Positions 1 through 64,000 of a stretch of 64,000 bases of DNA are shown one piece after another. The stretch is from Planctomycetota bacterium (GTDB taxonomy: Bacteria > Planctomycetota > Phycisphaerae > Phycisphaerales > Phycisphaeraceae). The notes beneath the pieces were generated by a model. That model ran no database searches. It was not told where the DNA came from and worked only from the letters and a program-made list of their open reading frames with translations. How positions within the stretch are numbered: the stretch's first letter is position 1; each line of letters starts with the position of its first letter. The stretch is from positions 4,960,001 to 5,024,000 of the forward strand of contig CP066225.1 of assembly GCA_016350165.1 (NCBI GenBank), read 5' to 3'. Both the position numbers and the translations under genes were made by a program.

Positions 1-19
1 TCAGAGGTGGGTTTTGTCT

Positions 20-25
20 TATAAT
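20..25 (+). promoter_or_regulatory. -10-like TATAAT before the first gene
   Basis: A perfect TATAAT lies about 48 bases upstream of the GNAT gene start at 73. The matching -35 would fall at or before the window edge, so only half of the promoter can be judged. A GGAG Shine-Dalgarno sequence lies at about 63-66. Confidence 0.3.
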
Positions 26-72
26 TGAGCTAGAAGCTGATATGTGAAGTATGTGATCTTGTGGAGCGATGA

Positions 73-564
73 ATGCTTATACGTGAAACTAAGGAACAGG
101 ATTGGGATGGGATATGGCCGATCTTTCGTGAGATTGCTGTGGCGGGTGAGACGTATGCGTATGAGCGTGATGTGAGTCAGGAGGAGGGAGAGCGACTGTG
201 GATGAGGTTGCCTCGTCAGGTGTTTGTTGTTGAAGGTGACGAGGGTGAGATTTTGGGGACGTATTACATTAAGACCAATCATGCTGGGCCGGGCGGTCAT
301 GTGTGCAATTGTGGGTATATGGTTTCGCCAGCAGCTCGTGGTCGTGGGTTGGCGACGATGATGTGTGAGCATTCTCAGAAGGTGGCGGTTGAATTGGGTT
401 ACAAGGCGATGCAGTTCAATTTGGTGGCGGCAAGTAATGATGGGGCTGTACGTTTGTGGCAGCGATTGGGGTTTGAATGTGCGGGGCGGTTGCCGGGAGC
501 GTTTGAGCATCCTGAGTTGGGGTATGTGGATGCTTTGGTTATGTACAAGTGGTTGTCTGAATAA
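73..564 (+). CDS. GNAT family N-acetyltransferase
   Basis: Predicted acetyl-CoA-dependent N-acetyltransferase of 163 residues, the usual size of a single GNAT domain. The acetyl-CoA pyrophosphate-binding motif is visible as RGRGLA at residues 89-94, preceded by the beta-4 segment YMVSPAA. The later SND (121-123) and LWQRLGF (128-134) segments match motif B of the family. A GGAG ribosome-binding site 6 bases before the ATG supports the start. The substrate cannot be told from sequence; small molecules, antibiotics or protein N-termini are all possible. It is a single gene, with a 314-base gap before the next one. Confidence 0.85.
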   Translation: MLIRETKEQDWDGIWPIFREIAVAGETYAYERDVSQEEGERLWMRLPRQVFVVEGDEGEILGTYYIKTNHAGPGGHVCNCGYMVSPAARGRGLATMMCEHSQKVAVELGYKAMQFNLVAASNDGAVRLWQRLGFECAGRLPGAFEHPELGYVDALVMYKWLSE

Positions 565-878
565 AAGTGGGAAGTGGCTGAAATGAATTTGTAAGTAGTC
601 CGTCATAATGGTGAAGACGCATATTTGTATGGCAGAGTGTGTTGGATATTTAGATAAAGCATGATGGATATGCGGATTGAGATGATGATTTGATTCAGTG
701 TCGTTAGAATTTCAGTTAAGGCATTACATGTGTCATTTTGAATAAGCTAGATTAGTGTGTGGGTCGCAATATGGGTGTGGATGTGAGACGCAATATTGTA
801 TTCTCACAATGAGAAGAGCATATTTGAAGATAGCACCAGATGATAAAAATGGGTGTTTCTTTCGGAGATGGTTAAGCC
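565..878. other. Intergenic gap, no gene seen
   Basis: No credible coding region, RNA or terminator was recognised in these 314 bases. A short direct repeat, CGCAATAT, occurs at about 768-775 and 791-798. The GGAG ribosome-binding site of the next gene lies at about 864-867. A 67-codon frame in the middle is low-complexity and overlaps the next gene out of frame, so it was not called. Confidence 0.5.
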
Positions 879-2921
879 ATGAAATTGATCATAAGATTGT
901 TTATCACGATATTCGTGTTTGTAGCTTTGAGTGGGATAGCGACGGCTGCGGAGTATGAGTATTTAAAACCGCCAAAAGGGATGCATCAAATCAAGCTGTC
1001 GAATTTGATGACGACAAAAGATGATTTCGTTAATGAAGTTTTTGTGTTTGACTATAAACAAGTGGATGGCACTCCAATTGATTTTGATATTTATGCGCAA
1101 TTTAAAGGGCGACGTGCACGAATTTCGACTTTTGGTCGTTTGAAAAATAGTGGCAAAATAAGCATACGTAAACGAGACCATTTTAGAGAAGAGCTTAAAG
1201 CGATTGAAATTGTTGTTGTGGGTCGGATGAGTTTGCCTGATGTGGGTAATAGAGAATTTATTATTTCAAATACATTACGATCTGGAAGCGTGGGTACTAC
1301 ACACTCAGTCAGATCGATGAATGAAAAAGAAAAGCAAGCATTCCAGAAGTATTTAAAGGGGAAAAAGCCGCCGAAATTGTTTCCGCCGGATCATGTGGCT
1401 GGTAATCTTGCAGAACACTTATTGCCGGGCATGAAGGTTAAGGCTGCGAGGTATGGTGAGTGGTTCCATGCTGAGGTCGTCAGTGTTAACGGTAAATCGT
1501 CCGCGGTTGTATTGCTAAATGGCGAAGATGGTTTTAGAAGTGTGAAGCTGAAGGGTTATCTTGCAATACCTAACAGTGAGATAGAGAAAGCGAAGATAGA
1601 TCCATCACAGTTCGTTGCTTCCGTGAAAAAGGTCGAGGGGTCAATGTATCCGATGCCAGGCGGTTTGGAAAAACTACCTCATGGGATCAAGTTAGTGATT
1701 GGAACACCGCTTTATAAATTGGGAGAGAAATGGGAGCCTAAGTATGTAACTTATGCTTCAGATGATTCAGTGACGCTTCGTGTTACAAGCGGTGGCAGCA
1801 ATGTATACGAGCGTAGTCATGATTTACATGGTGAGACTTTTTATATTCATAAAGATGATTTGCAAAAGCTGATTGAGCCTGAGAAATACTTTGCTGAGTT
1901 TGCTAAGAATGTTAAGCCATTGTCGAGTACACACAATGCTGATTTGATGAAGAAGTATATGGAAACAGGTGGTTATGCTTTTGAAGAGCCTATAGATGAA
2001 GAAAAAAGAGCCATCATGATGGATTTGGTTGAGTTGCCAATGGATGTTGAGTTACTCATTGGCACGCCCTTGTATAAAGAATCAATATCGGATTTTGAGA
2101 AGAAGTTTGCGGTCTATAAATTGGGCGATTCCGTTATTTTACGTGATGAGAGATTTAATCATCCGATGCATGATGATACGCACGATCGTGATGAGTTGTA
2201 TATCAAGAAAGATGTGCTGGAGAAGATTCAAAAATCGCCTCAAAAGTACTTCAAGACATATGCGAAAAATGTGCCAAAATATAAATCGCACTTCAAACCA
2301 GATGAGGACATGGTTCAGCGATATCGAAATCGTGGTGGATTTTTGTTTAGTAAACCGCTACGAAAAAAAGATTTTCCGATCAAAGGTAAGTTACCTGTCG
2401 GGACTAGGCTTGTTAATTCAAATATGAAGCTTGAAACCGGAACAGAATTGCTCGTTTATGATGATTTCAGAGATAAGTTTGAAGCGGTTACAGTATTGAA
2501 TGTCAATAGTAATGGCACAGTAAATGTGAGAGAGGATGGCGGTTCTGGATATCATTCAGAATATAGTGTTGCAATTAGACAGCTGATCATTTCTGATTTT
2601 GAGTACAGCCGTATACAAGGTAGTTCGAGGCGTGCTACAGCATCAAGAAGGGTATCGCAGCCAGTGGTAGTAGCAACGAAGGCAGTGAAAGTTGATCCCA
2701 AGGTAACACAGATTCTTAAGGAAGATGCACGGAAGTGGAAAGATGCGTCAGGTCGATTTGAAGTGAAGGCGACACTGGTCAGTGTTTCGATTGATGGTAC
2801 GGTTACACTGAAAGCAAGCAAGGATGGCAAACTGATTAAAGTGCCAATTGAAAAACTATCGGCGACTGATCAGCGTATGCTTGCGAGTGTCGCAAGAGAG
2901 GGAGAAAACCCCTTTGAATAA
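879..2921 (+). CDS. Secreted SHD1-domain protein with internal duplication
   Basis: Protein of 680 residues with a signal peptide (hydrophobic residues about 4-23, Ala-rich cleavage site ATAA/EYEY). The C-terminal 65 residues (about 616-673) look like the SLA1 homology domain 1 (SHD1), with the pattern RKWKDASGRFEV...VTLKASKDGKLIKVPIEKLS. This domain is very common in planctomycete exported proteins. Residues about 265-373 and 385-495 are a tandem duplication: both contain IGTPLYK, a DDSVTLR/GDSVILR strand, a KxY/F(F/A)xxxAKNV helix and a GG(Y/F)xF end. The function is unknown, and it was probably exported or surface-bound. The GGAG ribosome-binding site is 11 bases upstream. Confidence 0.75.
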   Translation: MKLIIRLFITIFVFVALSGIATAAEYEYLKPPKGMHQIKLSNLMTTKDDFVNEVFVFDYKQVDGTPIDFDIYAQFKGRRARISTFGRLKNSGKISIRKRDHFREELKAIEIVVVGRMSLPDVGNREFIISNTLRSGSVGTTHSVRSMNEKEKQAFQKYLKGKKPPKLFPPDHVAGNLAEHLLPGMKVKAARYGEWFHAEVVSVNGKSSAVVLLNGEDGFRSVKLKGYLAIPNSEIEKAKIDPSQFVASVKKVEGSMYPMPGGLEKLPHGIKLVIGTPLYKLGEKWEPKYVTYASDDSVTLRVTSGGSNVYERSHDLHGETFYIHKDDLQKLIEPEKYFAEFAKNVKPLSSTHNADLMKKYMETGGYAFEEPIDEEKRAIMMDLVELPMDVELLIGTPLYKESISDFEKKFAVYKLGDSVILRDERFNHPMHDDTHDRDELYIKKDVLEKIQKSPQKYFKTYAKNVPKYKSHFKPDEDMVQRYRNRGGFLFSKPLRKKDFPIKGKLPVGTRLVNSNMKLETGTELLVYDDFRDKFEAVTVLNVNSNGTVNVREDGGSGYHSEYSVAIRQLIISDFEYSRIQGSSRRATASRRVSQPVVVATKAVKVDPKVTQILKEDARKWKDASGRFEVKATLVSVSIDGTVTLKASKDGKLIKVPIEKLSATDQRMLASVAREGENPFE

Positions 2922-2936
2922 AGGGTAATTAGAATT

Positions 2937-3449
2937 TTACTCAAAACTAAAATCGTCATCATTTTCATCGTCGGTGGAAGATGGCGATTTTTTATTTTTA
3001 CGTTTGAAGAGGACGTGGTCGATAGAAGCGGGGCCCGGTCCGATGATGAGAAGCAAGAAAGCGAGTGTTGCAAGGATGTAGTTGTAGTGGAATGGGAGTG
3101 TTTCGGTTTCGAGAGCTGTGTAGCCAAGCTTTTGTGTTAGTGCGATGAGGATTGCAATGAGGGTGAGTGTGATAAGTGCAGCGGCTGTGCGAGTAAAGAA
3201 ACCAAACACCAAGCAGGCGCCCATGAGCACTTCAATGAATGGCAATGAGTAGCCAAAGGATTTAGCGAGGTATGGGGGGAGCCACTCTGGAACCAGCGGT
3301 GTGAACTTCTCATCATAGAAAACAGATAAGCCGAGTTGGAATTTTTGTATGCCAATGAGTGCGATGAAGGTGCCGAGTGCGAGGCGGTTGATTAGTGTTG
3401 CGAATGAGAGGAGGAAGCCGAGTTTTTGTGGAGGTTTGATCTGTGGCAT
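2937..3449 (-). CDS. DoxX family membrane protein
   Basis: Small integral membrane protein of about 170 residues with four hydrophobic segments, typical of the DoxX/DoxD family. It begins near MPQIKPPQKLGFLLSFATLINRLA, followed by RLALGTFIALIGIQKF and an EVLMGACLVFGF segment, and ends with a charged Ser/Asp-rich tail. The open frame extends upstream to 3584, but that would overlap proC and add low-complexity residues, so the internal ATG at 3449 is preferred. It follows proC on the same strand with about 100 bases between. The role is unclear; family members take part in thiosulfate/quinone or redox chemistry. Confidence 0.75.
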   Translation of the reverse strand: MPQIKPPQKLGFLLSFATLINRLALGTFIALIGIQKFQLGLSVFYDEKFTPLVPEWLPPYLAKSFGYSLPFIEVLMGACLVFGFFTRTAAALITLTLIAILIALTQKLGYTALETETLPFHYNYILATLAFLLLIIGPGPASIDHVLFKRKNKKSPSSTDDENDDDFSFE

Positions 3450-3547
3450 GATTGCTCTGAAGATTTTGTTATGTTGGATGATGGGTTTGAGGTTGAGTGA
3501 CTGCAAATGAGTCATACTTGAGGCTATTTGTAGGTTAGGCAGTTGCT

Positions 3548-4372
3548 TTAGAGGTTGCCAAGTTCGATAGATCGGTCGTGACAAGCGACGGTGCCTTGCT
3601 TAATGACATCGGAGAGGCCTAGCGAATCCATCTTGTTAATAGCTGCTTCGGTCGTACCTTTAGGTGAGGTCACCTTGCGACGTAGTTCTGTCGGTGTATC
3701 GGAAGATTGATCCATGAGCAACGCTGAGCCTAGGATTGTTTGGGTTACGAGTTCGTGTGCGTGTTCAGGGAGGCCAAGTTCCTGAGCAGTTTTTTGCAGT
3801 GCTTCAGCGATGAAGAAAATATAAGCGGGGCCTGAACCCGAGATAGCGGTAATGAGGTGAAGCTGTTCTTCCGTGACTCGGACAGCTTTGTTGGTTGCTG
3901 CATTGAAGAGCTGGTATGCAAATTCATCATCTCCTTGGGAGCAGTTTTTGCCGAGTGAGACGCCAGCCATGCCGCGATTAACCATGATCGGTGTGTTCGG
4001 CATGACACGTACGATCTTGATACCTTCAGCTTCGGGGTTGAGATTTATTATGGCGTTGTGAATCTTTTCTGCGGAGATGCCTGCCATGATGGAAATGACG
4101 GTTTGTTTTGGTGAGAGTGATGACGCAAAGGTTGCTAGGGCATCGTTCATCATTTGCGGCTTGAATGCGAACATAATTTGTTCAGCTTGAGCGGCGGCGT
4201 CAGCAGATGATTGAGTCACATGAATACCAACTGAGGCAAAGATGTCTCGGCGATCAGAGGAAGGGTCGGCAGCAATGATTTGTTCGGGTTTGAGTGTACC
4301 TGAAGAGATTGCTGAGCGTGCGATGGCTTCGGCCATATTTCCAGCACCGATGAATGCGAGTTTGTATTGCAT
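3548..4372 (-). CDS. proC: Pyrroline-5-carboxylate reductase
   Basis: Catalyses the last step of proline synthesis, NAD(P)H-dependent reduction of pyrroline-5-carboxylate in the cytoplasm. It is 274 residues, the standard length. The N-terminal Rossmann motif FIGAGNMAEAI is present, as are VRVMPNTPIMV and AISGSGPAYIF. The C-terminal family signature LRRKVTSPKGTTEAAI sits near residues 230-246. A GGAG site lies nine bases before the ATG. tyrA, another dehydrogenase of amino-acid synthesis, lies upstream on the same strand about 110 bases away, so co-transcription is possible. Confidence 0.95.
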   Translation of the reverse strand: MQYKLAFIGAGNMAEAIARSAISSGTLKPEQIIAADPSSDRRDIFASVGIHVTQSSADAAAQAEQIMFAFKPQMMNDALATFASSLSPKQTVISIMAGISAEKIHNAIINLNPEAEGIKIVRVMPNTPIMVNRGMAGVSLGKNCSQGDDEFAYQLFNAATNKAVRVTEEQLHLITAISGSGPAYIFFIAEALQKTAQELGLPEHAHELVTQTILGSALLMDQSSDTPTELRRKVTSPKGTTEAAINKMDSLGLSDVIKQGTVACHDRSIELGNL

Positions 4373-4484
4373 GTGTATTACTCCATCTAATCAAAAATTA
4401 GAACAGATGCTCAAACCAATAATGCTTGCTAAGGTCATGCATCTTCAGGCATCTTTTGTAAAAGTATTCTAGCGGATACTTCGC

Positions 4485-5357
4485 TTATGAGTTTTCTGGT
4501 GAAAAGCGTTTTTTCATCCATTCGTCACGGTGAGTCATCGAAGTGTTCAGGAGCTTGAGCAGTGCATTTTGGTTATCCTGATCGAGGATGTTGATGAGAT
4601 TGTCGATGTTTTCACGGTATTGTTTGAGGGCTGTGATGAGGGCGGGTCGATTGGCTGACATGATATCGACACGCATGGGTGGGTTTGAGGAAGCGAGACG
4701 CGTTGTATCACGAAAGCCCGTTGAGGCAACATCGTAGCCGCCAAGAGTGTTGGCGGTTTGAATGAGCATCGCAGCAGCTGCATGAGGTAAATGAGATACG
4801 ACAGCCGTTTCAGTATCATGCTGCTTGGGGGTCATGGTGAGGATGTTCATGCCCAGTGATTGCCAGAGTGCGGTGACGGTTGTGATGACCTGCGGATTGG
4901 TGTCATTTTCAGGTGTGAGGATGCATGGTTTGTCTGGGAACAGATCGGCAGAGGCTGATTCAGGGCCCTGCTTTTCCGAGCCGGCCATGGGGTGAGAGCC
5001 AAGGAAAAGGGATGGGTCGGTTAAGTGATGGTGAGCTGAGTTCACAACAGAAGATTTGGTGGAGCCAACATCGGTTATGAACAAATCAGGCCGTTGTAGA
5101 GGGGCGATGAGCGAGAAAATATAGTCAAAGCCTGAAAGTGGAACGGCGATCACGGCCAGATCGGCATCAGCGAGTGAATCGCTGATTTTGTCATATGGCA
5201 CGTCAATTGCACCAACTGATGCAGCTTTTTCGGCTGATTCGAGGTTTCTTGAGACACCAGCCACTTTTTTTGCAAAGCCGGATTGCTTCGCGGCCAGGCC
5301 AACTGAGGCCCCCAAGAGGCCCGTGCCGATGATTGTGAGTTGGTTGATTTGGGTCAT
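4485..5357 (-). CDS. tyrA: Prephenate/arogenate dehydrogenase
   Basis: Oxidative decarboxylation of prephenate (or arogenate) in tyrosine synthesis. The protein is 290 residues with an N-terminal dinucleotide-binding motif TIIGTGLLGASVG (about residues 7-19). The catalytic-region motif LGSHPMAGSEKQG holds the conserved His. The C-terminal half is helical, and the conserved FRDTTRLA segment is present. It has no chorismate mutase or ACT domain fused. AGGA lies 8 bases before the start. Divergent from accA with 210 bases between. Confidence 0.92.
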   Translation of the reverse strand: MTQINQLTIIGTGLLGASVGLAAKQSGFAKKVAGVSRNLESAEKAASVGAIDVPYDKISDSLADADLAVIAVPLSGFDYIFSLIAPLQRPDLFITDVGSTKSSVVNSAHHHLTDPSLFLGSHPMAGSEKQGPESASADLFPDKPCILTPENDTNPQVITTVTALWQSLGMNILTMTPKQHDTETAVVSHLPHAAAAMLIQTANTLGGYDVASTGFRDTTRLASSNPPMRVDIMSANRPALITALKQYRENIDNLINILDQDNQNALLKLLNTSMTHRDEWMKKRFSPENS

Positions 5358-5567
5358 TGTTGCTGTTCCTGTGAGTGAATCATCGTTAAGATATCAGGAT
5401 TGTCGAGCAAAGTCCTCCCTGGGATACGACTTGTCCACCATTAGCGTTGTGGGTCGTGCCAATCATGGCAGAGGCTTTTTGAGGATCATATGAGCTGCAA
5501 GGAGATGCGGCTCAATGTAGCGGCGTTGGAGATCGTTGCTGCAAGGTAAAATGGAGATTCGCGTGTT

Positions 5568-6560
5568 ATGAGTTCAATGAACATCTATGAACTGGAATTC
5601 GAACGCCCATTAATCGCTTTGGAAAAACAGATTTCAGAGCTAGAAGCTCAGAACGATCCAGAGCGGTCTGCTGTGGGTATTGATGCGGATGTTGATCTGG
5701 GGGTTGAAATCGGTGAGTTGCGAGCTTCGCATGAAGCGATGCTGAAGAAGATCTATGCCAATTTAAGTCCAGTTAATACGGTCAAGGTTGCTCGTCATCC
5801 AAACCGACCGCAAACGATGGACTACATTAAAGCATTTGTAAAAGATTTTTGTGAATTACATGGCGATCGTAATTATGCAGACGACCGTGCGATTATTTGT
5901 GGGTTTGGCCGAATTGGCAAAACCAAATGCGTCATCATTGGGCATAATAAAGGCAAAGATACTGCTGGAAAAATCAAATGTAATTTTGGCTGTGCTCACC
6001 CTGAAGGGTATCGAAAAGCATTGCGAATTATGCAGCTTGGTGAAAAATACGGCTTACCAATCGTTACTTTGATCGATACACCAGGTGCATATCCGGGGAT
6101 TGGAGCTGAAGAGCGCGGGCAAGCCGAGGCAATTGCGGTCAATCTACGTGAAATGAGTCGTTTGAAGGTGCCGATCATCTCAGTTGTGATTGGTGAAGGT
6201 GGTTCGGGGGGGGCGCTTGGTATTGGTGTTGGGGACAGGATTGCGATGTTACAATATAGCTGGTGGTCAGTGATTAGCCCTGAAGGTTGTGCCTCGATTC
6301 TTTGGAAAACATCCACACCTGAGACGAATGCCAATGCTGCAGAAGTATTACATCTGACAGCTAAAGACAATCTTGATTTGGGGATTGTTGATGATGTGAT
6401 CAAAGAGCCTTTAGGTGGTGCTCATCGTGATAGAACCGTTGCTGCCGCACAAGTAGAAAAATATCTACTGGGTGCGTTACGCGATTTAAAGAGATTTAAG
6501 ACTAATAACTTGCTTAATAAGCGATATAAGCGTCTGCGAGCAATGGGTAGAACTGCATAG
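5568..6560 (+). CDS. accA: Acetyl-CoA carboxylase carboxyltransferase alpha subunit
   Basis: Alpha subunit of the carboxyltransferase that moves the carboxyl group from biotin to acetyl-CoA, giving malonyl-CoA for fatty-acid synthesis. It is 330 residues. The N-terminal helix (ELEFERPLIALEKQI) and the core ELHGDRNYADDRAIICGFGR, HNKGKDTAGK, GMAHPEG-like CAHPEGYRKA, LIDTPGAYPGIGAEERGQ and GEGGSGGALGI are all recognisable. The partner accD is not in this window. A GGAG lies about 11 bases before the ATG. Transcription ends in a hairpin plus T-tract just downstream. Confidence 0.96.
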   Translation: MSSMNIYELEFERPLIALEKQISELEAQNDPERSAVGIDADVDLGVEIGELRASHEAMLKKIYANLSPVNTVKVARHPNRPQTMDYIKAFVKDFCELHGDRNYADDRAIICGFGRIGKTKCVIIGHNKGKDTAGKIKCNFGCAHPEGYRKALRIMQLGEKYGLPIVTLIDTPGAYPGIGAEERGQAEAIAVNLREMSRLKVPIISVVIGEGGSGGALGIGVGDRIAMLQYSWWSVISPEGCASILWKTSTPETNANAAEVLHLTAKDNLDLGIVDDVIKEPLGGAHRDRTVAAAQVEKYLLGALRDLKRFKTNNLLNKRYKRLRAMGRTA

Positions 6561-6608
6561 CGCGGCGTATTATCGGTCGATTCGGGCTGTAATGATTAGG
6601 TAATTCAG

Positions 6609-6643
6609 AAAAACTGCGAAATTCAGACATCGCGGTTTTTTTT
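6609..6643 (+). terminator. Rho-independent terminator after accA
   Basis: Stem AAACTGCG (6611-6618) pairs with CGCGGTTT (6631-6638, one GU pair) and is followed by a run of T. It lies about 50 bases after the accA stop codon. Confidence 0.7.
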
Positions 6644-6644
6644 A

Positions 6645-6672
6645 TTGGTTTTTGCTAATAAAAACCGATAAT
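6645..6672 (+). promoter_or_regulatory. Candidate promoter for a small RNA
   Basis: TTGGTT at 6645-6650 and GATAAT at 6667-6672 are separated by 16 bases, a good fit to a housekeeping sigma promoter. Start of transcription would be near 6679. The same stretch also forms a 10-bp inverted repeat (ATTGGTTTTT / AAAAACCGAT), so it could instead be part of a terminator. Confidence 0.35.
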
Positions 6673-6678
6673 AAAAGT

Positions 6679-6767
6679 ACAACTCGTGACCTGTTCATAA
6701 TGTAATGAGAAGCCAATTCATTACGGCATTTTCTGGAATACCGGAGCAGAGCGTCACGGGTTTTTTT
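6679..6767 (+). ncRNA. Candidate structured small RNA with own terminator
   Basis: A 9-bp stem (ACTCGTGAC 6682-6690 with GTCACGGGT 6753-6761) closes a loop that holds two further hairpins. One is GTAATGA / TCATTAC (6702-6708 with 6718-6724). The other is CTGG-AATA-CCGG (6733-6744). Together they make a three-way junction directly followed by seven T residues. There is no open reading frame, and the nearest plus-strand gene downstream is more than 3 kb away, so it is unlikely to be a riboswitch. No known family was recognised. This is inference from hand folding. Confidence 0.4.
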
Positions 6768-6906
6768 ATGCGCATTTCGAACTCCGTCTTTGCAATTCCA
6801 ATCATCAAGCATCTCTAAGCTGTAGATGTTTAATGCTACATAAAGCTAACTAACCATTAGATAGTGGGTAAATGTTTTATGTGTATATTGAGTATGTTAA
6901 GTTAGT

Positions 6907-6946
6907 AAAAAACAAGACGCTGATGAAGTTAATCATCCGCGCCTTG
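6907..6946 (-). terminator. Terminator after the Gfo/Idh/MocA gene
   Basis: Read on the minus strand, CAAGGCGC-(G)GATGA pairs with TCATC-(A)GCGTCTTG over about 13 bp and is followed by TTTTTT. It lies about 55 bases past the stop codon of the 7000-7998 gene. Confidence 0.75.
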
Positions 6947-6999
6947 TCAGTGGGTCCAAGATTTAATTGTTGAGCTGTTCACTTACTCAACACTGCGTT

Positions 7000-7998
7000 T
7001 CAGCAGCAGCAAGCCGTTTGATTTTGTGCATCAGAAACAATTTTCGCTACATTCAAACCATCTACGAATGTTGCCAGATCGCTTTCAGTGCCGTTCTGGA
7101 TTTTTTCAATAAAGGCTTTCATTTGACCGCCAAAACGTCCAAGCGGTGCATCCAGTTCGATTTCTTCAACACCTTTAACGCCTGCGACGGATTTGAAGAT
7201 GATGTTGGCCTTGCAGTAGTCATAGAAGAAGCTAGCTTTTTCTGTAACCACGTTGACCTGAAAACGCATTGCTTCATTCCATCCCGAATTGATGGTACCT
7301 GCAACTGGTAGTTCAGTTTTTTCGTCTGCTTTGACGAGGACGGTAGCATTGGATTCGCCGCGACCTTCCCAGCCATTAAAGAGTACAGCGCCAACTAGTT
7401 CCGGCTTGCCTGCGAGATATTGGAACATATCTAAGCTGTGGCAAGCAGTGTCGATGAGTGAACCGCCGCCGCTTAGCTTAGGATCAGACATCCAGTGGTC
7501 TTTCATCTGAGGCATTGGGCAAGCAAAGGTATTTTCAATACGTACTAAGCGGCCAAATTCACCAGACTCAACAAGCTTTTTAATCTCAGTGATACCCGAT
7601 TCAAAGCGATGACAGTACGCTGTCGCACATACGAGATCGGGATATGACGCAGCCATGTCTGTTAGTTTTAGAGCGTCCTCGTAGGAGCTTGCCATTGGCT
7701 TCTCCATTAGAACGTGCTTGCCGCTCTTTAAGGCTGCTTCTACGAGTGGTATACGAATTGATGGGGGGGTGCAGATTACAACAGCGTCAACTGTTGAGAA
7801 AGTTTCAGTGTCTGCAACGATCTCATCAAAATGCGCGTATGCCTTGGCATCGTTCGCTTCTGCAATCGCTTTTGCGGCTTCTGAGTTTGGATCAGCAACA
7901 GCGACGATTTTGGCTGGGCCATTTAACTGCTCGACCGCAGCAACATGTGCTGAAGCTATGCCACCTGCACCTATAAGACATATGCTTGTTTGTTTCAT
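7000..7998 (-). CDS. Gfo/Idh/MocA family oxidoreductase
   Basis: NAD(P)-dependent oxidoreductase-like protein of 332 residues. The N-terminal Rossmann motif is CLIGAGGIASAHVAAV (about residues 7-22), followed by a DPN acidic tip. The family motif EKPMASSYEDA (about 99-109) carries the conserved Lys of the EKP signature. Residues GGGSLIDTACHSLDMFQYL match the GG..xDxGxHxxD motif of the C-terminal domain. The substrate is probably a sugar or sugar acid but cannot be named. The protein ends with a run of three cysteines (TACCC), which is unusual. It has its own terminator. Confidence 0.88.
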   Translation of the reverse strand: MKQTSICLIGAGGIASAHVAAVEQLNGPAKIVAVADPNSEAAKAIAEANDAKAYAHFDEIVADTETFSTVDAVVICTPPSIRIPLVEAALKSGKHVLMEKPMASSYEDALKLTDMAASYPDLVCATAYCHRFESGITEIKKLVESGEFGRLVRIENTFACPMPQMKDHWMSDPKLSGGGSLIDTACHSLDMFQYLAGKPELVGAVLFNGWEGRGESNATVLVKADEKTELPVAGTINSGWNEAMRFQVNVVTEKASFFYDYCKANIIFKSVAGVKGVEEIELDAPLGRFGGQMKAFIEKIQNGTESDLATFVDGLNVAKIVSDAQNQTACCC

Positions 7999-8322
7999 AG
8001 TTTCTGGATTTTAGCATATGTTTTCTATCATGGAATAGCGTTGTTGAATAAAAGATAAAAAAAGTAATTGAATTGTATAAACTTATAAATAACAGATGTT
8101 TACCGATGTGTTATGTGTGGAAATTTTATGCACAGAGTATATAAGGTGTTTGTGGGTGCTCTGTGTGAGTTTGAATATGCCAAAGGTATTTCAGCTTATC
8201 GTATCAAAAAAATAATTATAAGTAGTTTGGTGTCAGTAAATAATAATGTTTCATAAGTCTTTCTATTGTTATGTATAGGACTGTATCTGAGTGTTGCGAT
8301 TTTGAAAGTACCTGCGCGCATG
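7999..8322. other. AT-rich intergenic gap upstream of the Gfo/Idh gene
   Basis: No gene or clear RNA was seen. Read on the minus strand, an extended -10-like TGCTAAAAT lies about 18 bases upstream of the Gfo/Idh start without a convincing -35. The far end holds the terminator of the HEAT-repeat gene. Confidence 0.4.
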
Positions 8323-8350
8323 AAAAAAGCAGGCCCAAGGACCTGCTTTA
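8323..8350 (-). terminator. Terminator after the HEAT-repeat gene
   Basis: On the minus strand, AAGCAGGTCC-TTG-GGCCTGCTT is followed by a T run. It lies about 25 bases past the stop codon. Confidence 0.8.
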
Positions 8351-8374
8351 TTTTTTATATTTTAACCAGATGGG

Positions 8375-10537
8375 TTATTTAAGGATAGCTTTAACAGCTG
8401 CTGAGGTTGGTTGGGCAAGAGCACCGTGAGTTTTTGCAGCTGTAATGGCGAGTTCGCCTTTACCTTCTGCAACCAACTTGGCGATCTTGTTGATCTGGTT
8501 TGATGTCAGCTTGCTGCCGAATGCGGTCGCACTTTCTGCGAGGCTATCGAACATTGCGAGCTGAATTTCGCCGGTAGCGGCTAAAGCAGCTTCTGCAATT
8601 GCTTGCTGAGCATCTGTATCGTTGACTAGAGCGAGAACGCTTGCAGCTTCCTCAGCGATGCCTGGGCGGCTGTCTGCCAGTGCTTGGATCAATGCTGGCT
8701 GAGCATCAGCAACATTGAAGATAGCATCTGAACCGAGTGCCATATCGTAGAGGATTGAAAGTGCATCAAGTGCATTTTCAGTCGCTTGTTCCTCGTCGAT
8801 TGCTTCACCTTCGAAAGCACTAGCTGCTGCTTCGATTGCTGCACGAAGATCATCGCTGCTTGCGGACGCAAGCGTGACGAATGCACGTGAGTTCTTAGCT
8901 GCCCAGTCTGAAGCCTGGACCTGGTTTCCTGCAGGAGCCGCGATTACGACTGGTGCAGCACCAAGTTTGTAGTCTTTCTCAGTTGCTTCAAATACGCCCT
9001 TAGCGTCTTCAAAAGCAACGTCAGTGAGAACAAGGTCAACAGCAGCTGTAGCGTTGAGTTCAGCTTGAACGTCAGCGAGCGAGATACCGCCGAATGCGTC
9101 GTAGCCAAGTTCGCTAAGAGCTGCGATCTGTGCGTTAAGTGATTCCTGATCCTTAGCAATAACGAGTGCACTGCGGACATCGCCGGTGCGAATCGCTTCC
9201 GCGAGGATTGGGACGACGCGGTACGAAGCACTGAAAGATTCTTCAGGGCGAGCGTTTGCAAGTGCAACTGATGCTGCGAAGCGAACGCGTGCGTCTGGGT
9301 ACTGTAGAGCTGCCAGCAGAGGCTGGATAGCCTTGCCACGATTAACTAAGGCATCAGTGCCTGCAGTCTGTGACAGGATATCAATTGCGTCGAGAGCGAG
9401 AGTAGCGTCGCTATCAACGATAGCCTTAGCAAGGACATCGTGGATACGGTCTGGACCAGCGAGCATGCCGTAGTATGAAGCAGGCTGCATGTCAGGGCCG
9501 TAGCTTGGATCTACAACACCTTCAGGAAGGTTGTTTTCGCGGCGAAGATTTGCAGTCAGATAAAGACTGAGCGCTTCGTCGAGATTTTCATTGATTTCGA
9601 GGGCACGCTTAGCGGAACGCATAGCGAGAATATCACCGTAAACTTCACCTGGAACTGGTGTATCCAGAAGACCGAGCTTGTCGGTGAACTGCCAGAGGAT
9701 GCCTGTACCAGATGAAGCGTCAAAGCCCATAAGCTTTTCGCCCTTGGTTGTCAGGTCATACTGCTGCTGTCCGAGAAGCAGGTACAGGCTTGCAGCATCA
9801 AGATTTGCTGAAAGGCCTGATGAAGCAGCCAGCTTGTTGAATGCAATTTCAACAACCTTGCGAGCACTTGGATCCGTCTTGGAATCTTCAAGTACTTCCT
9901 TGAGCTGAGGCATAGCCTGTGGGTAGCCGATCTCTGCGAGAATCTGAGCGACCTGAGTCTGAGTCACTGGGTCGAGCTGCGGAAGAGCTGCGCACAGTGG
10001 TGAGACCATTGGCTGGCCTACAGCAATCATTGCTTCGTAGACATATGGGTGAAGGTTTTTCTTGGCATCGTCACGCAGGGTCTCAACCAGCTGAGGAGCT
10101 GCGAATTGACCTGCTGCAGTAAGTCTTTCAACTGCGTTGCGATATTGCCTCTGACCTTGAGCTAAAAGCTCAATGTCACTGGCGATACGCTCGTCATTAC
10201 GGCTGAGTGAAACTCGAGCTGCCTGAATGCGTGAATCGAGTTGCTTAGCGACATCCTTGACGTCAGCAACGCGAGCAGCACGAAGCAGGTTTTGCTCATA
10301 GTTTTTGTAATCACTCTCTTCAACAATCTTGAGAAGAGTGGCATCATCCACTTGATCCAGCAATGCTTGCCCATTGGCCTTGGCCAAATCTGGACGTGCT
10401 ATTGCAACGTAGTGGTTAAAATCAGCCCAAAGAGACTTGGGATCCTGCTGCTGTGCAGATACCGAGGTGATCGGACCGCCGAGTAAATTCAGCGAGACAA
10501 TCGACGCGCCGAGCATCAAAGCGAAGGGTCGCTGCAT
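8375..10537 (-). CDS. Secreted HEAT-repeat-like protein
   Basis: Exported protein of 720 residues with a signal peptide (hydrophobic stretch in residues 5-27, cleavage near SVSA/QQQ). Most of the protein is Ala/Leu-rich paired helices. Units such as VETLRDDAKKNLHPYVYEAM, MVSPLCAALPQ, IQPLLAALQYPDARVRFAASVALANARP and QPALIQALADSRPGIAEEAASVLAL are typical HEAT repeats. A middle segment (about residues 455-560) looks like a Rossmann-like alpha/beta insert with VDLVLTDVAF and APVVIAAPAG. The function is unknown; such proteins act as scaffolds. GGAG lies seven bases before the ATG. Divergent from the DUF456 gene. Confidence 0.75.
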   Translation of the reverse strand: MQRPFALMLGASIVSLNLLGGPITSVSAQQQDPKSLWADFNHYVAIARPDLAKANGQALLDQVDDATLLKIVEESDYKNYEQNLLRAARVADVKDVAKQLDSRIQAARVSLSRNDERIASDIELLAQGQRQYRNAVERLTAAGQFAAPQLVETLRDDAKKNLHPYVYEAMIAVGQPMVSPLCAALPQLDPVTQTQVAQILAEIGYPQAMPQLKEVLEDSKTDPSARKVVEIAFNKLAASSGLSANLDAASLYLLLGQQQYDLTTKGEKLMGFDASSGTGILWQFTDKLGLLDTPVPGEVYGDILAMRSAKRALEINENLDEALSLYLTANLRRENNLPEGVVDPSYGPDMQPASYYGMLAGPDRIHDVLAKAIVDSDATLALDAIDILSQTAGTDALVNRGKAIQPLLAALQYPDARVRFAASVALANARPEESFSASYRVVPILAEAIRTGDVRSALVIAKDQESLNAQIAALSELGYDAFGGISLADVQAELNATAAVDLVLTDVAFEDAKGVFEATEKDYKLGAAPVVIAAPAGNQVQASDWAAKNSRAFVTLASASSDDLRAAIEAAASAFEGEAIDEEQATENALDALSILYDMALGSDAIFNVADAQPALIQALADSRPGIAEEAASVLALVNDTDAQQAIAEAALAATGEIQLAMFDSLAESATAFGSKLTSNQINKIAKLVAEGKGELAITAAKTHGALAQPTSAAVKAILK

Positions 10538-10788
10538 GGGAGAACTCCATTTTCTATAACGTCGGTAATGACCGCAATCTATCGGAGGTTACGCGAATCG
10601 TCAACCCTTCTGAGACTGGTTTGTGTGTTTATATTTCATCAAATCCAATATTAGGGGGACTAAAGAAGGCAAATGAGTCAAAATCGACTCTCTTTAGCCT
10701 CTCCTCTACCGGCCATGTGCGACAAATTACCCTCGCTCAATTTAGGCATCATGAGCATTATTCTTCATCACCGTGTATCATCTTTGCA

Positions 10789-11331
10789 ATGTGGAGCATG
10801 ATCACTTTAATCACGGTATTAATAGGCCTTTTGCTTACCAATGCATTGGGTGTTCTCATGGTCGCTTTCCAGCTTCCCGGTACCTGGCTCATGCTCATCG
10901 CAACCAGCTCTGTCGCTTGGTGGTACTGGGATCGACCAGACAGCTGGGGGCATATGGGCTGGTGGGTGCTGCTCACACTGCTTATTTTGGCAATTATTGG
11001 TGAAATTGTGGAATTCCTCGCCGGAGCCATGGGAGCAGGTAAAGCAGGTGCCTCCAAACGAGCCATGATGTGTGCCGTTTTGGTCGGTTTCATCGGTGCA
11101 ATTCTCGGCACGATCTTCCTTGCATTCATCCCAATTCTCGGCACGCTCATCGGGGCTGCAATCGGCTCTGGAATCGGATCATTTTTGGGCGATATGTGGG
11201 CCGGCCGAGAGGTTAAAAATGCCTTCGAGGGTGGAAAAGGGGCCGCCATTGGCCGTTTCTGGGGGGCGCTCGGCAAAGTAATCATTGCAGGTATCATGTG
11301 GTTCGTCGTCGTCTGCGGCATATTGTTCTAA
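10789..11331 (+). CDS. DUF456 family membrane protein
   Basis: Integral membrane protein of about 180 residues. The first helix pair ITLITVLIGLLLTNALGVLMVAFQLPGTWLML is followed by a Trp-rich turn and the Gly-rich block GAGKAGASKRAMMCAVLVGF. A long GxxxG-type region (GTLIGAAIGSGIGSFLGDMWAGR) and a last helix follow. This matches DUF456, whose function is unknown. The frame is open from a TTG at 10621, but the 56 extra residues are polar and low-complexity, so the ATG at 10789 was chosen. No strong ribosome-binding site is seen. Confidence 0.75.
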   Translation: MWSMITLITVLIGLLLTNALGVLMVAFQLPGTWLMLIATSSVAWWYWDRPDSWGHMGWWVLLTLLILAIIGEIVEFLAGAMGAGKAGASKRAMMCAVLVGFIGAILGTIFLAFIPILGTLIGAAIGSGIGSFLGDMWAGREVKNAFEGGKGAAIGRFWGALGKVIIAGIMWFVVVCGILF

Positions 11332-11484
11332 ATCATGAACTTATCGTGTCATGATCTCACCATTTTGCATATATTGTGATGCACGGTGATAATCAAAAAT
11401 CGAATCCGAGGTGTAGTGGGATGCATTCGGTCAGCTTACGGATGAGCTGCCAGTCAGAAATCCAGTAATGAAGTTGTGGGTTTT

Positions 11485-13044
11485 ATGCTCAAGTTTCAGG
11501 TTTTTAATGGTTCCGTGCCAGCCACTAGCTGGCCTCTGCGTAACGCCTATCTGATCGGCTCAGACGGCAATGCTATGCGTTGTGATATCTCCTTCGAGCC
11601 GGGCATGATTGTCTGTGAAAAGAGAGATTCAGGCGCTTGCGCCCTTGCGCTGCAGCATCGCATTGGCGACCTCGGCGAACTCACCATTCAAACCTGTCTC
11701 CTCCCAGAGCGTGAAGAACCATACCTGCTAACACTCGAACTCGCACGTCATCGCTTGATGACCCTCTACACCAAGCTCGAAGACTGGGCCATGTTCGATC
11801 TTGACGATGATCACCCTGTAACTAAACGCACAGAACTTGCAAAGCGTCGTTTCATTGATGCTGTCAGTCTTCAGTACGAAGATCCTGCCACTGCCGACAA
11901 GCTCGCTTTCGAATCACTCATGACCTCGATCGATGGCACAGAAGAACTTGCGCTCGCGCACTCCGAACTACTTCTCAATAAACGCGTCAGCACATCCTCA
12001 CTTCCTGCAGCACCTATCACCTGCAGTGTCAGTCTCGATGAATCACACGAAAAACTCCGTGGCGGTGTTCGTAAACACTTCGACATGGTTTACATGCCAA
12101 CACCATGGAAAGAAGTCGCACCAGAAGAAAACGTCTTCAAGTGGGACAAGCTTGATTCATGGACTGATTGGGCCAAATCCGTCAACAAGCCAATTATGGC
12201 CGGCCCCCTTGTCAGTTTCGATCCTCAAAACCTACCAGACTGGATTTATATCTGGGAACATGACTACGACACCGTTCGAGATCTCGTTTACGAGCACGTC
12301 GAACGTATGGTCATGCGTTATCGTGATAATGTCCTTGTTTGGAACGTTATCTCAGGCCTCCACGTTAACTCACACTTCACCTTCAACTTTGAACAACTCA
12401 TGGACCTCACGCGCATGACCACCATGCTCGTTAAAAAACTCCAGCCAAATGTCAAAGTCATGGTCGAACTTCGTCAGCCCTTCGGCGAGTACTTCGCTAA
12501 AAATCAACGCTCTATTCCAACACTCATGTATGCTGACCTACTCAATCAGTCGGGCATCAACTTTGATCTGCTCGGCATCAAATACCAAATGGGCCAAGCC
12601 GTTCCCGGTCAGTACACTCGTGACCTTATGCAGATTAGTAACATGATGGATTCCTTCAGCCATTTTGGTAAGCCACTCGCGCTCACCATTGCTGTTCCAA
12701 GTGAGCCTGTTACTCAAATGATGATCGCAGCAACTGACGATAATGATGTCGATCCATCATGTGGTTATTGGCGTCGTCCTTGGTCGCAAACCGTGCAAAG
12801 TCATTGGCTTGAAGCCGTCTATCAGATCGCACTCAGTAAACCATTCGTTGAAACAGTCATTTGGGATTCGCTCGTCGATCATTCTGACATCGAACTCCCA
12901 CTCTCAGGCCTCATCGATGAAGAACTGCAGCCTAAACCATCATTGCAACGCCTCATCGGTTTCCGTAAGCAGATCATGAACGCAGAACAACGTATCGAAT
13001 CTGCCGACCTCAACAGCGATACTCAAATCGGCGGCAGTCTATAA
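11485..13044 (+). CDS. GH10-like TIM-barrel protein lacking catalytic glutamates
   Basis: Protein of 519 residues resembling a planctomycete family often labelled endo-1,4-beta-xylanase. An N-terminal beta-rich domain (about 1-170) is followed by a GH10-like barrel with FDMVYMPTPWKEVAPEENVFKWDKLDSW, a classic GH10 segment. The acid/base motif, normally WDVVNE, reads WNVISG at residues 286-291, so the Asn-Glu pair is Ser290-Gly291. The nucleophile segment, normally TELD, reads LTIAVP. Both catalytic Glu are therefore absent and xylanase activity is unlikely. No signal peptide is seen. A carbohydrate-binding or structural role is an inference. The start is the ATG at 11485; a GTG three codons earlier is possible. 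Confidence 0.65.
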   Translation: MLKFQVFNGSVPATSWPLRNAYLIGSDGNAMRCDISFEPGMIVCEKRDSGACALALQHRIGDLGELTIQTCLLPEREEPYLLTLELARHRLMTLYTKLEDWAMFDLDDDHPVTKRTELAKRRFIDAVSLQYEDPATADKLAFESLMTSIDGTEELALAHSELLLNKRVSTSSLPAAPITCSVSLDESHEKLRGGVRKHFDMVYMPTPWKEVAPEENVFKWDKLDSWTDWAKSVNKPIMAGPLVSFDPQNLPDWIYIWEHDYDTVRDLVYEHVERMVMRYRDNVLVWNVISGLHVNSHFTFNFEQLMDLTRMTTMLVKKLQPNVKVMVELRQPFGEYFAKNQRSIPTLMYADLLNQSGINFDLLGIKYQMGQAVPGQYTRDLMQISNMMDSFSHFGKPLALTIAVPSEPVTQMMIAATDDNDVDPSCGYWRRPWSQTVQSHWLEAVYQIALSKPFVETVIWDSLVDHSDIELPLSGLIDEELQPKPSLQRLIGFRKQIMNAEQRIESADLNSDTQIGGSL

Positions 13045-13065
13045 TAATTCGTGAGATAAATTCAT

Positions 13066-13431
13066 ATGCTTGGTTACACACCACGCAAAAAAATGCATAA
13101 ACCCAGTGCTTTTATTGCACTTTTATGCATCCTTATTTTGCAGTTGGTACTGTTTATGACGTGGTCTAATCGAACATTAGACCGGCAAAATATTACCTAT
13201 CAATCAGTCAGCCAAAAGATAAATATCAATACTGCTGACGCTCAAACCTTAACCCTGCTTCCTCGTATAGGCCCTGCTCTCGCCGATGCCATAGTCACCT
13301 ATCGCAATACCTATGGCCCATTCACAACGGGTGAGCAACTCGAAAACGTCTCACGCATAGGCCCTAAAACACGAGCCTTCATCGAACCATTTATTACCTT
13401 TGATCTCCCCGCCACATCCGTTGCCGATTAA
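13066..13431 (+). CDS. ComEA-like helix-hairpin-helix protein
   Basis: Protein of 121 residues with one membrane segment (about residues 14-34, FIALLCILILQLVLFMTW). The periplasmic part ends in a double helix-hairpin-helix DNA-binding unit of ComEA type: KININTADAQTLTLLPRIGPALADAI followed by GEQLENVSRIGPKTRAFIEPF. The family binds double-stranded DNA during competence, but short ComEA-like proteins are widespread and a competence role is only inferred. It starts 21 bases after the GH10-like gene and shares its direction. Confidence 0.8.
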   Translation: MLGYTPRKKMHKPSAFIALLCILILQLVLFMTWSNRTLDRQNITYQSVSQKININTADAQTLTLLPRIGPALADAIVTYRNTYGPFTTGEQLENVSRIGPKTRAFIEPFITFDLPATSVAD

Positions 13432-13612
13432 TATCGCGATATTTCTTCATCGCTAACTGAAAATCATGATGATAAAAAAAGCCTATGGATCTGTAATGAT
13501 ATTGTGAATTAATCATCAACTTAATCTAAATATATTATTATTGTAAACTTTAAAACAAATATTAGTATTGATTGACGTTTTAAAGAAGAGTTACTTTTCC
13601 AAAGGCAATATA

Positions 13613-14929
13613 ATGGCTAAAAAAAGTATATGCTGGAGAGATCCTCAAGGTAGATCATACTTTCCCAAAAACGCGAATGACACAAAGCACGCTCCCTTAG
13701 CTTTGATCAAAACATATATTGAGTATTTGGATTTTGATAACGGAAAAGTAGTTATTAATAACCCATTTGAAATAAAGAAATTTGAAACAGCATTGCAAGC
13801 CTCTTTCGCCTTAAATGAAAGTGGTGCAAGTATTGATTATATTGATGCATGGTCTTTTTTAAATAAAGCGATTTGCAATAAAATTCAAAGTAGTGGTCAA
13901 AAAGATAAAATTAAGTTAGAAGAGATTATTTTTGATGCTGACAAGCTTGCGAAATCATATCTCAGAAAAAAAACGAAGAATTATTCACTGGTTACATCCT
14001 TATCTATAGATAAATTTCCTAGCAACTCAATTTCAATTCTTGGGTGCAGTATAACCGCTTTGAAATCTAGGTATGATTATTATTCGTTGCCAAAAAGTAA
14101 TACTGTTAGTATTCCAAATAATTTGATAAACCATATTGAAGCGACGAAATACACTCCAATACGAATCAAAACAAGTGGTCGAAGTGTAAGCGAAGCAGCG
14201 CAAAAAGCTTTCGGGGCATTAGATTTATTGAGAGGGATTTGGAATTTTCTCATTACATTTCGTAATTGGAGCGTCAATTACGGAGTTGCTGTTCCCAAGC
14301 CTCTCGGTGCTATAGCATGTAGTCCAATACACACTCTCCATTATCCGAGCGGAAAAATGGTAAATGATTCGTATTGGTATGCCCCTTCTTATATGGATGA
14401 TATTACACTGTATAAACCTAAAAGTGGATGGAAGCGTATTGAGCGAGATCGGCATTATATAGCTGGAAAAATAACGTATTCACCGTACAAGAGTGATCTA
14501 GTCTACGTGTTTAGAAGATATTGTGATGCATTAGATGCAACTAATACGAATGTAGCATTCCTTCATTTGTGGGGTGTTCTTGAGAAAATAACGGATACTG
14601 TAGGAGCTCACTACGACACTACGATTAAAAGAGCGTCTTGGATTTTCTCTAAAAAAGACCAACCTTTGACACGCGAAATACTACAGGCTTTGCGAATTAA
14701 GCGTAATCAAGTTGTTCATGCAGGTCATGATACTCATGATCAGATTCTATATTTAATTAAGTACTTTATTGATCCACATCTGAGATTGCTTATTAATAAT
14801 ATTTTTGAAGTCAGGAGCTTGTCTGAATATGGTAAGTTTCTTGAGTCATCTACTAGCTACGGCGTTTTGAAGTCGCAAAGAAAACAAGTGGAACTAGCAA
14901 TGAAAATCCGAAGGAGTTGGGACAGGTAA
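13613..14929 (+). CDS. HEPN-type hypothetical protein, AT-rich singleton
   Basis: Protein of 438 residues with no confident family name. The last third resembles an Apea-like HEPN domain: two long helices around HLWGVLEKITD and LRIKRNQVVHAGHD. The catalytic-type HEPN motif R-x4-H is seen as R364-NQVV-H369. The N-terminal 250 residues hold no recognised motif. The gene is clearly more AT-rich than its neighbours and uses different codons, suggesting horizontal gain. HEPN proteins are often ribonucleases in defence or toxin systems, but no antitoxin or nuclease partner is next to it. ATG at 13613 follows an AAAGG site; a TTG at 13568 would add 15 residues. Confidence 0.6.
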   Translation: MAKKSICWRDPQGRSYFPKNANDTKHAPLALIKTYIEYLDFDNGKVVINNPFEIKKFETALQASFALNESGASIDYIDAWSFLNKAICNKIQSSGQKDKIKLEEIIFDADKLAKSYLRKKTKNYSLVTSLSIDKFPSNSISILGCSITALKSRYDYYSLPKSNTVSIPNNLINHIEATKYTPIRIKTSGRSVSEAAQKAFGALDLLRGIWNFLITFRNWSVNYGVAVPKPLGAIACSPIHTLHYPSGKMVNDSYWYAPSYMDDITLYKPKSGWKRIERDRHYIAGKITYSPYKSDLVYVFRRYCDALDATNTNVAFLHLWGVLEKITDTVGAHYDTTIKRASWIFSKKDQPLTREILQALRIKRNQVVHAGHDTHDQILYLIKYFIDPHLRLLINNIFEVRSLSEYGKFLESSTSYGVLKSQRKQVELAMKIRRSWDR

Positions 14930-14960
14930 ACAAACCACAAGGTTTACATATAAATAGTGT

Positions 14961-14983
14961 CTACTGTTGGTACAGTAGGTTTT
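14961..14983 (+). terminator. Weak terminator-like hairpin after the HEPN gene
   Basis: CTACTG and CAGTAG form a 6-bp hairpin followed by GTTTTAG, about 30 bases past the stop codon. It is short and has a poor T-tract. Confidence 0.35.
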
Positions 14984-14986
14984 AGT

Positions 14987-15180
14987 CAAAATGCGCGAAA
15001 ATAAATTTTATTGCGCGCACAAACACGCATTTTACCCATTTTTACTGTGCATTTCTTAACTATTTCTGACCATTCTTTGGCCAAAGCGCGTCGTTTCTTA
15101 ACCAAAACTGCTCATTCCGCGCGATTTTAGACTAGGGGTAAATCTTCAGAATCGCATTTTTGTGCGCGCAAACACACATG
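14987..15180 (-). repeat. Dispersed intergenic repeat, copy A
   Basis: First of three related non-coding copies, read on the minus strand. The core AAGAAACGACGCGCTTTGG is the complement of 15081-15099. A second shared block, GATTTACCC-N-TAGT then AAAAT (complement of about 15118-15145), matches copy C at 55564-55583. GTGCGCGC-type motifs flank both ends (about 15011-15024 and 15161-15170). It lies between the convergent HEPN gene and rnpB. No reading frame is conserved between copies. Confidence 0.65.
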
Positions 15181-15253
15181 ATTATTTCATATATGAACCA
15201 TTAGCTTGGATTGCAAATACAAGTGGCTAGCATTGCCTAACCGTTGATTAGCA

Positions 15254-15286
15254 CAAAAAAACCTCGTCTTCTACAAGACGAGGTTT
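15254..15286 (-). terminator. Terminator of rnpB
   Basis: On the minus strand, AAACCTCGTCTT-GTAG-AAGACGAGGTTT is followed by Ts, immediately after the 3' end of the RNase P RNA. Confidence 0.85.
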
Positions 15287-15288
15287 GC

Positions 15289-15720
15289 GTGATGCGTACT
15301 TGTAAGCCGAGTTCTGTACCTTCAAAGAAGGCAGCGATCATTTCTCTAGACCCATTGTTGCCAATGGGTTCCAGCAACCTACCCGCTTCCATGACCCGGA
15401 CAAGGCCATTTCCCAGTTGCTCCATAAGAACATCCAAGAAAAAGGAAACTGCTTGGTCTTGCACGCGGTGGGGCTTGCCATGCCTGAACTGTCACCAGCC
15501 CAGCGGTGCGCTCTTACCGCACCTTTTCACCCTTACCTCATATAACGCAGTATGCCGTAGGCACTTACGAAATATATGTGAGGCGGTACATTTTCTGTGG
15601 CGCTATCCCTCACAGCATCGTCGCCAATACTGTGGGTGGGCGTTACCCACCACCGTTGTCCTATCGAGCTCGGACTTTCCTCGTACGCCGAAACGCACGC
15701 GACCGCCCAGTACGCATCAC
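15289..15720 (-). ncRNA. rnpB: RNase P RNA, class A
   Basis: Catalytic RNA of RNase P, which removes 5' leaders from tRNA precursors. On the minus strand the diagnostic 5' element GAGGAAAGTCCGAGCTC (about 15663-15680) is followed by GATAGGACA. The conserved 3' element ACAGAACTCGGCTTAC lies at about 15302-15317. The ends pair as P1: GTGATGCGTACT at the 5' end (about 15709-15720) with AGTACGCATCAC at the 3' end (15289-15300). The 432-base length fits a bacterial type A RNA. A strong terminator follows. The edges are taken from the P1 pairing. Confidence 0.93.
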
Positions 15721-15808
15721 TATTTCATACTAGCAGGAAATCGCAGAAATGTGGATTCAGGAAGGAGTTATAGGTAATTTTCTACTAATTCGGGTATGAT
15801 CTTCACAT

Positions 15809-16819
15809 ATGAATAAGCAGGATTCTGCAAAACAGGTCATCATTTGGGCTGATTCACGCCGTGTTGAATGGGTTCGTCAGATTGTCGAGCAGCTCGGCGA
15901 CGATGTTTCATTAGTCGGTGTTGGTGGCGTTCGCGACAACGAAGTGGTTGGATTGGCGCAGGAATTGGGTTGCGATTTTGAAGATGATCTGCGCAAGCTT
16001 TTGATCGAAAAAGACGCGGATTATCTGCTTTCCGCAATGGGGCAACCGCTTGATGAGGATGATGTTACAACAGCATTTAATCAAGGGGTGATGATCCTTT
16101 CGCTCGAGCCATATGCAAGTACGTTGCACGAATTTGAACGAGTTGAGTCGCTGATTAATCAGGCGCAGCTTAAAGGTGAAATGAAATCGCGATTGATTCG
16201 CATTCCAGCATTTGTGCGCAGTGCGGGTTATCTGTCGGCGGCAAACCCGCAAGAAGTGCTTGGTGTCAAACGGACGATTTGTGTTGAAAACTGTGGTAAA
16301 GACGGCACGCTCAGCCTGTTTTCTCGCTTATACGATGCTTGGTACACCGTGCTCCGGTTTATTGATATGCCTGAAACGATTGATGCGTCGTTGGTTGGGC
16401 CCTTGGGTGAGTTGCCAGATGATTTGGTACACATCACAGGTACGTTGTCAGGACATGCGAGATTGGGTGATGGCGGATCGGTGTTAATACAGGTGACGGA
16501 TCGTGCGGGGCAGGATTGCAGAACGCTGCATGTGAATGGGGATGAATCTGAACTTCGGATTACTGATACGGGTTATGATTTAAGGCATGTGAATGGGGAT
16601 GTGATCGATCATGTTGATCATGATGGAGATTGTGATTTTGTTTCGCAGGTTGTGAATCAGTGGCGAGGTTTGATTGAAGAATTGGCGGTTACACAGGAAG
16701 ATGCGAAACGCGAAATCCCGAATGGCAAGGAAGTGCTTGCGTGCTGTTTGGCATCACTCTTGAGTGCAAGAACAGGCCAGCCTGAGTTGCCGCGAAGGGC
16801 ACTGGAGATGTCACGGTAA
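15809..16819 (+). CDS. Gfo/Idh-like hypothetical protein
   Basis: Protein of 336 residues. The N-terminal 120 residues resemble a Rossmann fold (VIIWADSRRVEWVRQIVEQL, then VSLVGVGG, LGCDFEDDLRKLL, DYLLSAMGQP, GVMILSLEP), spaced as in Gfo/Idh/MocA oxidoreductases. The glycine-rich cofactor loop and the EKP Lys of active members are not present; the EP of SLEPYAST sits where EKP would be. The C-terminal half contains LVHITGTLSGHARLGDGGSVLIQVTD, a beta-rich region. It may be a non-enzymatic relative or may use another cofactor. It is transcribed away from rnpB. Confidence 0.5.
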   Translation: MNKQDSAKQVIIWADSRRVEWVRQIVEQLGDDVSLVGVGGVRDNEVVGLAQELGCDFEDDLRKLLIEKDADYLLSAMGQPLDEDDVTTAFNQGVMILSLEPYASTLHEFERVESLINQAQLKGEMKSRLIRIPAFVRSAGYLSAANPQEVLGVKRTICVENCGKDGTLSLFSRLYDAWYTVLRFIDMPETIDASLVGPLGELPDDLVHITGTLSGHARLGDGGSVLIQVTDRAGQDCRTLHVNGDESELRITDTGYDLRHVNGDVIDHVDHDGDCDFVSQVVNQWRGLIEELAVTQEDAKREIPNGKEVLACCLASLLSARTGQPELPRRALEMSR

Positions 16820-16841
16820 TACCTCGAAGAAATTAATAGAA

Positions 16842-16873
16842 TAAAAAAAGACGCTTAAAATAAGCGTCTTTTT
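16842..16873. terminator. Bidirectional terminator
   Basis: AAAAAGACGCTTA-AAA-TAAGCGTCTTTTT is a nearly perfect palindrome with an A run before it and a T run after it. It serves the plus-strand gene ending at 16819 and the minus-strand gene ending at 16894. Confidence 0.88.
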
Positions 16874-16893
16874 GCTTTATTTGCTGTCGATGA

Positions 16894-17550
16894 TTATTTT
16901 CGTTTGCGCATGAGGAGTGCTGGAAGTGCGAGGCTTGCGAGAGCAAGTGAGCTTGGTTCAGGGACTTCATATGTCAGTTTGTCAACACGAAGTATGCCGC
17001 CGAATCCGTCGAAGCGGATTTTACTGATACCGCCGAGGCCGCTAAAACCAAAAAAACTGTCAGCCCATTCGTCCATACTGATGTTACGAATTAATTCTGT
17101 TGCAAGCAGGTTATCTTCAGAGTCATATGCTTCAAAGTTGATAGCGGCTTGGTTTTCATCTTTTTCGTAGTTAGTCGTGATGTAGCAGCCGACGAGTTCT
17201 ACTTCTTCGGGAAGAATTACCCAGATGCCGGAGTCGTTTGAACCTGCGCTGGCTTGGCCGAGGTATGCGGTGCCGTGTGGAACCCTGATGTCAGCTGGTG
17301 AGCTGCCATAGAAACCTGCGTTTACGATGTACGGCTGTTGAGTGTCGTTTTGTGAATAGTCATTGGTGATGGTAATGCCAGATGAGAAGTTTCTGGAGTT
17401 TCCGAGTTCCAGGTTGTTGCCAGCAGAAGCGATACCTTCGAATGATTCGACGACAGCGTCTTCAGTGAATCTTGAATAGTCGTTGAATACGGTTGCTGAA
17501 AGTCCGCTGCATAGTGTTAAAGCAGTGATAGATGTTGCAAGTAATTTCAT
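16894..17550 (-). CDS. PEP-CTERM sorting-domain protein
   Basis: Exported protein of 218 residues with a signal peptide (MKLLATSITALTLCSGLSA) and a PEP-CTERM tail: VPEPSSLALASLALPALLMRKRK, meaning a PEP motif, a short hydrophobic helix and a basic end. Such tails are recognised by exosortase, which is not in this window. The middle is beta-rich with an ESFEGI segment and several Asp/Asn-rich turns. The ligand is unknown. An AGGAGG site lies eight bases before the ATG. Confidence 0.85.
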   Translation of the reverse strand: MKLLATSITALTLCSGLSATVFNDYSRFTEDAVVESFEGIASAGNNLELGNSRNFSSGITITNDYSQNDTQQPYIVNAGFYGSSPADIRVPHGTAYLGQASAGSNDSGIWVILPEEVELVGCYITTNYEKDENQAAINFEAYDSEDNLLATELIRNISMDEWADSFFGFSGLGGISKIRFDGFGGILRVDKLTYEVPEPSSLALASLALPALLMRKRK

Positions 17551-17836
17551 ACTTTGCCTCCTGGGTGAATTATGAAGTTGCGTCCCTTGGAATGATCAGT
17601 GGGTGCATTGTTGAAGCGAATGCTCAATGTAGGGGATGCTGCCGACCGAAATTCAGGAAATTTATCAAGTTGACTAAAACGACAAATAAGTCGTTTGCGA
17701 TGTTAGCTGGTAGCCAGTGGTTGATCAATGGGCTTTGTGTGATAATTAATACGAAATGGGTGAAAAGTAAGTAGGGCTGATGATTGTTTGGTTTTGGGAG
17801 AAGGTCGATGTTAAAATGGGAAGATTAACTGTGATG

Positions 17837-17867
17837 AAATGTTAATGTACGTTGTTCATTAACATTT
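17837..17867. promoter_or_regulatory. Perfect 11-bp inverted repeat
   Basis: AAATGTTAATG (17837-17847) and CATTAACATTT (17857-17867) are separated by nine bases. There is no T-tract, so it is not a normal terminator. It may be an operator or the end of a transcript. It sits about 13 bases upstream of a TTGACA. Confidence 0.4.
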
Positions 17868-17880
17868 GTCAGAGCCGAAG

Positions 17881-17908
17881 TTGACAGCGTTGTTAGGGTT
17901 ATTAAACT
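17881..17908 (+). promoter_or_regulatory. Candidate promoter upstream of tRNA-Gln
   Basis: A consensus TTGACA at 17881-17886 and TAAACT at 17903-17908 are spaced by 16 bases. Transcription from here would run through a structured leader and into tRNA-Gln. Confidence 0.45.
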
Positions 17909-17929
17909 CTCTGTATCTCAAACGAGCCG

Positions 17930-18080
17930 ATCGTGATGATGAGCTGGATAAAAGGCTCTGAGGCGCGAACAGGAGACAAATCTGAACCATCCGGCAATGA
18001 TTTGGTCTCGAGTGGATTTGAGAAGCCGGACGCCCCTCTTTAATGACTGTTCATTCTGAGCAGTTGCCAAGAGGCCGTCC
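17930..18080 (+). ncRNA. Candidate structured RNA with pseudoknot before tRNA-Gln
   Basis: GAGACAAATC (17973-17982) pairs with GATTTGGTCTC (17999-18009) apart from one bulge. The loop of this stem holds TCCGGC (17990-17995), which can pair with GCCGGA (18025-18030), giving an H-type pseudoknot. A smaller GAGCC/GGCTC hairpin lies at 17934-17958. No open frame was found. It may be a long 5' leader of the tRNA or a separate RNA. No known family was recognised. Confidence 0.35.
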
Positions 18081-18104
18081 TTTGAATGAAAAGATAACGG
18101 TAAT

Positions 18105-18175
18105 TGGCCCATAGTGTAATGGTAGCACCCAAGTTTTTGGTACTTGTAGTCAAGGTTCGAGTCCTTGTGGGCCAG
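18105..18175 (+). tRNA. tRNA-Gln (TTG anticodon)
   Basis: Cloverleaf of 71 bases. The acceptor TGGCCCA (18105-18111) pairs with TGGGCCA (18168-18174), with discriminator G. The anticodon stem CAAGT/ACTTG carries loop TTTTGGT, giving anticodon TTG. The T arm CAAGG-TTCGAGT-CCTTG is intact. CCA is not encoded. A T-rich run follows. Confidence 0.95.
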
Positions 18176-18417
18176 TTTTCTTTTTTTCTCAGCCAGCCCC
18201 CGGAAGTAGAAATTCTAAAGCCTAGTGTTTTAAGAATTTGACTGAAGGGTTGGATAGGATGACCTGATTGGTTATCAATGATTCATAACTATCTTGTAGC
18301 TGGCTGGGTTCGATGACCTGGTTTGTTTTTGTGTATAGGTCACGAGAACAATAATCATGGTAATCGATATTAGTTGGTTGATTATTTGACTGACTGCAAA
18401 TGGAAGGATGAAGCTTT

Positions 18418-19227
18418 ATGGCGAACGATATGCCTGATATTAGTTTGGATAAAGATAACCGCCCTGCCCCAGCTGCGATCATTTTGGCTGCTGGTAAGGG
18501 AACACGTATGGGCGGAGATTTGCCAAAGGTTCTGCATGAGACTGCGGATGCCCCGATGGTGAAATGGGTTGTAAAAGCTTGTAAAGATGCAGGCGTGAAG
18601 AAGTGCGTGATTGTGGTTGGTTACAAGTCGGAGCTTGTAAAAGAAGCATTGGCGGGTGAGGAAGATATCGCTTTCGTTGAACAGACGGAGCAATTGGGGA
18701 CAGGGCATGCGACTCAGATGGCGCAGCCTGAATTTGAGAATGAGCCTGTAACCGATATTTTTGTTCTGGCTGGTGATGGTCCTTTGATTCGCAGCAAAAC
18801 GCTTGCGAGATTGTTAGAGGTTCATCGTCGTCGTAAGGCATCATCAACACTGGCAACAGCAGTGATTGAAGATCCGAGCGGTTATGGCCGCGTTGTTCGT
18901 ACACCTAATGGTGAGTTTGATGCGATTGTTGAGCAGAAGGACGCAACAGAAGAGCAGCTGAAGATTAACGAAGTTAATCCAAGCTACTACTGCTTCCGCT
19001 CGGATGCATTGTTCGCTGGTTTGAGTGAGACGGATAACAAGAATAAACAGGGTGAGTATTACCTGACCGACGTGCCGGGACTGCTGAAGAAACAAGGGCA
19101 AACAGTTGCTGTTGTTGATGCGGTTCCCGCGGAGGATGTGTTGAGTATCAACACTCAGGAACAATTGAAAATGGTTGATGAAATTCTTCGCAACAGAATC
19201 AGTCAAACTACAGTTTCAGGAGGCTAA
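18418..19227 (+). CDS. glmU: GlmU-type UDP-GlcNAc pyrophosphorylase, uridyltransferase domain only
   Basis: Nucleotidyltransferase that makes UDP-N-acetylglucosamine from UTP and GlcNAc-1-phosphate. The protein is 269 residues and carries the motif ILAAGKGTRMGGDLPKVLH (about residues 22-40), then LGTGHATQMA and LAGDGPLI. The left-handed beta-helix acetyltransferase domain found in full-length GlmU (about 450 residues) is missing, so acetylation of glucosamine-1-phosphate must be done elsewhere. The prs start codon lies five bases after its stop, so the two are surely one transcript. Confidence 0.85.
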   Translation: MANDMPDISLDKDNRPAPAAIILAAGKGTRMGGDLPKVLHETADAPMVKWVVKACKDAGVKKCVIVVGYKSELVKEALAGEEDIAFVEQTEQLGTGHATQMAQPEFENEPVTDIFVLAGDGPLIRSKTLARLLEVHRRRKASSTLATAVIEDPSGYGRVVRTPNGEFDAIVEQKDATEEQLKINEVNPSYYCFRSDALFAGLSETDNKNKQGEYYLTDVPGLLKKQGQTVAVVDAVPAEDVLSINTQEQLKMVDEILRNRISQTTVSGG

Positions 19228-19231
19228 CGGC

Positions 19232-20215
19232 ATGAGTCGTGGCAACATGGATCAGATGAAAGTGTTTTGTGGTCGAGCAAGTCGCGCGTTAGGCGAGCGA
19301 ATTTGCCAGCACCTTGATATCCCAATGGGTCAAGGTCACACAGACCTATTCCCAGACGGTGAAGTCTTCGTCAAGATTGAGGAAGATGTTCGTGGTCGTG
19401 ATTGCTTTGTTTTGCAGTCGACCCACCACCCTGTTAACACGCATCTGATGGAGTTGTTGATTTACATCGACTGCCTGAAGCGTGCGAGTGCCAAGCGAAT
19501 TACAGCTGTAATTCCATACTTTGGTTATGCTCGACAGGACCGTAAGGATGAAGGTCGTGTACCTATTACAGCGAAGTTGGTTGCAAATATGCTGACTCGC
19601 GCTGGTGCTGACCGTGTGATGGCGATGGACCTGCATGCTGAGCAGATTCAGGGTTTCTTTGATATCCCTGTTGATCATCTGCACGCTGCACCGGTTATCG
19701 TTGATTACTGCAAGACATTGCGTGAAGAGCTTGGTGAGTTTGTGATGGTCAGCCCTGACGTTGGTAACGTAAAGATGGCTAATGCATACGCTAACTGGCT
19801 TGGTGGCGATCTTGCGATTATTGACAAGCGTCGTGTATCAGGCAGTGAAGTTGTCTCGAACAACATTATTGGTGACGTTGAAGGCAAGGTCGCTTTGATG
19901 GTTGACGACATGATCTCAACGGCTGGCACGATGTGTGAAGCAGCACGTTTGGTTAAAGAACGTGGTGCGAAAGACATTGTTGCAGCATGTACACACCCTG
20001 TACTTGTAGGTCTTGCGATGGAACGTTTGGCTGAAGCACCGATCAGTAAGATCATTGTTTCAGATACGATTCCATGTGGCCCACGTACAGCACCAATTCA
20101 AGACAAGATTGTTGAGCTTTCAACAGCGGAGCTTCTTGGTGAAGCAATGTTGCGTGTGCATAACAATGAGTCAGTGTCGAGTCTGTTCCGAAAGAACAGC
20201 GGCGGAAAAAGATAA
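19232..20215 (+). CDS. prs: Ribose-phosphate pyrophosphokinase
   Basis: Makes phosphoribosyl pyrophosphate from ribose-5-phosphate and ATP, for nucleotide, histidine and tryptophan synthesis. It is 327 residues from the ATG at 19232, which has a perfect AGGAGG eight bases upstream. The frame is open from 19175, but that start lies inside glmU. Motifs FPDGEVFVKIEEDVRGRD, FGYARQDRK, ADRVMAMDLHAEQIQGFF and the PRPP-binding loop ALMVDDMISTAGTM are present. Confidence 0.97.
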   Translation: MSRGNMDQMKVFCGRASRALGERICQHLDIPMGQGHTDLFPDGEVFVKIEEDVRGRDCFVLQSTHHPVNTHLMELLIYIDCLKRASAKRITAVIPYFGYARQDRKDEGRVPITAKLVANMLTRAGADRVMAMDLHAEQIQGFFDIPVDHLHAAPVIVDYCKTLREELGEFVMVSPDVGNVKMANAYANWLGGDLAIIDKRRVSGSEVVSNNIIGDVEGKVALMVDDMISTAGTMCEAARLVKERGAKDIVAACTHPVLVGLAMERLAEAPISKIIVSDTIPCGPRTAPIQDKIVELSTAELLGEAMLRVHNNESVSSLFRKNSGGKR

Positions 20216-20296
20216 GTAATCGCAGTGATAAATACACTGTAAAAATAAACTAAAACTGTAAAACAAAAACAGATAAAAATATTTGGAGAGACAGCC

Positions 20297-20935
20297 ATGA
20301 ATGCAAAAGATGCACCAAAGATTGAAGTAAAAGTCCGTGAAAAGCTTGGAAGCCGTTACGCTGCTCGCGCACGTAAAGAGGGTTTAATCCCAGCTGTTAT
20401 CTACGGCCATAAGAAGGGCCCAGTTTCAGTTGTTGCTGATGGCAAGGAACTGATCGGTATTCTTCAAAAGAGTGCTCACTTGATTGATATTGTTGTTGAC
20501 GGCAAGAGCGAACACTGTGTTGTTAAGGACATGCAGTGGGACTACCTTGGCGACACTGTGATTCACGTTGACTTTGAACGTGTGAATCTTGCTGAGAAGG
20601 TTGCAATGGAAGTTGACCTTGAGTTGGTTGGCGAGCCTAAGGCATTGAGTGCTGCTGGCGCGTTCTTGGATCACCCACTTGCACAAATCGAAGTCGAGTG
20701 TCGTGCGGACAGCATCCCAGAGAAGATTGTTCTCGACATTGCTGAGTTGACTGAAGAAAAAGCAATCACAATTGCTGACGTTAAGTTGCCAGCAGGTGTT
20801 ACAGCAAAGACTGATGCTGAGACGATCGTTGCTCAGATCAAGATTGCGAAGGAAGAAGTTGTTGAAGAAACAACTGAAGAAGGCGCTGAACCAGAAGTAG
20901 TTGGTAAGGACGCTAAGGAAGAAAATGCTGAGTAA
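20297..20935 (+). CDS. rplY: 50S ribosomal protein L25 / Ctc
   Basis: Ribosomal protein that binds 5S rRNA, in the long Ctc form of 212 residues. The N-terminal L25 domain includes EKLGSRYAARARKEGLIPAVIYGHKKGPVSV. The C-terminal TL5-type beta domain follows with ADSIPEKIVLDIAELTEEKAI. The last 25 residues are an acidic Glu-rich tail. A GGAGAG site precedes the ATG. The position after prs matches the conserved glmU-prs-ctc-pth order of many bacteria. A terminator follows. Confidence 0.95.
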   Translation: MNAKDAPKIEVKVREKLGSRYAARARKEGLIPAVIYGHKKGPVSVVADGKELIGILQKSAHLIDIVVDGKSEHCVVKDMQWDYLGDTVIHVDFERVNLAEKVAMEVDLELVGEPKALSAAGAFLDHPLAQIEVECRADSIPEKIVLDIAELTEEKAITIADVKLPAGVTAKTDAETIVAQIKIAKEEVVEETTEEGAEPEVVGKDAKEENAE

Positions 20936-20960
20936 TTAGCTGATTCTAAAAGCAAATAAT

Positions 20961-20996
20961 AAAAGCGGGCTTACAGCAATGTGAGTCCGCTTTATT
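20961..20996 (+). terminator. Terminator after rplY
   Basis: AAAGCGGGCTTAC pairs with GTGAGTCCGCTTT around a six-base loop and is followed by ATTTG. It separates rplY from the DUF2892-pth pair. A TATAAT at about 21003-21008 may start the next transcript. Confidence 0.75.
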
Positions 20997-21034
20997 TGTG
21001 TCTATAATGACGAGTAGCCGAAGGGTAGAAAGTC

Positions 21035-21262
21035 ATGATGAAATGTAATATCAATCGTAAGGGTAGAATGGTTAGGTTTTACAGCGGTCTGTTTGACCTT
21101 GTAATTGCGGTAGGTATTGGGTTGGTGACGCTTGTTGGGATGATTGAATCGTGGGGATATATTGCTGCGGGTATTTTGGGGATGATTGGGTTGTTTACAT
21201 TGTTTGAAGCGATGAAGGGTTGGTGTGTATTGAGAGCGATGGGTGTCAGGACGCCGCTGTAG
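21035..21262 (+). CDS. DUF2892-like small membrane protein
   Basis: Protein of 75 residues. It starts MMKCNINRKGRMVRFYSGLF and has two hydrophobic helices (LVIAVGIGLVTLVGM and YIAAGILGMIGLFTLFEAM). It ends WCVLRAMGVRTPL, matching the DUF2892 pattern in which an N-terminal Cys-Asn start and a C-terminal WCxLY region frame two membrane helices. The function is unknown; relatives are fused to rhodanese domains. It is an insertion into the usual rplY-pth order. Confidence 0.7.
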   Translation: MMKCNINRKGRMVRFYSGLFDLVIAVGIGLVTLVGMIESWGYIAAGILGMIGLFTLFEAMKGWCVLRAMGVRTPL

Positions 21263-21409
21263 TGAGAGGCTGCATTGTCGATCTAGTATAAGGATGAGCA
21301 ACGAAAGATGCGAAAGATTCTGCGATTGTTAAACTGTTGGACCAGCTCTGCGAAAGAAGCAGCGTGTGATGTGCAGCAAGATTGTGATTTTGAAGAAAGC
21401 AACGGTGAA

Positions 21410-21985
21410 ATGAAGTTAATCGTAGGTATTGGTAATCCTGGCAAAGATTATGCAAAGACGCGTCATAATGCGGGTTTCATGGCGATTGATCGCCTGGCTG
21501 AGCGTAATTGTTTGTCGGGTGAGAAAACGAAATTTCACTCGCAGTTTATTGAGGGTGTCGTGGCTGGGAAGAAAACGTTGTTGATGAAGCCGACGACGTT
21601 CATGAATCGATCTGGTTTGGCGGTTGGTGAAGCTGTGCGTTTTTACAAGATCGATCCTGCGGATGTTTTGATTTTGGTTGATGATATTGCGCTACCTTGC
21701 GGACGTATTCGTTTGCGATCAGATGGATCAGCAGGTGGGCATAATGGTTTGACGGATATTAAACGCGTGCTAGGTACGCAGGCTTATCCGAGATTAAGAA
21801 TTGGAATTGATTCGCCGGGTCGTGTGCCACAGAAAGATTATGTGCTGGGCAGGTTTACACCTGATCAAGAGTTTCAAGTTGGTAAAGCGATTGATCGCGC
21901 AGCAGAAGCGATTGAGCATTGGATTCGTGAAGATGATATTTCGAAGACGATGACGATGTATAACAAAGTGGTTGAAGAAGATTGA
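21410..21985 (+). CDS. pth: Peptidyl-tRNA hydrolase
   Basis: Releases tRNA from prematurely dropped peptidyl-tRNAs. It is 191 residues from the ATG at 21410, the normal length. LIVGIGNPGKDYAKTRHNAGFMAIDRLA contains the catalytic His of the TRHNxG motif. KPTTFMNRSGLAVGEA and SAGGHNGLTDI are the other signature blocks. The frame is open from an ATG at 21308, which would add 34 residues without homology to the family. The last gene of the glmU-prs-rplY-pth neighbourhood. Confidence 0.94.
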   Translation: MKLIVGIGNPGKDYAKTRHNAGFMAIDRLAERNCLSGEKTKFHSQFIEGVVAGKKTLLMKPTTFMNRSGLAVGEAVRFYKIDPADVLILVDDIALPCGRIRLRSDGSAGGHNGLTDIKRVLGTQAYPRLRIGIDSPGRVPQKDYVLGRFTPDQEFQVGKAIDRAAEAIEHWIREDDISKTMTMYNKVVEED

Positions 21986-22007
21986 TTGAAATAGAAATGT
22001 GAAAAAA

Positions 22008-22045
22008 GAAAAAGCCGCCCTTACTCACAAAGGCGGCTTTTTAAG
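22008..22045. terminator. Bidirectional terminator between pth and the EIIA gene
   Basis: AAAAAGCCGCC and GGCGGCTTTTT form an 11-bp stem with a 12-base loop, T run on both strands. It serves convergent genes. Confidence 0.85.
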
Positions 22046-22063
22046 TTTGTATTATTACGCGAA

Positions 22064-22531
22064 TTAGACAGGTGCGTCTGCTTCGTATTCAGCTATGAGT
22101 TTGTAGAGCTGATCGCCTGTGGTTGCGTCCTTGATGGTGGTACGGAAGTCTTCGTTCATGAGCATACGGCTGATCTTGGCGAGAGCCTGAATGTGTGGCC
22201 CTGTTTGATCAACTGGTGAGGCGAGGAGGATGATGAGGTCAACGGGGCGACCGTCGATGGAGTTGAAGTCAATGGGGTTGGTGGGGAGGCCGATGGCCAT
22301 GCAAAGAGTATCAACGCCTTCACTCTTACCGTGGGGAATGGCAATGCCGTGCCCGATGCCGGTGGTCCGAGTGGTCTCGCGCTCCCAGATCGCTTTCTGG
22401 AGGCTGTTTGAATCTTTGATATTTGTACTTGCAACGAGGGCGTCAGCAAGTTTAAAGATCGCTTCCTGCTTGTCTTGAGCTTCAAGCGGGACGACGACCG
22501 AGTCTGGTTGCAGAATATCCGTTAAACGCAT
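22064..22531 (-). CDS. PTS EIIA domain protein (PtsN/FruA type)
   Basis: Single-domain phosphotransferase EIIA protein of 155 residues. The phospho-acceptor His is in GHGIAIPHGKSEGVD, the standard active-site segment. The following LCMAIGLPTNPIDFNSIDGRPVDLIILLASP and HIQALAKISRML blocks match the EIIA-2 family. No EIIB/EIIC transporter genes are near, so a regulatory, nitrogen-PTS-like role is more likely than sugar uptake. That is inference. Confidence 0.88.
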   Translation of the reverse strand: MRLTDILQPDSVVVPLEAQDKQEAIFKLADALVASTNIKDSNSLQKAIWERETTRTTGIGHGIAIPHGKSEGVDTLCMAIGLPTNPIDFNSIDGRPVDLIILLASPVDQTGPHIQALAKISRMLMNEDFRTTIKDATTGDQLYKLIAEYEADAPV

Positions 22532-22744
22532 GTTTTCACCATCTGTATCCAGGAATTATCAGGGCTGGATGTAACGTCGGAGGGATGAAGTCAGTTTATC
22601 CAGATGAAACAGACGAAACTGTCCCATTCTGACTTCCCTACGAAGATACCTTTCCAACGGCTCCTGAGCAAATTTCCTAGCTCCTCATGTTGATATGTAT
22701 CGGCCATTGGGGCTTTTGCATTCATATGATACCCTGTACATATC

Positions 22745-24622
22745 ATGAAGGAGCTTCTTGAGCAGGGATGCGCTCAAATCCCCGATTCTACATCTTCTGG
22801 CCTGTCATCCACATTGAGGGATGTGTTCGGGCATAACCAATTCCGCCCCATGCAGGAGGATATTATCCGTTATCTGCTGCAAGGTCATGATACGCTTGTA
22901 ATTATGCCAACGGGTGGCGGTAAATCGTTGTGTTATCAGCTTCCAGCCCTTCATTTGCCGCATACGACGCTGGTGATTTCGCCTCTGATAGCACTGATGC
23001 AGAATCAGATCGATGCATTGCAGGCGACTGGGGTGGCTGCGACTTGTATTAATTCGTCAATGGACTCAGCAGAGGCTTCTGAGCGTGAGCGAGCAGCGAT
23101 CCGGGGAGATTATCGGTTGATCTATCTGGCTCCTGAGCGGCTTATGTCACCCGCTGGGCAGCGTTTGCTGACAAAGATGAAGATTAGCCTAATTGCTGTG
23201 GACGAGGCTCACTGTATTTCAGAATGGGGGCATGACTTTCGTCCTGAGTATCGAATGTTGGGTGAAATGCGTGCGAATGATCCTGAGCGGTTCAGTTCGA
23301 TTCCATTGGTTGCGCTTACAGCAACTGCGACGCCTCGGGTGGCAGAGGATATTACGTTGCAGTTGAGGTTGGACGAGCCTCGTGAGTTTCAGACAAGCTT
23401 TGAGCGGACGAATTTGCGGTACGAGGTGCGCCCAAAGCATGACATGATGAAACAAGTCTTTGAATATTTGGATGAAAATCCAAATGACGAAGGCATCATT
23501 TATTGTCAATCGCGTGCAAGATGTGAACAGATTGCTGATCAGTTGCAGCGAAGAGGTATGTCTGCCTTGCCTTACCATGCGGGGCTTGAGAACGAGGTAC
23601 GTAAACAGAATCAACATGATTTTATTTATGGGTCTGCAAGAGTGATCGTAGCGACGATTGCATTTGGGATGGGGATTGATAAGCCTGATGTGCGGTTTGT
23701 GATACATGCTGATTTGCCCCGGCATATGGAGGGGTATTATCAGGAGACGGGGCGTGCCGGTCGTGACGGGATGAATGCGGATTGCATATTGTTTTACTCA
23801 GCAGCAGACCGGACGAAAGTTGAGTATTTTATCGAGCAAAAAGAAGATGCAGACCAACGCGATCATGCGTACTGGATGCTCAATAAAATGATTCGTTATG
23901 CACACACGACAGATTGTAGATGTATTCCGCTGCTGGATTATTTTGGTGAGAAGCATAATGGGGAATGTGGTCACTGTGATAATTGTCTGAATCCGCCGAA
24001 ATTGGTTGAGGCGACGCAGGATGCAAGGAAATTGCTGTCAGCAATTGCACGAACGAATCAGCGATACGGCTTGACCCACATAATCGATATTTTGCGTGGC
24101 TCGAATGCACAAAAGGTTGTGGATCGAAATCATCATCAGTTGTCGGTACATGGGATAGGGAAGGATAAACCGAAGTCCCATTGGTTGAATGTGGCTGAAA
24201 CTTTGCTGCGTGATGGGCATTTGGGGATGACGGTTGATGAATATCGAACAACACATCTGACTGAAAGCAGTACGTCGGTTTTGAAGGGCGAGTTGCCGAT
24301 TACAGTAGCGATTAGTCGTGCAATTAAAACGAAAGATGATGTTGTTGTACGGCGATCAAAGAACGAACCGACGCGACCAGTGGATGCGGCATTGTTTGAT
24401 GCACTCAGAGTCGTACGGCGTGAATTGGCGGAGAAAAAAGGTGTGCCGCCGTATGTGATATTTGGCGATATTTCGCTGAAACATATGGCTGCAGATTATC
24501 CTATCAACGATTTCGCGTTTCTCCAGATACCGGGTGTTGGTCAAACGAAACTGGAGCGTTATGGCGAGCAATTCATGGCTGTTATCAGAGATTTTGCACC
24601 TCAGACCAGTTCATGTGACTAA
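22745..24622 (+). CDS. recQ: ATP-dependent DNA helicase RecQ
   Basis: 3'-5' DNA helicase of recombination and repair, 625 residues. Motif 0 FRPMQEDII, Walker A MPTGGGKSLCYQLPA, DEAH box AVDEAHCISEWGHDFRPEY, motif III ALTATATPRV and motif VI QETGRAGRDG are all present. The zinc site is in CRCIPLLDYFGEK...CGHCDNC. The RQC wing and a C-terminal HRDC domain (LFDALRVVRRELAEKKGVPPYVIF...IPGVGQTKLERYG) complete the full architecture. The ATG has no obvious ribosome-binding site; TATGAT about 22 bases upstream hints at a very short leader. Confidence 0.96.
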   Translation: MKELLEQGCAQIPDSTSSGLSSTLRDVFGHNQFRPMQEDIIRYLLQGHDTLVIMPTGGGKSLCYQLPALHLPHTTLVISPLIALMQNQIDALQATGVAATCINSSMDSAEASERERAAIRGDYRLIYLAPERLMSPAGQRLLTKMKISLIAVDEAHCISEWGHDFRPEYRMLGEMRANDPERFSSIPLVALTATATPRVAEDITLQLRLDEPREFQTSFERTNLRYEVRPKHDMMKQVFEYLDENPNDEGIIYCQSRARCEQIADQLQRRGMSALPYHAGLENEVRKQNQHDFIYGSARVIVATIAFGMGIDKPDVRFVIHADLPRHMEGYYQETGRAGRDGMNADCILFYSAADRTKVEYFIEQKEDADQRDHAYWMLNKMIRYAHTTDCRCIPLLDYFGEKHNGECGHCDNCLNPPKLVEATQDARKLLSAIARTNQRYGLTHIIDILRGSNAQKVVDRNHHQLSVHGIGKDKPKSHWLNVAETLLRDGHLGMTVDEYRTTHLTESSTSVLKGELPITVAISRAIKTKDDVVVRRSKNEPTRPVDAALFDALRVVRRELAEKKGVPPYVIFGDISLKHMAADYPINDFAFLQIPGVGQTKLERYGEQFMAVIRDFAPQTSSCD

Positions 24623-24724
24623 TATCGCATGGTGGAAAGAAACCAAACTCGCCACGGGCCTGTAACGTACACACAATGAACTGGAAATATATCTCGAAAA
24701 CTCAACAGAACTCACACGACTCTC

Positions 24725-24753
24725 TTGACCTGAAGTCGTTTTCACTGCATTAT
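24725..24753 (+). promoter_or_regulatory. Candidate promoter of the ABC-2/Gld operon
   Basis: TTGACC (24725-24730) and CATTAT (24748-24753) are spaced by exactly 17 bases. The only plus-strand genes downstream are the ABC operon starting at 24927. The 304-base gap between recQ and that operon contains no gene. Confidence 0.45.
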
Positions 24754-24926
24754 TTACAGTTAATAACCCACCCCAATATGGTTGTGGCTCAAACTTTATT
24801 CACAAGCATGAAACTCACTCCGCAAAATATTCGTCATACAAAGTGTATGACGGTCACATGAGCCAACCTGATGCTGGCTGTGATTGCATCCTAGCGATAA
24901 ACCAACCCAGTAATGAGCATTACTTC

Positions 24927-25892
24927 ATGATCACCGCGACGAATCTGGTTAAGTGGTATGGCCCGACCCTCGCTGTCGACGACCTCTCCTTTGAAATACC
25001 CAAAGGCGAAATTGTTGGCTTCCTCGGTCCTAACGGTGCTGGCAAATCGACAACACTTCGAATCCTCACAGGCTATCTTCCGCCTACCTCTGGGACGGCG
25101 ACGATTGCTGAACACGATATTCTCAAACAACCTTTACAAGCACGTTCTCAAATTGGGTATTTGCCTGAAGGTACGCCTTTGTATGGCGAAGCGCGTGTGA
25201 CTGAATATCTACACTATCGTGGTTCGTTACTGAACATGTCTCGTAAAGAGCGCGTTCAGCGAATTGATGAGGTGTGTGACCGTTGTGGTTTGACGCATTT
25301 AAGACGGCGTGTGATTTCACGTTTGTCTAAAGGTAATCGTCAACGTGTCGGTTTGGCGCAAGCATTACTTTCCAAACCACCGATTTTAATTCTCGATGAA
25401 CCAACTGCTGCACTAGACCCAAATCAAATTGGTGAGGTGCGCAAACTGATCAAAGAACTTGGCGGCGAACATACGATTCTGCTTTCAACACACATTTTAC
25501 CTGAAGTCGAAAAGACAGCGGACCGCGTGATGATCATTGCGGGTGGCCGTTTGCTTGCAGATGGGAAACCGAAAGAATTGCGTCAAGAGATCTCTCAGGA
25601 TGCACGTATTGTTCTTGAAGCAAGTGCATCAGCTGCGAAGCTTGTGAATATCATCAAGCCATTGGCTGGCGTTACAGATATTGAAACAGCTAATGATGCT
25701 GAGTATTCACGTATTTTTATCTCGACTGATCTAGACGTAACAGCTGACACCCTGCTTTCAAGTATTGGCGAAACATTGCTTAATGAAAGAATCGTGATTC
25801 GTGAGCTTCACACTGAGCAAGCATCACTTGAAGATTTCTTCGTCAAGATCACTGACCGTCTTGCTGCCCAAACAGCTTCGAAATCAGTATAA
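24927..25892 (+). CDS. ABC transporter ATP-binding protein (GldA-like)
   Basis: Cytoplasmic ATPase of an ABC-2 exporter, 321 residues from the ATG at 24927. Walker A is GPNGAGKST. The signature is LSKGNRQRVGLAQAL. Walker B is ILILDEPTAALDP, and the H-loop His is in LLSTHILPEV. A C-terminal extension of about 100 residues is typical of GldA/NosF-type proteins. Upstream in-frame starts exist (24843) but add non-homologous residues. First gene of a four-gene run with a permease, GldG-like and DUF4340 proteins. Confidence 0.9.
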   Translation: MITATNLVKWYGPTLAVDDLSFEIPKGEIVGFLGPNGAGKSTTLRILTGYLPPTSGTATIAEHDILKQPLQARSQIGYLPEGTPLYGEARVTEYLHYRGSLLNMSRKERVQRIDEVCDRCGLTHLRRRVISRLSKGNRQRVGLAQALLSKPPILILDEPTAALDPNQIGEVRKLIKELGGEHTILLSTHILPEVEKTADRVMIIAGGRLLADGKPKELRQEISQDARIVLEASASAAKLVNIIKPLAGVTDIETANDAEYSRIFISTDLDVTADTLLSSIGETLLNERIVIRELHTEQASLEDFFVKITDRLAAQTASKSV

Positions 25893-25944
25893 AATAAGAA
25901 CCAACCTTGTCGCATAAGCGGCAATCATTCATACCGATAGTATT

Positions 25945-26667
25945 ATGAATAAAGTACTAACACTAGCTAAGCGTGAGTTAGAATCACTTTTCTTCTCACC
26001 AGTCGCGTATCTGGCTTTGGCTGTCTTTGCATTTGTAACAGCATTTGTTTTTGCATATGGCATTTTTGTCCCAGGTATGCAGGCTTCAATGTCAGACATG
26101 TTCACATACCTCGTCTGGCTGCTCATCTTCATAGCACCAGCGATTTCTATGAGACTCATCTCGGAAGAAGCGTCGTCAGGGACACTTGAAATGCTCATGA
26201 CCTCGCCAATCTCTGATACTCAGATCATCCTCGGCAAATGGCTGGGAGCATTGGGCTTCTTTCTAGTGCTTCTCTCGCCAATCTTCTTGCAGATTATTTT
26301 GCTCGAAATCAAAGCCGATCCAGATTACGGCCCTATTATTACTGGCCTTTTCGGCATCCTACTCATCGGCGGACTCTACCTTGCTATCGGTATTTTCGTC
26401 TCAGCATTCAATAACTCACAGCTCGTCACATTCATGATTACCGTCCTGATAACAGGGCTCTTCACCTTCGGCATGTACTTCCTCGCAAGAGCTGAGTTCA
26501 TGCCTTCTCAAATGAAGGTCGCAATGTTCTACATGAACGTGAATGAACAGTTCAGATCGTTTTCAAAAGGTCTGATTGATATTCGCAACATTATTTACTT
26601 CGTCTCCGCAATTGCGTTCTTCCTTTTCCTTGGAATTAAAACGCTTGAAGCTCGACGTTGGAACTAA
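25945..26667 (+). CDS. ABC-2 type permease (GldF-like)
   Basis: Integral membrane subunit of 240 residues with six hydrophobic segments. It begins MNKVLTLAKRELESLFFSPVAYLALAVFAFV, which is the typical GldF start. The conserved ISEEASSGTLEMLMTSPIS loop, found in most ABC-2 permeases, follows. It forms the channel with the ATPase encoded 52 bases upstream. Confidence 0.9.
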   Translation: MNKVLTLAKRELESLFFSPVAYLALAVFAFVTAFVFAYGIFVPGMQASMSDMFTYLVWLLIFIAPAISMRLISEEASSGTLEMLMTSPISDTQIILGKWLGALGFFLVLLSPIFLQIILLEIKADPDYGPIITGLFGILLIGGLYLAIGIFVSAFNNSQLVTFMITVLITGLFTFGMYFLARAEFMPSQMKVAMFYMNVNEQFRSFSKGLIDIRNIIYFVSAIAFFLFLGIKTLEARRWN

Positions 26668-26726
26668 ATACAGTTGCGATTGGTATTATTTACTAACACA
26701 AGAATAGACTCATACAGACAATTGCC

Positions 26727-28916
26727 ATGAGTAAAGAAGATAAAAAAATTAAAACCGCAGCAACGCATCGTTCACGACGTCTGAAATATTCAGCTTCGTT
26801 CTCAGTCGCTGTAATTGCTGCATTAGCGATCATCATCCTGATCAATGTGATTGTTGATCGAGGCTTCCGCACGCTTTCTGAGAAAGCTTCACCAGTAACG
26901 CGGTATCTGCGTTATGACCTGACTGCTACACGTCAATATTCACTATCGCCGCAAACGCTAAAAGTCCTGAAATCACTGGATAAAGGTTATCGTATTGTCT
27001 CTGTGATCGATGCGGTGTCATTGCAAAATCAGAACATCAGTTCACTACAAACTGAGCGTGTCGTCGGCTTAATTGATGAATATCCACTTTACTCAAGCCA
27101 CATCGATATCGAAAAAATCAATCCGGTTCATGATCAGCAAAAACTATCTGACTTTTATCAGGAATTGGAAGATCGTTACAAGGATAAAGTTGGCCCAATC
27201 ACTGAGTCAATTGTCACAGCTCAGGAATTAATCAATGATCTTGTCGCGAAGTTAAAACCAATTTCCAAAGACATTGAAGGATTGCTTCAACTCAACTCTG
27301 TCAAACAGAATCAAAGCTTGGTAAAACTCTATTCGCTGAATGTGTTCACGCTCAATCAGCAAATTCAGGAAACTGAAAAAATTAATGAGACTATCACCAA
27401 GAATCTGACCAATCCTTTGCCTGCATATCAGTCAGCAAAAGGTGCGATGACGCAGCAAATACTCAAGTTTGATGGTACCGTTCTTGCCGATATTGTTAAT
27501 GCCTTTGATAAGCTAAGCCGATCTCGTGATGTACCACCTGATGCAGCGAACAACATGATCAAAATTAGCAAGAAGCTTCAAGAAGTTCGCAATCAGATCA
27601 GAGCAGGTATAACTGAACTTCAAAAAATTGAGTCATATCAGCCGTATGAAGATGTTCGTGCATCTATCCAAACGCAAGGCTTTGTAGCTGTGATGACCGA
27701 TGATGAGGTTCGCATCATCCCAATTCTCCGTATGTTCCGTCAGTTGCCACAAGAATACACTGCGACTTCAGGTGAGCCTGTTTTCGGCTTCATCGGTGAA
27801 GAGCAACTTACCGGCACATTAATTTCGCTCTCATTCAATCCGCCACCACTCGTCGTTTTTATCCAATCCGATGGCGCTCCAGCGATTGGCGAAAAGGGTA
27901 AATACAACCAAGTGGGTGCACGTTTGCAAACAGCAAACATCCAACTCACACAATGGAATCCGATACCAGACAATAGCCTGATGCAATTACCAAAGATTGC
28001 TGAGGATCAAAAAACGATCTGGGTTGTTCCACCATTCCCAACGCTAGATGTAACCAATCCCAATCACGCAAAGTTCAAAGACGCACAAGCACGCACAACC
28101 GAACTCATCAAGCAGCGCATTGAAAAAGGTGATGCAGCACTCGTGATGATGGCTCTCGATCCACTCAAAGAAATAGCATCAGAAAACCCGCTGATTGCAT
28201 ACCTCAATAAAAACTGGGGTATTTCACCAGAAAACGATCGCATCATTCTGACAGAACAAGTGCAAGGTCGTCAGACTATGGCTGGTACAAGATTCAAGAT
28301 CACCGATTGGCCAACTGCACTACCCGTCACACGTTCACTTACCGGTATGCCCGCAGCAACACTCATCAACTCGCCTATCAAACTCACGTCAAAAGAAGGT
28401 ATCAAGCAATACACACTCATGCAGTTGAAATCACCACGAATGTGGACTTACAAAGATTTCTCTGACAATTTCTCATATCAAACTGCAGAGTTTGATCCAG
28501 AAACCACTGCATCACGTTTCATTATCGGAGTTGCCGCCGAGGGGCAACCCGTCGCAGAAGAAAATGCAGATGAAACCAAGACCGCAAAGCGAATCATCGT
28601 TACAACAAGTTATGCATGGCCAAACGATGATATCACTACAAACGCTGACCCAGCTCTTTCTCCACAAGGTCGCTATCGAGCCGATCTCTTTGGTGCAGCA
28701 TATCCAGCAAACAGTGATCTCTTTGTAAATAGCATATTCTGGCTGTCCGACAATGATGACCTCATTGCAGCATCACCACGTTCACAAGATCTTCGTCGTG
28801 TTGGCGCGATGTCCGAAAACGCAATTTTCTATACACGCTTCTTCCTCATTGGTGGCGTTCCCATGCTTGTCTTCACGATTGGCATCACTGTATGGACCAT
28901 ACGTCGACGTGACTAA
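26727..28916 (+). CDS. GldG-like auxiliary ABC transporter protein
   Basis: Membrane-anchored protein of 729 residues. A cytoplasmic start is followed by a membrane helix (about residues 27-45). A long extracytoplasmic part follows, starting with RYDLTATRQYSLSPQTLKVLKSL, the hallmark beginning of GldG-type domains. A coiled-coil insert occupies about residues 145-310. A C-terminal helix (FFLIGGVPMLVFTIGITVWTI) ends in a basic tail. In Bacteroidetes this gene belongs to gliding machinery; in planctomycetes the cluster is conserved but its cargo is unknown. Confidence 0.8.
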   Translation: MSKEDKKIKTAATHRSRRLKYSASFSVAVIAALAIIILINVIVDRGFRTLSEKASPVTRYLRYDLTATRQYSLSPQTLKVLKSLDKGYRIVSVIDAVSLQNQNISSLQTERVVGLIDEYPLYSSHIDIEKINPVHDQQKLSDFYQELEDRYKDKVGPITESIVTAQELINDLVAKLKPISKDIEGLLQLNSVKQNQSLVKLYSLNVFTLNQQIQETEKINETITKNLTNPLPAYQSAKGAMTQQILKFDGTVLADIVNAFDKLSRSRDVPPDAANNMIKISKKLQEVRNQIRAGITELQKIESYQPYEDVRASIQTQGFVAVMTDDEVRIIPILRMFRQLPQEYTATSGEPVFGFIGEEQLTGTLISLSFNPPPLVVFIQSDGAPAIGEKGKYNQVGARLQTANIQLTQWNPIPDNSLMQLPKIAEDQKTIWVVPPFPTLDVTNPNHAKFKDAQARTTELIKQRIEKGDAALVMMALDPLKEIASENPLIAYLNKNWGISPENDRIILTEQVQGRQTMAGTRFKITDWPTALPVTRSLTGMPAATLINSPIKLTSKEGIKQYTLMQLKSPRMWTYKDFSDNFSYQTAEFDPETTASRFIIGVAAEGQPVAEENADETKTAKRIIVTTSYAWPNDDITTNADPALSPQGRYRADLFGAAYPANSDLFVNSIFWLSDNDDLIAASPRSQDLRRVGAMSENAIFYTRFFLIGGVPMLVFTIGITVWTIRRRD

Positions 28917-28982
28917 TCTATGGATAGATTGTTTCGCTTGAAGTAATAAAATTAAGTAATCGCTTGTAATCCTGTATCCCAA

Positions 28983-31211
28983 ATGAACAATAAATCTACG
29001 ATCATTCTCATCGCCGTTGTTGCTGCTCTTGGTATCGCCTATTACCTCATGACGAGTTTAGGTGAAGCGCCATCATCAAACCCCATACCATCTTCGATGC
29101 AGGGTGAACTCCTTTTCAAGGACAACGGCCAGCCAATTAGTGGATCGGATATCACTAAAATCGTAGTCGAAAAACGTATTATTGATAAACCAATAATACT
29201 GGAATACAAAGACAATGTGTGGCAGCAAACCTCACCTGTTCACTTTCCGCTAGATACGAAGTACACACAGGAATTGTTTAGCGTCATCTCCAACTTACGT
29301 ATCAGCGAATCGTTCAAGCCCGGGCAAGCCGGTTCGCCAAGTCTTGCTGAAACTGAGTTAGATGAGCCAATTGCAAAAATCGCAATCATTCTTAAATCAG
29401 GTAAAACTTACAACATAAGTGTCGGCAAAGAAATCAAAGTTGGTGGTTTGGCATATATCAATATCGCACCGAAAGATAACATCTTAGTTACAACTAATGT
29501 CTTTCAGCAGATTCTCACGACTGCAGAACCAAAGAACTTGTGGGCTGGGCAAGTAAACATTCCATCCGTCTCACAACTGGATCAATTCACAATACAAACT
29601 TCAAATCAAACACCGATTACGTTCTACAACAAAAACGGCGATTGGTATATAAATCCTCAAGCGACCGAGAGAGCTAACAGCGAAAACATTGATCTGCTCT
29701 TTGCACAACTCTCCCCACTTAAAATTCAAACACCAGCAAACGAAATTCGTTTGTCATATGACAATATATTCACTCCAACAAACACCGCTGCTAAATTGAG
29801 TTTCAAACTCTCAGATGAAAACTATGTTTTCACAATCGGACCAGCAGCTGATTTAAATAAACAACGTTATTACGCATCACTCGAATCGCCAATGACCTCT
29901 GGCAATGCGATTTTTACAATCCCATCAGAACTCACTGACCTATTTGATGTGCCATCTGCGGATTGGCGTGACACACGCTTATTCGATATCAATCCCGAGC
30001 TGTTCCGGTCCATCGACATAACAAATAACAAAGGTGAAAACATCCTTGCAGTTGGATACGATCCTATCAATGCCGAGTTCCGTTTCCTGCCACCTGCTCC
30101 ACCATTCAAGATCGATCAACAATTCGCAAACATCTACATCAATAGTCTTTTTCAAGCTCAAGGTTCCGCGTATATCAATGACGCATCCCCAACAAGCGAA
30201 ATACTTGCGACACTAATAGCCAAGCAATACAGAACTAAAAAAGCTCAGATTGTTGATGTTTATTCATACACGTTTGATGAATCTCAAACAATTCACTGGA
30301 TCGATGAAGAGGATCAAAACGAGAACGATCTTAAATATATGGCTTTACGAAAAGGTGAATCCATCGGCTATCTTCTCACTGAATCACAGTTCCAAATGCT
30401 CCAGCTTAAACCACTGGATTTACGCAATCGCGACATTCTGGATCTTGCCAATGATCTGCCACAAAAAATTCAACTAACACGCGGTGGGCGAAGCTACTCA
30501 TTTATTCGAGTAAATCAGGATTGGGCGCTTGAAGGTTCAAGCAATAAATTTGAGCGACGTGATTTCAACACACTTCTCGCAGCTCTTTCCCCTTTACGTG
30601 CTGAATCCTGGCTTTCATACTCAGACAAAATCCGCATTGCACCGATCAACACTGATGTAACGATAACGCTCAGCTATGCTGATCAAAAGCAGTCAAATGT
30701 GATCCGTATTGACACGAAAACGAATCAAGCTGAAATTCAATCCGTCCCACCTTTAACTGGTCGGTTTAAGTTACCTAAGCATTTTCTTGAACTACTTGAG
30801 AAAGAATACAGTAATAGAACGGTATTGACTCTATATCCAGCTCAAATTAAATCACTGCAAATCAACAACAACACAATAACACGTGACAATCGCGGACGCT
30901 ATTATTTCAACGGCCAAGTTTTGAAAGATCAATCCACTGCTGCAAAATTGATCAATACACTCGCATCACTACAAGCAAGCCGCTACTTCAACTCATTGCC
31001 AAAAGGTGAAAAAGCAACTGATACCATCAACATCAATCTTGTTGATGGTAGAACATATAAACTTGAACTATTTACATTAGGCAAATTTTTACCTGAAAAT
31101 GCAGTGTTATATCCACCAGTTCCTGCACAGCCGATATCTTTTAGCTTACCGGGTGAAATTGCTCAGCAATTCACAGAAAGCTACAGTAAACTTACAGGTA
31201 ATAACGAATAA
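28983..31211 (+). CDS. DUF4340 domain protein
   Basis: Protein of 742 residues with one N-terminal membrane helix (about residues 5-22). It carries several copies of a beta-rich DUF4340-type unit: segments like ITKIVVEK, PIILEYKDNVWQQTSPVHFPLD and YNISVGKEIKVGG recur in altered form, for example IQLTRGGRSYSFIRVNQDWALEG. DUF4340 follows GldG in many genomes and is thought to be part of the same complex outside the membrane. No catalytic motif was seen. Transcription ends at a strong hairpin right after the stop codon. Confidence 0.8.
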   Translation: MNNKSTIILIAVVAALGIAYYLMTSLGEAPSSNPIPSSMQGELLFKDNGQPISGSDITKIVVEKRIIDKPIILEYKDNVWQQTSPVHFPLDTKYTQELFSVISNLRISESFKPGQAGSPSLAETELDEPIAKIAIILKSGKTYNISVGKEIKVGGLAYINIAPKDNILVTTNVFQQILTTAEPKNLWAGQVNIPSVSQLDQFTIQTSNQTPITFYNKNGDWYINPQATERANSENIDLLFAQLSPLKIQTPANEIRLSYDNIFTPTNTAAKLSFKLSDENYVFTIGPAADLNKQRYYASLESPMTSGNAIFTIPSELTDLFDVPSADWRDTRLFDINPELFRSIDITNNKGENILAVGYDPINAEFRFLPPAPPFKIDQQFANIYINSLFQAQGSAYINDASPTSEILATLIAKQYRTKKAQIVDVYSYTFDESQTIHWIDEEDQNENDLKYMALRKGESIGYLLTESQFQMLQLKPLDLRNRDILDLANDLPQKIQLTRGGRSYSFIRVNQDWALEGSSNKFERRDFNTLLAALSPLRAESWLSYSDKIRIAPINTDVTITLSYADQKQSNVIRIDTKTNQAEIQSVPPLTGRFKLPKHFLELLEKEYSNRTVLTLYPAQIKSLQINNNTITRDNRGRYYFNGQVLKDQSTAAKLINTLASLQASRYFNSLPKGEKATDTININLVDGRTYKLELFTLGKFLPENAVLYPPVPAQPISFSLPGEIAQQFTESYSKLTGNNE

Positions 31212-31214
31212 AAA

Positions 31215-31249
31215 TAAAAAAGCTGCACCTTGATGATGCAGCTTTTTTT
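31215..31249. terminator. Bidirectional terminator
   Basis: AAAAAAGCTGCA and TGCAGCTTTTTTT surround a nine-base loop between the convergent DUF4340 and purF genes. Confidence 0.85.
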
Positions 31250-31271
31250 ATGTTCATTTATGCAGCAGTAT

Positions 31272-32795
31272 TTAACTACCATTGTGCAGATCAATCGGTG
31301 CACTTTCACCTTGTAAATCTGCAAGATCTTTACTCTTTGCCTGGTCATTACGTGCTTTCTCAATACTTTCCAAATAAGCATCATCAACATCCCCAGTGAT
31401 ATACTTGCCGTTAAACACTGAGCACTCAAACTCATCGATATTCGGATTGCCCTCTTGCACCGAAATAATCAAATCATCAAGATCTTGATAGATCAATCCA
31501 TCTGCACCAATTTTATTGCAAACATCATCAGTACTTCGTTCATATGCAATCAGTTCAGGTGCAGCCGGCATGTCAATCCCATACACATTCGGATGTCGAA
31601 CCGCAGGTGCAGCAGATGAGAAGTAAACTTTATTTGCACCAGCATCACGCGCCATTTGAATAATCTCTGAACACGTTGTACCACGTACGATCGAGTCGTC
31701 CACTAGCAGTACATTTTTACCCTTGAATTCCAGCTCAATCGGATTCAACTTCTGCCTCACCGACTTCTTACGCTGACTCTGTCCAGGCATAATAAATGTT
31801 CTGCCGATGTAGCGATTCTTGATAAAGCCTTCACGATACTTTACGCCCAAATGGTGCGCGACTTGCAATGCCGAAGTGCGACTACTATCCGGTATCGGAA
31901 TAACAACATCAATATGCTTGTCTTTCCAATCTCGCTTAATTTTCTCAGCAAGATGATCCCCCATCCTCAATCTAGCCTTGTAAACCGATACCCCATCAAT
32001 CATCGAGTCAGGTCTCGCCAAATATACATACTCAAAAATACAAGGATTTTTCGCATGTTTCTCAGCAACGATCTTACTGGATACATTCCCATTGATGTCA
32101 ATGTAGATCGCCTGTCCCGGCTCAACATCGCTTTCCAAATCAAAACCCAACGAGTCCAATGCCACACTCTCTGATGCGATCATGTACTCATTCCCACCCT
32201 TGTCTAACTCGCGCTTACCATACACCAAAGGCCGTATCCCATGTGGATCACGGAACGCCACTATCCCATACCCCGTCAACATCGCAACAACCGCATATGC
32301 CCCTTTACAACGTCGATGCACTCCTTCAACCGCTTTGAAAATATCGTCGGCCGTCGGCGTTAACTTTCCAAGTGCTTGCAGTTCATGAGCAAATACATTC
32401 AGCAACACCTCAGAATCTGACGTTGTATTCAAATGACGCAAGTCCGTTCGATACAACTCCTCACGAAGTTCTTTCGAGTTTGTCAGATTTCCATTATGTG
32501 CAAGCGTGATCCCATAAGGCGAATTCACATAGAAAGGTTGACTCTCCGCCGAACTGCAACTTCCTGCCGTCGGATACCGCACATGCCCAATTCCCATCGT
32601 CCCAAGTAGTCTTTGCATGTGCCATTGCTGAAACACATCTCGGACCAACCCATTCCCCTTCCTAAGATACAGCCGCCCCTCATCACATGTCACGATTCCC
32701 GCTGCATCTTGACCGCGATGCTGGAGCACCGTCAGCGCATCATACAGGCCCTGATTCACATTCGTTTTACTTACAAGGCCTGCTATGCCGCACAT
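31272..32795 (-). CDS. purF: Amidophosphoribosyltransferase
   Basis: First committed step of purine synthesis: PRPP plus glutamine gives phosphoribosylamine. It is 507 residues. The N-terminal nucleophile Cys2 follows Met directly ([10 protein letters not shown]), so no propeptide is needed. [11 protein letters not shown] and [12 protein letters not shown] belong to the glutaminase domain. [13 protein letters not shown] is the PRPP-binding loop. The Cys-rich iron-sulfur cluster pattern of Bacillus-type enzymes is not obvious. GGGAG lies about 10 bases before the ATG. Not clustered with other pur genes. Confidence 0.96.
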
Positions 32796-32901
32796 TGATC
32801 GTCACTCCCAGTGGCTTTTCGCATCCATTCGCCAACCAAAATTTAAAAGCAAGTTCAGCGATCGAAGCAATCCCTGTCACTTCAACTATCCACACTAACT
32901 T

Positions 32902-32930
32902 TTATAAATCGGTTGACCCTTGAGCCTCAA
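32902..32930 (-). promoter_or_regulatory. Candidate purF promoter
   Basis: On the minus strand TTGAGG and TTATAA are spaced by 17 bases, about 105 bases upstream of purF. No PurR or guanine/PRPP riboswitch structure was recognised in the leader. Confidence 0.4.
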
Positions 32931-33009
32931 TTGTAGCAACCATCCACCACCAATGCGCATCACCCTACTTCATCCACAACCAATAGGTCCCTAAAACCAT
33001 GAACGTCAT

Positions 33010-33414
33010 TCATGACACCTTTGATCCCCTGCCCCTTCCTTGCTCCATGAAGTGCAATTCCATATATCGCGCCACATAATCGATAATGCTCATCGCTTCC
33101 GGAATATCAGGATTGCTCGTTGCTCCAAACGGCTCAAACCGCATTCCCTTGAACCTCAACACCGCCTCCTCCACAGGTAACCCATACTGCAACGCAATCG
33201 AAAAAGCCCTGCAAAACCCCTGTACAAGCCCTGAAAGCGTCGAACCTTCCTTCGCCATCTTGATAAATATCTCACCAGGTCGCCCATCTTCAAACAGCCC
33301 CACCGTCAGATACCCCTCATGACCCATGATCTGAAACTTATGCGTCACCGAGTCCCGAATCTCAGGCAATTTCTGACGAGTTGCTTTCTCTTCTCGATTC
33401 ATCAAGGACCTCAT
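33010..33414 (-). CDS. Stand-alone NrdJ C-terminal (TSCPD-like) domain protein
   Basis: Protein of 134 residues matching the C-terminal region of adenosylcobalamin-dependent (class II) ribonucleotide reductase. The segments HKFQIMGHEGYLTVGLFEDGRPGEIFI, AKEGSTLSGLVQGF, GLPVEEAVLRFKGMRFEPFGAT and IVDYVARYM-like SIIDYVARYM are typical. The reductase catalytic domain is absent, and there is no cysteine pair at the end, where the protein stops with QGRGRGSKVS. It may be a second subunit of a split enzyme or a regulator. Two possible ATG starts (33414, 33402). Confidence 0.75.
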   Translation of the reverse strand: MRSLMNREEKATRQKLPEIRDSVTHKFQIMGHEGYLTVGLFEDGRPGEIFIKMAKEGSTLSGLVQGFCRAFSIALQYGLPVEEAVLRFKGMRFEPFGATSNPDIPEAMSIIDYVARYMELHFMEQGRGRGSKVS

Positions 33415-33596
33415 TCAAAGATCAATTTCGTACTACTTCACCATATGGACACGCTTCCCACCCTGTCAATACTCATTTCATCACAACATTCATCGACAAA
33501 CACAGCCCCTCACTGTACCTTGTGCATCTTCCGTCTCAATCCCTCTTAATCCTGCACTTCGCCTGAAATGTTTCTCAAACCCCACAGAATTCATCC

Positions 33597-34736
33597 ATGA
33601 TTAAGCCTCATTCCAAGACCATCTCAGCCATCCGCTCACGTCTGCTGGCCTGGTACGACCAGAACGCACGTGATCTCCCGTGGCGTACTCCGCCTTATTT
33701 ATCCGAGATCGACCGCCAATCCCAAGCAACCAATCTTCCGGGGGCATATCACACCCTCGTCTCCGAAGCTATGCTTCAGCAAACTCAGGTCGCCACTGTC
33801 ATCCCATATTTCCACCGTTTCCTCGACACCTTTCCAACGCTCAAATCCCTCGCCCAAGCCGATGAACAGCAAGTTCTCACCCTCTGGCAAGGGCTCGGCT
33901 ACTACCGCCGTGCACGCAATCTCCACGCCTGCGCAAACGTCATTATGTCCGAACATCAAGGCCAGATTCCTCACACCGTGGACGAACTCCTAAAACTTCC
34001 GGGTATCGGCCAATACACCGCCGGAGCCATCGCTTCTATCGCCTTCAATCAACCAGCCCCCATCCTTGATGGCAACGTCATCCGCATCCTCTCACGCATC
34101 TTCTTCATCACCGATCCAACTGACCATACACCCATTAAAAAGCAGCTCTGGTCACTCGCTGAACAGCTTGTCCCTGAAACCTCAGGTAGGCCCGGCGACT
34201 ACAACCAGTCCATGATGGAACTCGGCGCACTCATCTGTTCACCCCGCAATCCAAACTGCAACACCTGCCCCCTCCAAAAACTCTGCAAAGCCTACGCCGA
34301 CGGCTCCCCCGAGTCTTTACCCATCACACTCCCTAAATCAAAACCTCGTCCCGTCCATCACCACATCCTCGCAATACAACATCCATCCAAGCCCAACACG
34401 TATTTCTTCGAACAGCGTCCATCCACCGGCCTTTGGTCAAACATGTATCAACTCCCCACACTCGAACTCAACCACAATAAAGATTTCGAATCTGATCAAC
34501 TCATCACATACATCCAAAAACACCTTAAAATCAAGACGAAAAACATCACCCAACTAAAAACCTTTAAGCATCAAACAACTCACCTCACCATCACCTTCCA
34601 CCTGCACGCCATCACCCCAACATCAATCCCAACCAAACTCAAACCCAACACCGCATGGCGTTCCCTCACAAAACTCACCGACCTCCCTCTCTCAAACCCT
34701 CAACAACAAGCAACGAAATGTTTAAGCGTTCAATAA
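33597..34736 (+). CDS. mutY: A/G-specific adenine glycosylase
   Basis: Removes adenine mispaired with 8-oxoguanine. It is 379 residues. The catalytic Glu is in SEAMLQQTQVATVIPYF. The helix-hairpin-helix LPGIGQYTAGAI precedes the catalytic Asp in ILDGNVIRIL. The iron-sulfur loop is complete as C-x6-C-x2-C-x5-C (CSPRNPNCNTCPLQKLC). A C-terminal NUDIX-like domain for 8-oxoG recognition follows. The coding strand is unusually rich in C and poor in G, more so towards the 3' end. Confidence 0.95.
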   Translation: MIKPHSKTISAIRSRLLAWYDQNARDLPWRTPPYLSEIDRQSQATNLPGAYHTLVSEAMLQQTQVATVIPYFHRFLDTFPTLKSLAQADEQQVLTLWQGLGYYRRARNLHACANVIMSEHQGQIPHTVDELLKLPGIGQYTAGAIASIAFNQPAPILDGNVIRILSRIFFITDPTDHTPIKKQLWSLAEQLVPETSGRPGDYNQSMMELGALICSPRNPNCNTCPLQKLCKAYADGSPESLPITLPKSKPRPVHHHILAIQHPSKPNTYFFEQRPSTGLWSNMYQLPTLELNHNKDFESDQLITYIQKHLKIKTKNITQLKTFKHQTTHLTITFHLHAITPTSIPTKLKPNTAWRSLTKLTDLPLSNPQQQATKCLSVQ

Positions 34737-34768
34737 AAAATGACATGATTAATTGCAAATCAAATAGC

Positions 34769-34787
34769 CGCCGATCCACGATCGGCG
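34769..34787. repeat. Short palindrome between convergent genes
   Basis: CGCCGATC-CAC-GATCGGCG is a perfect 8-bp hairpin in the 101 bases between mutY and the hydrolase gene. There is no T-tract on either strand, so terminator function is doubtful. Confidence 0.5.
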
Positions 34788-34837
34788 TGCTCACCCCTCT
34801 TTACCGCCCCATCTCGCACAACAAACAAGATTGATCT

Positions 34838-35560
34838 CTATTCATCGAATAGCTGTTGTATCCCCTCCCAAGCCGCCTCCGCCTGTGTCTGCAAAATTAA
34901 ATGCGAACTATTTATATCAACCACTTCCATATCTTTTTGCAATTCAAGCATCTTTCGCACGTTCCATCGTGGCACAACAACATCCCACTTCCCCCGTAAA
35001 TAAACCATTGGCACATCAATCTGCTTAAATTGCTCAACCACATTCACCTCACCTACCATCCGCATCCGATCAGCAAGCACTTTCGCATCCTTCCCTGCAA
35101 TTTCCTCGATCAGTAGCTGAAATAGTCCTCTGCCCCAGATCACTTGTCGTATTCCTTCACCGACCCAACTCGCCATTCCAAAGATCAATCGCCAAGGCAT
35201 ATGCTTAACTAAGCGCACGTTAGGCCAATTCGTAAACGTACCCACCAGCACTAATCCTTTAACCTGTTCCAGCCCCTCACTTGCAAGCAATATCCCCGTT
35301 GGTCCGGAAAAGGATTCCGCCAGCAATATCACATCACCATCAATCTTCTTAAGTTCTTCTTTCACAAAAGCTGCAGATTCTTCATAACTCAGTGCACGTT
35401 CATGAGGATATGACAATGCAATAAACGCGTATCCACTTGGCGCAACATCAGCCATAAGACCACTCAGGCTCGCCGTCCCATGTAGCCCCGGAAGTAGCAC
35501 AACAGACAACTTTTGTTTCGATACACTCAAATTAACCCCGACAATGACATTTCCGCACAA
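34838..35560 (-). CDS. Alpha/beta hydrolase
   Basis: Protein of about 240 residues with an alpha/beta-hydrolase layout. The oxyanion-hole region is VVLLPGLHGTAS. The nucleophile Ser lies in LAESFSG, a variant of GxSxG with Glu at the first position. The acid is probably the Asp of RGKWDVVVP and the His that of SSHLILQT. The substrate is unknown. The annotated start is a TTG at 35560; no good ATG lies near, and an in-frame TTG ten codons later is also possible. Confidence 0.75.
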   Translation of the reverse strand: MCGNVIVGVNLSVSKQKLSVVLLPGLHGTASLSGLMADVAPSGYAFIALSYPHERALSYEESAAFVKEELKKIDGDVILLAESFSGPTGILLASEGLEQVKGLVLVGTFTNWPNVRLVKHMPWRLIFGMASWVGEGIRQVIWGRGLFQLLIEEIAGKDAKVLADRMRMVGEVNVVEQFKQIDVPMVYLRGKWDVVVPRWNVRKMLELQKDMEVVDINSSHLILQTQAEAAWEGIQQLFDE

Positions 35561-35657
35561 ACCAAATGTTTATATTAAAACTAAACATTAGTATTCTTAA
35601 GGAGTCAAACTTATGGCCAGAGGTTTCCAGTACTAGTAACAAGTATTTCTCCTGCCA

Positions 35658-36728
35658 CTACTCTACCGCACAATGCTTCAGTTTACTGCGAATCAAAGAC
35701 GCGCGTTCAACTCGCCTTTCAACCGGAGACATTGATCGGCTCGCGATTCTCTGTAAATGTGCAGGCTGTGTTAGCAGGAATAAATCATTAATAGTTTTCA
35801 TATCAACCGACGTGATACGACCAAGATTAACACCCAACCTCATATGCGAAAGTAACTGCAACACTTCTTCAGTACCCATCACTCTCGCGTGTTTTAAGAT
35901 TGCAAGTGCACGGTGGATCTTATCATCCAATTGTTCAGGACGTTGTTGCAGTAGCGCCTGCCTTGCCTGCTTCTCGTAAGCAATGATCTGTGGCACAACC
36001 GTTGTCTCAAAATCAGCCAAAATTTCCATCTCGCTCTTGCCAAGCGTTGTCTGATTGCTGATCTGATACAAATCCCCAATCGCTTCCGACCCCTCACCAA
36101 ACAAGCCACGCACAGCTAGATGCATATCACGCGCAGCTCGTCTCACTTTTTCAATCTCACCCGTTAACTTAAGTGCAGGCAAATGCAGCATCACACTCAC
36201 GCGTATACCCGTACCAACATTCGTCGGGCAAGCAGTCAAATAACCAAACCGCTGTGAGTAAGCATAATTCAGCTTCGATTCAAGCTGATCATCCATGTGA
36301 TTGATATGCTGAAACGCTTCAGTTAACTGCAACCCACTCCGCAATACTTGCATCCGTAAATGATCTTCTTCATTGATCATGATCGCGAACGTTTCATCAA
36401 CACCGATTGCAACTGCACGCGGCGCTTCTTCCTTCGAACCCGCATGTTGTTTACTGATCAAATGACGTTCAACTAACAGTTCACGATCTAATTGAGGACT
36501 GTCACGAAGATCAATCCAAAGCACATCATCTTCAAGTTTCTGTTCAACAATATGTTCATGGCATAACGCAAGTACTTCATGTTGCTGACGAAGATTCGCA
36601 CGGTTTACAAACGGAAACCCCGCAATATTTCGAGCCAAACGAATGCGACTACTAATCACAATGTCATGGTGCGGCCCGTTGCCTCTTAACCACTCCCCTG
36701 CATGATCTGTCATCTTACCGATATTCAT
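35658..36728 (-). CDS. mcsB: Protein arginine kinase McsB
   Basis: ATP:guanido phosphotransferase that phosphorylates arginine residues and marks proteins for ClpCP degradation in Bacillus. It is 356 residues. VISSRIRLARNIAGFPF, the active-site Cys segment LTACPTNVGTGIRVSVMLHLPAL and the final phospho-arginine-binding domain are recognisable. Its ATG overlaps the mcsA stop by four bases, so the two are translationally coupled. clpC and ctsR, usual partners in Firmicutes, are not in the window. Confidence 0.94.
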   Translation of the reverse strand: MNIGKMTDHAGEWLRGNGPHHDIVISSRIRLARNIAGFPFVNRANLRQQHEVLALCHEHIVEQKLEDDVLWIDLRDSPQLDRELLVERHLISKQHAGSKEEAPRAVAIGVDETFAIMINEEDHLRMQVLRSGLQLTEAFQHINHMDDQLESKLNYAYSQRFGYLTACPTNVGTGIRVSVMLHLPALKLTGEIEKVRRAARDMHLAVRGLFGEGSEAIGDLYQISNQTTLGKSEMEILADFETTVVPQIIAYEKQARQALLQQRPEQLDDKIHRALAILKHARVMGTEEVLQLLSHMRLGVNLGRITSVDMKTINDLFLLTQPAHLQRIASRSMSPVERRVERASLIRSKLKHCAVE

Positions 36729-37387
36729 TCCGCTGACTCCTCAAACGAGCGGATGTCATCACGCAACCTTGCCGCCAGTTCATAATCTTCACTGTCCACC
36801 GCTTCATCCAACCGTTTACGCATGCGCATCAATTGTGTTTGTTTGTTTTCACTCACACCCGCACGTACCGGCACTTTACCAATATGATGCACGCCGCCTT
36901 CATGCGCTCGTTCAAGCAGGTTACATAACTGCCGTTCAAAAGCTTTGTAACATTCCGAGCAACCAAGCAAACTCTTTTCACGAAACTGATTGAACGTCAA
37001 ACCACATTCAGGACATGCATAACCTTTCATGCCAGAAGTTTGGCCGGCCACCATTTCGCCTTGTTCTTCCTGCTCTTCCTCTTCTTTGAGTTGAGCAGAT
37101 TCGCCCTGCAGTTTCACAAAGTTTGTAAGTAGTTCATTGATTGGCGCTTGCACAGCTTTGATCGAGATCCCCTCCTCCGCTGCATGTTGATCGCAGAGGT
37201 GTTTTTCGATCTTTTCACCGTTGATGATCTCGACCGAATGGTGGGTCGCAGGTTTGTCGCACTTGTCGCATTTACGTTTCACTACAAGGTACCCTTCTCG
37301 TCCCCAGTTAAATTGCCGCGGGTGTTGATGAACGCGCATCGACAGCGGCGGTACAGGTGGGTTATCGGCTAATTCTAAGATTGTCAT
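36725..37387 (-). CDS. mcsA: McsA-like zinc-binding activator with UVR motif
   Basis: Activator of the arginine kinase McsB, 220 residues. It contains paired CxxC zinc sites (RKCDKCDKPATHH, HLCDQH, YACPECGLTFNQF, LLGCSECYKAF). A C-terminal UvrB/UvrC motif, MRKRLDEAVDSEDYELAARLRDDIRSFE, binds Clp ATPases. It directly precedes mcsB with a four-base overlap. Confidence 0.92.
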   Translation of the reverse strand: MTILELADNPPVPPLSMRVHQHPRQFNWGREGYLVVKRKCDKCDKPATHHSVEIINGEKIEKHLCDQHAAEEGISIKAVQAPINELLTNFVKLQGESAQLKEEEEQEEQGEMVAGQTSGMKGYACPECGLTFNQFREKSLLGCSECYKAFERQLCNLLERAHEGGVHHIGKVPVRAGVSENKQTQLMRMRKRLDEAVDSEDYELAARLRDDIRSFEESAE

Positions 37388-37492
37388 CCAACTGCATCAA
37401 TCAGAAATTCCCAACTGGTAACGACTTGCCGATTTCGGGGGTTTCACCAGTTTAACAATAGGCGCAGTTTGGATCGGAATGCGATCTGTTGC

Positions 37493-38341
37493 TTAGGGGG
37501 TGATATCGTTGGTTTGATTGATGGTGAGGACGAGGTTGCCGCTGCCGGATCGGAAACCTTCGAGGTCGAGAGAAACGTATGTGAAGCCCGCGGCTTTGAT
37601 GCCTGTGATGATTGAGTTGCGTAAGTCTTTGTCTTGTATTGAGTTAATAAGGTCAGTTTCGGGGAGTTCAATGCGGGCGATGGTGTCGTGGTGGCGGACT
37701 CGGAATTGGTTGAATCCGAGGTTTCGGAGGTGATTTTCGGCTTTTTCGACTTGTGAGAGACGTTCTGGTGTGACTTGAAGGCCGTAAGCGATGCGGGAGG
37801 AGAGGCAGGCGGCGGCTGGTTTGTCCCAATTTTCTATACCCATAAGTTTTGCCACAGCACGAATTTGCGCTTTATCTAACCCAGCTTCCGCTAGTGGACT
37901 GACGATGTTAGCTTGAGAGGCAGCAGTGAGTCCGGGACGGTGATCGCCGAAGTCATCACGGTTTGTGCCGTTAGCAATGTGGGTGATGCCCAGATCGTCG
38001 GCAAGTACGTGTAAGCTGTTGTATAGATGAGACTTGCAGTAATAACAACGCTGACTGTCGTTGGCCTGGTATTGCTCGTCCTGAATTTCATCAGGTTCGA
38101 CGATAATTAGTTTAATATCATGATCTTGCGCGATTAATCTGGCTTGCTCGAGCTCATATCTTGGCAGTGATGGTGAGTCAGCGATGGCGGCGGGAGCGAG
38201 GTCGCGGCCAAGCGTTTGGCGGGCGAGAACGGCAATGAGGGTTGAGTCAATTCCAGCTGAAAAAGCGGTCAGTAGAGAGGGGTACTGGCGTATGGTCTGG
38301 GTAAGTGAATCGAGCAGATTTTGTGTGTTTGTCTCAGGCAT
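37493..38341 (-). CDS. larE: ATP-dependent sacrificial sulfur transferase LarE
   Basis: PP-loop enzyme that adds sulfur to the nickel-pincer nucleotide precursor, in 282 residues. The PP-loop is SAGIDSTLIAV (about residues 29-39). A QRCYYCKSHLY segment carries candidate sulfur-donor or cluster cysteines, and GTNRDDFGDHRPG is the family block. larA, larB and larC are not present here, so it may serve another sulfur-transfer pathway or the other genes lie elsewhere. A tRNA-Arg on the other strand lies upstream. Confidence 0.9.
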   Translation of the reverse strand: MPETNTQNLLDSLTQTIRQYPSLLTAFSAGIDSTLIAVLARQTLGRDLAPAAIADSPSLPRYELEQARLIAQDHDIKLIIVEPDEIQDEQYQANDSQRCYYCKSHLYNSLHVLADDLGITHIANGTNRDDFGDHRPGLTAASQANIVSPLAEAGLDKAQIRAVAKLMGIENWDKPAAACLSSRIAYGLQVTPERLSQVEKAENHLRNLGFNQFRVRHHDTIARIELPETDLINSIQDKDLRNSIITGIKAAGFTYVSLDLEGFRSGSGNLVLTINQTNDITP

Positions 38342-38512
38342 CTATGTATCTTAACAAGAACAGAAGACTAGTTATTGCGTAGAGTTAGGAGTGTTGGTGA
38401 TGATGTAAGTCGAAAAGTCATGTTGAGAGAGATTTGTCCACATTGCGAGTGTTAAGCAAGCAATCGACTTGCTTTAGGCTAAGAAGTCGGTATTCTATCT
38501 CACCTACTCGTT

Positions 38513-38586
38513 GCACGAGTAGCTCAATTGGATAGAGCACTGGTCTACGGAACCAGCGGTTGGAGGTTCGAATCCTCCCTCGTGCA
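38513..38586 (+). tRNA. tRNA-Arg (ACG anticodon)
   Basis: Cloverleaf of 74 bases. Acceptor GCACGAG pairs with CTCGTGC, discriminator A. The anticodon stem CTGGT/ACCAG carries loop CTACGGA with anticodon ACG. The T arm GGAGG-TTCGAAT-CCTCC is intact. CCA is not encoded. Confidence 0.96.
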
Positions 38587-38590
38587 TTAG

Positions 38591-38618
38591 AAGCCCTTAA
38601 TGATTTGAGGGCTTTTTT
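38591..38618 (+). terminator. Terminator of tRNA-Arg
   Basis: AAGCCCT (38591-38597) pairs with AGGGCTT (38608-38614) and is followed by TTTT, five bases after the tRNA. Confidence 0.85.
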
Positions 38619-38620
38619 CA

Positions 38621-38945
38621 TGCGCCAAAATAACAAGTGGGGTTGGAATTGCGAAGTATTTTGCGTAAATGGGCGCACAAAATAATTTATTTGGGGTGAT
38701 GGTTACAGCGCGTTTTTGCGCACAAAAGCGGTTTTTCTGAATCTAACTTCTTGCCAAAACTGGGGTTGAGACGTTGGGCATTTCAGAGAGCGAAAATTGC
38801 TGAAAATAGCTCGTTTTGGGGTGAAAATGATCAAAAATGGATAGAAATTGCTCGAAATGGGCTGAAAACGGCTCGCTTTAGGTGGTTACTTTCAATTCGT
38901 GTGCGCTGGCTGCACACAGTTGCTGTTCATTTTGCGCGCATGAAA
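38621..38945 (+). repeat. Dispersed intergenic repeat, copy B
   Basis: Second copy of the non-coding family. The core GAAAACGGCTCGCTTTAGG lies at 38864-38882. Before it come reiterated short units of the type G(G/C)T-GAAAATG (about 38791-38865). GCGCAC-type motifs occur at about 38672, 38699-38723, 38901-38907 and 38935-38940. It lies between tRNA-Arg and the convergent 39088 gene. A 69-codon frame across it is not shared by the other copies. Confidence 0.6.
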
Positions 38946-39087
38946 TCGCATCGTGACTGAGAGCGTGATTCAATTTCAATTGCCAAGCCGATGCATTTGG
39001 ATGGTTGTGCGAAATTTAGACAGTGATGTTGTGGTAAATATATTGTGATTTTACGTTGTCTAATCAAAGATTAGAGCGAGGCGGATG

Positions 39088-40755
39088 TTATGCGTTGGCG
39101 TAGCGGACAGAGTTGATGACGCGGAAGTTGAGGTAGAGCACGTAGATGGTCATGACGATGCAGTAGATGTATAGGATGCTGGGGAGGATGGCTTGTTTTT
39201 CGAAAGGCATTTTGTAGAGGTAGATGTACTTGTTGCCATGGTTGAGGTATTTGAGAATGATTGGGTTTTGTGATTCGAGTATTAGCCATGCATAAATGGG
39301 TATTGCGGGGAGGAGAATGTAGGTGAGGGAGCCGAAGAGATAGGTGGAGATTTTTGTGCAGAGAAACGCGTAGTTAGATTTTGTAAAGATGAGTGCAAGA
39401 AGCCAAATGACGAAAGGCAACGTGGCTACTGCAAAGATATACATGGCAGGTAGGAAGAAAATAGCAACGAGATTGCCTTCGATCCAAAAATTGCGAACAA
39501 TTGAATTGTGGTATTGAGATGAATTATTGTAGATGTAGAAGAAATAATTGTAAGCATTCAAGGTAAGGAAGCTTGTGGTGAGGAACCATAGCATTGAGAT
39601 GAACGCGAAGCGGCGATGATGACATGAAGGATTGTAGGTTTGGATGGTGTGCGTGAATTTCTTGAAAGCAGCGAGCGGTTGAATTGCAGTTGCAATATGT
39701 GATAAAAGTAGTTTGATTGGCTTATTGAAAGTTGATTGTTCAAAGGGCAAGTCTATGCGATGGATAGGTGGTAATGAATTTTCGATTCGAGTTGAACATT
39801 CCGGGCATACGGACTGGTGATCGTTTGAGAAAATGTTGTAGCCACATTTTTCACAATAGGCAGGCCACGGTGATCTAAGGCGAACGAGAGGGTTTTTGAA
39901 GCCAATAATTAAGATGGTAAGCGGTAGAAGTCCAGCTGGTATTGTGGTGTAAAGTGGGATTGTAGAGTAGTTTCGAACTAAGAAAGAAGCGCTTTTGAGG
40001 TGTTTTTCTTTCTTTTGGGTTAAGACTATTTGATATTGACGTTGTTCTTCATATAGCTTGTAGAGCTTATTGCTGTATTGATTTCTCGCTTGGCCGGTTG
40101 AGTTGTTCATGAGTTTTTGTAAATCGTTCATTTGCATTGCATATTTGTTATAGGCAGATGGATTTTGCTTGGTCCATGTATGAAAGTGTTGCTGATATTC
40201 GACGTATGGATAGTTGATCATGAATATGCAGAGACAAACAATGATCGCAAGTGGGGGGTAAAGGGCGGCGAGTTTGTTGTGTGAGAGCTTCCAAGCTTTG
40301 GTGTAGGTTTGTTGAGGTGAGGCGAGGTGAGGTGTGAGTATGAACGAAACGATTAGGTGTATGGGATAGATCAGAAGGCTGAATACGAGGGGGATTGCTA
40401 AAGAAAGAAGTAATGGTGAGTTGGGCAAGAATGCTGAGGATATGCGAATATGCTCAGTGAACTGATATGGCATGTATGCGAGGAAGTTGAGTATGCTTGA
40501 TGTTTGTGTATGGCTGATGTATGAGGAGGAAGCATCAATAAAGACAACGCTTACGAAGATTGTCAAAGCTGTGGGTATTAAGATCAGCAGGAGTGCGATG
40601 ATCCAAGATAATTGGTGGGCGCGATTGGCAACGAAGAATGGTCGGATAAATGCGAGCAAAAAAAGTTTGTATTTTGCGATGGGTTTTGGAGTTGGAAGTG
40701 GTTTGTGTTTGTGGGGAATTGAAGTGGGTGTTGATGTGAGCTGAGAAGTTGCCAT
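39088..40755 (-). CDS. Multi-span membrane protein with zinc ribbon
   Basis: Protein of 555 residues with about eight to ten hydrophobic segments. A cytoplasmic zinc ribbon CEKCGYN...VCPECSTRI lies near the middle (about residues 300-325). This ribbon form, CxxCGY followed by CPEC, is widespread in planctomycete membrane proteins of unknown function. A charged coiled-coil stretch (about residues 205-260) precedes it. The ATG at 40755 with GGAG seven bases upstream is preferred. The longer frame (to 41040) would run into mscS. Confidence 0.7.
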   Translation of the reverse strand: MATSQLTSTPTSIPHKHKPLPTPKPIAKYKLFLLAFIRPFFVANRAHQLSWIIALLLILIPTALTIFVSVVFIDASSSYISHTQTSSILNFLAYMPYQFTEHIRISSAFLPNSPLLLSLAIPLVFSLLIYPIHLIVSFILTPHLASPQQTYTKAWKLSHNKLAALYPPLAIIVCLCIFMINYPYVEYQQHFHTWTKQNPSAYNKYAMQMNDLQKLMNNSTGQARNQYSNKLYKLYEEQRQYQIVLTQKKEKHLKSASFLVRNYSTIPLYTTIPAGLLPLTILIIGFKNPLVRLRSPWPAYCEKCGYNIFSNDHQSVCPECSTRIENSLPPIHRIDLPFEQSTFNKPIKLLLSHIATAIQPLAAFKKFTHTIQTYNPSCHHRRFAFISMLWFLTTSFLTLNAYNYFFYIYNNSSQYHNSIVRNFWIEGNLVAIFFLPAMYIFAVATLPFVIWLLALIFTKSNYAFLCTKISTYLFGSLTYILLPAIPIYAWLILESQNPIILKYLNHGNKYIYLYKMPFEKQAILPSILYIYCIVMTIYVLYLNFRVINSVRYANA

Positions 40756-40793
40756 GGTTTGCTCCGGAAGTAATACATGCATTGAGCGCAATG

Positions 40794-40814
40794 AAAAAGG
40801 CAGCGAAAGCTGCC
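40794..40814 (-). terminator. Terminator after mscS
   Basis: On the minus strand GGCAGC-TTTC-GCTGCC is followed by TTTTT. It lies between mscS and the zinc-ribbon gene, so they may be separate transcripts. Confidence 0.75.
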
Positions 40815-40849
40815 TGTTGATTGTAATTGAAATTTGTTTGGTTGGTAAG

Positions 40850-41752
40850 CTAAGAATTTGAAGCGGTGAGTGTTTGGGCTGCAGATGGATCGAGGTGTAG
40901 GTCGAGTTGAGGGAATGGGATGCCGATGGAAGCTTCGTCGAGCGCGTTCTTGACGTTTTGTGTGATGGCTTCACGCACAGCCCAGTAATCCTCAGTATTT
41001 GCCCAGACGCGAACAGACCAATCGATGGAAGATGCACCAAGTTGTAACAGGTAGATCATTGGTTCTGGATCGGTGAGAACTGCATCGGATTGTGTTGCAG
41101 CTTGAAGCAGGATTTGACGGGTTTTTTCGATGTCAGCGGTGTATTCAGTTCCTACCGCGACATCGACACGTCTAACTGGGTGATAGGTGATGTTCTCAAT
41201 GGTTGAGCCAAAAATAGAGGCGTTGGGAACGATGATGCGACGGTTGTCGGGTGTGTCGAGTGTTGTTGTAAAAAGTTCAATTTCGAAGACTTTGCCGGTG
41301 GTTCCTGAAACAGTGATGACGTCGTCAACTTTATATGGTCGGAAGATGAGAAGCATGATGCCTGCTGCGAAATTTGAGAGAGTGCCTTGGAATGCGAGGC
41401 CGACGGCGAGGCCAGCGGCGGCGATGAGTGCGGCGAATGAAGCGGTTGAGATGCCGAAATAACCGAGGACCGAGATGATGGCAATGATCATGATTGACCA
41501 GCGTGTGGCTTTGGCGAAGAAGCGAGTGAGTGTCTCGTCGATTTTGGCTTTTCGCATGGAGCTGGAGACGATGCGGCCGACGTATGATGCGATGAAATAA
41601 GTAACAAAAAGGAGTACAAGCAGGAGTGCGACTTGGGTGAGGATTGGTAGTAACTGTGCGAAGAGAGCTTCGTAGTCACCTGCTTTAAGGGCATCCCAGA
41701 TTGATGTTACGGATGGTTTGGTCTCGGCTTGGGCAAGTAAAGAAAGATTCAT
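40850..41752 (-). CDS. mscS: MscS family mechanosensitive ion channel
   Basis: Small-conductance mechanosensitive channel protecting against osmotic down-shock, 300 residues from ATG 41752 (GAGGAG site nearby). Three membrane helices are visible. The pore helix SFAALIAAAGLAVGLAFQGTLSNFAAGIMLLIFRPYKVDDVI is typical, followed by the beta domain TTGKVFEIELFTTTLDTPDNRRIIVPNA. The frame is open to 41905, but the extra residues have no family match. Confidence 0.92.
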   Translation of the reverse strand: MNLSLLAQAETKPSVTSIWDALKAGDYEALFAQLLPILTQVALLLVLLFVTYFIASYVGRIVSSSMRKAKIDETLTRFFAKATRWSIMIIAIISVLGYFGISTASFAALIAAAGLAVGLAFQGTLSNFAAGIMLLIFRPYKVDDVITVSGTTGKVFEIELFTTTLDTPDNRRIIVPNASIFGSTIENITYHPVRRVDVAVGTEYTADIEKTRQILLQAATQSDAVLTDPEPMIYLLQLGASSIDWSVRVWANTEDYWAVREAITQNVKNALDEASIGIPFPQLDLHLDPSAAQTLTASNS

Positions 41753-41904
41753 AGCGTCTCCTCGCATGAAGAAATTGGGTGTCATATATGGATGTAAGAA
41801 TGTAAGAATCACATGTTCAGATACGACATGAAAAAGATGAACATGGTTAAAAGCGAGGCAATTATAACTGATTATTGATAGTGATGATAGAGGGAAGCTA
41901 TGCA

Positions 41905-41936
41905 TAAAAAACGCTCTACAGAAAGTAGAGCGTTGG
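41905..41936 (-). terminator. Terminator of the PEP-CTERM-like gene
   Basis: On the minus strand AACGCTCTAC-TTTCT-GTAGAGCGTT is followed by TTTTATG, 15 bases after the stop codon. Confidence 0.85.
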
Positions 41937-41949
41937 AGAGAGAGGAGGA

Positions 41950-42657
41950 TTATGTGGAGCGTTGTTTATTTCGACGTAACATTAGGAAAGAGAGCATGAT
42001 TGATCCGAAGCTAGCTGCGGCTGGTGTTGGAACAGTGGTTGTTGTTGGCAGTGAGGTGTCTTCGTTTTCGATGTTGTAGCCGAAGTCAACAATTGGTACG
42101 TGTTGGTCAACAGTGCCGAAATCAAAGAGGCCGTTTAGAGAATCAACTGCAAGGTGTGAACCAAAGCCAAAAAGAGAACTGTTATAGACAATAGGTCCAG
42201 TTGTTGGAAAGTAATCTTCGCCTATTTGCGTGTTGACATTGGTTGCGGCGTATCCATTGGTTGCTTCGCCTGAAACTGTGATGGCGTAGGTTGTATCTTC
42301 ATGGAGACTGACTGATTCGATGCCGTAGTAACGCCAATCGTTTGTGTTTGAAACGCCTGTAACTTGGGCTAGAATTTCATCTTCATCGAAATTCCATAGG
42401 GTAATGACTTCGTTACCACCACTGTTGTATGAGAGCGTGGCTAGTGAAGTGATTGTGGTTAAAGGATCGGTGACTGTAAAGGTCCAACCACCGGCGAGGC
42501 CACGGCCTGATTCATTTCTGGTAGTACCATATTCACTACTATCGGTATCTGCAAGAGTATACGTTTCGGCGAGGGCTTGCTTCATTTCGATAAAGCTTAA
42601 TGAAGCAATTGCGATTACAGTGAGTGCGATCTTCGAGAGGTTAAAGTAGAAAGGCAT
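41950..42657 (-). CDS. Exported protein with PEP-CTERM-like tail
   Basis: Protein of about 235 residues from ATG 42657 (GGAG nine bases upstream). The N-terminal signal peptide is KIALTVIAIASLSFIEMKQALA. The tail VPTPAAASFGSIMLSFLMLRRNKQ has a Pro-rich motif, a short hydrophobic run and a basic end, like PEP-CTERM tails, though the motif reads PTP. The middle is beta-rich and includes GLAGGWTFTVTDPLTTITSLATLSY, suggesting a lectin-like or jelly-roll fold. No ligand is known. Confidence 0.7.
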   Translation of the reverse strand: MPFYFNLSKIALTVIAIASLSFIEMKQALAETYTLADTDSSEYGTTRNESGRGLAGGWTFTVTDPLTTITSLATLSYNSGGNEVITLWNFDEDEILAQVTGVSNTNDWRYYGIESVSLHEDTTYAITVSGEATNGYAATNVNTQIGEDYFPTTGPIVYNSSLFGFGSHLAVDSLNGLFDFGTVDQHVPIVDFGYNIENEDTSLPTTTTVPTPAAASFGSIMLSFLMLRRNKQRST

Positions 42658-43137
42658 AATAAAAGTCTCCATGTTTTTGAAACATGCTGAGTCTGAAAGT
42701 GTGTTCAACAACCATGCAGCGCATGGTTAGATAATAAATATATAGATGTAAGTGATTAGATCAGCGAAATGCTTGGATAAAAGCATGGCAAAAGATCATT
42801 AAGAAATAGTAATGATGCTGAAATTAGTGTTGTGTATGTTACTGAAATTACCGTCGCTGAAGTTGGATATGCTGGGTCTCGTGAGAACAAAGTAAAGCAG
42901 TCAAATGTGGGTTTGGCCAGTAATGAAATGAAAAAACTTAGATTTGCTTACTTAAATGTGTGGGTGAATGTCACTTACTTTGCATGAGTACATGTATATC
43001 AGATTATTAGTTAATGGTTATGATGAATTATGCACGTACAAAGGATGAGTAAAGGTGTATTCATGTGTTGTGCTAAAGCAGTATTGGCTAACCCTGCTTG
43101 TTGTGACATTAGTAATAAATTGTTTGGTTTTGTGCGC
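42658..43137. other. Intergenic gap upstream of the PEP-CTERM-like gene
   Basis: AT-rich bases with no supported gene. A GTGCGC motif like those of the dispersed repeats occurs at about 43131-43136, but the repeat core is absent. Confidence 0.4.
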
Positions 43138-43167
43138 AAAAAAAGGGCTCAGCGTTGCACTGAGCCC
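43138..43167 (-). terminator. Strong minus-strand terminator without an obvious gene
   Basis: On the minus strand GGGCTCAG-TGCAACG-CTGAGCCC is an 8-bp GC-rich stem followed by seven Ts. No protein gene ends here, which points to a small RNA upstream of it. Confidence 0.75.
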
Positions 43168-43341
43168 TCGAAAGAGGAGGAGGAGGATGAAAGCTTGTTA
43201 AGACCTCTACCACAATACGTCAAGGTATTGGACTGAGGTGGTAAGAAGAGAGTTGTTTGGATTGCTCTTTCGTGGAGTGCTCCGCTCTCTTCATTATCTA
43301 TTGTCGGTAAAAGTGGAAATTGCTTTGAACTAATTTCCATG
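43138..43341 (-). ncRNA. Candidate small RNA with anti-Shine-Dalgarno-like stretch
   Basis: The minus-strand transcript ending at the terminator has several plausible stems: GGAAATT/AATTTCC near the 5' end, GAAGAGAG/CTCTCTTC (about 43244-43290), and ACCTC-CAATAC/GTATTG-GAGGT (about 43202-43240). Just before the terminator it carries CCTCCTCCTCCTC (about 43174-43187), a complement of ribosome-binding sites. A 63-codon Ser-rich frame runs through it but looks non-coding. The 5' end and promoter are uncertain. Confidence 0.4.
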
Positions 43342-43564
43342 ATTGCAGGAAAACACTGATCGTATGAGTATGTGAGTAAGGGATGTGGTTAAGGGATTGC
43401 CTGTTCGTTATAGACGGATCAGTTGATATGAAGTGACGCAAAAATTGGAAGTTGTTTTGTGGGTAATGGATCAGAATAGTATGAAGGACGATGAGTATAA
43501 GGTTGGAATTTGTTCTTTAGAATGACAAATTGAATCCGTAGTTTAATCAAACAGGAAGGGTGAT

Positions 43565-43900
43565 ATGGAACGCCGCAAATTTGAACGCGTGGCAGGGAAT
43601 GGGCGCCTTGATTGTTGTTTGGGTGAAGTGGTAGATTTATCGGCTGGGGGTATTCAAGTCATCCGCAAGGGGCGGCAGGCTTTGGAGCAAGGTGATTTTA
43701 TTGATGGCCGTTTGCAGCAAAACGGTAATGAAATCGATATCCGTGCACGTGTTGTATGGGTAAAAAAATTGGGAATCTTCCGATATGCAATTGGCATGGA
43801 ATTCATCGAAATGAATGAAGATGAATTAGATCAAGTTGTGCATCTGGTAGAGTGTGGACATGATGAATGTGTGGGTCCACGATTATGGTCAGCTGCATAG
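43565..43900 (+). CDS. PilZ domain protein
   Basis: Probable cyclic-di-GMP-binding protein of 111 residues, a single PilZ domain. The N-terminal ERRKFERV supplies the RxxxR arginines and DLSAGGIQV gives the D/NxSxxG motif. A beta-barrel follows (IDIRARVVWVKK, YAIGMEFIEM). It has no fused output domain, so it likely acts through a partner. An AGGAAGG site precedes the ATG. Confidence 0.88.
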   Translation: MERRKFERVAGNGRLDCCLGEVVDLSAGGIQVIRKGRQALEQGDFIDGRLQQNGNEIDIRARVVWVKKLGIFRYAIGMEFIEMNEDELDQVVHLVECGHDECVGPRLWSAA

Positions 43901-43924
43901 TGGTCTGTGTTAAATCATATGTAT

Positions 43925-43958
43925 TAAAAAAGCTCTGCTAAATTGCAGAGCTTTTTTT
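43925..43958. terminator. Bidirectional terminator
   Basis: AAAAAAGCTCTGC-TAAATT-GCAGAGCTTTTTTT lies between the convergent PilZ and cimA genes. Confidence 0.88.
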
Positions 43959-43980
43959 GATTGTTTATCAGTGTATCCAG

Positions 43981-45609
43981 TTAGATTGTTTCGCAAAGTG
44001 TTTCAGCTTTGGCTTCGATCAGGTGGTACGCAAACGCGTCGGTGAGCGCTTCCCATGATGCGTCGACGATATTTTCGTTGACACCGACGGTTGTGAAGTG
44101 GCGTAATGTTTCTTTGTTTTCATCACGAACTGCAAATTCGATCATGACGCGTACTTTAGCAGCAGTACCTTCGTTTGGATTAACGACACGTACTTTATAG
44201 TCAATGAGTTTCACGTCATTGAGTTGTGGATATGCGTGTTGGAGTGCTTTACGTAATGCGCCGTCGAGTGCGTTAACCGGACCATCACCTTCCGCAACGG
44301 TGTGCTCGAAGTTCTCACCAACCTTGACCTTGACGATAGCTTCAGTCGTAGATGGATTGCCATTGTTTTTCAAGATGACGCAGCGGTAATGATCGAGATG
44401 CCAAAAATCAGGACGTTGGTTCATTGCCTGATAAAGCAGTAATTCGAATGATGCGATTGCAACTTCGAACTGATATCCCTTGTTTTCTAGTACCTGCACA
44501 CGATCAAGAACCTCACGTTGAAGTTCACGGTTGTCCTCAATATTAAATTTCTTGCCAAGCGTTGCAGCGATGTTAGATGCACCAGAAAGTTCGGATACAA
44601 GGATGCGTCGTGAGTTACCGACGGATTCTGGGGTGACATGTTCGTATGAGTGAGCGATTCGCTGGACAGCATGAACGTGCATGCCGCCTTTGTGAGCGAA
44701 TGCACCTGATCCGACGTAAGGTTGACCAGGTACAAGATTCTGGTTTGCAAGCTCATACACATAACGTGAAAGTTCAGTCAGGTGTTGATTAGCATCAGGA
44801 AGCTGAAGTGCATTCATGCCGAGTTTCAGGTTGAGGTTAGCCACGACGGTGATCAGATCGACATTGCCGCAGCGTTCACCGATACCGTTGATGGTGCCTT
44901 GTACTTGCACTGCACCAGCTTTGACGGCCGCGAGTGAGTTAGCGACAGCGAGGCCGCAATCGTTGTGTGTATGGATTGCGAAGTTGGCTTCAGGTAGTTT
45001 TTCTTTGAGAGTTTTGATTGTGGTCAAAACGAATTCAGGCATAGAGCCGCCGTTGGTGTCGCATAAAACCAAACGAGATGCACCACCATCAAGTGCAGCT
45101 TGAAGTGTTTGTAGTGCATATTCAGGATTTGCACGGTAGCCATCGAAGAAGTGTTCTGCATCATAGAAAACATGTTCGACATGATTGTGTGATGAGCAAA
45201 ACTCAACAGAATCTTTGATCATGTCGAGGTTTTCTTGTCGTGAGATCGCGAGAACTTCATCGACGTGAAGGTCCCATGTTTTGCCAACGATTGTGATGAC
45301 AGGTGATTTGGAATCGACAAGTGCGTTCATACCAACATCTTCAGAGGCTTTGATGCCTTTTCGGCGAGTCATGCCGAAGGCGCAAACTTTGGCGTGCTTA
45401 AGATCCAGGTCACGAACCTGCTCAAAATATGCGACATCTTTCGGGTTGGAAAGAGGGTAACCACCTTCAATGTAGTCAAAGCCCAGTTCATCGAGCTTTT
45501 GGGTAATCTTAAGTTTGTCGACAAGTGAGAGGGTAACGCCCTCCCCTTGTGTTCCGTCGCGAAGGGTGGTGTCGTATATTTCGATGCGGCGGTTATTGTC
45601 AGTCGTCAT
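43981..45609 (-). CDS. cimA: Citramalate synthase
   Basis: Condenses pyruvate and acetyl-CoA to (R)-citramalate, giving 2-oxobutyrate for isoleucine without threonine. It is 542 residues. YDTTLRDGTQGEGV is the metal-binding start of the TIM barrel. HTHNDCGLAVANSLAAVKAGAVQVQGTINGIGERCGN is the second signature, and a C-terminal LeuA-type regulatory domain follows. The sequence start (RRIEIYDTTLRDG...LDELGFDYIEGGYPLSNPKD) favours CimA over 2-isopropylmalate synthase. It is preceded by an Ile-rich leader peptide and an attenuator, which supports an isoleucine role. Confidence 0.93.
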   Translation of the reverse strand: MTTDNNRRIEIYDTTLRDGTQGEGVTLSLVDKLKITQKLDELGFDYIEGGYPLSNPKDVAYFEQVRDLDLKHAKVCAFGMTRRKGIKASEDVGMNALVDSKSPVITIVGKTWDLHVDEVLAISRQENLDMIKDSVEFCSSHNHVEHVFYDAEHFFDGYRANPEYALQTLQAALDGGASRLVLCDTNGGSMPEFVLTTIKTLKEKLPEANFAIHTHNDCGLAVANSLAAVKAGAVQVQGTINGIGERCGNVDLITVVANLNLKLGMNALQLPDANQHLTELSRYVYELANQNLVPGQPYVGSGAFAHKGGMHVHAVQRIAHSYEHVTPESVGNSRRILVSELSGASNIAATLGKKFNIEDNRELQREVLDRVQVLENKGYQFEVAIASFELLLYQAMNQRPDFWHLDHYRCVILKNNGNPSTTEAIVKVKVGENFEHTVAEGDGPVNALDGALRKALQHAYPQLNDVKLIDYKVRVVNPNEGTAAKVRVMIEFAVRDENKETLRHFTTVGVNENIVDASWEALTDAFAYHLIEAKAETLCETI

Positions 45610-45651
45610 GGTTCTGCTCTTGTATAAAAGTCAGTGGTTAGCAGGCGTATT

Positions 45652-45675
45652 AAAAAACCCTACCTTTGGGTAGGG
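45652..45675 (-). terminator. Attenuator terminator upstream of cimA
   Basis: On the minus strand CCCTACC (45675-45669) and GGTAGGG (45664-45658) form a 7-bp stem with a four-base loop, followed by six Ts at 45657-45652. It ends 42 bases before the cimA ATG, so transcription must read through it to express cimA. Confidence 0.85.
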
Positions 45676-45724
45676 CTGGTGTGTTTGTAAATTTGAACGA
45701 CAACCGGCCCTACATTGGGTAGGT
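45658..45724 (-). promoter_or_regulatory. Mutually exclusive hairpins of the cimA attenuator
   Basis: Four segments in order on the minus strand. Segment 1 CCTAC (45723-45719) pairs with segment 2 GTAGG (45713-45709). Alternatively segment 2, as GTAGGGC (45713-45707), pairs with segment 3 GCCCTAC (45676-45670), which is the antiterminator. Segment 3 otherwise pairs with segment 4 as the terminator. Segment 1 lies directly after the Ile codons of the leader peptide, and its stop codon lies inside segment 2. This is the arrangement of his/trp/ilv attenuators. Confidence 0.75.
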
Positions 45725-45769
45725 AATAATAATGGCGATAGCGATAATGCTGGCATTAGCAGTTGTCAT
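45710..45769 (-). CDS. Isoleucine-rich leader peptide of cimA
   Basis: A 19-residue peptide, MTTANASIIAIAIIITYPM, ending in TAG. Six of its residues are Ile within an eight-residue stretch (positions 8-15). A ribosome lacking charged tRNA-Ile would stall just upstream of hairpin segment 1, freeing segment 2 to form the antiterminator and allow cimA transcription. With enough Ile the ribosome reaches the stop codon and the terminator forms. No strong ribosome-binding site is visible before the ATG, which is the main weakness. The promoter was not identified. Confidence 0.75.
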   Translation of the reverse strand: MTTANASIIAIAIIITYPM

Positions 45770-46076
45770 AATTCAGATTGTACCGACAGATCATCATGTA
45801 GCAAGTTAGACAATCGCATGCCGGGTTCGCGACTGACGAAAAATGGTGGATTTGAATGAGATATCCACGGAAAAAGGGATGGAATGGTATGAAGTTATGC
45901 GATAGAAGAAATTGACGGGGATGTGGGTTTACTGTCAACCAGAGGCGATCTCATGAAGTAGAACATGGTCGCGTTTGGGTTGTGTGAGGGGTATAATGAT
46001 CCGCGAGAAACGTGTTTTTGAACAATTTAGTTTGAAAAGAGAGCCAACCCGCCTGTGTGAAATGGGTTTGGATGCT

Positions 46077-47216
46077 ATGAACCAAAACGACGACGACCGA
46101 AATGCGGCGGCTGCCCCACGGCCAGACGATTTTGATGCGCTGGTCAGGCCGATTCCTAAATATAGCTGGCTGACTCATTGCACCGCTATTCTTCTATTCA
46201 TCATGACATTCCTATTGGTCAGTGTTGGTGGCAACGTCACTAGTCTTGATCAGGGACTTGCAGTTCCGGACGGCTGGACGACCTTCGGTTACTGGACTCC
46301 GATCGCGCCGCTGAGTGTTTGGTGGGACAATATGGGGTCACGCTGGGAGCATGGCCACAGATTGTTCGGCAACATCGTTGGCCTTCTTAGTATTGCCATG
46401 GTGATACTTTGTTTCTGGAAACAAAGTGAACGTCGTTGGCTAAAATGGGCGAGTGTAACATTTCTAATTATGGTCATCATTCAAGGCGCAATGGGTGTAT
46501 ATCGCGTGACTGAACTTTCAATCGGTTTGGCACTTATACATGGCGTTTTCGGACAAATCATCCTCGGGCTTTGTGTCTTTATGGTCGCCGCAACGGGTAA
46601 AGTTTGGATCGACTTTGTGAAGCGCCGCAAGACTAACCGTGAGTTAGGCTTGAAAGGATTGCGCATGATGGGCGTGATTATGATCCTGCTGCTCCTGATG
46701 CAATTGTTATTGGGGGCAGGTGTACGTCACTCTAAATCAGCACTTGCGATTCCAGACTTCCCGAAAATGTATGGCCAATGGGTTCCTCCACTCAGTCAGG
46801 ATGCAATCACTGTTAAAACAACTGAATTCATGGTGCGTGATTACACAAGCGGCCAAGTTGCGATTCACATTGCTCACCGTCTATTAGCGTTCGGCATTTT
46901 GATCTACGGCATCGTTTTCTTTTTCAAGCTGTTACGCAAAGCGCGTGAGTGGTCAGTCCTGCTTGGGCCGGCATTTACAATGATTAATTTACTTGTTTTA
47001 CAGGTGATTTTAGGTGTCTTGGTTATCTGGTCGGGAGACTATCCAGCCAATGCAACGGTTCATCAAGCAACCGGAGCAGCATTACTAGCAGCATGTGTGT
47101 GGGTTCTGATTCGTATTTATCTCGTTAGCGGTATCGATGTCGTGAAACGAACAAAATTTGTTGAGGATGATAAGCCACAAGCAAATGAAGGTGGGATAGA
47201 AGGGGGCGTGGCATGA
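46077..47216 (+). CDS. ctaA: Heme A synthase (COX15/CtaA)
   Basis: Membrane enzyme that oxidises heme O to heme A for cytochrome oxidase, about 379 residues with eight membrane helices. Conserved His segments are seen: EHGHRLFGNIVG, LIHGVFGQIILG, HIAHRLLAFGI and TVHQATGAALL. The loop DQGLAVPDGWTTFGYW matches the substrate-side loop of the family. The frame is open from 45975, with possible starts at 45993 (GAGGGG upstream) and 46062. A TATAAT at about 45988-45993 argues that the real start is further down. Confidence 0.88.
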   Translation: MNQNDDDRNAAAAPRPDDFDALVRPIPKYSWLTHCTAILLFIMTFLLVSVGGNVTSLDQGLAVPDGWTTFGYWTPIAPLSVWWDNMGSRWEHGHRLFGNIVGLLSIAMVILCFWKQSERRWLKWASVTFLIMVIIQGAMGVYRVTELSIGLALIHGVFGQIILGLCVFMVAATGKVWIDFVKRRKTNRELGLKGLRMMGVIMILLLLMQLLLGAGVRHSKSALAIPDFPKMYGQWVPPLSQDAITVKTTEFMVRDYTSGQVAIHIAHRLLAFGILIYGIVFFFKLLRKAREWSVLLGPAFTMINLLVLQVILGVLVIWSGDYPANATVHQATGAALLAACVWVLIRIYLVSGIDVVKRTKFVEDDKPQANEGGIEGGVA

Positions 47217-48175
47217 GTGTTGTGGGTCATGAAAGTGTTGGGGAGATTGAAAGAATCGAATCAAAGGTTAGACGTCAATCCATTTTTGCAAGGCGAGCTG
47301 ATTTTGTTGAGCTCGCCAAAGTGAAGATCACACGTATGGTGATGATCACTGCTTACATTGGCTATGGTTTTGCAAATGATGCGGGCGTCAGTGTATTTGC
47401 ATGGTGGCTTGAACTTTTTGCGATGTTAATCGGCGTCGCACTAGCGTGCATGAGCGCGAGTGTTCTCAACCAGCTTTGGGAGATGGACACCGATGCATTG
47501 ATGGATCGTACGAAGAATCGTCCGTTGCCGACAAAGCGTATTACTCCAAAAGAAGCACTTGTTTTCGGCCTACTTTTAGGTGTTCTGGGTGTCGGATTGC
47601 TGTGGTATGCTTGTAACATTATTAGTGCACTTCTTTGTTTGGGTACGATCATCAGTTATGTGCTGATCTACACGCCGCTGAAAAGAATCAGCCCGGTCGC
47701 TTTATTGGTTGGTGCAGTTCCAGGAGCGATGCCGCCGGTGATTGGATATGCTGCTGGCTTGAGTGGACATGGTATGGAAGTTTTCACTGGCTCTGGTTTT
47801 GCTGCGTGGAGTATCTTCGGCATCATGTTCGTTTGGCAAGTGCCACATTTTCTCGCGCTGGCTTGGATGTATCGTGACGATTACGCAAAAGCAAATATGC
47901 CAATGCTTCCGGTGATTGATCGTGATGGATCAAGGACATTCATGCAGATTCTTATTGGCTGTTTGACCTTGGTACCCCTCGGTTTGTTACCAACAATGAT
48001 CAAGATCAGTGGCATGATATATTTCTTTGCTGCACTGGGTTGTGGGCTGCTTTTCCTTTGGTATGGCATCAAAGTTGTCAGAGAGCCAAGCTACGAAAGA
48101 GCACGCAGTTTATTCCTTGCATCACTGGTATATTTGCCAGTTGTGCTGTTATTCATGTTGATAGATAAGATGTGA
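47213..48175 (+). CDS. ctaB: Protoheme IX farnesyltransferase (heme O synthase)
   Basis: UbiA-type prenyltransferase that attaches farnesyl to heme B, 320 residues and about eight helices. The Asp-rich substrate motif is NQLWEMDTDALMDRTKNRPLPT. The second motif is in WQVPHFLALAWMYRDDYAKANMPMLPV. Its ATG overlaps the ctaA stop by four bases. Together they make heme A, implying an aa3-type oxidase encoded elsewhere. Confidence 0.94.
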   Translation: MSVVGHESVGEIERIESKVRRQSIFARRADFVELAKVKITRMVMITAYIGYGFANDAGVSVFAWWLELFAMLIGVALACMSASVLNQLWEMDTDALMDRTKNRPLPTKRITPKEALVFGLLLGVLGVGLLWYACNIISALLCLGTIISYVLIYTPLKRISPVALLVGAVPGAMPPVIGYAAGLSGHGMEVFTGSGFAAWSIFGIMFVWQVPHFLALAWMYRDDYAKANMPMLPVIDRDGSRTFMQILIGCLTLVPLGLLPTMIKISGMIYFFAALGCGLLFLWYGIKVVREPSYERARSLFLASLVYLPVVLLFMLIDKM

Positions 48176-48216
48176 TTATGGCAATGTTTGAAGTTCACAA
48201 ACGGAGTGAGGCTGGG

Positions 48217-49236
48217 ATGAATCAACAGTCAATACAACAGGATGTCGCTATCAAAGTTCGCGATCTATCGCACTGGTATTCGGTTGGTAAAAAGAAGGAT
48301 AATCAAAAAGTCGAAGCGCTGAAGAACGTTAGTTTTGAAGTGAAATTTGGTGAAGTCTTCGGTATCCTCGGCCCAAACGGTGGTGGTAAAACAACACTAT
48401 TTAAAATCCTTTCAACTTTATTGCATGCCAATAGTACCAGTCAGGCTCATGCTGAAATTGATGGTAAATCAATCACTTCACAAGCAGCAGCTGTACGCGA
48501 AGCTTTAGGTGTTGTCTTTCAAAGCCCATCACTTGATGGGAAGCTAACGGCAAAAGAAAACCTGCTACACAACGGCCATCTATACGGCTTGAGTGGTCCC
48601 GATCTGGATACACGTGTTGATGCATTACTGAAAAGATTCCAACTGATTGATCGGCAAAATGATCTTGTCGAGCAATTCAGCGGCGGCATGAAACGCAAAA
48701 TCGAAGTGGCAAAATCAATCTTGCATGAACCTCGTGTTTTGATTTTAGATGAGCCAACAACTGGCCTTGACCCCGCATCAAGACGTGATCTTTGGCTTAC
48801 CATTCATGAACTCGTCCAAAAGAACAGCATGACTGTTGCGTTGACCACACATCTTATGGAAGAAGCTGAGAAATGTGATCGGCTAGCCATTTTATCCAAA
48901 GGTGAACTCGTCGGCATAGGAACGCCAAGTGAACTGAAAGGTTTAATCGGTGGCGATGTCATCTCAGTTGTGCCAGAAGATCAACAACACAAAAATTCAG
49001 CACAAGAATTAGCTGAGAATATTCGTTCAAACTTTAATGGTTGGGATGATGGCGGCGAACCAAAAATAGTGGATGGCATTGTTCGATGTGAACATAAAAA
49101 TGGTGCTGAAATGGTTGCGAAAATTAGCGGCGCATATTCAACACAAATCAAAAGTATTACAGTTGGGCAGCCAACGCTTGAAGATGTATTCGTACATCTC
49201 ACGGGTGATAAATTCAGCAACAATCATTCTGAATAA
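48217..49236 (+). CDS. ABC transporter ATP-binding protein
   Basis: ABC-2 type ATPase of about 339 residues. Walker A is GPNGGGKTT, the signature is FSGGMKRKIEVAKSI, Walker B is VLILDEPTTGLDP and the H-loop is LTTHLMEEAEKC. A C-terminal extension of about 90 residues ends the protein. It is close behind ctaB and in the same transcript. The partner permease normally found next is not there; the next gene is on the other strand. Starts at 48178 and 48184 are also possible; 48217 has GGAG and GAGG sites upstream. Confidence 0.88.
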   Translation: MNQQSIQQDVAIKVRDLSHWYSVGKKKDNQKVEALKNVSFEVKFGEVFGILGPNGGGKTTLFKILSTLLHANSTSQAHAEIDGKSITSQAAAVREALGVVFQSPSLDGKLTAKENLLHNGHLYGLSGPDLDTRVDALLKRFQLIDRQNDLVEQFSGGMKRKIEVAKSILHEPRVLILDEPTTGLDPASRRDLWLTIHELVQKNSMTVALTTHLMEEAEKCDRLAILSKGELVGIGTPSELKGLIGGDVISVVPEDQQHKNSAQELAENIRSNFNGWDDGGEPKIVDGIVRCEHKNGAEMVAKISGAYSTQIKSITVGQPTLEDVFVHLTGDKFSNNHSE

Positions 49237-49240
49237 CCAG

Positions 49241-49270
49241 CAAAAAAGCGAGTAAAAACTCGCTTTTCTT
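49241..49270. terminator. Bidirectional terminator
   Basis: AAAAAAGCGAGT-AAAA-ACTCGCTTTTCTTTT lies between convergent genes. Confidence 0.85.
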
Positions 49271-49272
49271 TT

Positions 49273-51105
49273 CTATTGATTGTTCGTGTCAGATATTGGC
49301 TTATCCTGAGGTGGTGGGTAATGCACATAAAGTGTATTGGGCCGGCGCTTATCTTGTTTGAATTCTAACACAGCTTTCCAGCCAAACTGCTCCATAAGTG
49401 CTTTCATGATCTGATCATCATCAGTAATCATGTATGTCTTATTCGTGAGCGATTTCGTGAACTGCTGAATATCTGAGATATTCACACGCGGAATGATGCG
49501 CTGCGTATAAATCAAAAATTCTTCATTCACATCATCTGTTTTACCTGTTTGATAAAGCACGTACATCGGTGAATCGCCAATAATTGAATCAACCTGCTCC
49601 GCTTCAACACGAATTGGGTGATCCCGATCCGGTGATGCAGAATAAGATGACCAGATCATCGTCGATGCAACTAAGAACCACGCGGTTGCAAGATAAAATG
49701 CTTTCATAGGATTTTTAAATGCAACATGAGTGCGATATCCCAAAATCGTGATTGCAATCAAAGTAATGCCACCAATCAATGGGAACGTGAGTGGTGCTGG
49801 TCCAAGAATAAACTTGGGTTCAGGTGCATTGATAATATCGCCACTAAACGATGAAGCCGCTGCAAAATGGTCGCGAAATTGAATTGCAATCAATGCTAAC
49901 GTTGCAACGCCAAACCCAATCCATTGCGGATGGATCATGAAATCCCCGCCCGGATCACGTTTCCCGTTTTTAGCCAGTGAAACATGCCAACGTAATAACT
50001 GTGCAATAAGCAGGCCCATCGCAGGAATGATCGGTAAGATATATCTTTGTTGCTTTGCACCCGGTATCGACAAAATCACAAACAGCAAAATAAACCAAAG
50101 CCAAGGCAGTAAAAGTTTGCGACGATCTATTCCCCCTGCTCTTACGAATGGATGGAACAACGACCCAAAGAAAAACACTGGCCACGGTAAAACAAGACCT
50201 AAAAGTGCAAAATAGTAAAACGGTGTTTGAAATTCTGTACGCGATGCTTTGTACTCACCTAACCATGTGTTATAGGCTTGCGGATAATACTTCAGAGCAT
50301 ATATAAACCAAGGTGCTGCGATAACGGCTGCTATAACAATCGAGGCGATTGCAAGCATAGATGAACGCAATCTTCTTTCTGGTGTCAGAATAATCACCGC
50401 AATCATTGGTGCGTATGACCACAATAAGCCAAGTGGCCAACCTTTTGTCAATACTGCTGCAGCAGCAAAGATCCCCGACAGAATGGTCAGCACAACTGCA
50501 CTTACAATCTGTGGCTTCGGTCGAAATGGTTTTATCGCTGCAATCATTGATGCTACAGATAAAGCAGCGAATGCAGCCAAATCAATATCATACGAAGCGA
50601 TACGTGCCTGTTTTTGGAAGAACCACATTGTTCCCGTTGCAAGTGCAGCAATAATTGCAAACTTATGATCACCGAGATTCAATCCGATCCAAAATACTGT
50701 GCCCAATAGAACAAGACCAAATGCTACCGCGACAAGTCTTGATCGATAGATAATATCTGCAGGAGTTGAATCGTCCGTGTTCGGTGTCAACCCCGTATAA
50801 GCAATCAAATCAAGCCAAACAGCCATCGGCGGTTTCTGAAAACGAGGCATTGAGTTTCGCGTTGGAATTAAATATGCATCTGGCTCAGCTGGAATCAAAT
50901 CAGTTCCATGCATTCGCAGCCAAGTTTCTTGTGCTGAGAGAACCGTGATATTTTCCATCGTGCGATTAGAGTCAGCTCGCGATAGCGACATCAACAGCGG
51001 AACTAGGCAGACCAGCAAAATCAAAAATAACGATCCAATGATCGGCAACGTTTTGCCTGACTTCTCTTCGCCAGCTAAGAAACTATAAATCGGTGATTCA
51101 TTCAT
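49273..51105 (-). CDS. ArnT/GT39-like membrane glycosyltransferase
   Basis: Polytopic membrane protein of 610 residues resembling the dolichyl-phosphate-mannose/ArnT glycosyltransferase superfamily. The first extracytoplasmic loop contains ENITVLSAQETWLRMHGTDLIP and FQKPPMAVWLDLIAY, with the acidic/KPP pattern typical of ArnT. About 11-12 hydrophobic helices follow. The C-terminal soluble part includes DSIIGDSPMYVLYQTGKTDDVNEEFLIY. The substrate is unknown; lipid A or a glycan are guesses. ATG 51105 is preferred over 51129. Confidence 0.8.
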   Translation of the reverse strand: MNESPIYSFLAGEEKSGKTLPIIGSLFLILLVCLVPLLMSLSRADSNRTMENITVLSAQETWLRMHGTDLIPAEPDAYLIPTRNSMPRFQKPPMAVWLDLIAYTGLTPNTDDSTPADIIYRSRLVAVAFGLVLLGTVFWIGLNLGDHKFAIIAALATGTMWFFQKQARIASYDIDLAAFAALSVASMIAAIKPFRPKPQIVSAVVLTILSGIFAAAAVLTKGWPLGLLWSYAPMIAVIILTPERRLRSSMLAIASIVIAAVIAAPWFIYALKYYPQAYNTWLGEYKASRTEFQTPFYYFALLGLVLPWPVFFFGSLFHPFVRAGGIDRRKLLLPWLWFILLFVILSIPGAKQQRYILPIIPAMGLLIAQLLRWHVSLAKNGKRDPGGDFMIHPQWIGFGVATLALIAIQFRDHFAAASSFSGDIINAPEPKFILGPAPLTFPLIGGITLIAITILGYRTHVAFKNPMKAFYLATAWFLVASTMIWSSYSASPDRDHPIRVEAEQVDSIIGDSPMYVLYQTGKTDDVNEEFLIYTQRIIPRVNISDIQQFTKSLTNKTYMITDDDQIMKALMEQFGWKAVLEFKQDKRRPNTLYVHYPPPQDKPISDTNNQ

Positions 51106-51190
51106 TAAGTCATATTGTCGGACACACAAGACAACGTGACAAGTTGGGGATTAATGCCAGCTTCAAGGCCATCATTTTCCGAGCATTATT

Positions 51191-52639
51191 ATGATTCAGA
51201 TGAATCTGACCCATGCACAAAAGGCGAAAACGGTTATGATTGGTGCGATGTACAGGCAAGGCAGAAAACTCGATTTTTCGCCCAATATTCAGTCCATGAT
51301 CCAACATTGGCCTGCTAATCATCGTCTGCTCTCTCTCTGCTCAGGCCGATATAACCAGCAATGGGCTCGATACTGCATCCTCTCATCCTCAAATGATGGC
51401 TGGATATTTCTCGAAGACGATCAAGGCCAAGGACGCAATATTCACATCAGAGGCAACAGCGTCATCGACCTGCCCACCTCAGATCCTTTTGATGGCTTGC
51501 GATTCGTTCAAAATGACCCTGAACACGAGCAACACCTTTGGCTCGGTTATCTCAGTTATGACATGGGGCGGTGGGTCGAAGTTTTACCCCAAAATACAAA
51601 ACGTGATCGTGGCTGGGAAGTGGGTGTCATGCACGCATGTGAAGGCTGGCTTGTCTATGACATGGCTGATCAATCATGGCAAGCTTGCGGTGCGTGGGCG
51701 AATACTTTGCCCGATTGGCTTACTCAGGTTTTTGATTCTGCATCAAATCAATCCACTTCATCATATGATCTGCATTACACGATCAGTGATTTTGTTGGTG
51801 AAGTCGATAGTCAGACACATGAGCAGAATGTACAAAAAACACTCGACTATATTTCGGCTGGGGATATCTTTGAAGCCAACATTGCACAGCGTTTCTCCGC
51901 GTCATTCAGTGGCGGTCACATGGCTACACGCGGTCTTTTCTTAGATATGTTGAACGTGTCACCCAGTTGGTATGCAGGTTACATGGAGTGCCTCACATAC
52001 GATGGTGCTGAACGTATTCTCGCCAGCATATCCCCTGAACTGTTTCTTGAGGTCGATCAACATAACCACGTTGTTACGCGTCCTATTAAAGGTACACGTC
52101 CTGCGCATGTCGATCCACAAGAACTTCTCGATAGTGTAAAAGATTGGGCGGAACTCAACATGGTGGTTGATATGATGCGCAATGATCTTGGTCGCGTGTG
52201 TGCCTATCGCACGGTTAGGGTTATACAAGAACGCATCATCGAGTCACACCCAACCATTCATCACGGCGTCGCCACGATCGAAGGAACTCTGAAAAAAGAT
52301 AAAGATCTTTACGATTTATTACGCTCTGCGATGCCCGGAGGCTCAATCACTGGTGCTCCCAAAGTCAGAGCGATGGAGATTATTGAAGAGCTAGAAAGTG
52401 TCAGGCGAGGCCCTTACACCGGCGGCATTGGTTTGATTTATCAGAATCAAATGTTGATGAATATCGCGATCAGGACTGCTGCCATTGAGATGGACGCAAA
52501 TGGTAGCGGTGTACTGGATTACTCAGTCGGCGGCGGGATCGTGGCGGACAGTGTGCCTCGTGAAGAATTTGATGAAACGCTTGATAAGATGGCTGCGATG
52601 AAAAGAGCTATAAAACAAGGGCATTATCGGCAATACTGA
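51191..52639 (+). CDS. pabB: Aminodeoxychorismate synthase component I
   Basis: Converts chorismate to 4-amino-4-deoxychorismate for folate, 482 residues. The chorismate-binding domain has YISAGDIFEANIAQRFSA, TRPIKGTRPA, ELNMVVDMMRNDLGRV and AMPGGSITGAPKVRAMEIIEELE. These also match anthranilate synthase component I; the PIKGTRP form with its Lys favours PabB. A partner PabA/TrpG is not adjacent. The N-terminal start is uncertain. Confidence 0.88.
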   Translation: MIQMNLTHAQKAKTVMIGAMYRQGRKLDFSPNIQSMIQHWPANHRLLSLCSGRYNQQWARYCILSSSNDGWIFLEDDQGQGRNIHIRGNSVIDLPTSDPFDGLRFVQNDPEHEQHLWLGYLSYDMGRWVEVLPQNTKRDRGWEVGVMHACEGWLVYDMADQSWQACGAWANTLPDWLTQVFDSASNQSTSSYDLHYTISDFVGEVDSQTHEQNVQKTLDYISAGDIFEANIAQRFSASFSGGHMATRGLFLDMLNVSPSWYAGYMECLTYDGAERILASISPELFLEVDQHNHVVTRPIKGTRPAHVDPQELLDSVKDWAELNMVVDMMRNDLGRVCAYRTVRVIQERIIESHPTIHHGVATIEGTLKKDKDLYDLLRSAMPGGSITGAPKVRAMEIIEELESVRRGPYTGGIGLIYQNQMLMNIAIRTAAIEMDANGSGVLDYSVGGGIVADSVPREEFDETLDKMAAMKRAIKQGHYRQY

Positions 52640-52839
52640 ATAATCAACTCTCATTGCTTGATTAACTTCACTAAATCACATCTGTATTTTTCAGTCAATA
52701 TGAATATCGCACGTGTTTTTACATGTTTGGTCGATGTGATAGGTGGAGATCACCAAAGATGGGGGATATGGTTGAATGTCATAGGTAGGCTCCATTTTTG
52801 AGTCATCAATATGCTTTTCTACAGGGTACGGGATACGTT

Positions 52840-55368
52840 ATGACCGAGCATGTACAGCTGGATTTAGGTGTTGTTTTACCTGATGCTCCAGGCGAAGAGG
52901 ATCGGTGCGTCGATCGTTTGATTGGCAACGTTAAGGAATTGGACGGTGTATCAGCAGCACATGTGGTTGGTGCAGTCAATGGTGATGATGCGCAGCTCTG
53001 TGTGCATTATGATCCAGATATCGTCGGACTCACACGTTTACGTGATGTGGTTAAACAGTCAGGTGCAGCAATCACCCAGCAGTATGGTCATATTGTTTGC
53101 AAGGTCGCAGGGCTTAGACATGAGCGGCAAGTCAATACGATTGAAACACAAATCAAAACGAAGCAGGGTGTGATGGAGGTGGGGTTATCTGGTGACGGCA
53201 TTTTGCGTGTTGAATACGATCGAAAAAAAATTAATGAAGAACAGGTTAAAGAATGGATTGAAGCAACGGGCGTAACGATTGAGCAAGTACTTGTTATTCA
53301 GCAAGGCACAGTCAAGGGTGAAGATGTGTATGAACATAAGGATCATGAACATGGGCATGATCATCCACACAAACATGAACATGCAGGAGGGTGTGGATGT
53401 GGTAGCGGGCATTCGCATGGCGGCATACTTGGTGAAAAATCAGAATTAATATACGCGATTACTTCAGGGGTATGTTTGATAATTGGGATGATTTTTATTT
53501 GGTTTACTCCCCTGCCTTACTGGGTTGCACTGATTCCACTGTTAGGGGCGTATTACTTTGGCGGCTGGTATACGCTGAAGGATGCAATCGCGAGTATCAA
53601 GGTTGGACGATTTGAGATCGATTTATTAATGCTCGTTGCAGCGATTGGTGCTGCGTATTTGGGTGAGTTTCCGGAAGGTGCGTTTTTGCTGTTTTTATTC
53701 AGTTTTGGACATTCACTTGAACACTATGCAATGGGGCGTGCACGCAGAGCGATTGAAGGTTTGGCACAGTTGACGCCGACGGTTGCAAGAGTGCGAAGAG
53801 AAGGTGGTAAGGAAGAAGAAATTGCGATTGATCAGGTAAAAGTTTGTGATGTCGTGGTTGTGAAGCCGGATGAGCGAATCGCGGTTGATGGTGTGGTAAT
53901 TGAAGGGAATAGTAATGTGGATCAGTCGCCGGTGACGGGGGAATCGATCCCGGTCGAAAAGGTGGCGGTTACAGATGTGAATGCGGTGGCGGCAGATTCA
54001 AATATTGCAGGTAAAGAAAACAGAGTGTTCGCAGGGACGATCAACGGTAATGGCGCAATGGCGGTGATGGTGACGCGGCGTGCAGGAGATTCGACTTTGT
54101 CGCGGTTGATTCGGATGGTGAATGAAGCGGAAACGCAGAAATCGAAAACACAGAAAATTACTGCGGGTTTTGAAAAATATTATGTGCCTTGCGTGATCGT
54201 ATTTGTGTTTTTGCTCTTGTTTACATGGGTGATTTTTCCAGAAGGGTTTGATTCAAGCCTGTATCGCGCGATTGCGGTGTTGGTTGCAGCGAGTCCGTGT
54301 GCGCTGGCGATTGCGACACCGAGTGCGGTGTTGTCGGGGATCGCGAGAGCGGCGCGTGGTGGGATTTTAGTGAAAGGTGGGGGGCCGTTGGAGAATATGA
54401 GTGAGGTGGAGATCGTGGCGTTTGATAAGACGGGGACGTTGACGGAAGGGAAACCGCGATTGACGGATGTGCGAGCATGTGCAACGAGTGATGAAGAGGA
54501 ATTGCTGCGATATGCGGTGGGGGTTGAAAAACAAAGTCAGCATCCACTGGCGCAGGCAGTAGTACGGGATGGGAATGAAAGACTGGGTGATAAATCGGGG
54601 CGCGAAATGAAAGTGACGGATGTGCAAAGTATTACAGGGTTTGGTGTGGTTGGGAAAGTGAAGGGGAAGGATGTGGCGGTGGGGAAATTGGCTTTATTTG
54701 AGAGTGATGAGTGGCGTAAGCTGGTTGGTGAGAAAACTGAGGTTGAAGGTTTGGTTAGGGAATTGGAAGCGGAGGGGCGAACGACGATGGTGGTTTATGG
54801 GAATGATCGATTTTTAGGGGTGATCGGATTGATGGATGAGCCGCGTGAACAGGCGAAAACGGCGTTGGAGCGGTTGCGAGCGATCGGGGTGTCACGACAG
54901 GTGATGCTGACAGGGGACAATCAGCGGGTGGCAGATGCAATTGCAGGGGAATTGGGGATTGATGAGGCGAAGGGTGATTTGCTGCCTGAGGATAAGGTGG
55001 CGGCGGTGAAGGGATTGCGAGATGAGGGACAAGTGGCAATGGTTGGGGATGGGGTGAACGATGCACCGGCGATGGCAGGGGCGACGGTTGGGATCGCGAT
55101 GGGGGCGGCGGGTTCGGATGTGGCATTAGAGACGGCAGAAGTGGCGTTGATGTCAGATCGATTGGAGATGCTGCCGACGGCAATTGGGCTGAGCCGTAAG
55201 TCGAAGATGATCATCAGGCAGAATCTGTGGATCAGTATGGGGATGGTGGCGGTGTTGATTCCGGCAACGTTGTTTGGGTTGGAGATTGGGCCGGCTGTTG
55301 TGCTGCATGAAGGATCGACAGTGTTTGTGGTGTTTAATGCGCTGCGGCTATTGGGTTATCGTGGCTGA
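52840..55368 (+). CDS. P1B-type heavy-metal ATPase (Co/Zn-type, SPC motif)
   Basis: Metal-pumping ATPase of 842 residues from ATG 52840 (TTG at 52798 also in frame). Two N-terminal ferredoxin-like units (about 1-70 and 80-150) lack the usual CxxC. A His-rich linker (about residues 165-198) with HEHGHDHPHKHEH and GCGCGSGHSHGG follows. The membrane motif is SPCALAIATPSAV, not CPC, and the last helices carry HEGSTVFVVFNALRLL, as in P1B-4 cobalt/zinc pumps. DKTGTLTEG, SQHPLAQAVV and GDGVNDAPAM are intact. The second half of the gene is notably richer in G and GCG codons than the first. Confidence 0.9.
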   Translation: MTEHVQLDLGVVLPDAPGEEDRCVDRLIGNVKELDGVSAAHVVGAVNGDDAQLCVHYDPDIVGLTRLRDVVKQSGAAITQQYGHIVCKVAGLRHERQVNTIETQIKTKQGVMEVGLSGDGILRVEYDRKKINEEQVKEWIEATGVTIEQVLVIQQGTVKGEDVYEHKDHEHGHDHPHKHEHAGGCGCGSGHSHGGILGEKSELIYAITSGVCLIIGMIFIWFTPLPYWVALIPLLGAYYFGGWYTLKDAIASIKVGRFEIDLLMLVAAIGAAYLGEFPEGAFLLFLFSFGHSLEHYAMGRARRAIEGLAQLTPTVARVRREGGKEEEIAIDQVKVCDVVVVKPDERIAVDGVVIEGNSNVDQSPVTGESIPVEKVAVTDVNAVAADSNIAGKENRVFAGTINGNGAMAVMVTRRAGDSTLSRLIRMVNEAETQKSKTQKITAGFEKYYVPCVIVFVFLLLFTWVIFPEGFDSSLYRAIAVLVAASPCALAIATPSAVLSGIARAARGGILVKGGGPLENMSEVEIVAFDKTGTLTEGKPRLTDVRACATSDEEELLRYAVGVEKQSQHPLAQAVVRDGNERLGDKSGREMKVTDVQSITGFGVVGKVKGKDVAVGKLALFESDEWRKLVGEKTEVEGLVRELEAEGRTTMVVYGNDRFLGVIGLMDEPREQAKTALERLRAIGVSRQVMLTGDNQRVADAIAGELGIDEAKGDLLPEDKVAAVKGLRDEGQVAMVGDGVNDAPAMAGATVGIAMGAAGSDVALETAEVALMSDRLEMLPTAIGLSRKSKMIIRQNLWISMGMVAVLIPATLFGLEIGPAVVLHEGSTVFVVFNALRLLGYRG

Positions 55369-55371
55369 TTC

Positions 55372-55700
55372 GGTTTTGTGCGCACGTTTTGTTTGAAGAT
55401 CGGTTTTTGAGATGGTCATAAAATGCCGGATTTTTTTGAGGGCGATGTTTAAGATTGTGCGCAATGCGTCCGTTGGGTTGGGGATAAATACGAAAAGCGG
55501 AGGAATTGGTTGGAAAGTTGGATGCTTGAAGCGATTTTGTGCGCGCGCTTTTTGATTTTCGATGATTTACCCGTAGTACAAAATAGTTAGAAATGGATCA
55601 AAAACGTTCAGAAACGGCGTGCTTTGGTTAGAAAATGAATGAAATGGTTAGAAAATAGATGGTTTTAGAGGGGGTAATGCGTGAAATTGCGCATGGTTTG
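55372..55700 (+). repeat. Dispersed intergenic repeat, copy C
   Basis: Third copy of the non-coding family. The core CAGAAACGGCGTGCTTTGG lies at 55609-55627. GATTTACCC-G-TAGT at 55564-55577 matches copy A. Units of GGTTAGAAAATG type recur at about 55583-55595, 55625-55637 and 55645-55658. GTGCGC-type motifs occur at about 55378, 55457, 55535-55542 and 55692. It lies between the P-type ATPase and the convergent lipoprotein gene. Confidence 0.65.
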
Positions 55701-55756
55701 ATGTTGGTGTGATTTGGCATGCGGTTTGCTAAATGGGTTGAGAAGTGAATGTCTAT

Positions 55757-55793
55757 AAAAAAAGAGCACCGTGTGATTACGGTGCTCTTTTGA
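55757..55793 (-). terminator. Terminator of the lipoprotein gene
   Basis: On the minus strand AAAAGAGCACCGT-AATCAC-ACGGTGCTCTTTT is followed by TTT, about 20 bases past the stop codon. Confidence 0.88.
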
Positions 55794-55810
55794 TTATTTG
55801 TGTTAGCAAA

Positions 55811-57163
55811 TTACTGAAGGACGGTATCTTTCAGACGTGCTGCGAACTTGTCGAGAGTCGCTTTGTATTGAGCGTTCTCGTCAGTTGCAACCTGCTGGTA
55901 GACTTCTTTAGCTGCAGCGATTGCTTCTTCTGCGAGCTTGATTGTCTTGGCTTGCTTAGCAACGATTGCATCGTAAGTCTTCTTAACTGAAGCGAGTTCT
56001 TCGTTGGAGATAGACTGATTGAGGCCGTTGTTGTTGTTGGCGATTACGGAGAGGACTTCGCCGTATGAGCCAGCGGTAGCAGCTTCTTCAGTCAGTATGT
56101 TGGCGAGTTCAGTGTAAGCGACGAGCTGATCAAACTGGATTGCACCACGGTTTGATTTAGCTTTTGCGGTAGCTTTCTTGAGAGAAGCGATTGCATCGGT
56201 AGCACTTTGAGCGGCATCGTCTAGCTTCTTAGCGTAGTCGGTTTCGAAGGTTGTGAAGATGCTGCTGAATTCGCGATTGAATTCGCCGTAGAGAACATCG
56301 CGATCTTTCTTAGCTGCGGCCAGATTGAGCTTGCTTGCGCGAGCTTCTTCTTTTGCAGTTTCCTGACGTGTGTTGAGGTCAGTGACGACGGTTGATGCTG
56401 CAGTTGACTCAGTTTCGTTGAGAGTCAGTGCGACTTTGAGCAGTTCAGCGACTGCATCGAGCTTGTCAGCTTCAGCGGAAGCTTGGTCAGCTTTACGTAC
56501 TTCAGCGGCTGCTTCAGCTTGAAGTTTGTAAGAGATGTCGCCAGAGACTTTGAAAGCTTTGTTCTTCAGTTCACGTGCGTTAGCAAAGTGAGATTGTGAA
56601 GTTTCGATAAAAGCCTGCTTACGCTTAAGGACAGAGTCGAGCTTTGTCTTCAGTTCAGCGGTAGAAAGATCGAGCTGGCTAATGCGCTGCTGTTGGATTT
56701 TAATTTCATCAGTAGCGGTGTTAACGATAGGTGTGATGTCGATTGAAGAATCGATATTTTCGACAGTGCTTTCAGCATCATCAACAGCGACAACGTAGCG
56801 GAGCATTGATGCGGCTTTGGGGCCTAGCTCGGCGTAGATGTTTTTGGCGTTGTTGAATTCGAAGCGAGCGTTTGAGAGATAGATGTCAGCTTTGAGCTGC
56901 GAAGCGGCGACGACCTGGTAGTCAGCTCCGGTTTTCTGCACCTCGCTGAGGTCCTCAATGGCTTTGATAAGCTTTGTATTGCGGAATTCATCGAAGGAGA
57001 CGTCGCTTTTTGGATCGTAGCTGTTGTCAGCGGAGTCGATCTGAGCCATAGCGGCGTCCAGTTTTTCCTGGGCTTTAACTGTTTGTGCAGCCTGTTGGTC
57101 ACAACCGATGAGAGTGAGACCGGACAGAGCTAACGAACTTAACATGATTAGTGTCTTACGCAC
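55811..57163 (-). CDS. Coiled-coil lipoprotein
   Basis: Predicted lipoprotein of 450 residues. The signal peptide ends in a lipobox LIG-C21. The rest is almost wholly Ala/Glu/Lys-rich helix with heptad-like spacing (for example ELKTKLDSVLKRKQAF, AEAAAEVRKADQASAEADKLDAVAELLKVALTL, RQETAKEEARASKLNLAAAKKDRDVL). No known family was recognised. It probably sits on the outer or inner membrane facing the periplasm as an elongated structural protein. Confidence 0.7.
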   Translation of the reverse strand: MRKTLIMLSSLALSGLTLIGCDQQAAQTVKAQEKLDAAMAQIDSADNSYDPKSDVSFDEFRNTKLIKAIEDLSEVQKTGADYQVVAASQLKADIYLSNARFEFNNAKNIYAELGPKAASMLRYVVAVDDAESTVENIDSSIDITPIVNTATDEIKIQQQRISQLDLSTAELKTKLDSVLKRKQAFIETSQSHFANARELKNKAFKVSGDISYKLQAEAAAEVRKADQASAEADKLDAVAELLKVALTLNETESTAASTVVTDLNTRQETAKEEARASKLNLAAAKKDRDVLYGEFNREFSSIFTTFETDYAKKLDDAAQSATDAIASLKKATAKAKSNRGAIQFDQLVAYTELANILTEEAATAGSYGEVLSVIANNNNGLNQSISNEELASVKKTYDAIVAKQAKTIKLAEEAIAAAKEVYQQVATDENAQYKATLDKFAARLKDTVLQ

Positions 57164-57209
57164 GCGTCATTCCTCTTTGCAAGCCACGGATGGGCGAGAT
57201 TGTAAACGT

Positions 57210-57240
57210 CCTAATAAGATAGCCGAAAATGACGGCTATT
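57210..57240 (-). terminator. Probable terminator of the 57290-58558 gene
   Basis: On the minus strand ATAGCCG and CGGCTAT form a 7-bp stem followed by CTTATT. The T-tract is weak. Confidence 0.5.
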
Positions 57241-57289
57241 AAAACGATTACCCCCAATTAAAAGTTATAAACAGTAAAGCCATCGCGGC

Positions 57290-58558
57290 TTACTTGTTAT
57301 TGCTGTTGGAATCTTGTGAAGATTCGAGTTTTTGTTTTGAGGTTTTGAGTCCTGGGGGGGTGTATTTGATGCCGTAACCGGTGTCTGGGATGCTCTGGAA
57401 GAGTCCTTCAGCCCACTTAGCGGCGTCTTTAAATCGTTTGTCATATGGACTTTTGAAGTATGGCTTCCAGTTCTCGACTTCGGGAGCTGGGTATTTAGCA
57501 TCTTTGCGTGGGAGGCCCCATTGGAAGAGAAGAGATTCTTCAGGGACAGTGCGGTTGATGAATGGGTGGCCGTCGATTTCGAGGCGTGAGAGAACGAGGA
57601 AGTTTGTGTATGACTCGCGTTCAAGGTTTGGTCTTCTGTTGAAGAGTTTGAGGCCTGGGACGTGAGAGTCATTAAAGTGATTTTCGAAGTAATTGCTGAT
57701 GTATGAGGGGTTGAGTGTTTTGCGCCAGTATGTCATGGCAGGAGGGTCATCGACGACGGTGATGCCACGGTAGAGATCGCGAGCACCGACTTTGAAGATG
57801 ACATCAAGTTTTTTGTAGCCTGAGTATCCGAAGAGGCGAGCTTGAGAGACTTTGCCACGTGGGATCTCTTCGTTGTCACTGTAATTCTTGATGAGTAATT
57901 CGATCGTTTTACGTGGAACTTTTACGCGTGGTTTTGCGACGAGAATGTCGGCTGGGAGTTCCCAGAGTCGAATGAGCGAAAGGTCGGATTCAGAGATGAG
58001 ATCTTTGAGTTCGATCTCCATCTTCGACAAACGCTTTGGCTTTTTCGCTTTATTTGCAGTGGGTTTGCTTGTGTGTTGCGGTTTTGAGGATGTTGCGTTT
58101 TCGGATTGCTTGTTTGCTTCACGGCCAAGCATTTCGAGTTGGGTGTTGGTGACTTTGAGGAGTCTTTTAGCGGGGCCGTGTTCTGGGTATTTGCTGAGAA
58201 GCTTGTTGAGTTCATTTTTGACGAGTGAGTATGCTTTGAGGTCATACATGTCGTAGAGTAAACCCATGCGGCTGCCGAGGTCATTGTCTTCGAGTTTTGC
58301 ACTTTTTTCAGCGTAAATTTCGAGAGGTGACTGAGCAATTTCGATGGACTTGATGTTTTTAGCATTAAGCTTGACGTTTTGACCTGCGATGTTGATGACT
58401 AGGACTTTGCTTGATTGTCCCTTTTTTTCGCCGGTGTAGACTTTGCCATCGTTCATAGTGACGATGAGTTGTTGCGCAGCGAGATTAGACGTCAACAGCA
58501 AAGTTGTGACGAACAAGAGAAGAAATAGTGGGAGGATACTTCTCAAGTTATAACGCAT
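57290..58558 (-). CDS. Secreted hypothetical protein
   Basis: Exported protein of 422 residues with a signal peptide (hydrophobic residues about 9-25, cleavage near NLAA/QQL). The first mature part (QLIVTMNDGKVYTGEKKGQSSKVLVINIAGQNVKLNAKNI) looks like a small beta-barrel. A linker rich in Lys, Pro and Asn follows (about 150-180). The last 240 residues contain RLWELPADI, PRKTIELLIKNYSDNEEIPRG and ATWRKTLNPSYISNYF-like segments with conserved aromatic residues. No family is known. GGAGG lies seven bases before the ATG. Confidence 0.65.
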   Translation of the reverse strand: MRYNLRSILPLFLLLFVTTLLLTSNLAAQQLIVTMNDGKVYTGEKKGQSSKVLVINIAGQNVKLNAKNIKSIEIAQSPLEIYAEKSAKLEDNDLGSRMGLLYDMYDLKAYSLVKNELNKLLSKYPEHGPAKRLLKVTNTQLEMLGREANKQSENATSSKPQHTSKPTANKAKKPKRLSKMEIELKDLISESDLSLIRLWELPADILVAKPRVKVPRKTIELLIKNYSDNEEIPRGKVSQARLFGYSGYKKLDVIFKVGARDLYRGITVVDDPPAMTYWRKTLNPSYISNYFENHFNDSHVPGLKLFNRRPNLERESYTNFLVLSRLEIDGHPFINRTVPEESLLFQWGLPRKDAKYPAPEVENWKPYFKSPYDKRFKDAAKWAEGLFQSIPDTGYGIKYTPPGLKTSKQKLESSQDSNSNNK

Positions 58559-58865
58559 GACGCTGCCTCCAGAAGGCTAAAATACGATGGTGTGTGTTTT
58601 GAAATCTTGCGATCGCAGGTAAGCGAAAGCAGATATATTGGTATTACGAACTCGGTTGTGGTTTTGCTGAGAGTAATACCTGCAGGGTTGGTGAAAGAGT
58701 ATGCTGAGTTGATCCAAATCTTTGGTCAGCGAGATCTTACATCAACGCGTACAGTATAAATGATCGAGGCTTTGTCGAAAACCACTCATTGCTCCATTTT
58801 GACATTTCTATGATAAAAACGTTGTAAAAAGAGATATATTTGGTGTTTTAGAGGCGTAATAGTGG
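58559..58865. other. Intergenic gap, nothing recognised
   Basis: No gene, RNA or clear promoter was seen between the secreted-protein gene and the response-regulator terminator. Confidence 0.4.
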
Positions 58866-58905
58866 ACAAAAATGACAAAAGCCCGGGAAGTGACCCGAGC
58901 TTTTG
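58866..58905 (-). terminator. Terminator of the response regulator
   Basis: On the minus strand CAAAAGCTCGGG-TCACTT-CCCGGGCTTTTG is followed by a T-rich run. Confidence 0.8.
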
Positions 58906-58932
58906 TGTGTTATTTGAGATTTCGCGTGCTGA

Positions 58933-59355
58933 TTATTCAGCTTCTTCGGTGGTGATGTTCTCATCACGAGCTTCGAGGAGCTCTTGAGCGAGTGTGATCA
59001 GACGCTCTAAGCGGACAGGTTTGAGCATGTAACCATCGACGCCAAGTGCTTCGGCGTACTGCTGGTGACGTCGGCCTTCGTTTGCAGTGACCATGACAAC
59101 GTATGGAGCATTTTCGAAACGCTTGATTTTTTCGAGAACGAGGAAGCCAGAACGTTTTGGAAGCATCATGTCGAGGATGACGATTTCAGGGGGGTCAACT
59201 TCGCAGATTCTGACAGCAGAGTTGCCATCGCCACAGGTTTGAGTGAGAGCGCCTTCGGCTTGAAGCGCATTATCGATGGCAGCGCGGACTTCATAATCGT
59301 CATCAACGATGAGTACCGTGCGTCCTTCGAGTCTTAGTTGTTCATCATCCATCAT
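58933..59355 (-). CDS. CheY-like single-domain response regulator
   Basis: Receiver-only protein of 140 residues. The acidic pocket is IVDDDYE, the phospho-acceptor Asp is in VILDMMLPKRSG, and the conserved Lys is in YMLKPVRLERLI. It has no output domain and no histidine kinase gene nearby, so the cognate kinase and target are unknown. A short acidic tail (ENITTEEAE) ends it. Confidence 0.88.
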   Translation of the reverse strand: MMDDEQLRLEGRTVLIVDDDYEVRAAIDNALQAEGALTQTCGDGNSAVRICEVDPPEIVILDMMLPKRSGFLVLEKIKRFENAPYVVMVTANEGRRHQQYAEALGVDGYMLKPVRLERLITLAQELLEARDENITTEEAE

Positions 59356-59626
59356 GGTGTCATATCCTTATCAATTGAGCGGAAGCGGCATTCAGGGCCT
59401 GCATCCGATATTGCTGATTGTTACGTCAAGTAAAAACGCGGTCAAGCTTGCGTTGTTACGGGAGGGTGTAATTTCAAATTTTCGACCACTGAAGTGCAGT
59501 TTATTTGGGGGTAAAGCCTGAGAGTCGAAGCGTGCTACTGAAGTCGAGATTGATCGTGCATTAGTATGCATCGTCTGACTGGGCAGTAAACGTGTAAATT
59601 CGCTCCACAGGGAGGTTTAAAACTGC

Positions 59627-60634
59627 TTAGGCGGGAGGCTGGCTGATTTGCTGCATTACGGAATCAGTCATCCAAGGCAGGGCTTCGAGGTTGCGAACGA
59701 GTGCTTTTGGAATGGGTTTGCCGAGTCGCTCATGTCTGGGACGCGATTTCCATCGTCGGTGCATCCAGAGGTATTGAGCAGGTCGCATTCGTACCATCAT
59801 TTCGAGAGCACGTGAGTAACGTGCAGTGATGTAATATAACGGATCTGGGCGATTCGCCCAGTCTTCGGGGTAGATTATATCGTTGACGCCCATTTCAAAG
59901 GAGAAACCCGTGGAATCACGGTGTGCAAAACCGCAGATGATTGGGACGTTTTGATTCATGGCGAGGAGTCCGATGGACTTATAGGTGGATGCAAGTCGTC
60001 CAAAGAAGGGGACGAAGAGGCCTTTATCACCCGCATTTTGGTCGGCGATGAATCCGAGGACGCCGCCGTTGTTGAGGACTTCGAGCATGCGCTCGGTCGC
60101 ATCGAATTTTGTGATGATGCGCATGCCTTTTGCTTCGCGTATCCCGAGGAGCCAATCGTTGATGAGAGGGTTGTCGATGGGTCTTGCAATCGCGTCAATG
60201 TCGTAGCCTAGCATGGCGAGGTAGTAACCGAGTACTTCCCAGTTCCCGATGTGGCCTGTGAGCATGATGGCAGGTTTGCGAGCGTTGAGTATGTCGAGGA
60301 CCGGACCCATATTGCGAACAGTGATTCGGTCAGCCCAAGTGTCTTCCTGGACTTCGCGTGGTGTGTGGATGACTTCGAGTGCGAGTCTGACGAAGTGCTG
60401 AAATGATTCTTTTGTGACGTGTTCAACTTGTTCGGGAGCCCATTCGGGGAATGCGGTGGCGATGGAATTGCGAGCACGTTCACGATGTCTTTTGTCGAGT
60501 TGGTAGTACCACTTTCCGAATTCGGTGGCTGTGCGGATGTTTCGATCAGCGTCGAACATGGTAAGGCTCATAGCGGCCATACGTGCGGCTATGTATTGAT
60601 ACCAGTTTGTAAATTTGCTCTGGTTTCGGGCCAT
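59627..60634 (-). CDS. LpxL/HtrB-type lipid acyltransferase
   Basis: Inner-membrane-associated acyltransferase of 335 residues. The catalytic HX4E motif is in LTGHIGNWEVLGYYLA. ADQNAGDKGLFVPFFGR and the PAQYLWMHRRWKSRP segment near the end are typical of the lauroyl/myristoyl transferases of lipid A. It may acylate lipid A or another glycolipid. The ATG at 60634 (MARNQSKF) is preferred over 60682. Confidence 0.88.
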   Translation of the reverse strand: MARNQSKFTNWYQYIAARMAAMSLTMFDADRNIRTATEFGKWYYQLDKRHRERARNSIATAFPEWAPEQVEHVTKESFQHFVRLALEVIHTPREVQEDTWADRITVRNMGPVLDILNARKPAIMLTGHIGNWEVLGYYLAMLGYDIDAIARPIDNPLINDWLLGIREAKGMRIITKFDATERMLEVLNNGGVLGFIADQNAGDKGLFVPFFGRLASTYKSIGLLAMNQNVPIICGFAHRDSTGFSFEMGVNDIIYPEDWANRPDPLYYITARYSRALEMMVRMRPAQYLWMHRRWKSRPRHERLGKPIPKALVRNLEALPWMTDSVMQQISQPPA

Positions 60635-60731
60635 GTGGGGGTCTCGGAAGGATATACGTTTGAATATATATCGTATACGCAAGAGGCGATAAAGTACTAT
60701 TTTTAGAGAGGTTGAGAGGGAATGTGGAAAG

Positions 60732-60762
60732 AAAAAAGGCAGGACGGTAAACCATCCTGCCT
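60732..60762 (-). terminator. Terminator of the coiled-coil membrane protein gene
   Basis: On the minus strand AGGCAGGATGG-TTTA-CCGTCCTGCCT is an 11-bp stem followed by TTTTT. Confidence 0.88.
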
Positions 60763-60787
60763 GTGAGTTTTTATATTGAGTTTGCGA

Positions 60788-62071
60788 TTAACGCTCGTAG
60801 TAGCCGATCAACGCGAGGAAGCGGTTCTGGTTGAGAACAGGGATCTGCAATGCAAGAGCGTTGCCGACGAGCTCGTGATATTGCTCGTATTCCTTCTTAG
60901 CACGAACCATCTGTGCGATGAGTGCGGGGTCAGTGATGCTGTCGGTTACAGGTGCTGGGATTGGAGGCTCTTCGCCGAGAACGAGGAAGTCGATGTCAGC
61001 AGTGAGCTTGTCGGTGATTGTACCGCCCCAACGCTTAACCATGTTGGTGACTTGCTTGAAGTCTTCGCGGGTTGCAGCACCCTTGCCGGAGAGGTCGAAG
61101 TCGCCGTAGACGTAGAACTTCTGGCCTGCATATGGGTTGTAGACTGCATTGACAATCTGGTCGCCAGTGGTGACAGCTTTGCCGATACGGTGACGCTTAA
61201 CGATGCGACCTGTCGCACTGTTTTCGTCAACTTTGATAATTTCGATGGTAGCCTTGCCGCGGAGTTCATCGTACTCGTTGAGTTTGATGAGTTCACCAGC
61301 AGGGAAGATTTCGAAGGTCATGCCGAGGAGAACGCGGTCGTTCCTGCCACGGTTGATGTAGACGAGGTCAGTGTCTTGTTGAGCGATGCTGACAATTTCA
61401 CCGTCTGCGGTGGTGATGTCAGGTGTTGCGTCACCAAGCTTCTTGCCTGCGTTGAGCTCTTCCTGAAGGCGAATCACTTCGCCGTTGAGGGACTCGTTCT
61501 TGCGATTGAGTTCAGCGATTTGAAGCTGAAGTTCTGAACGAGTTTGAGCCATTTGGCCTTTGAGGTTTTGGCCCATCTGGTCAATTTTTTTGTTGTAAGC
61601 AGCGGCATCAGCGGCATTAGCGTCAACGATCTGGTTCAGAGACTGCTCAGCATTGTTGTATGCGAGTTTAGTCTGCTTGAGATCTTGAGCAGCCTGTTGA
61701 GCCATTGAGGCAGACTGCTGAGCTGCGTTGTCAGCGTCAGATTTGCCTTTTTCGGCTGCTTTAAAAGCTGAATTAAGCTGGCTGATTTTGCTGTTAGATT
61801 GGATGAGCTTTGTATTAAGCGCATCTTTTTCAGCGAGAAGCTGACCGACGACGGAACCACTACTAGCCATGTAGGCTTTGATTTCGTCACGGCTCTTTTC
61901 ACCGCTAGTAACAAATTTTGCCAGATCCTTCTTTGCGTTGTTCATTTCCTCGGTGACATTGCCCTTTTGGACATAAAGCCAGAGAGAAGTGAATGCGAAG
62001 ACAATAGTGACGACTACTGAGCAGACTAAAGCTACTACAATGCCTCCACCGCCGCTACGTGCACGTGCCAT
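60788..62071 (-). CDS. Single-span membrane protein with coiled coil
   Basis: Protein of 427 residues from ATG 62071 (GGAG about seven bases upstream). A Gly-rich start (MARARSGGGG) leads into one membrane helix (about residues 10-32). A long coiled coil (about 38-195) with ELQLQIAELNRKNESLNGEVIRLQEELNAG follows. The C-terminal part (about 215-425) is a globular domain with IVSIAQQDTDLVYINRGRNDRVLLGMTFEIFP and KFYVYGDFDLSGKGAATREDFKQV. The overall plan is that of an anchored periplasmic protein. No named family was recognised. Confidence 0.7.
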   Translation of the reverse strand: MARARSGGGGIVVALVCSVVVTIVFAFTSLWLYVQKGNVTEEMNNAKKDLAKFVTSGEKSRDEIKAYMASSGSVVGQLLAEKDALNTKLIQSNSKISQLNSAFKAAEKGKSDADNAAQQSASMAQQAAQDLKQTKLAYNNAEQSLNQIVDANAADAAAYNKKIDQMGQNLKGQMAQTRSELQLQIAELNRKNESLNGEVIRLQEELNAGKKLGDATPDITTADGEIVSIAQQDTDLVYINRGRNDRVLLGMTFEIFPAGELIKLNEYDELRGKATIEIIKVDENSATGRIVKRHRIGKAVTTGDQIVNAVYNPYAGQKFYVYGDFDLSGKGAATREDFKQVTNMVKRWGGTITDKLTADIDFLVLGEEPPIPAPVTDSITDPALIAQMVRAKKEYEQYHELVGNALALQIPVLNQNRFLALIGYYER

Positions 62072-62395
62072 ATGCAAACTCCAGGTTATGCTGAATGTCA
62101 AAGACCGTTCAGGTGTGTGGGAACGGCCCTACTCCAGTCCTGATTAACGAGACCTAAGTCTCCACAAGTGTCTTAGAGAATCGGACTTTCGTCAAGTACT
62201 AAGAGCGTTAAGTCCTCTAAAATTCTCACCAAATCTCTCTCTTTCCTGATGCTGTGGACCTCGGATGTGTCATTCTGTGCTATGTAGTCAGACGCCGAGG
62301 GGTAAATGAGAGGCAAAAGTGCCTAAGTTGAGTGTGCAGATTGGCAAAAAACTGTGATTTGGGGACAGAATTTTGAAAAACCTGCAGATTGTGTG
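62072..62395. other. Intergenic gap, nothing recognised
   Basis: No gene or structured RNA was seen in these 324 bases. Confidence 0.4.
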
Positions 62396-62420
62396 AAAAC
62401 GGCTCCTACGAGAGGAGCCG
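62396..62420 (-). terminator. Terminator of ridA
   Basis: On the minus strand CGGCTCCT-CTCGT-AGGAGCCG is followed by TTTTC, close to the stop codon. Confidence 0.8.
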
Positions 62421-62428
62421 AAATATTT

Positions 62429-62890
62429 TTATTTAATTTCCACGGTAAATTCGATTTCGACGGCGGCATCGAGCGGGAGCGCTGAGACACCGACGGCTGA
62501 ACGAGCGTGGATTCCTTTGTCGCCGAGTACTTTTCCGAGTAATTCGGAAGCGCCGTTGGCGACGAGATGTTGTTCTGAAAAGTTGGCATCGGAACTGACA
62601 AAAACGCCAAGTTTGACGATTTTGACAAGCTTATCCCAGTCGTTGTCGATTGCACCAGCAATTGCTGCGAGGCCGTTGACTGCACATTGGGCTGCGGCAG
62701 CTTTGGCATCTTCCAGTGAACAACGAGAAGGGATTTGTCCGGTAGCGAGTAGTTGGCCATCTTTCATAGGAATTTGGCCGCTGAGGAAGAGTGTGTTGCC
62801 TGAAATCTGAGTTGGAACGTATGCAGCCACAGCTTTAGGTGGAGCGGGTAGTTCGTATCCGAGTTCAGCTAGTTTTGCTTTAACATCCAT
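62429..62890 (-). CDS. RidA (YjgF/YER057c/UK114) family protein
   Basis: Enamine/imine deaminase family protein of 153 residues. The signature ARSAVGVSALPLDAAVEIEF near the C-terminus contains the Arg that binds the carboxylate of substrates. LFLSGQIPMKDGQL is the N-terminal family block. It is about 25 residues longer than classic RidA, like the related YjgH/TdcF-like subgroup. It likely clears reactive 2-aminoacrylate or similar intermediates. Confidence 0.9.
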   Translation of the reverse strand: MDVKAKLAELGYELPAPPKAVAAYVPTQISGNTLFLSGQIPMKDGQLLATGQIPSRCSLEDAKAAAAQCAVNGLAAIAGAIDNDWDKLVKIVKLGVFVSSDANFSEQHLVANGASELLGKVLGDKGIHARSAVGVSALPLDAAVEIEFTVEIK

Positions 62891-63006
62891 TTGTTTTTTC
62901 TCACATGGTTAATTTCAGAGTTCGATTCACACCACCCCTGCCCTGAACGATCATATTTCTGAATCGGTTGTGAAATCCATGAAAATTGTGGTAAGTATGC
63001 TTGAAG

Positions 63007-64000
63007 TCAGGAATTTGGCTGAATATTTGAAACAATCTGAATTGGGATTGATGTTTCAGCGACAGCGTCGTTGTTATCGTCGCTGATTCTGACTTTGAGA
63101 CGATACTCGCCGAGGTTAAGTCTGGCTGGTAGTGTCATGCGCATGGCGGTGAAGAAGTCTCTACGCCGCTTTCTACAGACATCTTTGATTTTCTTAGGAT
63201 CGAGTCTCCAGACTTGTGTGCCAGTGGAATCGTAGAGAGCCACTTCCTGCGTGAGGTTGGTGACAAACTGGCTGTCTGGTGTCTCGTTGATTTTGTAGTT
63301 TTGCAGTTCGCAGTAGAGGCCGATGAGGTTGTCCTGGCCTGCGAGGAAACGATTGCTTTCCATTGGCGTGTAGTCGCCGAAGCTGCGTACAGAGTAAACG
63401 AACTCTGTGATAACGATAGTGAGTGGTTGAGTTTCAAAAAGCTCATTGAGTTGAGCTTCGATCTCGGTGCGATCGAATTTATATTTTTTTTCTGAAGCTT
63501 GTGAGTAAAGAGACAAAAGCATTGCATGGTAACGTTCAACGTTTTGCTTTTGGTTAGGGCTGAGTTTGTTTGTTGCAGACCAGTCCATTTCCTGATTCTG
63601 GTCGAGAAGTGAAAGTGAGGCGGCAACCATTGCTTTTTGCATGGCAGGGTTGCTTTGCTCGCGGTTCCTACGAATCAATTCTTCGAGGATTTCCTGTCTT
63701 GTAACACCAGCCAAGCGATTTTTTAGATCAACTGAAATTGCAACAGTTGGCTCTTCTTCCAATTGTTGTGGGTTATTGGTGAGTGGCTTGTTGGCCTGCG
63801 TGGTTTGTTGCTTTTGTTTGTAGTGATTTTGTAGCGCTTGCTGATATTGCTGCGGAGTGAGTTGTGGTGTGGTTGGTTGTGTTGTTTGTGGTTGAAAGTT
63901 TTGAGGAGGAGGTGTGTGTGCTTGAGCTTGATTTCTAGTTTCAGCTTGTGCTTCTAAGTTCTTTACTTGCTGCGAGAGATTTTTGATTTGTTGACTGAGT
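63007..64000 (-). CDS. Hypothetical protein, N-terminus beyond the window
   Basis: The reading frame stays open from 63007 to the window end at 64000, so the 5' part is missing. The visible N-terminal part is a coiled coil (LSQQIKNLSQQVKNLEAQAE) and a Gln/Thr/Pro-rich linker. The C-terminal 250 residues form a globular domain with helical residues (VTRQEILEELIRRNREQ) and a beta-rich end (LNLGEYRLKVRISDDNNDAVAETSIPIQI). A start at 63762 would use TTG in the middle of the frame and is unlikely. No family was recognised. Confidence 0.65.
   Translation of the reverse strand, partial: LSQQIKNLSQQVKNLEAQAETRNQAQAHTPPPQNFQPQTTQPTTPQLTPQQYQQALQNHYKQKQQTTQANKPLTNNPQQLEEEPTVAISVDLKNRLAGVTRQEILEELIRRNREQSNPAMQKAMVAASLSLLDQNQEMDWSATNKLSPNQKQNVERYHAMLLSLYSQASEKKYKFDRTEIEAQLNELFETQPLTIVITEFVYSVRSFGDYTPMESNRFLAGQDNLIGLYCELQNYKINETPDSQFVTNLTQEVALYDSTGTQVWRLDPKKIKDVCRKRRRDFFTAMRMTLPARLNLGEYRLKVRISDDNNDAVAETSIPIQIVSNIQPNS

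Follow-up and report, generated by a model that had tools for sequence, protein, structure and literature searches.

Upstream of cimA, the citramalate synthase gene in the 64-kb window (the whole stretch of DNA that was analysed), there is very likely a transcription attenuator of the classical ribosome-mediated kind, with charged isoleucine tRNA as the sensed signal. The parts of this element, their conservation and covariation, the isoleucine codon bias of its leader, the joint presence of leader and terminator, and the repeated use of the arrangement before ileS are all shown. The transcription start, ribosome stalling and readthrough are inferred, there being no transcript or expression data, and translation of the leader is inferred solely from conservation of its codons and peptide.

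Architecture of the cimA leader region

All components lie on the minus strand. The regulated gene, cimA, occupies positions 45609-43981, and its product matches TIGR00977 with 638 bits against a cut-off of 450, identifying it as citramalate synthase. The leader ORF, encoding MTTANASIIAIAIIITYPM, runs from 45769 to 45710, with its ATG at 45769 and a TAG stop at 45712-45710; reading of the strand base by base places six Ile among eight consecutive codons. Segment 1 (45769-45720) includes the ORF start AUGACAACUG (45769-45760), which can pair with the CGGUUGUCGU that follows the stop, and a second pairing is available to CCUAC, in the area of 45723-45719, with GUAGG. Segment 2 (45713-45697) is composed of GUAGGGC (45713-45707), which holds the UAG stop, and the following CGGUUGUCGU. 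Segment 3, GCCCTACC (45676-45669), is common to the antiterminator (2:3) and the terminator (3:4), and segment 4 with its T run (45664-45652) completes an intrinsic terminator, in which CCCTACC (45675-45669) pairs across a CAAA loop with GGTAGGG (45664-45658), followed by TTTTTT (45657-45652). The T run lies 42 nt before the cimA ATG (45609). In the antiterminator, GTAGGGC (45713-45707) is perfectly complementary to GCCCTAC (45676-45670). The leader region has a predicted fold of -33.4 kcal/mol, lower than 200 of 200 dinucleotide shuffles (z -3.1). The original prediction, made from the sequence alone, had placed the leader, a 3:4 hairpin at 45675-45658 with six T, a distance of 42 bases to cimA, and the 2:3 pairing, all of which held to the exact base, as did its identification of cimA. 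Its reading of the locus as an isoleucine-sensing attenuator is supported by sequence evidence, the response of readthrough to isoleucine supply being the inferred half.

In the proposed mechanism, transcription would start at or next to the leader AUG and a ribosome would load on the leaderless mRNA. When charged isoleucine tRNA is scarce, the ribosome would stall at the Ile codons and mask part of segment 1. Segment 2, left free, could then join segment 3 in the antiterminator, and RNA polymerase would go on into cimA. When it is plentiful, the ribosome would reach the UAG stop inside segment 2 and cover that segment; segments 3 and 4 would then form the terminator, and transcription would end near 45652. 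Absence of translation would also let 3:4 form, through the 1:2 pairing. Since cimA makes the 2-ketobutyrate precursor of isoleucine, such control would amount to end-product feedback.

Chance juxtaposition of an Ile-rich frame and a terminator can be all but excluded as an explanation. In its favour, short frames in which four of eight codons are Ile turn up often, numbering 14 in the window and about 10 per random window. Against it, no such frame followed by a terminator occurred in any of forty first-order Markov windows of the same dinucleotide content, and dozens of genomes show the same layout upstream of cimA and ileS. Within the 64 kb, no short ORF other than the cimA leader has at least five Ile in a stretch of eight codons, and no other with at least four is followed by a terminator. 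Elsewhere in the window (15718-15287, minus strand) is an ordinary bacterial RNase P RNA of class A.

A promoter-like site (45804-45777, minus strand) precedes the leader, with a -35 element TTGCTA (45804-45799), a 16-nt spacer and a -10 box TACAAT (45782-45777) that ends 7 nt 5' of the leader ATG. A single site of this kind is no evidence taken alone; its position was compared over 42 distinct Phycisphaerales leaders. In most of these a TANNNT box is concentrated 5-10 nt upstream of the start codon, and TTGC or TTGA lies mostly 30-34 nt upstream. Given a -10 box at that distance, transcription should begin at or next to the leader start codon; the leader mRNA is therefore predicted to be leaderless, its start being inferred from promoter position and unmapped. 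Because the promoter-like site ends 7 nt before the ATG, no ribosome-binding site is expected for the cimA leader, which would resolve the weak point acknowledged in the original prediction, the lack of a clear one. In Planctomycetia the promoter box is often farther upstream of the leader start, and leader ORF starts are uncertain there; leaderlessness is perhaps a trait of Phycisphaerales.

Conservation and pairing among relatives

A cimA gene was detected in 46 of the 51 Phycisphaeraceae genomes, and 36 of these 46 carry the Ile leader arrangement upstream of it, as do all five genomes of a sister family (f6). Planctomycetia and a further family of Phycisphaerae (L162) also have Ile-rich leaders with terminators. 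Chance frames that automatic ORF picking returned in distant loci, such as those from Omnitrophota, were excluded. The relatives are partly MAGs and not mutually independent. The leader of a same-genus relative (L004) differs at one amino acid and by silent changes in three codons. Over 41 Phycisphaerales leaders, Ile accounts for 198 of 733 residues (27%), against a shuffled mean of 4.5% (sd 0.75), and the neighbouring forward frames of the same leaders contain only 0.6-1.4% Ile. The peptides are otherwise divergent: runs of Ile codons are kept in every leader, and nothing is conserved beyond Ile content. A perfect-stem terminator follows the leader in 40 of 42 leader-bearing loci, the distance from stop to T run being 49-64 nt and that from T run to cimA varying from about 22 to 215 nt. 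The ten cimA-bearing family genomes (of 46) that lack the element count against the attenuator reading. In one locus, L033 (G033:C34), a TATAAT box and CCGGTAGG persist, the Ile frame and terminator being gone, an apparent remnant of a cimA attenuator.

Stems that matter should leave the segments of one species pairing better among themselves than with segments of other species, and duplex energies were compared on this basis with 20,000 permutations. In Phycisphaerales, the 2:3 duplex averaged -19.05 kcal/mol for own against -16.91 for cross-species segments, and the 1:2 duplex -15.79 against -13.70, with 0 of 20,000 permutations as good in either case; composition alone gave no difference between own and cross duplex energies. 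The same held in Planctomycetia, where the stem sequences are unrelated (2:3, -17.35 own against -13.40 cross; 0 of 20,000 permutations). These counts are uncorrected for phylogeny, but kinship increases the similarity among cross pairs and would thus tend to shrink the observed difference. A mutually exclusive antiterminator is thus supported by own-versus-cross duplexes in two groups. On the alignment, 96.5% of the terminator stem is paired, three of its pairs show double changes, and in the genus itself one G-C pair is replaced by A-U. Alignment-based covariation of 2:3 alone is weak, with few double changes, because the 2:3 core is nearly invariant. The stop codon usually falls inside segment 2 (GG-UAG-GGC); in two loci (L014 and L016) it lies a few bases upstream, yet GGCAGGG is kept, which argues that pairing rather than the stop is the conserved feature. 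Between the last Ile codon and the stop there are 3-7 codons. On the assumption of a ribosome edge 11 nt past the start of the A site, geometry predicts that a stalled ribosome would leave segment 2 free at 200 of 202 Ile codons, and that one at the stop would cover segment 2.

The comparison of relatives proposed with the original prediction was therefore passed, Ile codons being conserved in divergent leaders and the pairings covarying. The case named there as refuting, the same terminator without an Ile-rich frame, was sought in the ten family members without the leader ORF and was not found: a perfect-stem terminator was absent from 10 of 10.

These observations bear on two further alternatives, both of which we consider very unlikely. 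In one, a direct RNA sensor, either a T-box binding isoleucine tRNA or an unknown riboswitch, controls the terminator, and the Ile frame is incidental. T-boxes are known to control ileS in other phyla (PMC1262725), but no Rfam match, T-box model included, was obtained in the window or in relatives, and the short interval from stop to T run leaves little room for a direct sensor. The retention of Ile-codon runs despite peptide divergence also speaks against an incidental frame. In the other, the leader acts mainly by translation, either through reinitiation on cimA or by yielding a small peptide with a function of its own, next to an ordinary constitutive terminator. An aid to reinitiation has been proposed for leader genes near structural genes (PMC4833913). 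Against a translational role stand the full terminator between leader and cimA, a peptide unconserved beyond its Ile content and the variable distance to cimA, and a constitutive terminator is hard to reconcile with leader and terminator being kept or lost together. Attenuation through ribosome stalling remains the preferred reading.

Sites before ileS, and related leucine and valine leaders

A covariance model with no Ile codon inside, covering the sequence from 7 nt upstream of the stop through the T run, gave 58 matches at E <= 1.4e-6 in the 51 family genomes. By position, 35 of the 58 are cimA leaders, the majority of them having been used in building the model. The other 23 all lie upstream of ileS, the gene for isoleucyl-tRNA synthetase, and every one is preceded by a short Ile-rich frame; the ileS site is conserved in 23 family genomes. 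The genome studied has such a second copy outside the window (G000:C1:3163121-3163183, minus strand; L276, G000:C1:3161000-3164000), with a leader reading ...MNTQISIIAEIIISAA. That a model without Ile codons finds both cimA and ileS sites makes it likely that the two genes form an isoleucine regulon. A class-wide search with the model located additional cimA leaders, which belong to another family (L266-L271, L275). The seven weakest matches of the family search (E > 5e-6) were, as far as checked, not Ile attenuators. One of these seven, L325 (G064:C181), lies upstream of a LeuA-like gene, has a Leu-rich leader and shares the TAGGGC stop region; it may possibly reflect a common RNA platform in which the codons have been swapped.

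Both the genome studied and 58 of 60 relatives lack the regulatory domain of threonine dehydratase. Isoleucine synthesis is thus likely entered through citramalate, though a dehydratase devoid of this domain is not ruled out. Ile codons of the 41 leaders are mostly ATT (120 of 198), and the cimA genes of the same loci favour ATC (836 of 939). A wobble-read codon would conceivably suit a sensor; alternatively, AT-rich codons may merely keep segment 1 loosely structured.

Leaders rich in other branched-chain amino acids were also observed. In the genome studied (L002, G000:C1:814093-818544), a Leu-rich leader MNNERSIRLSSLQLDLGLDLGLLILRKTVG and a terminator lie upstream of a LeuA-like gene, an arrangement conserved in most relatives (L239-L251), and we regard it as the leucine version of the cimA attenuator design. 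Val-rich leader frames occur upstream of ilvB in the same genome (L223, G000:C1:3551820-3556532) and in relatives (L217-L232); around the stop they end in conserved sequence resembling GTTATCTGAGCGGANGACCCGC. Neither an intrinsic terminator nor an Rfam match was found for these ilvB leaders, and in the absence of a terminator the mechanism there may differ.

Relation to known attenuators and to possible coupling in Gemmata

The trp, his, ilv and leu operons of enterobacteria are the classical ribosome-mediated attenuators. The cimA element resembles them in having a short leader ORF that carries a run of end-product codons, segments that pair as 1:2, 2:3 or 3:4, and an intrinsic terminator before the structural gene. 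It differs in its targets (cimA and ileS), in its occurrence in Planctomycetota, in the stop codon inside segment 2, and in the predicted leaderless mRNA. Leaderless leader peptides are documented for trpL of S. meliloti (PMC7298713) and for trpL, leuL and ilvL of S. lividans (PMC8079986), where the leader ORF likewise stands at the 5' end of the transcript, followed by the attenuator. Those cases involve other amino acids, genes and phyla, and their starts were mapped, whereas the cimA start is predicted from the promoter. The ilvB-II and ilvB-OMG uORF motifs (PMC10272879) share a uORF rich in branched-chain amino acids, and ilvB-II has a terminator and antiterminator; they lie upstream of ilvB, however, and are enriched jointly in Ile, Leu and Val, whereas the cimA leader is Ile-specific. 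The element has no matching family in Rfam. As with the leader-peptide attenuators of Streptomyces leuS and trpS (PMC1262725), the ileS copies place a synthetase gene under codons for its own amino acid, but here the target is ileS, which in the actinobacteria of that study is under T-box control.

No report of a leader-peptide attenuator for cimA, for ileS or in a planctomycete was found in the open literature searched, outside which fall most subscription journals, including a 2010 comparative survey. Within that scope the original statement that no cimA case was described in planctomycetes held; its scope was too narrow, the element being present also upstream of ileS and the same logic extending to Planctomycetia. 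To the extent of that search the cimA/ileS attenuator is a new case; the mechanism itself is classical.

Spatial separation of transcription and translation has been reported in Gemmata obscuriglobus (2014, cited in PMC5287468 and PMC5394234). Two Gemmata records (L085 and L091) have leader, antiterminator and terminator upstream of cimA and, since leader-peptide attenuation needs coupled translation, they bear on this claim. A bolder reading, which could as easily fail as hold, is that an ancient isoleucine attenuation regulon, comprising cimA and ileS plus a leucine version at leuA, operates throughout the phylum Planctomycetota including Gemmata, showing transcription-translation coupling there. 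If so, a ribosome would follow close behind RNA polymerase in Gemmata, against the reported separation, and the conserved attenuators, the two Gemmata loci among them, make that disputed idea testable with a simple reporter. For the phylum more generally, a single RNA platform reused with different codons is suggested, and a textbook mechanism gains a phylum, two target genes (cimA and ileS) and a predicted leaderless design.
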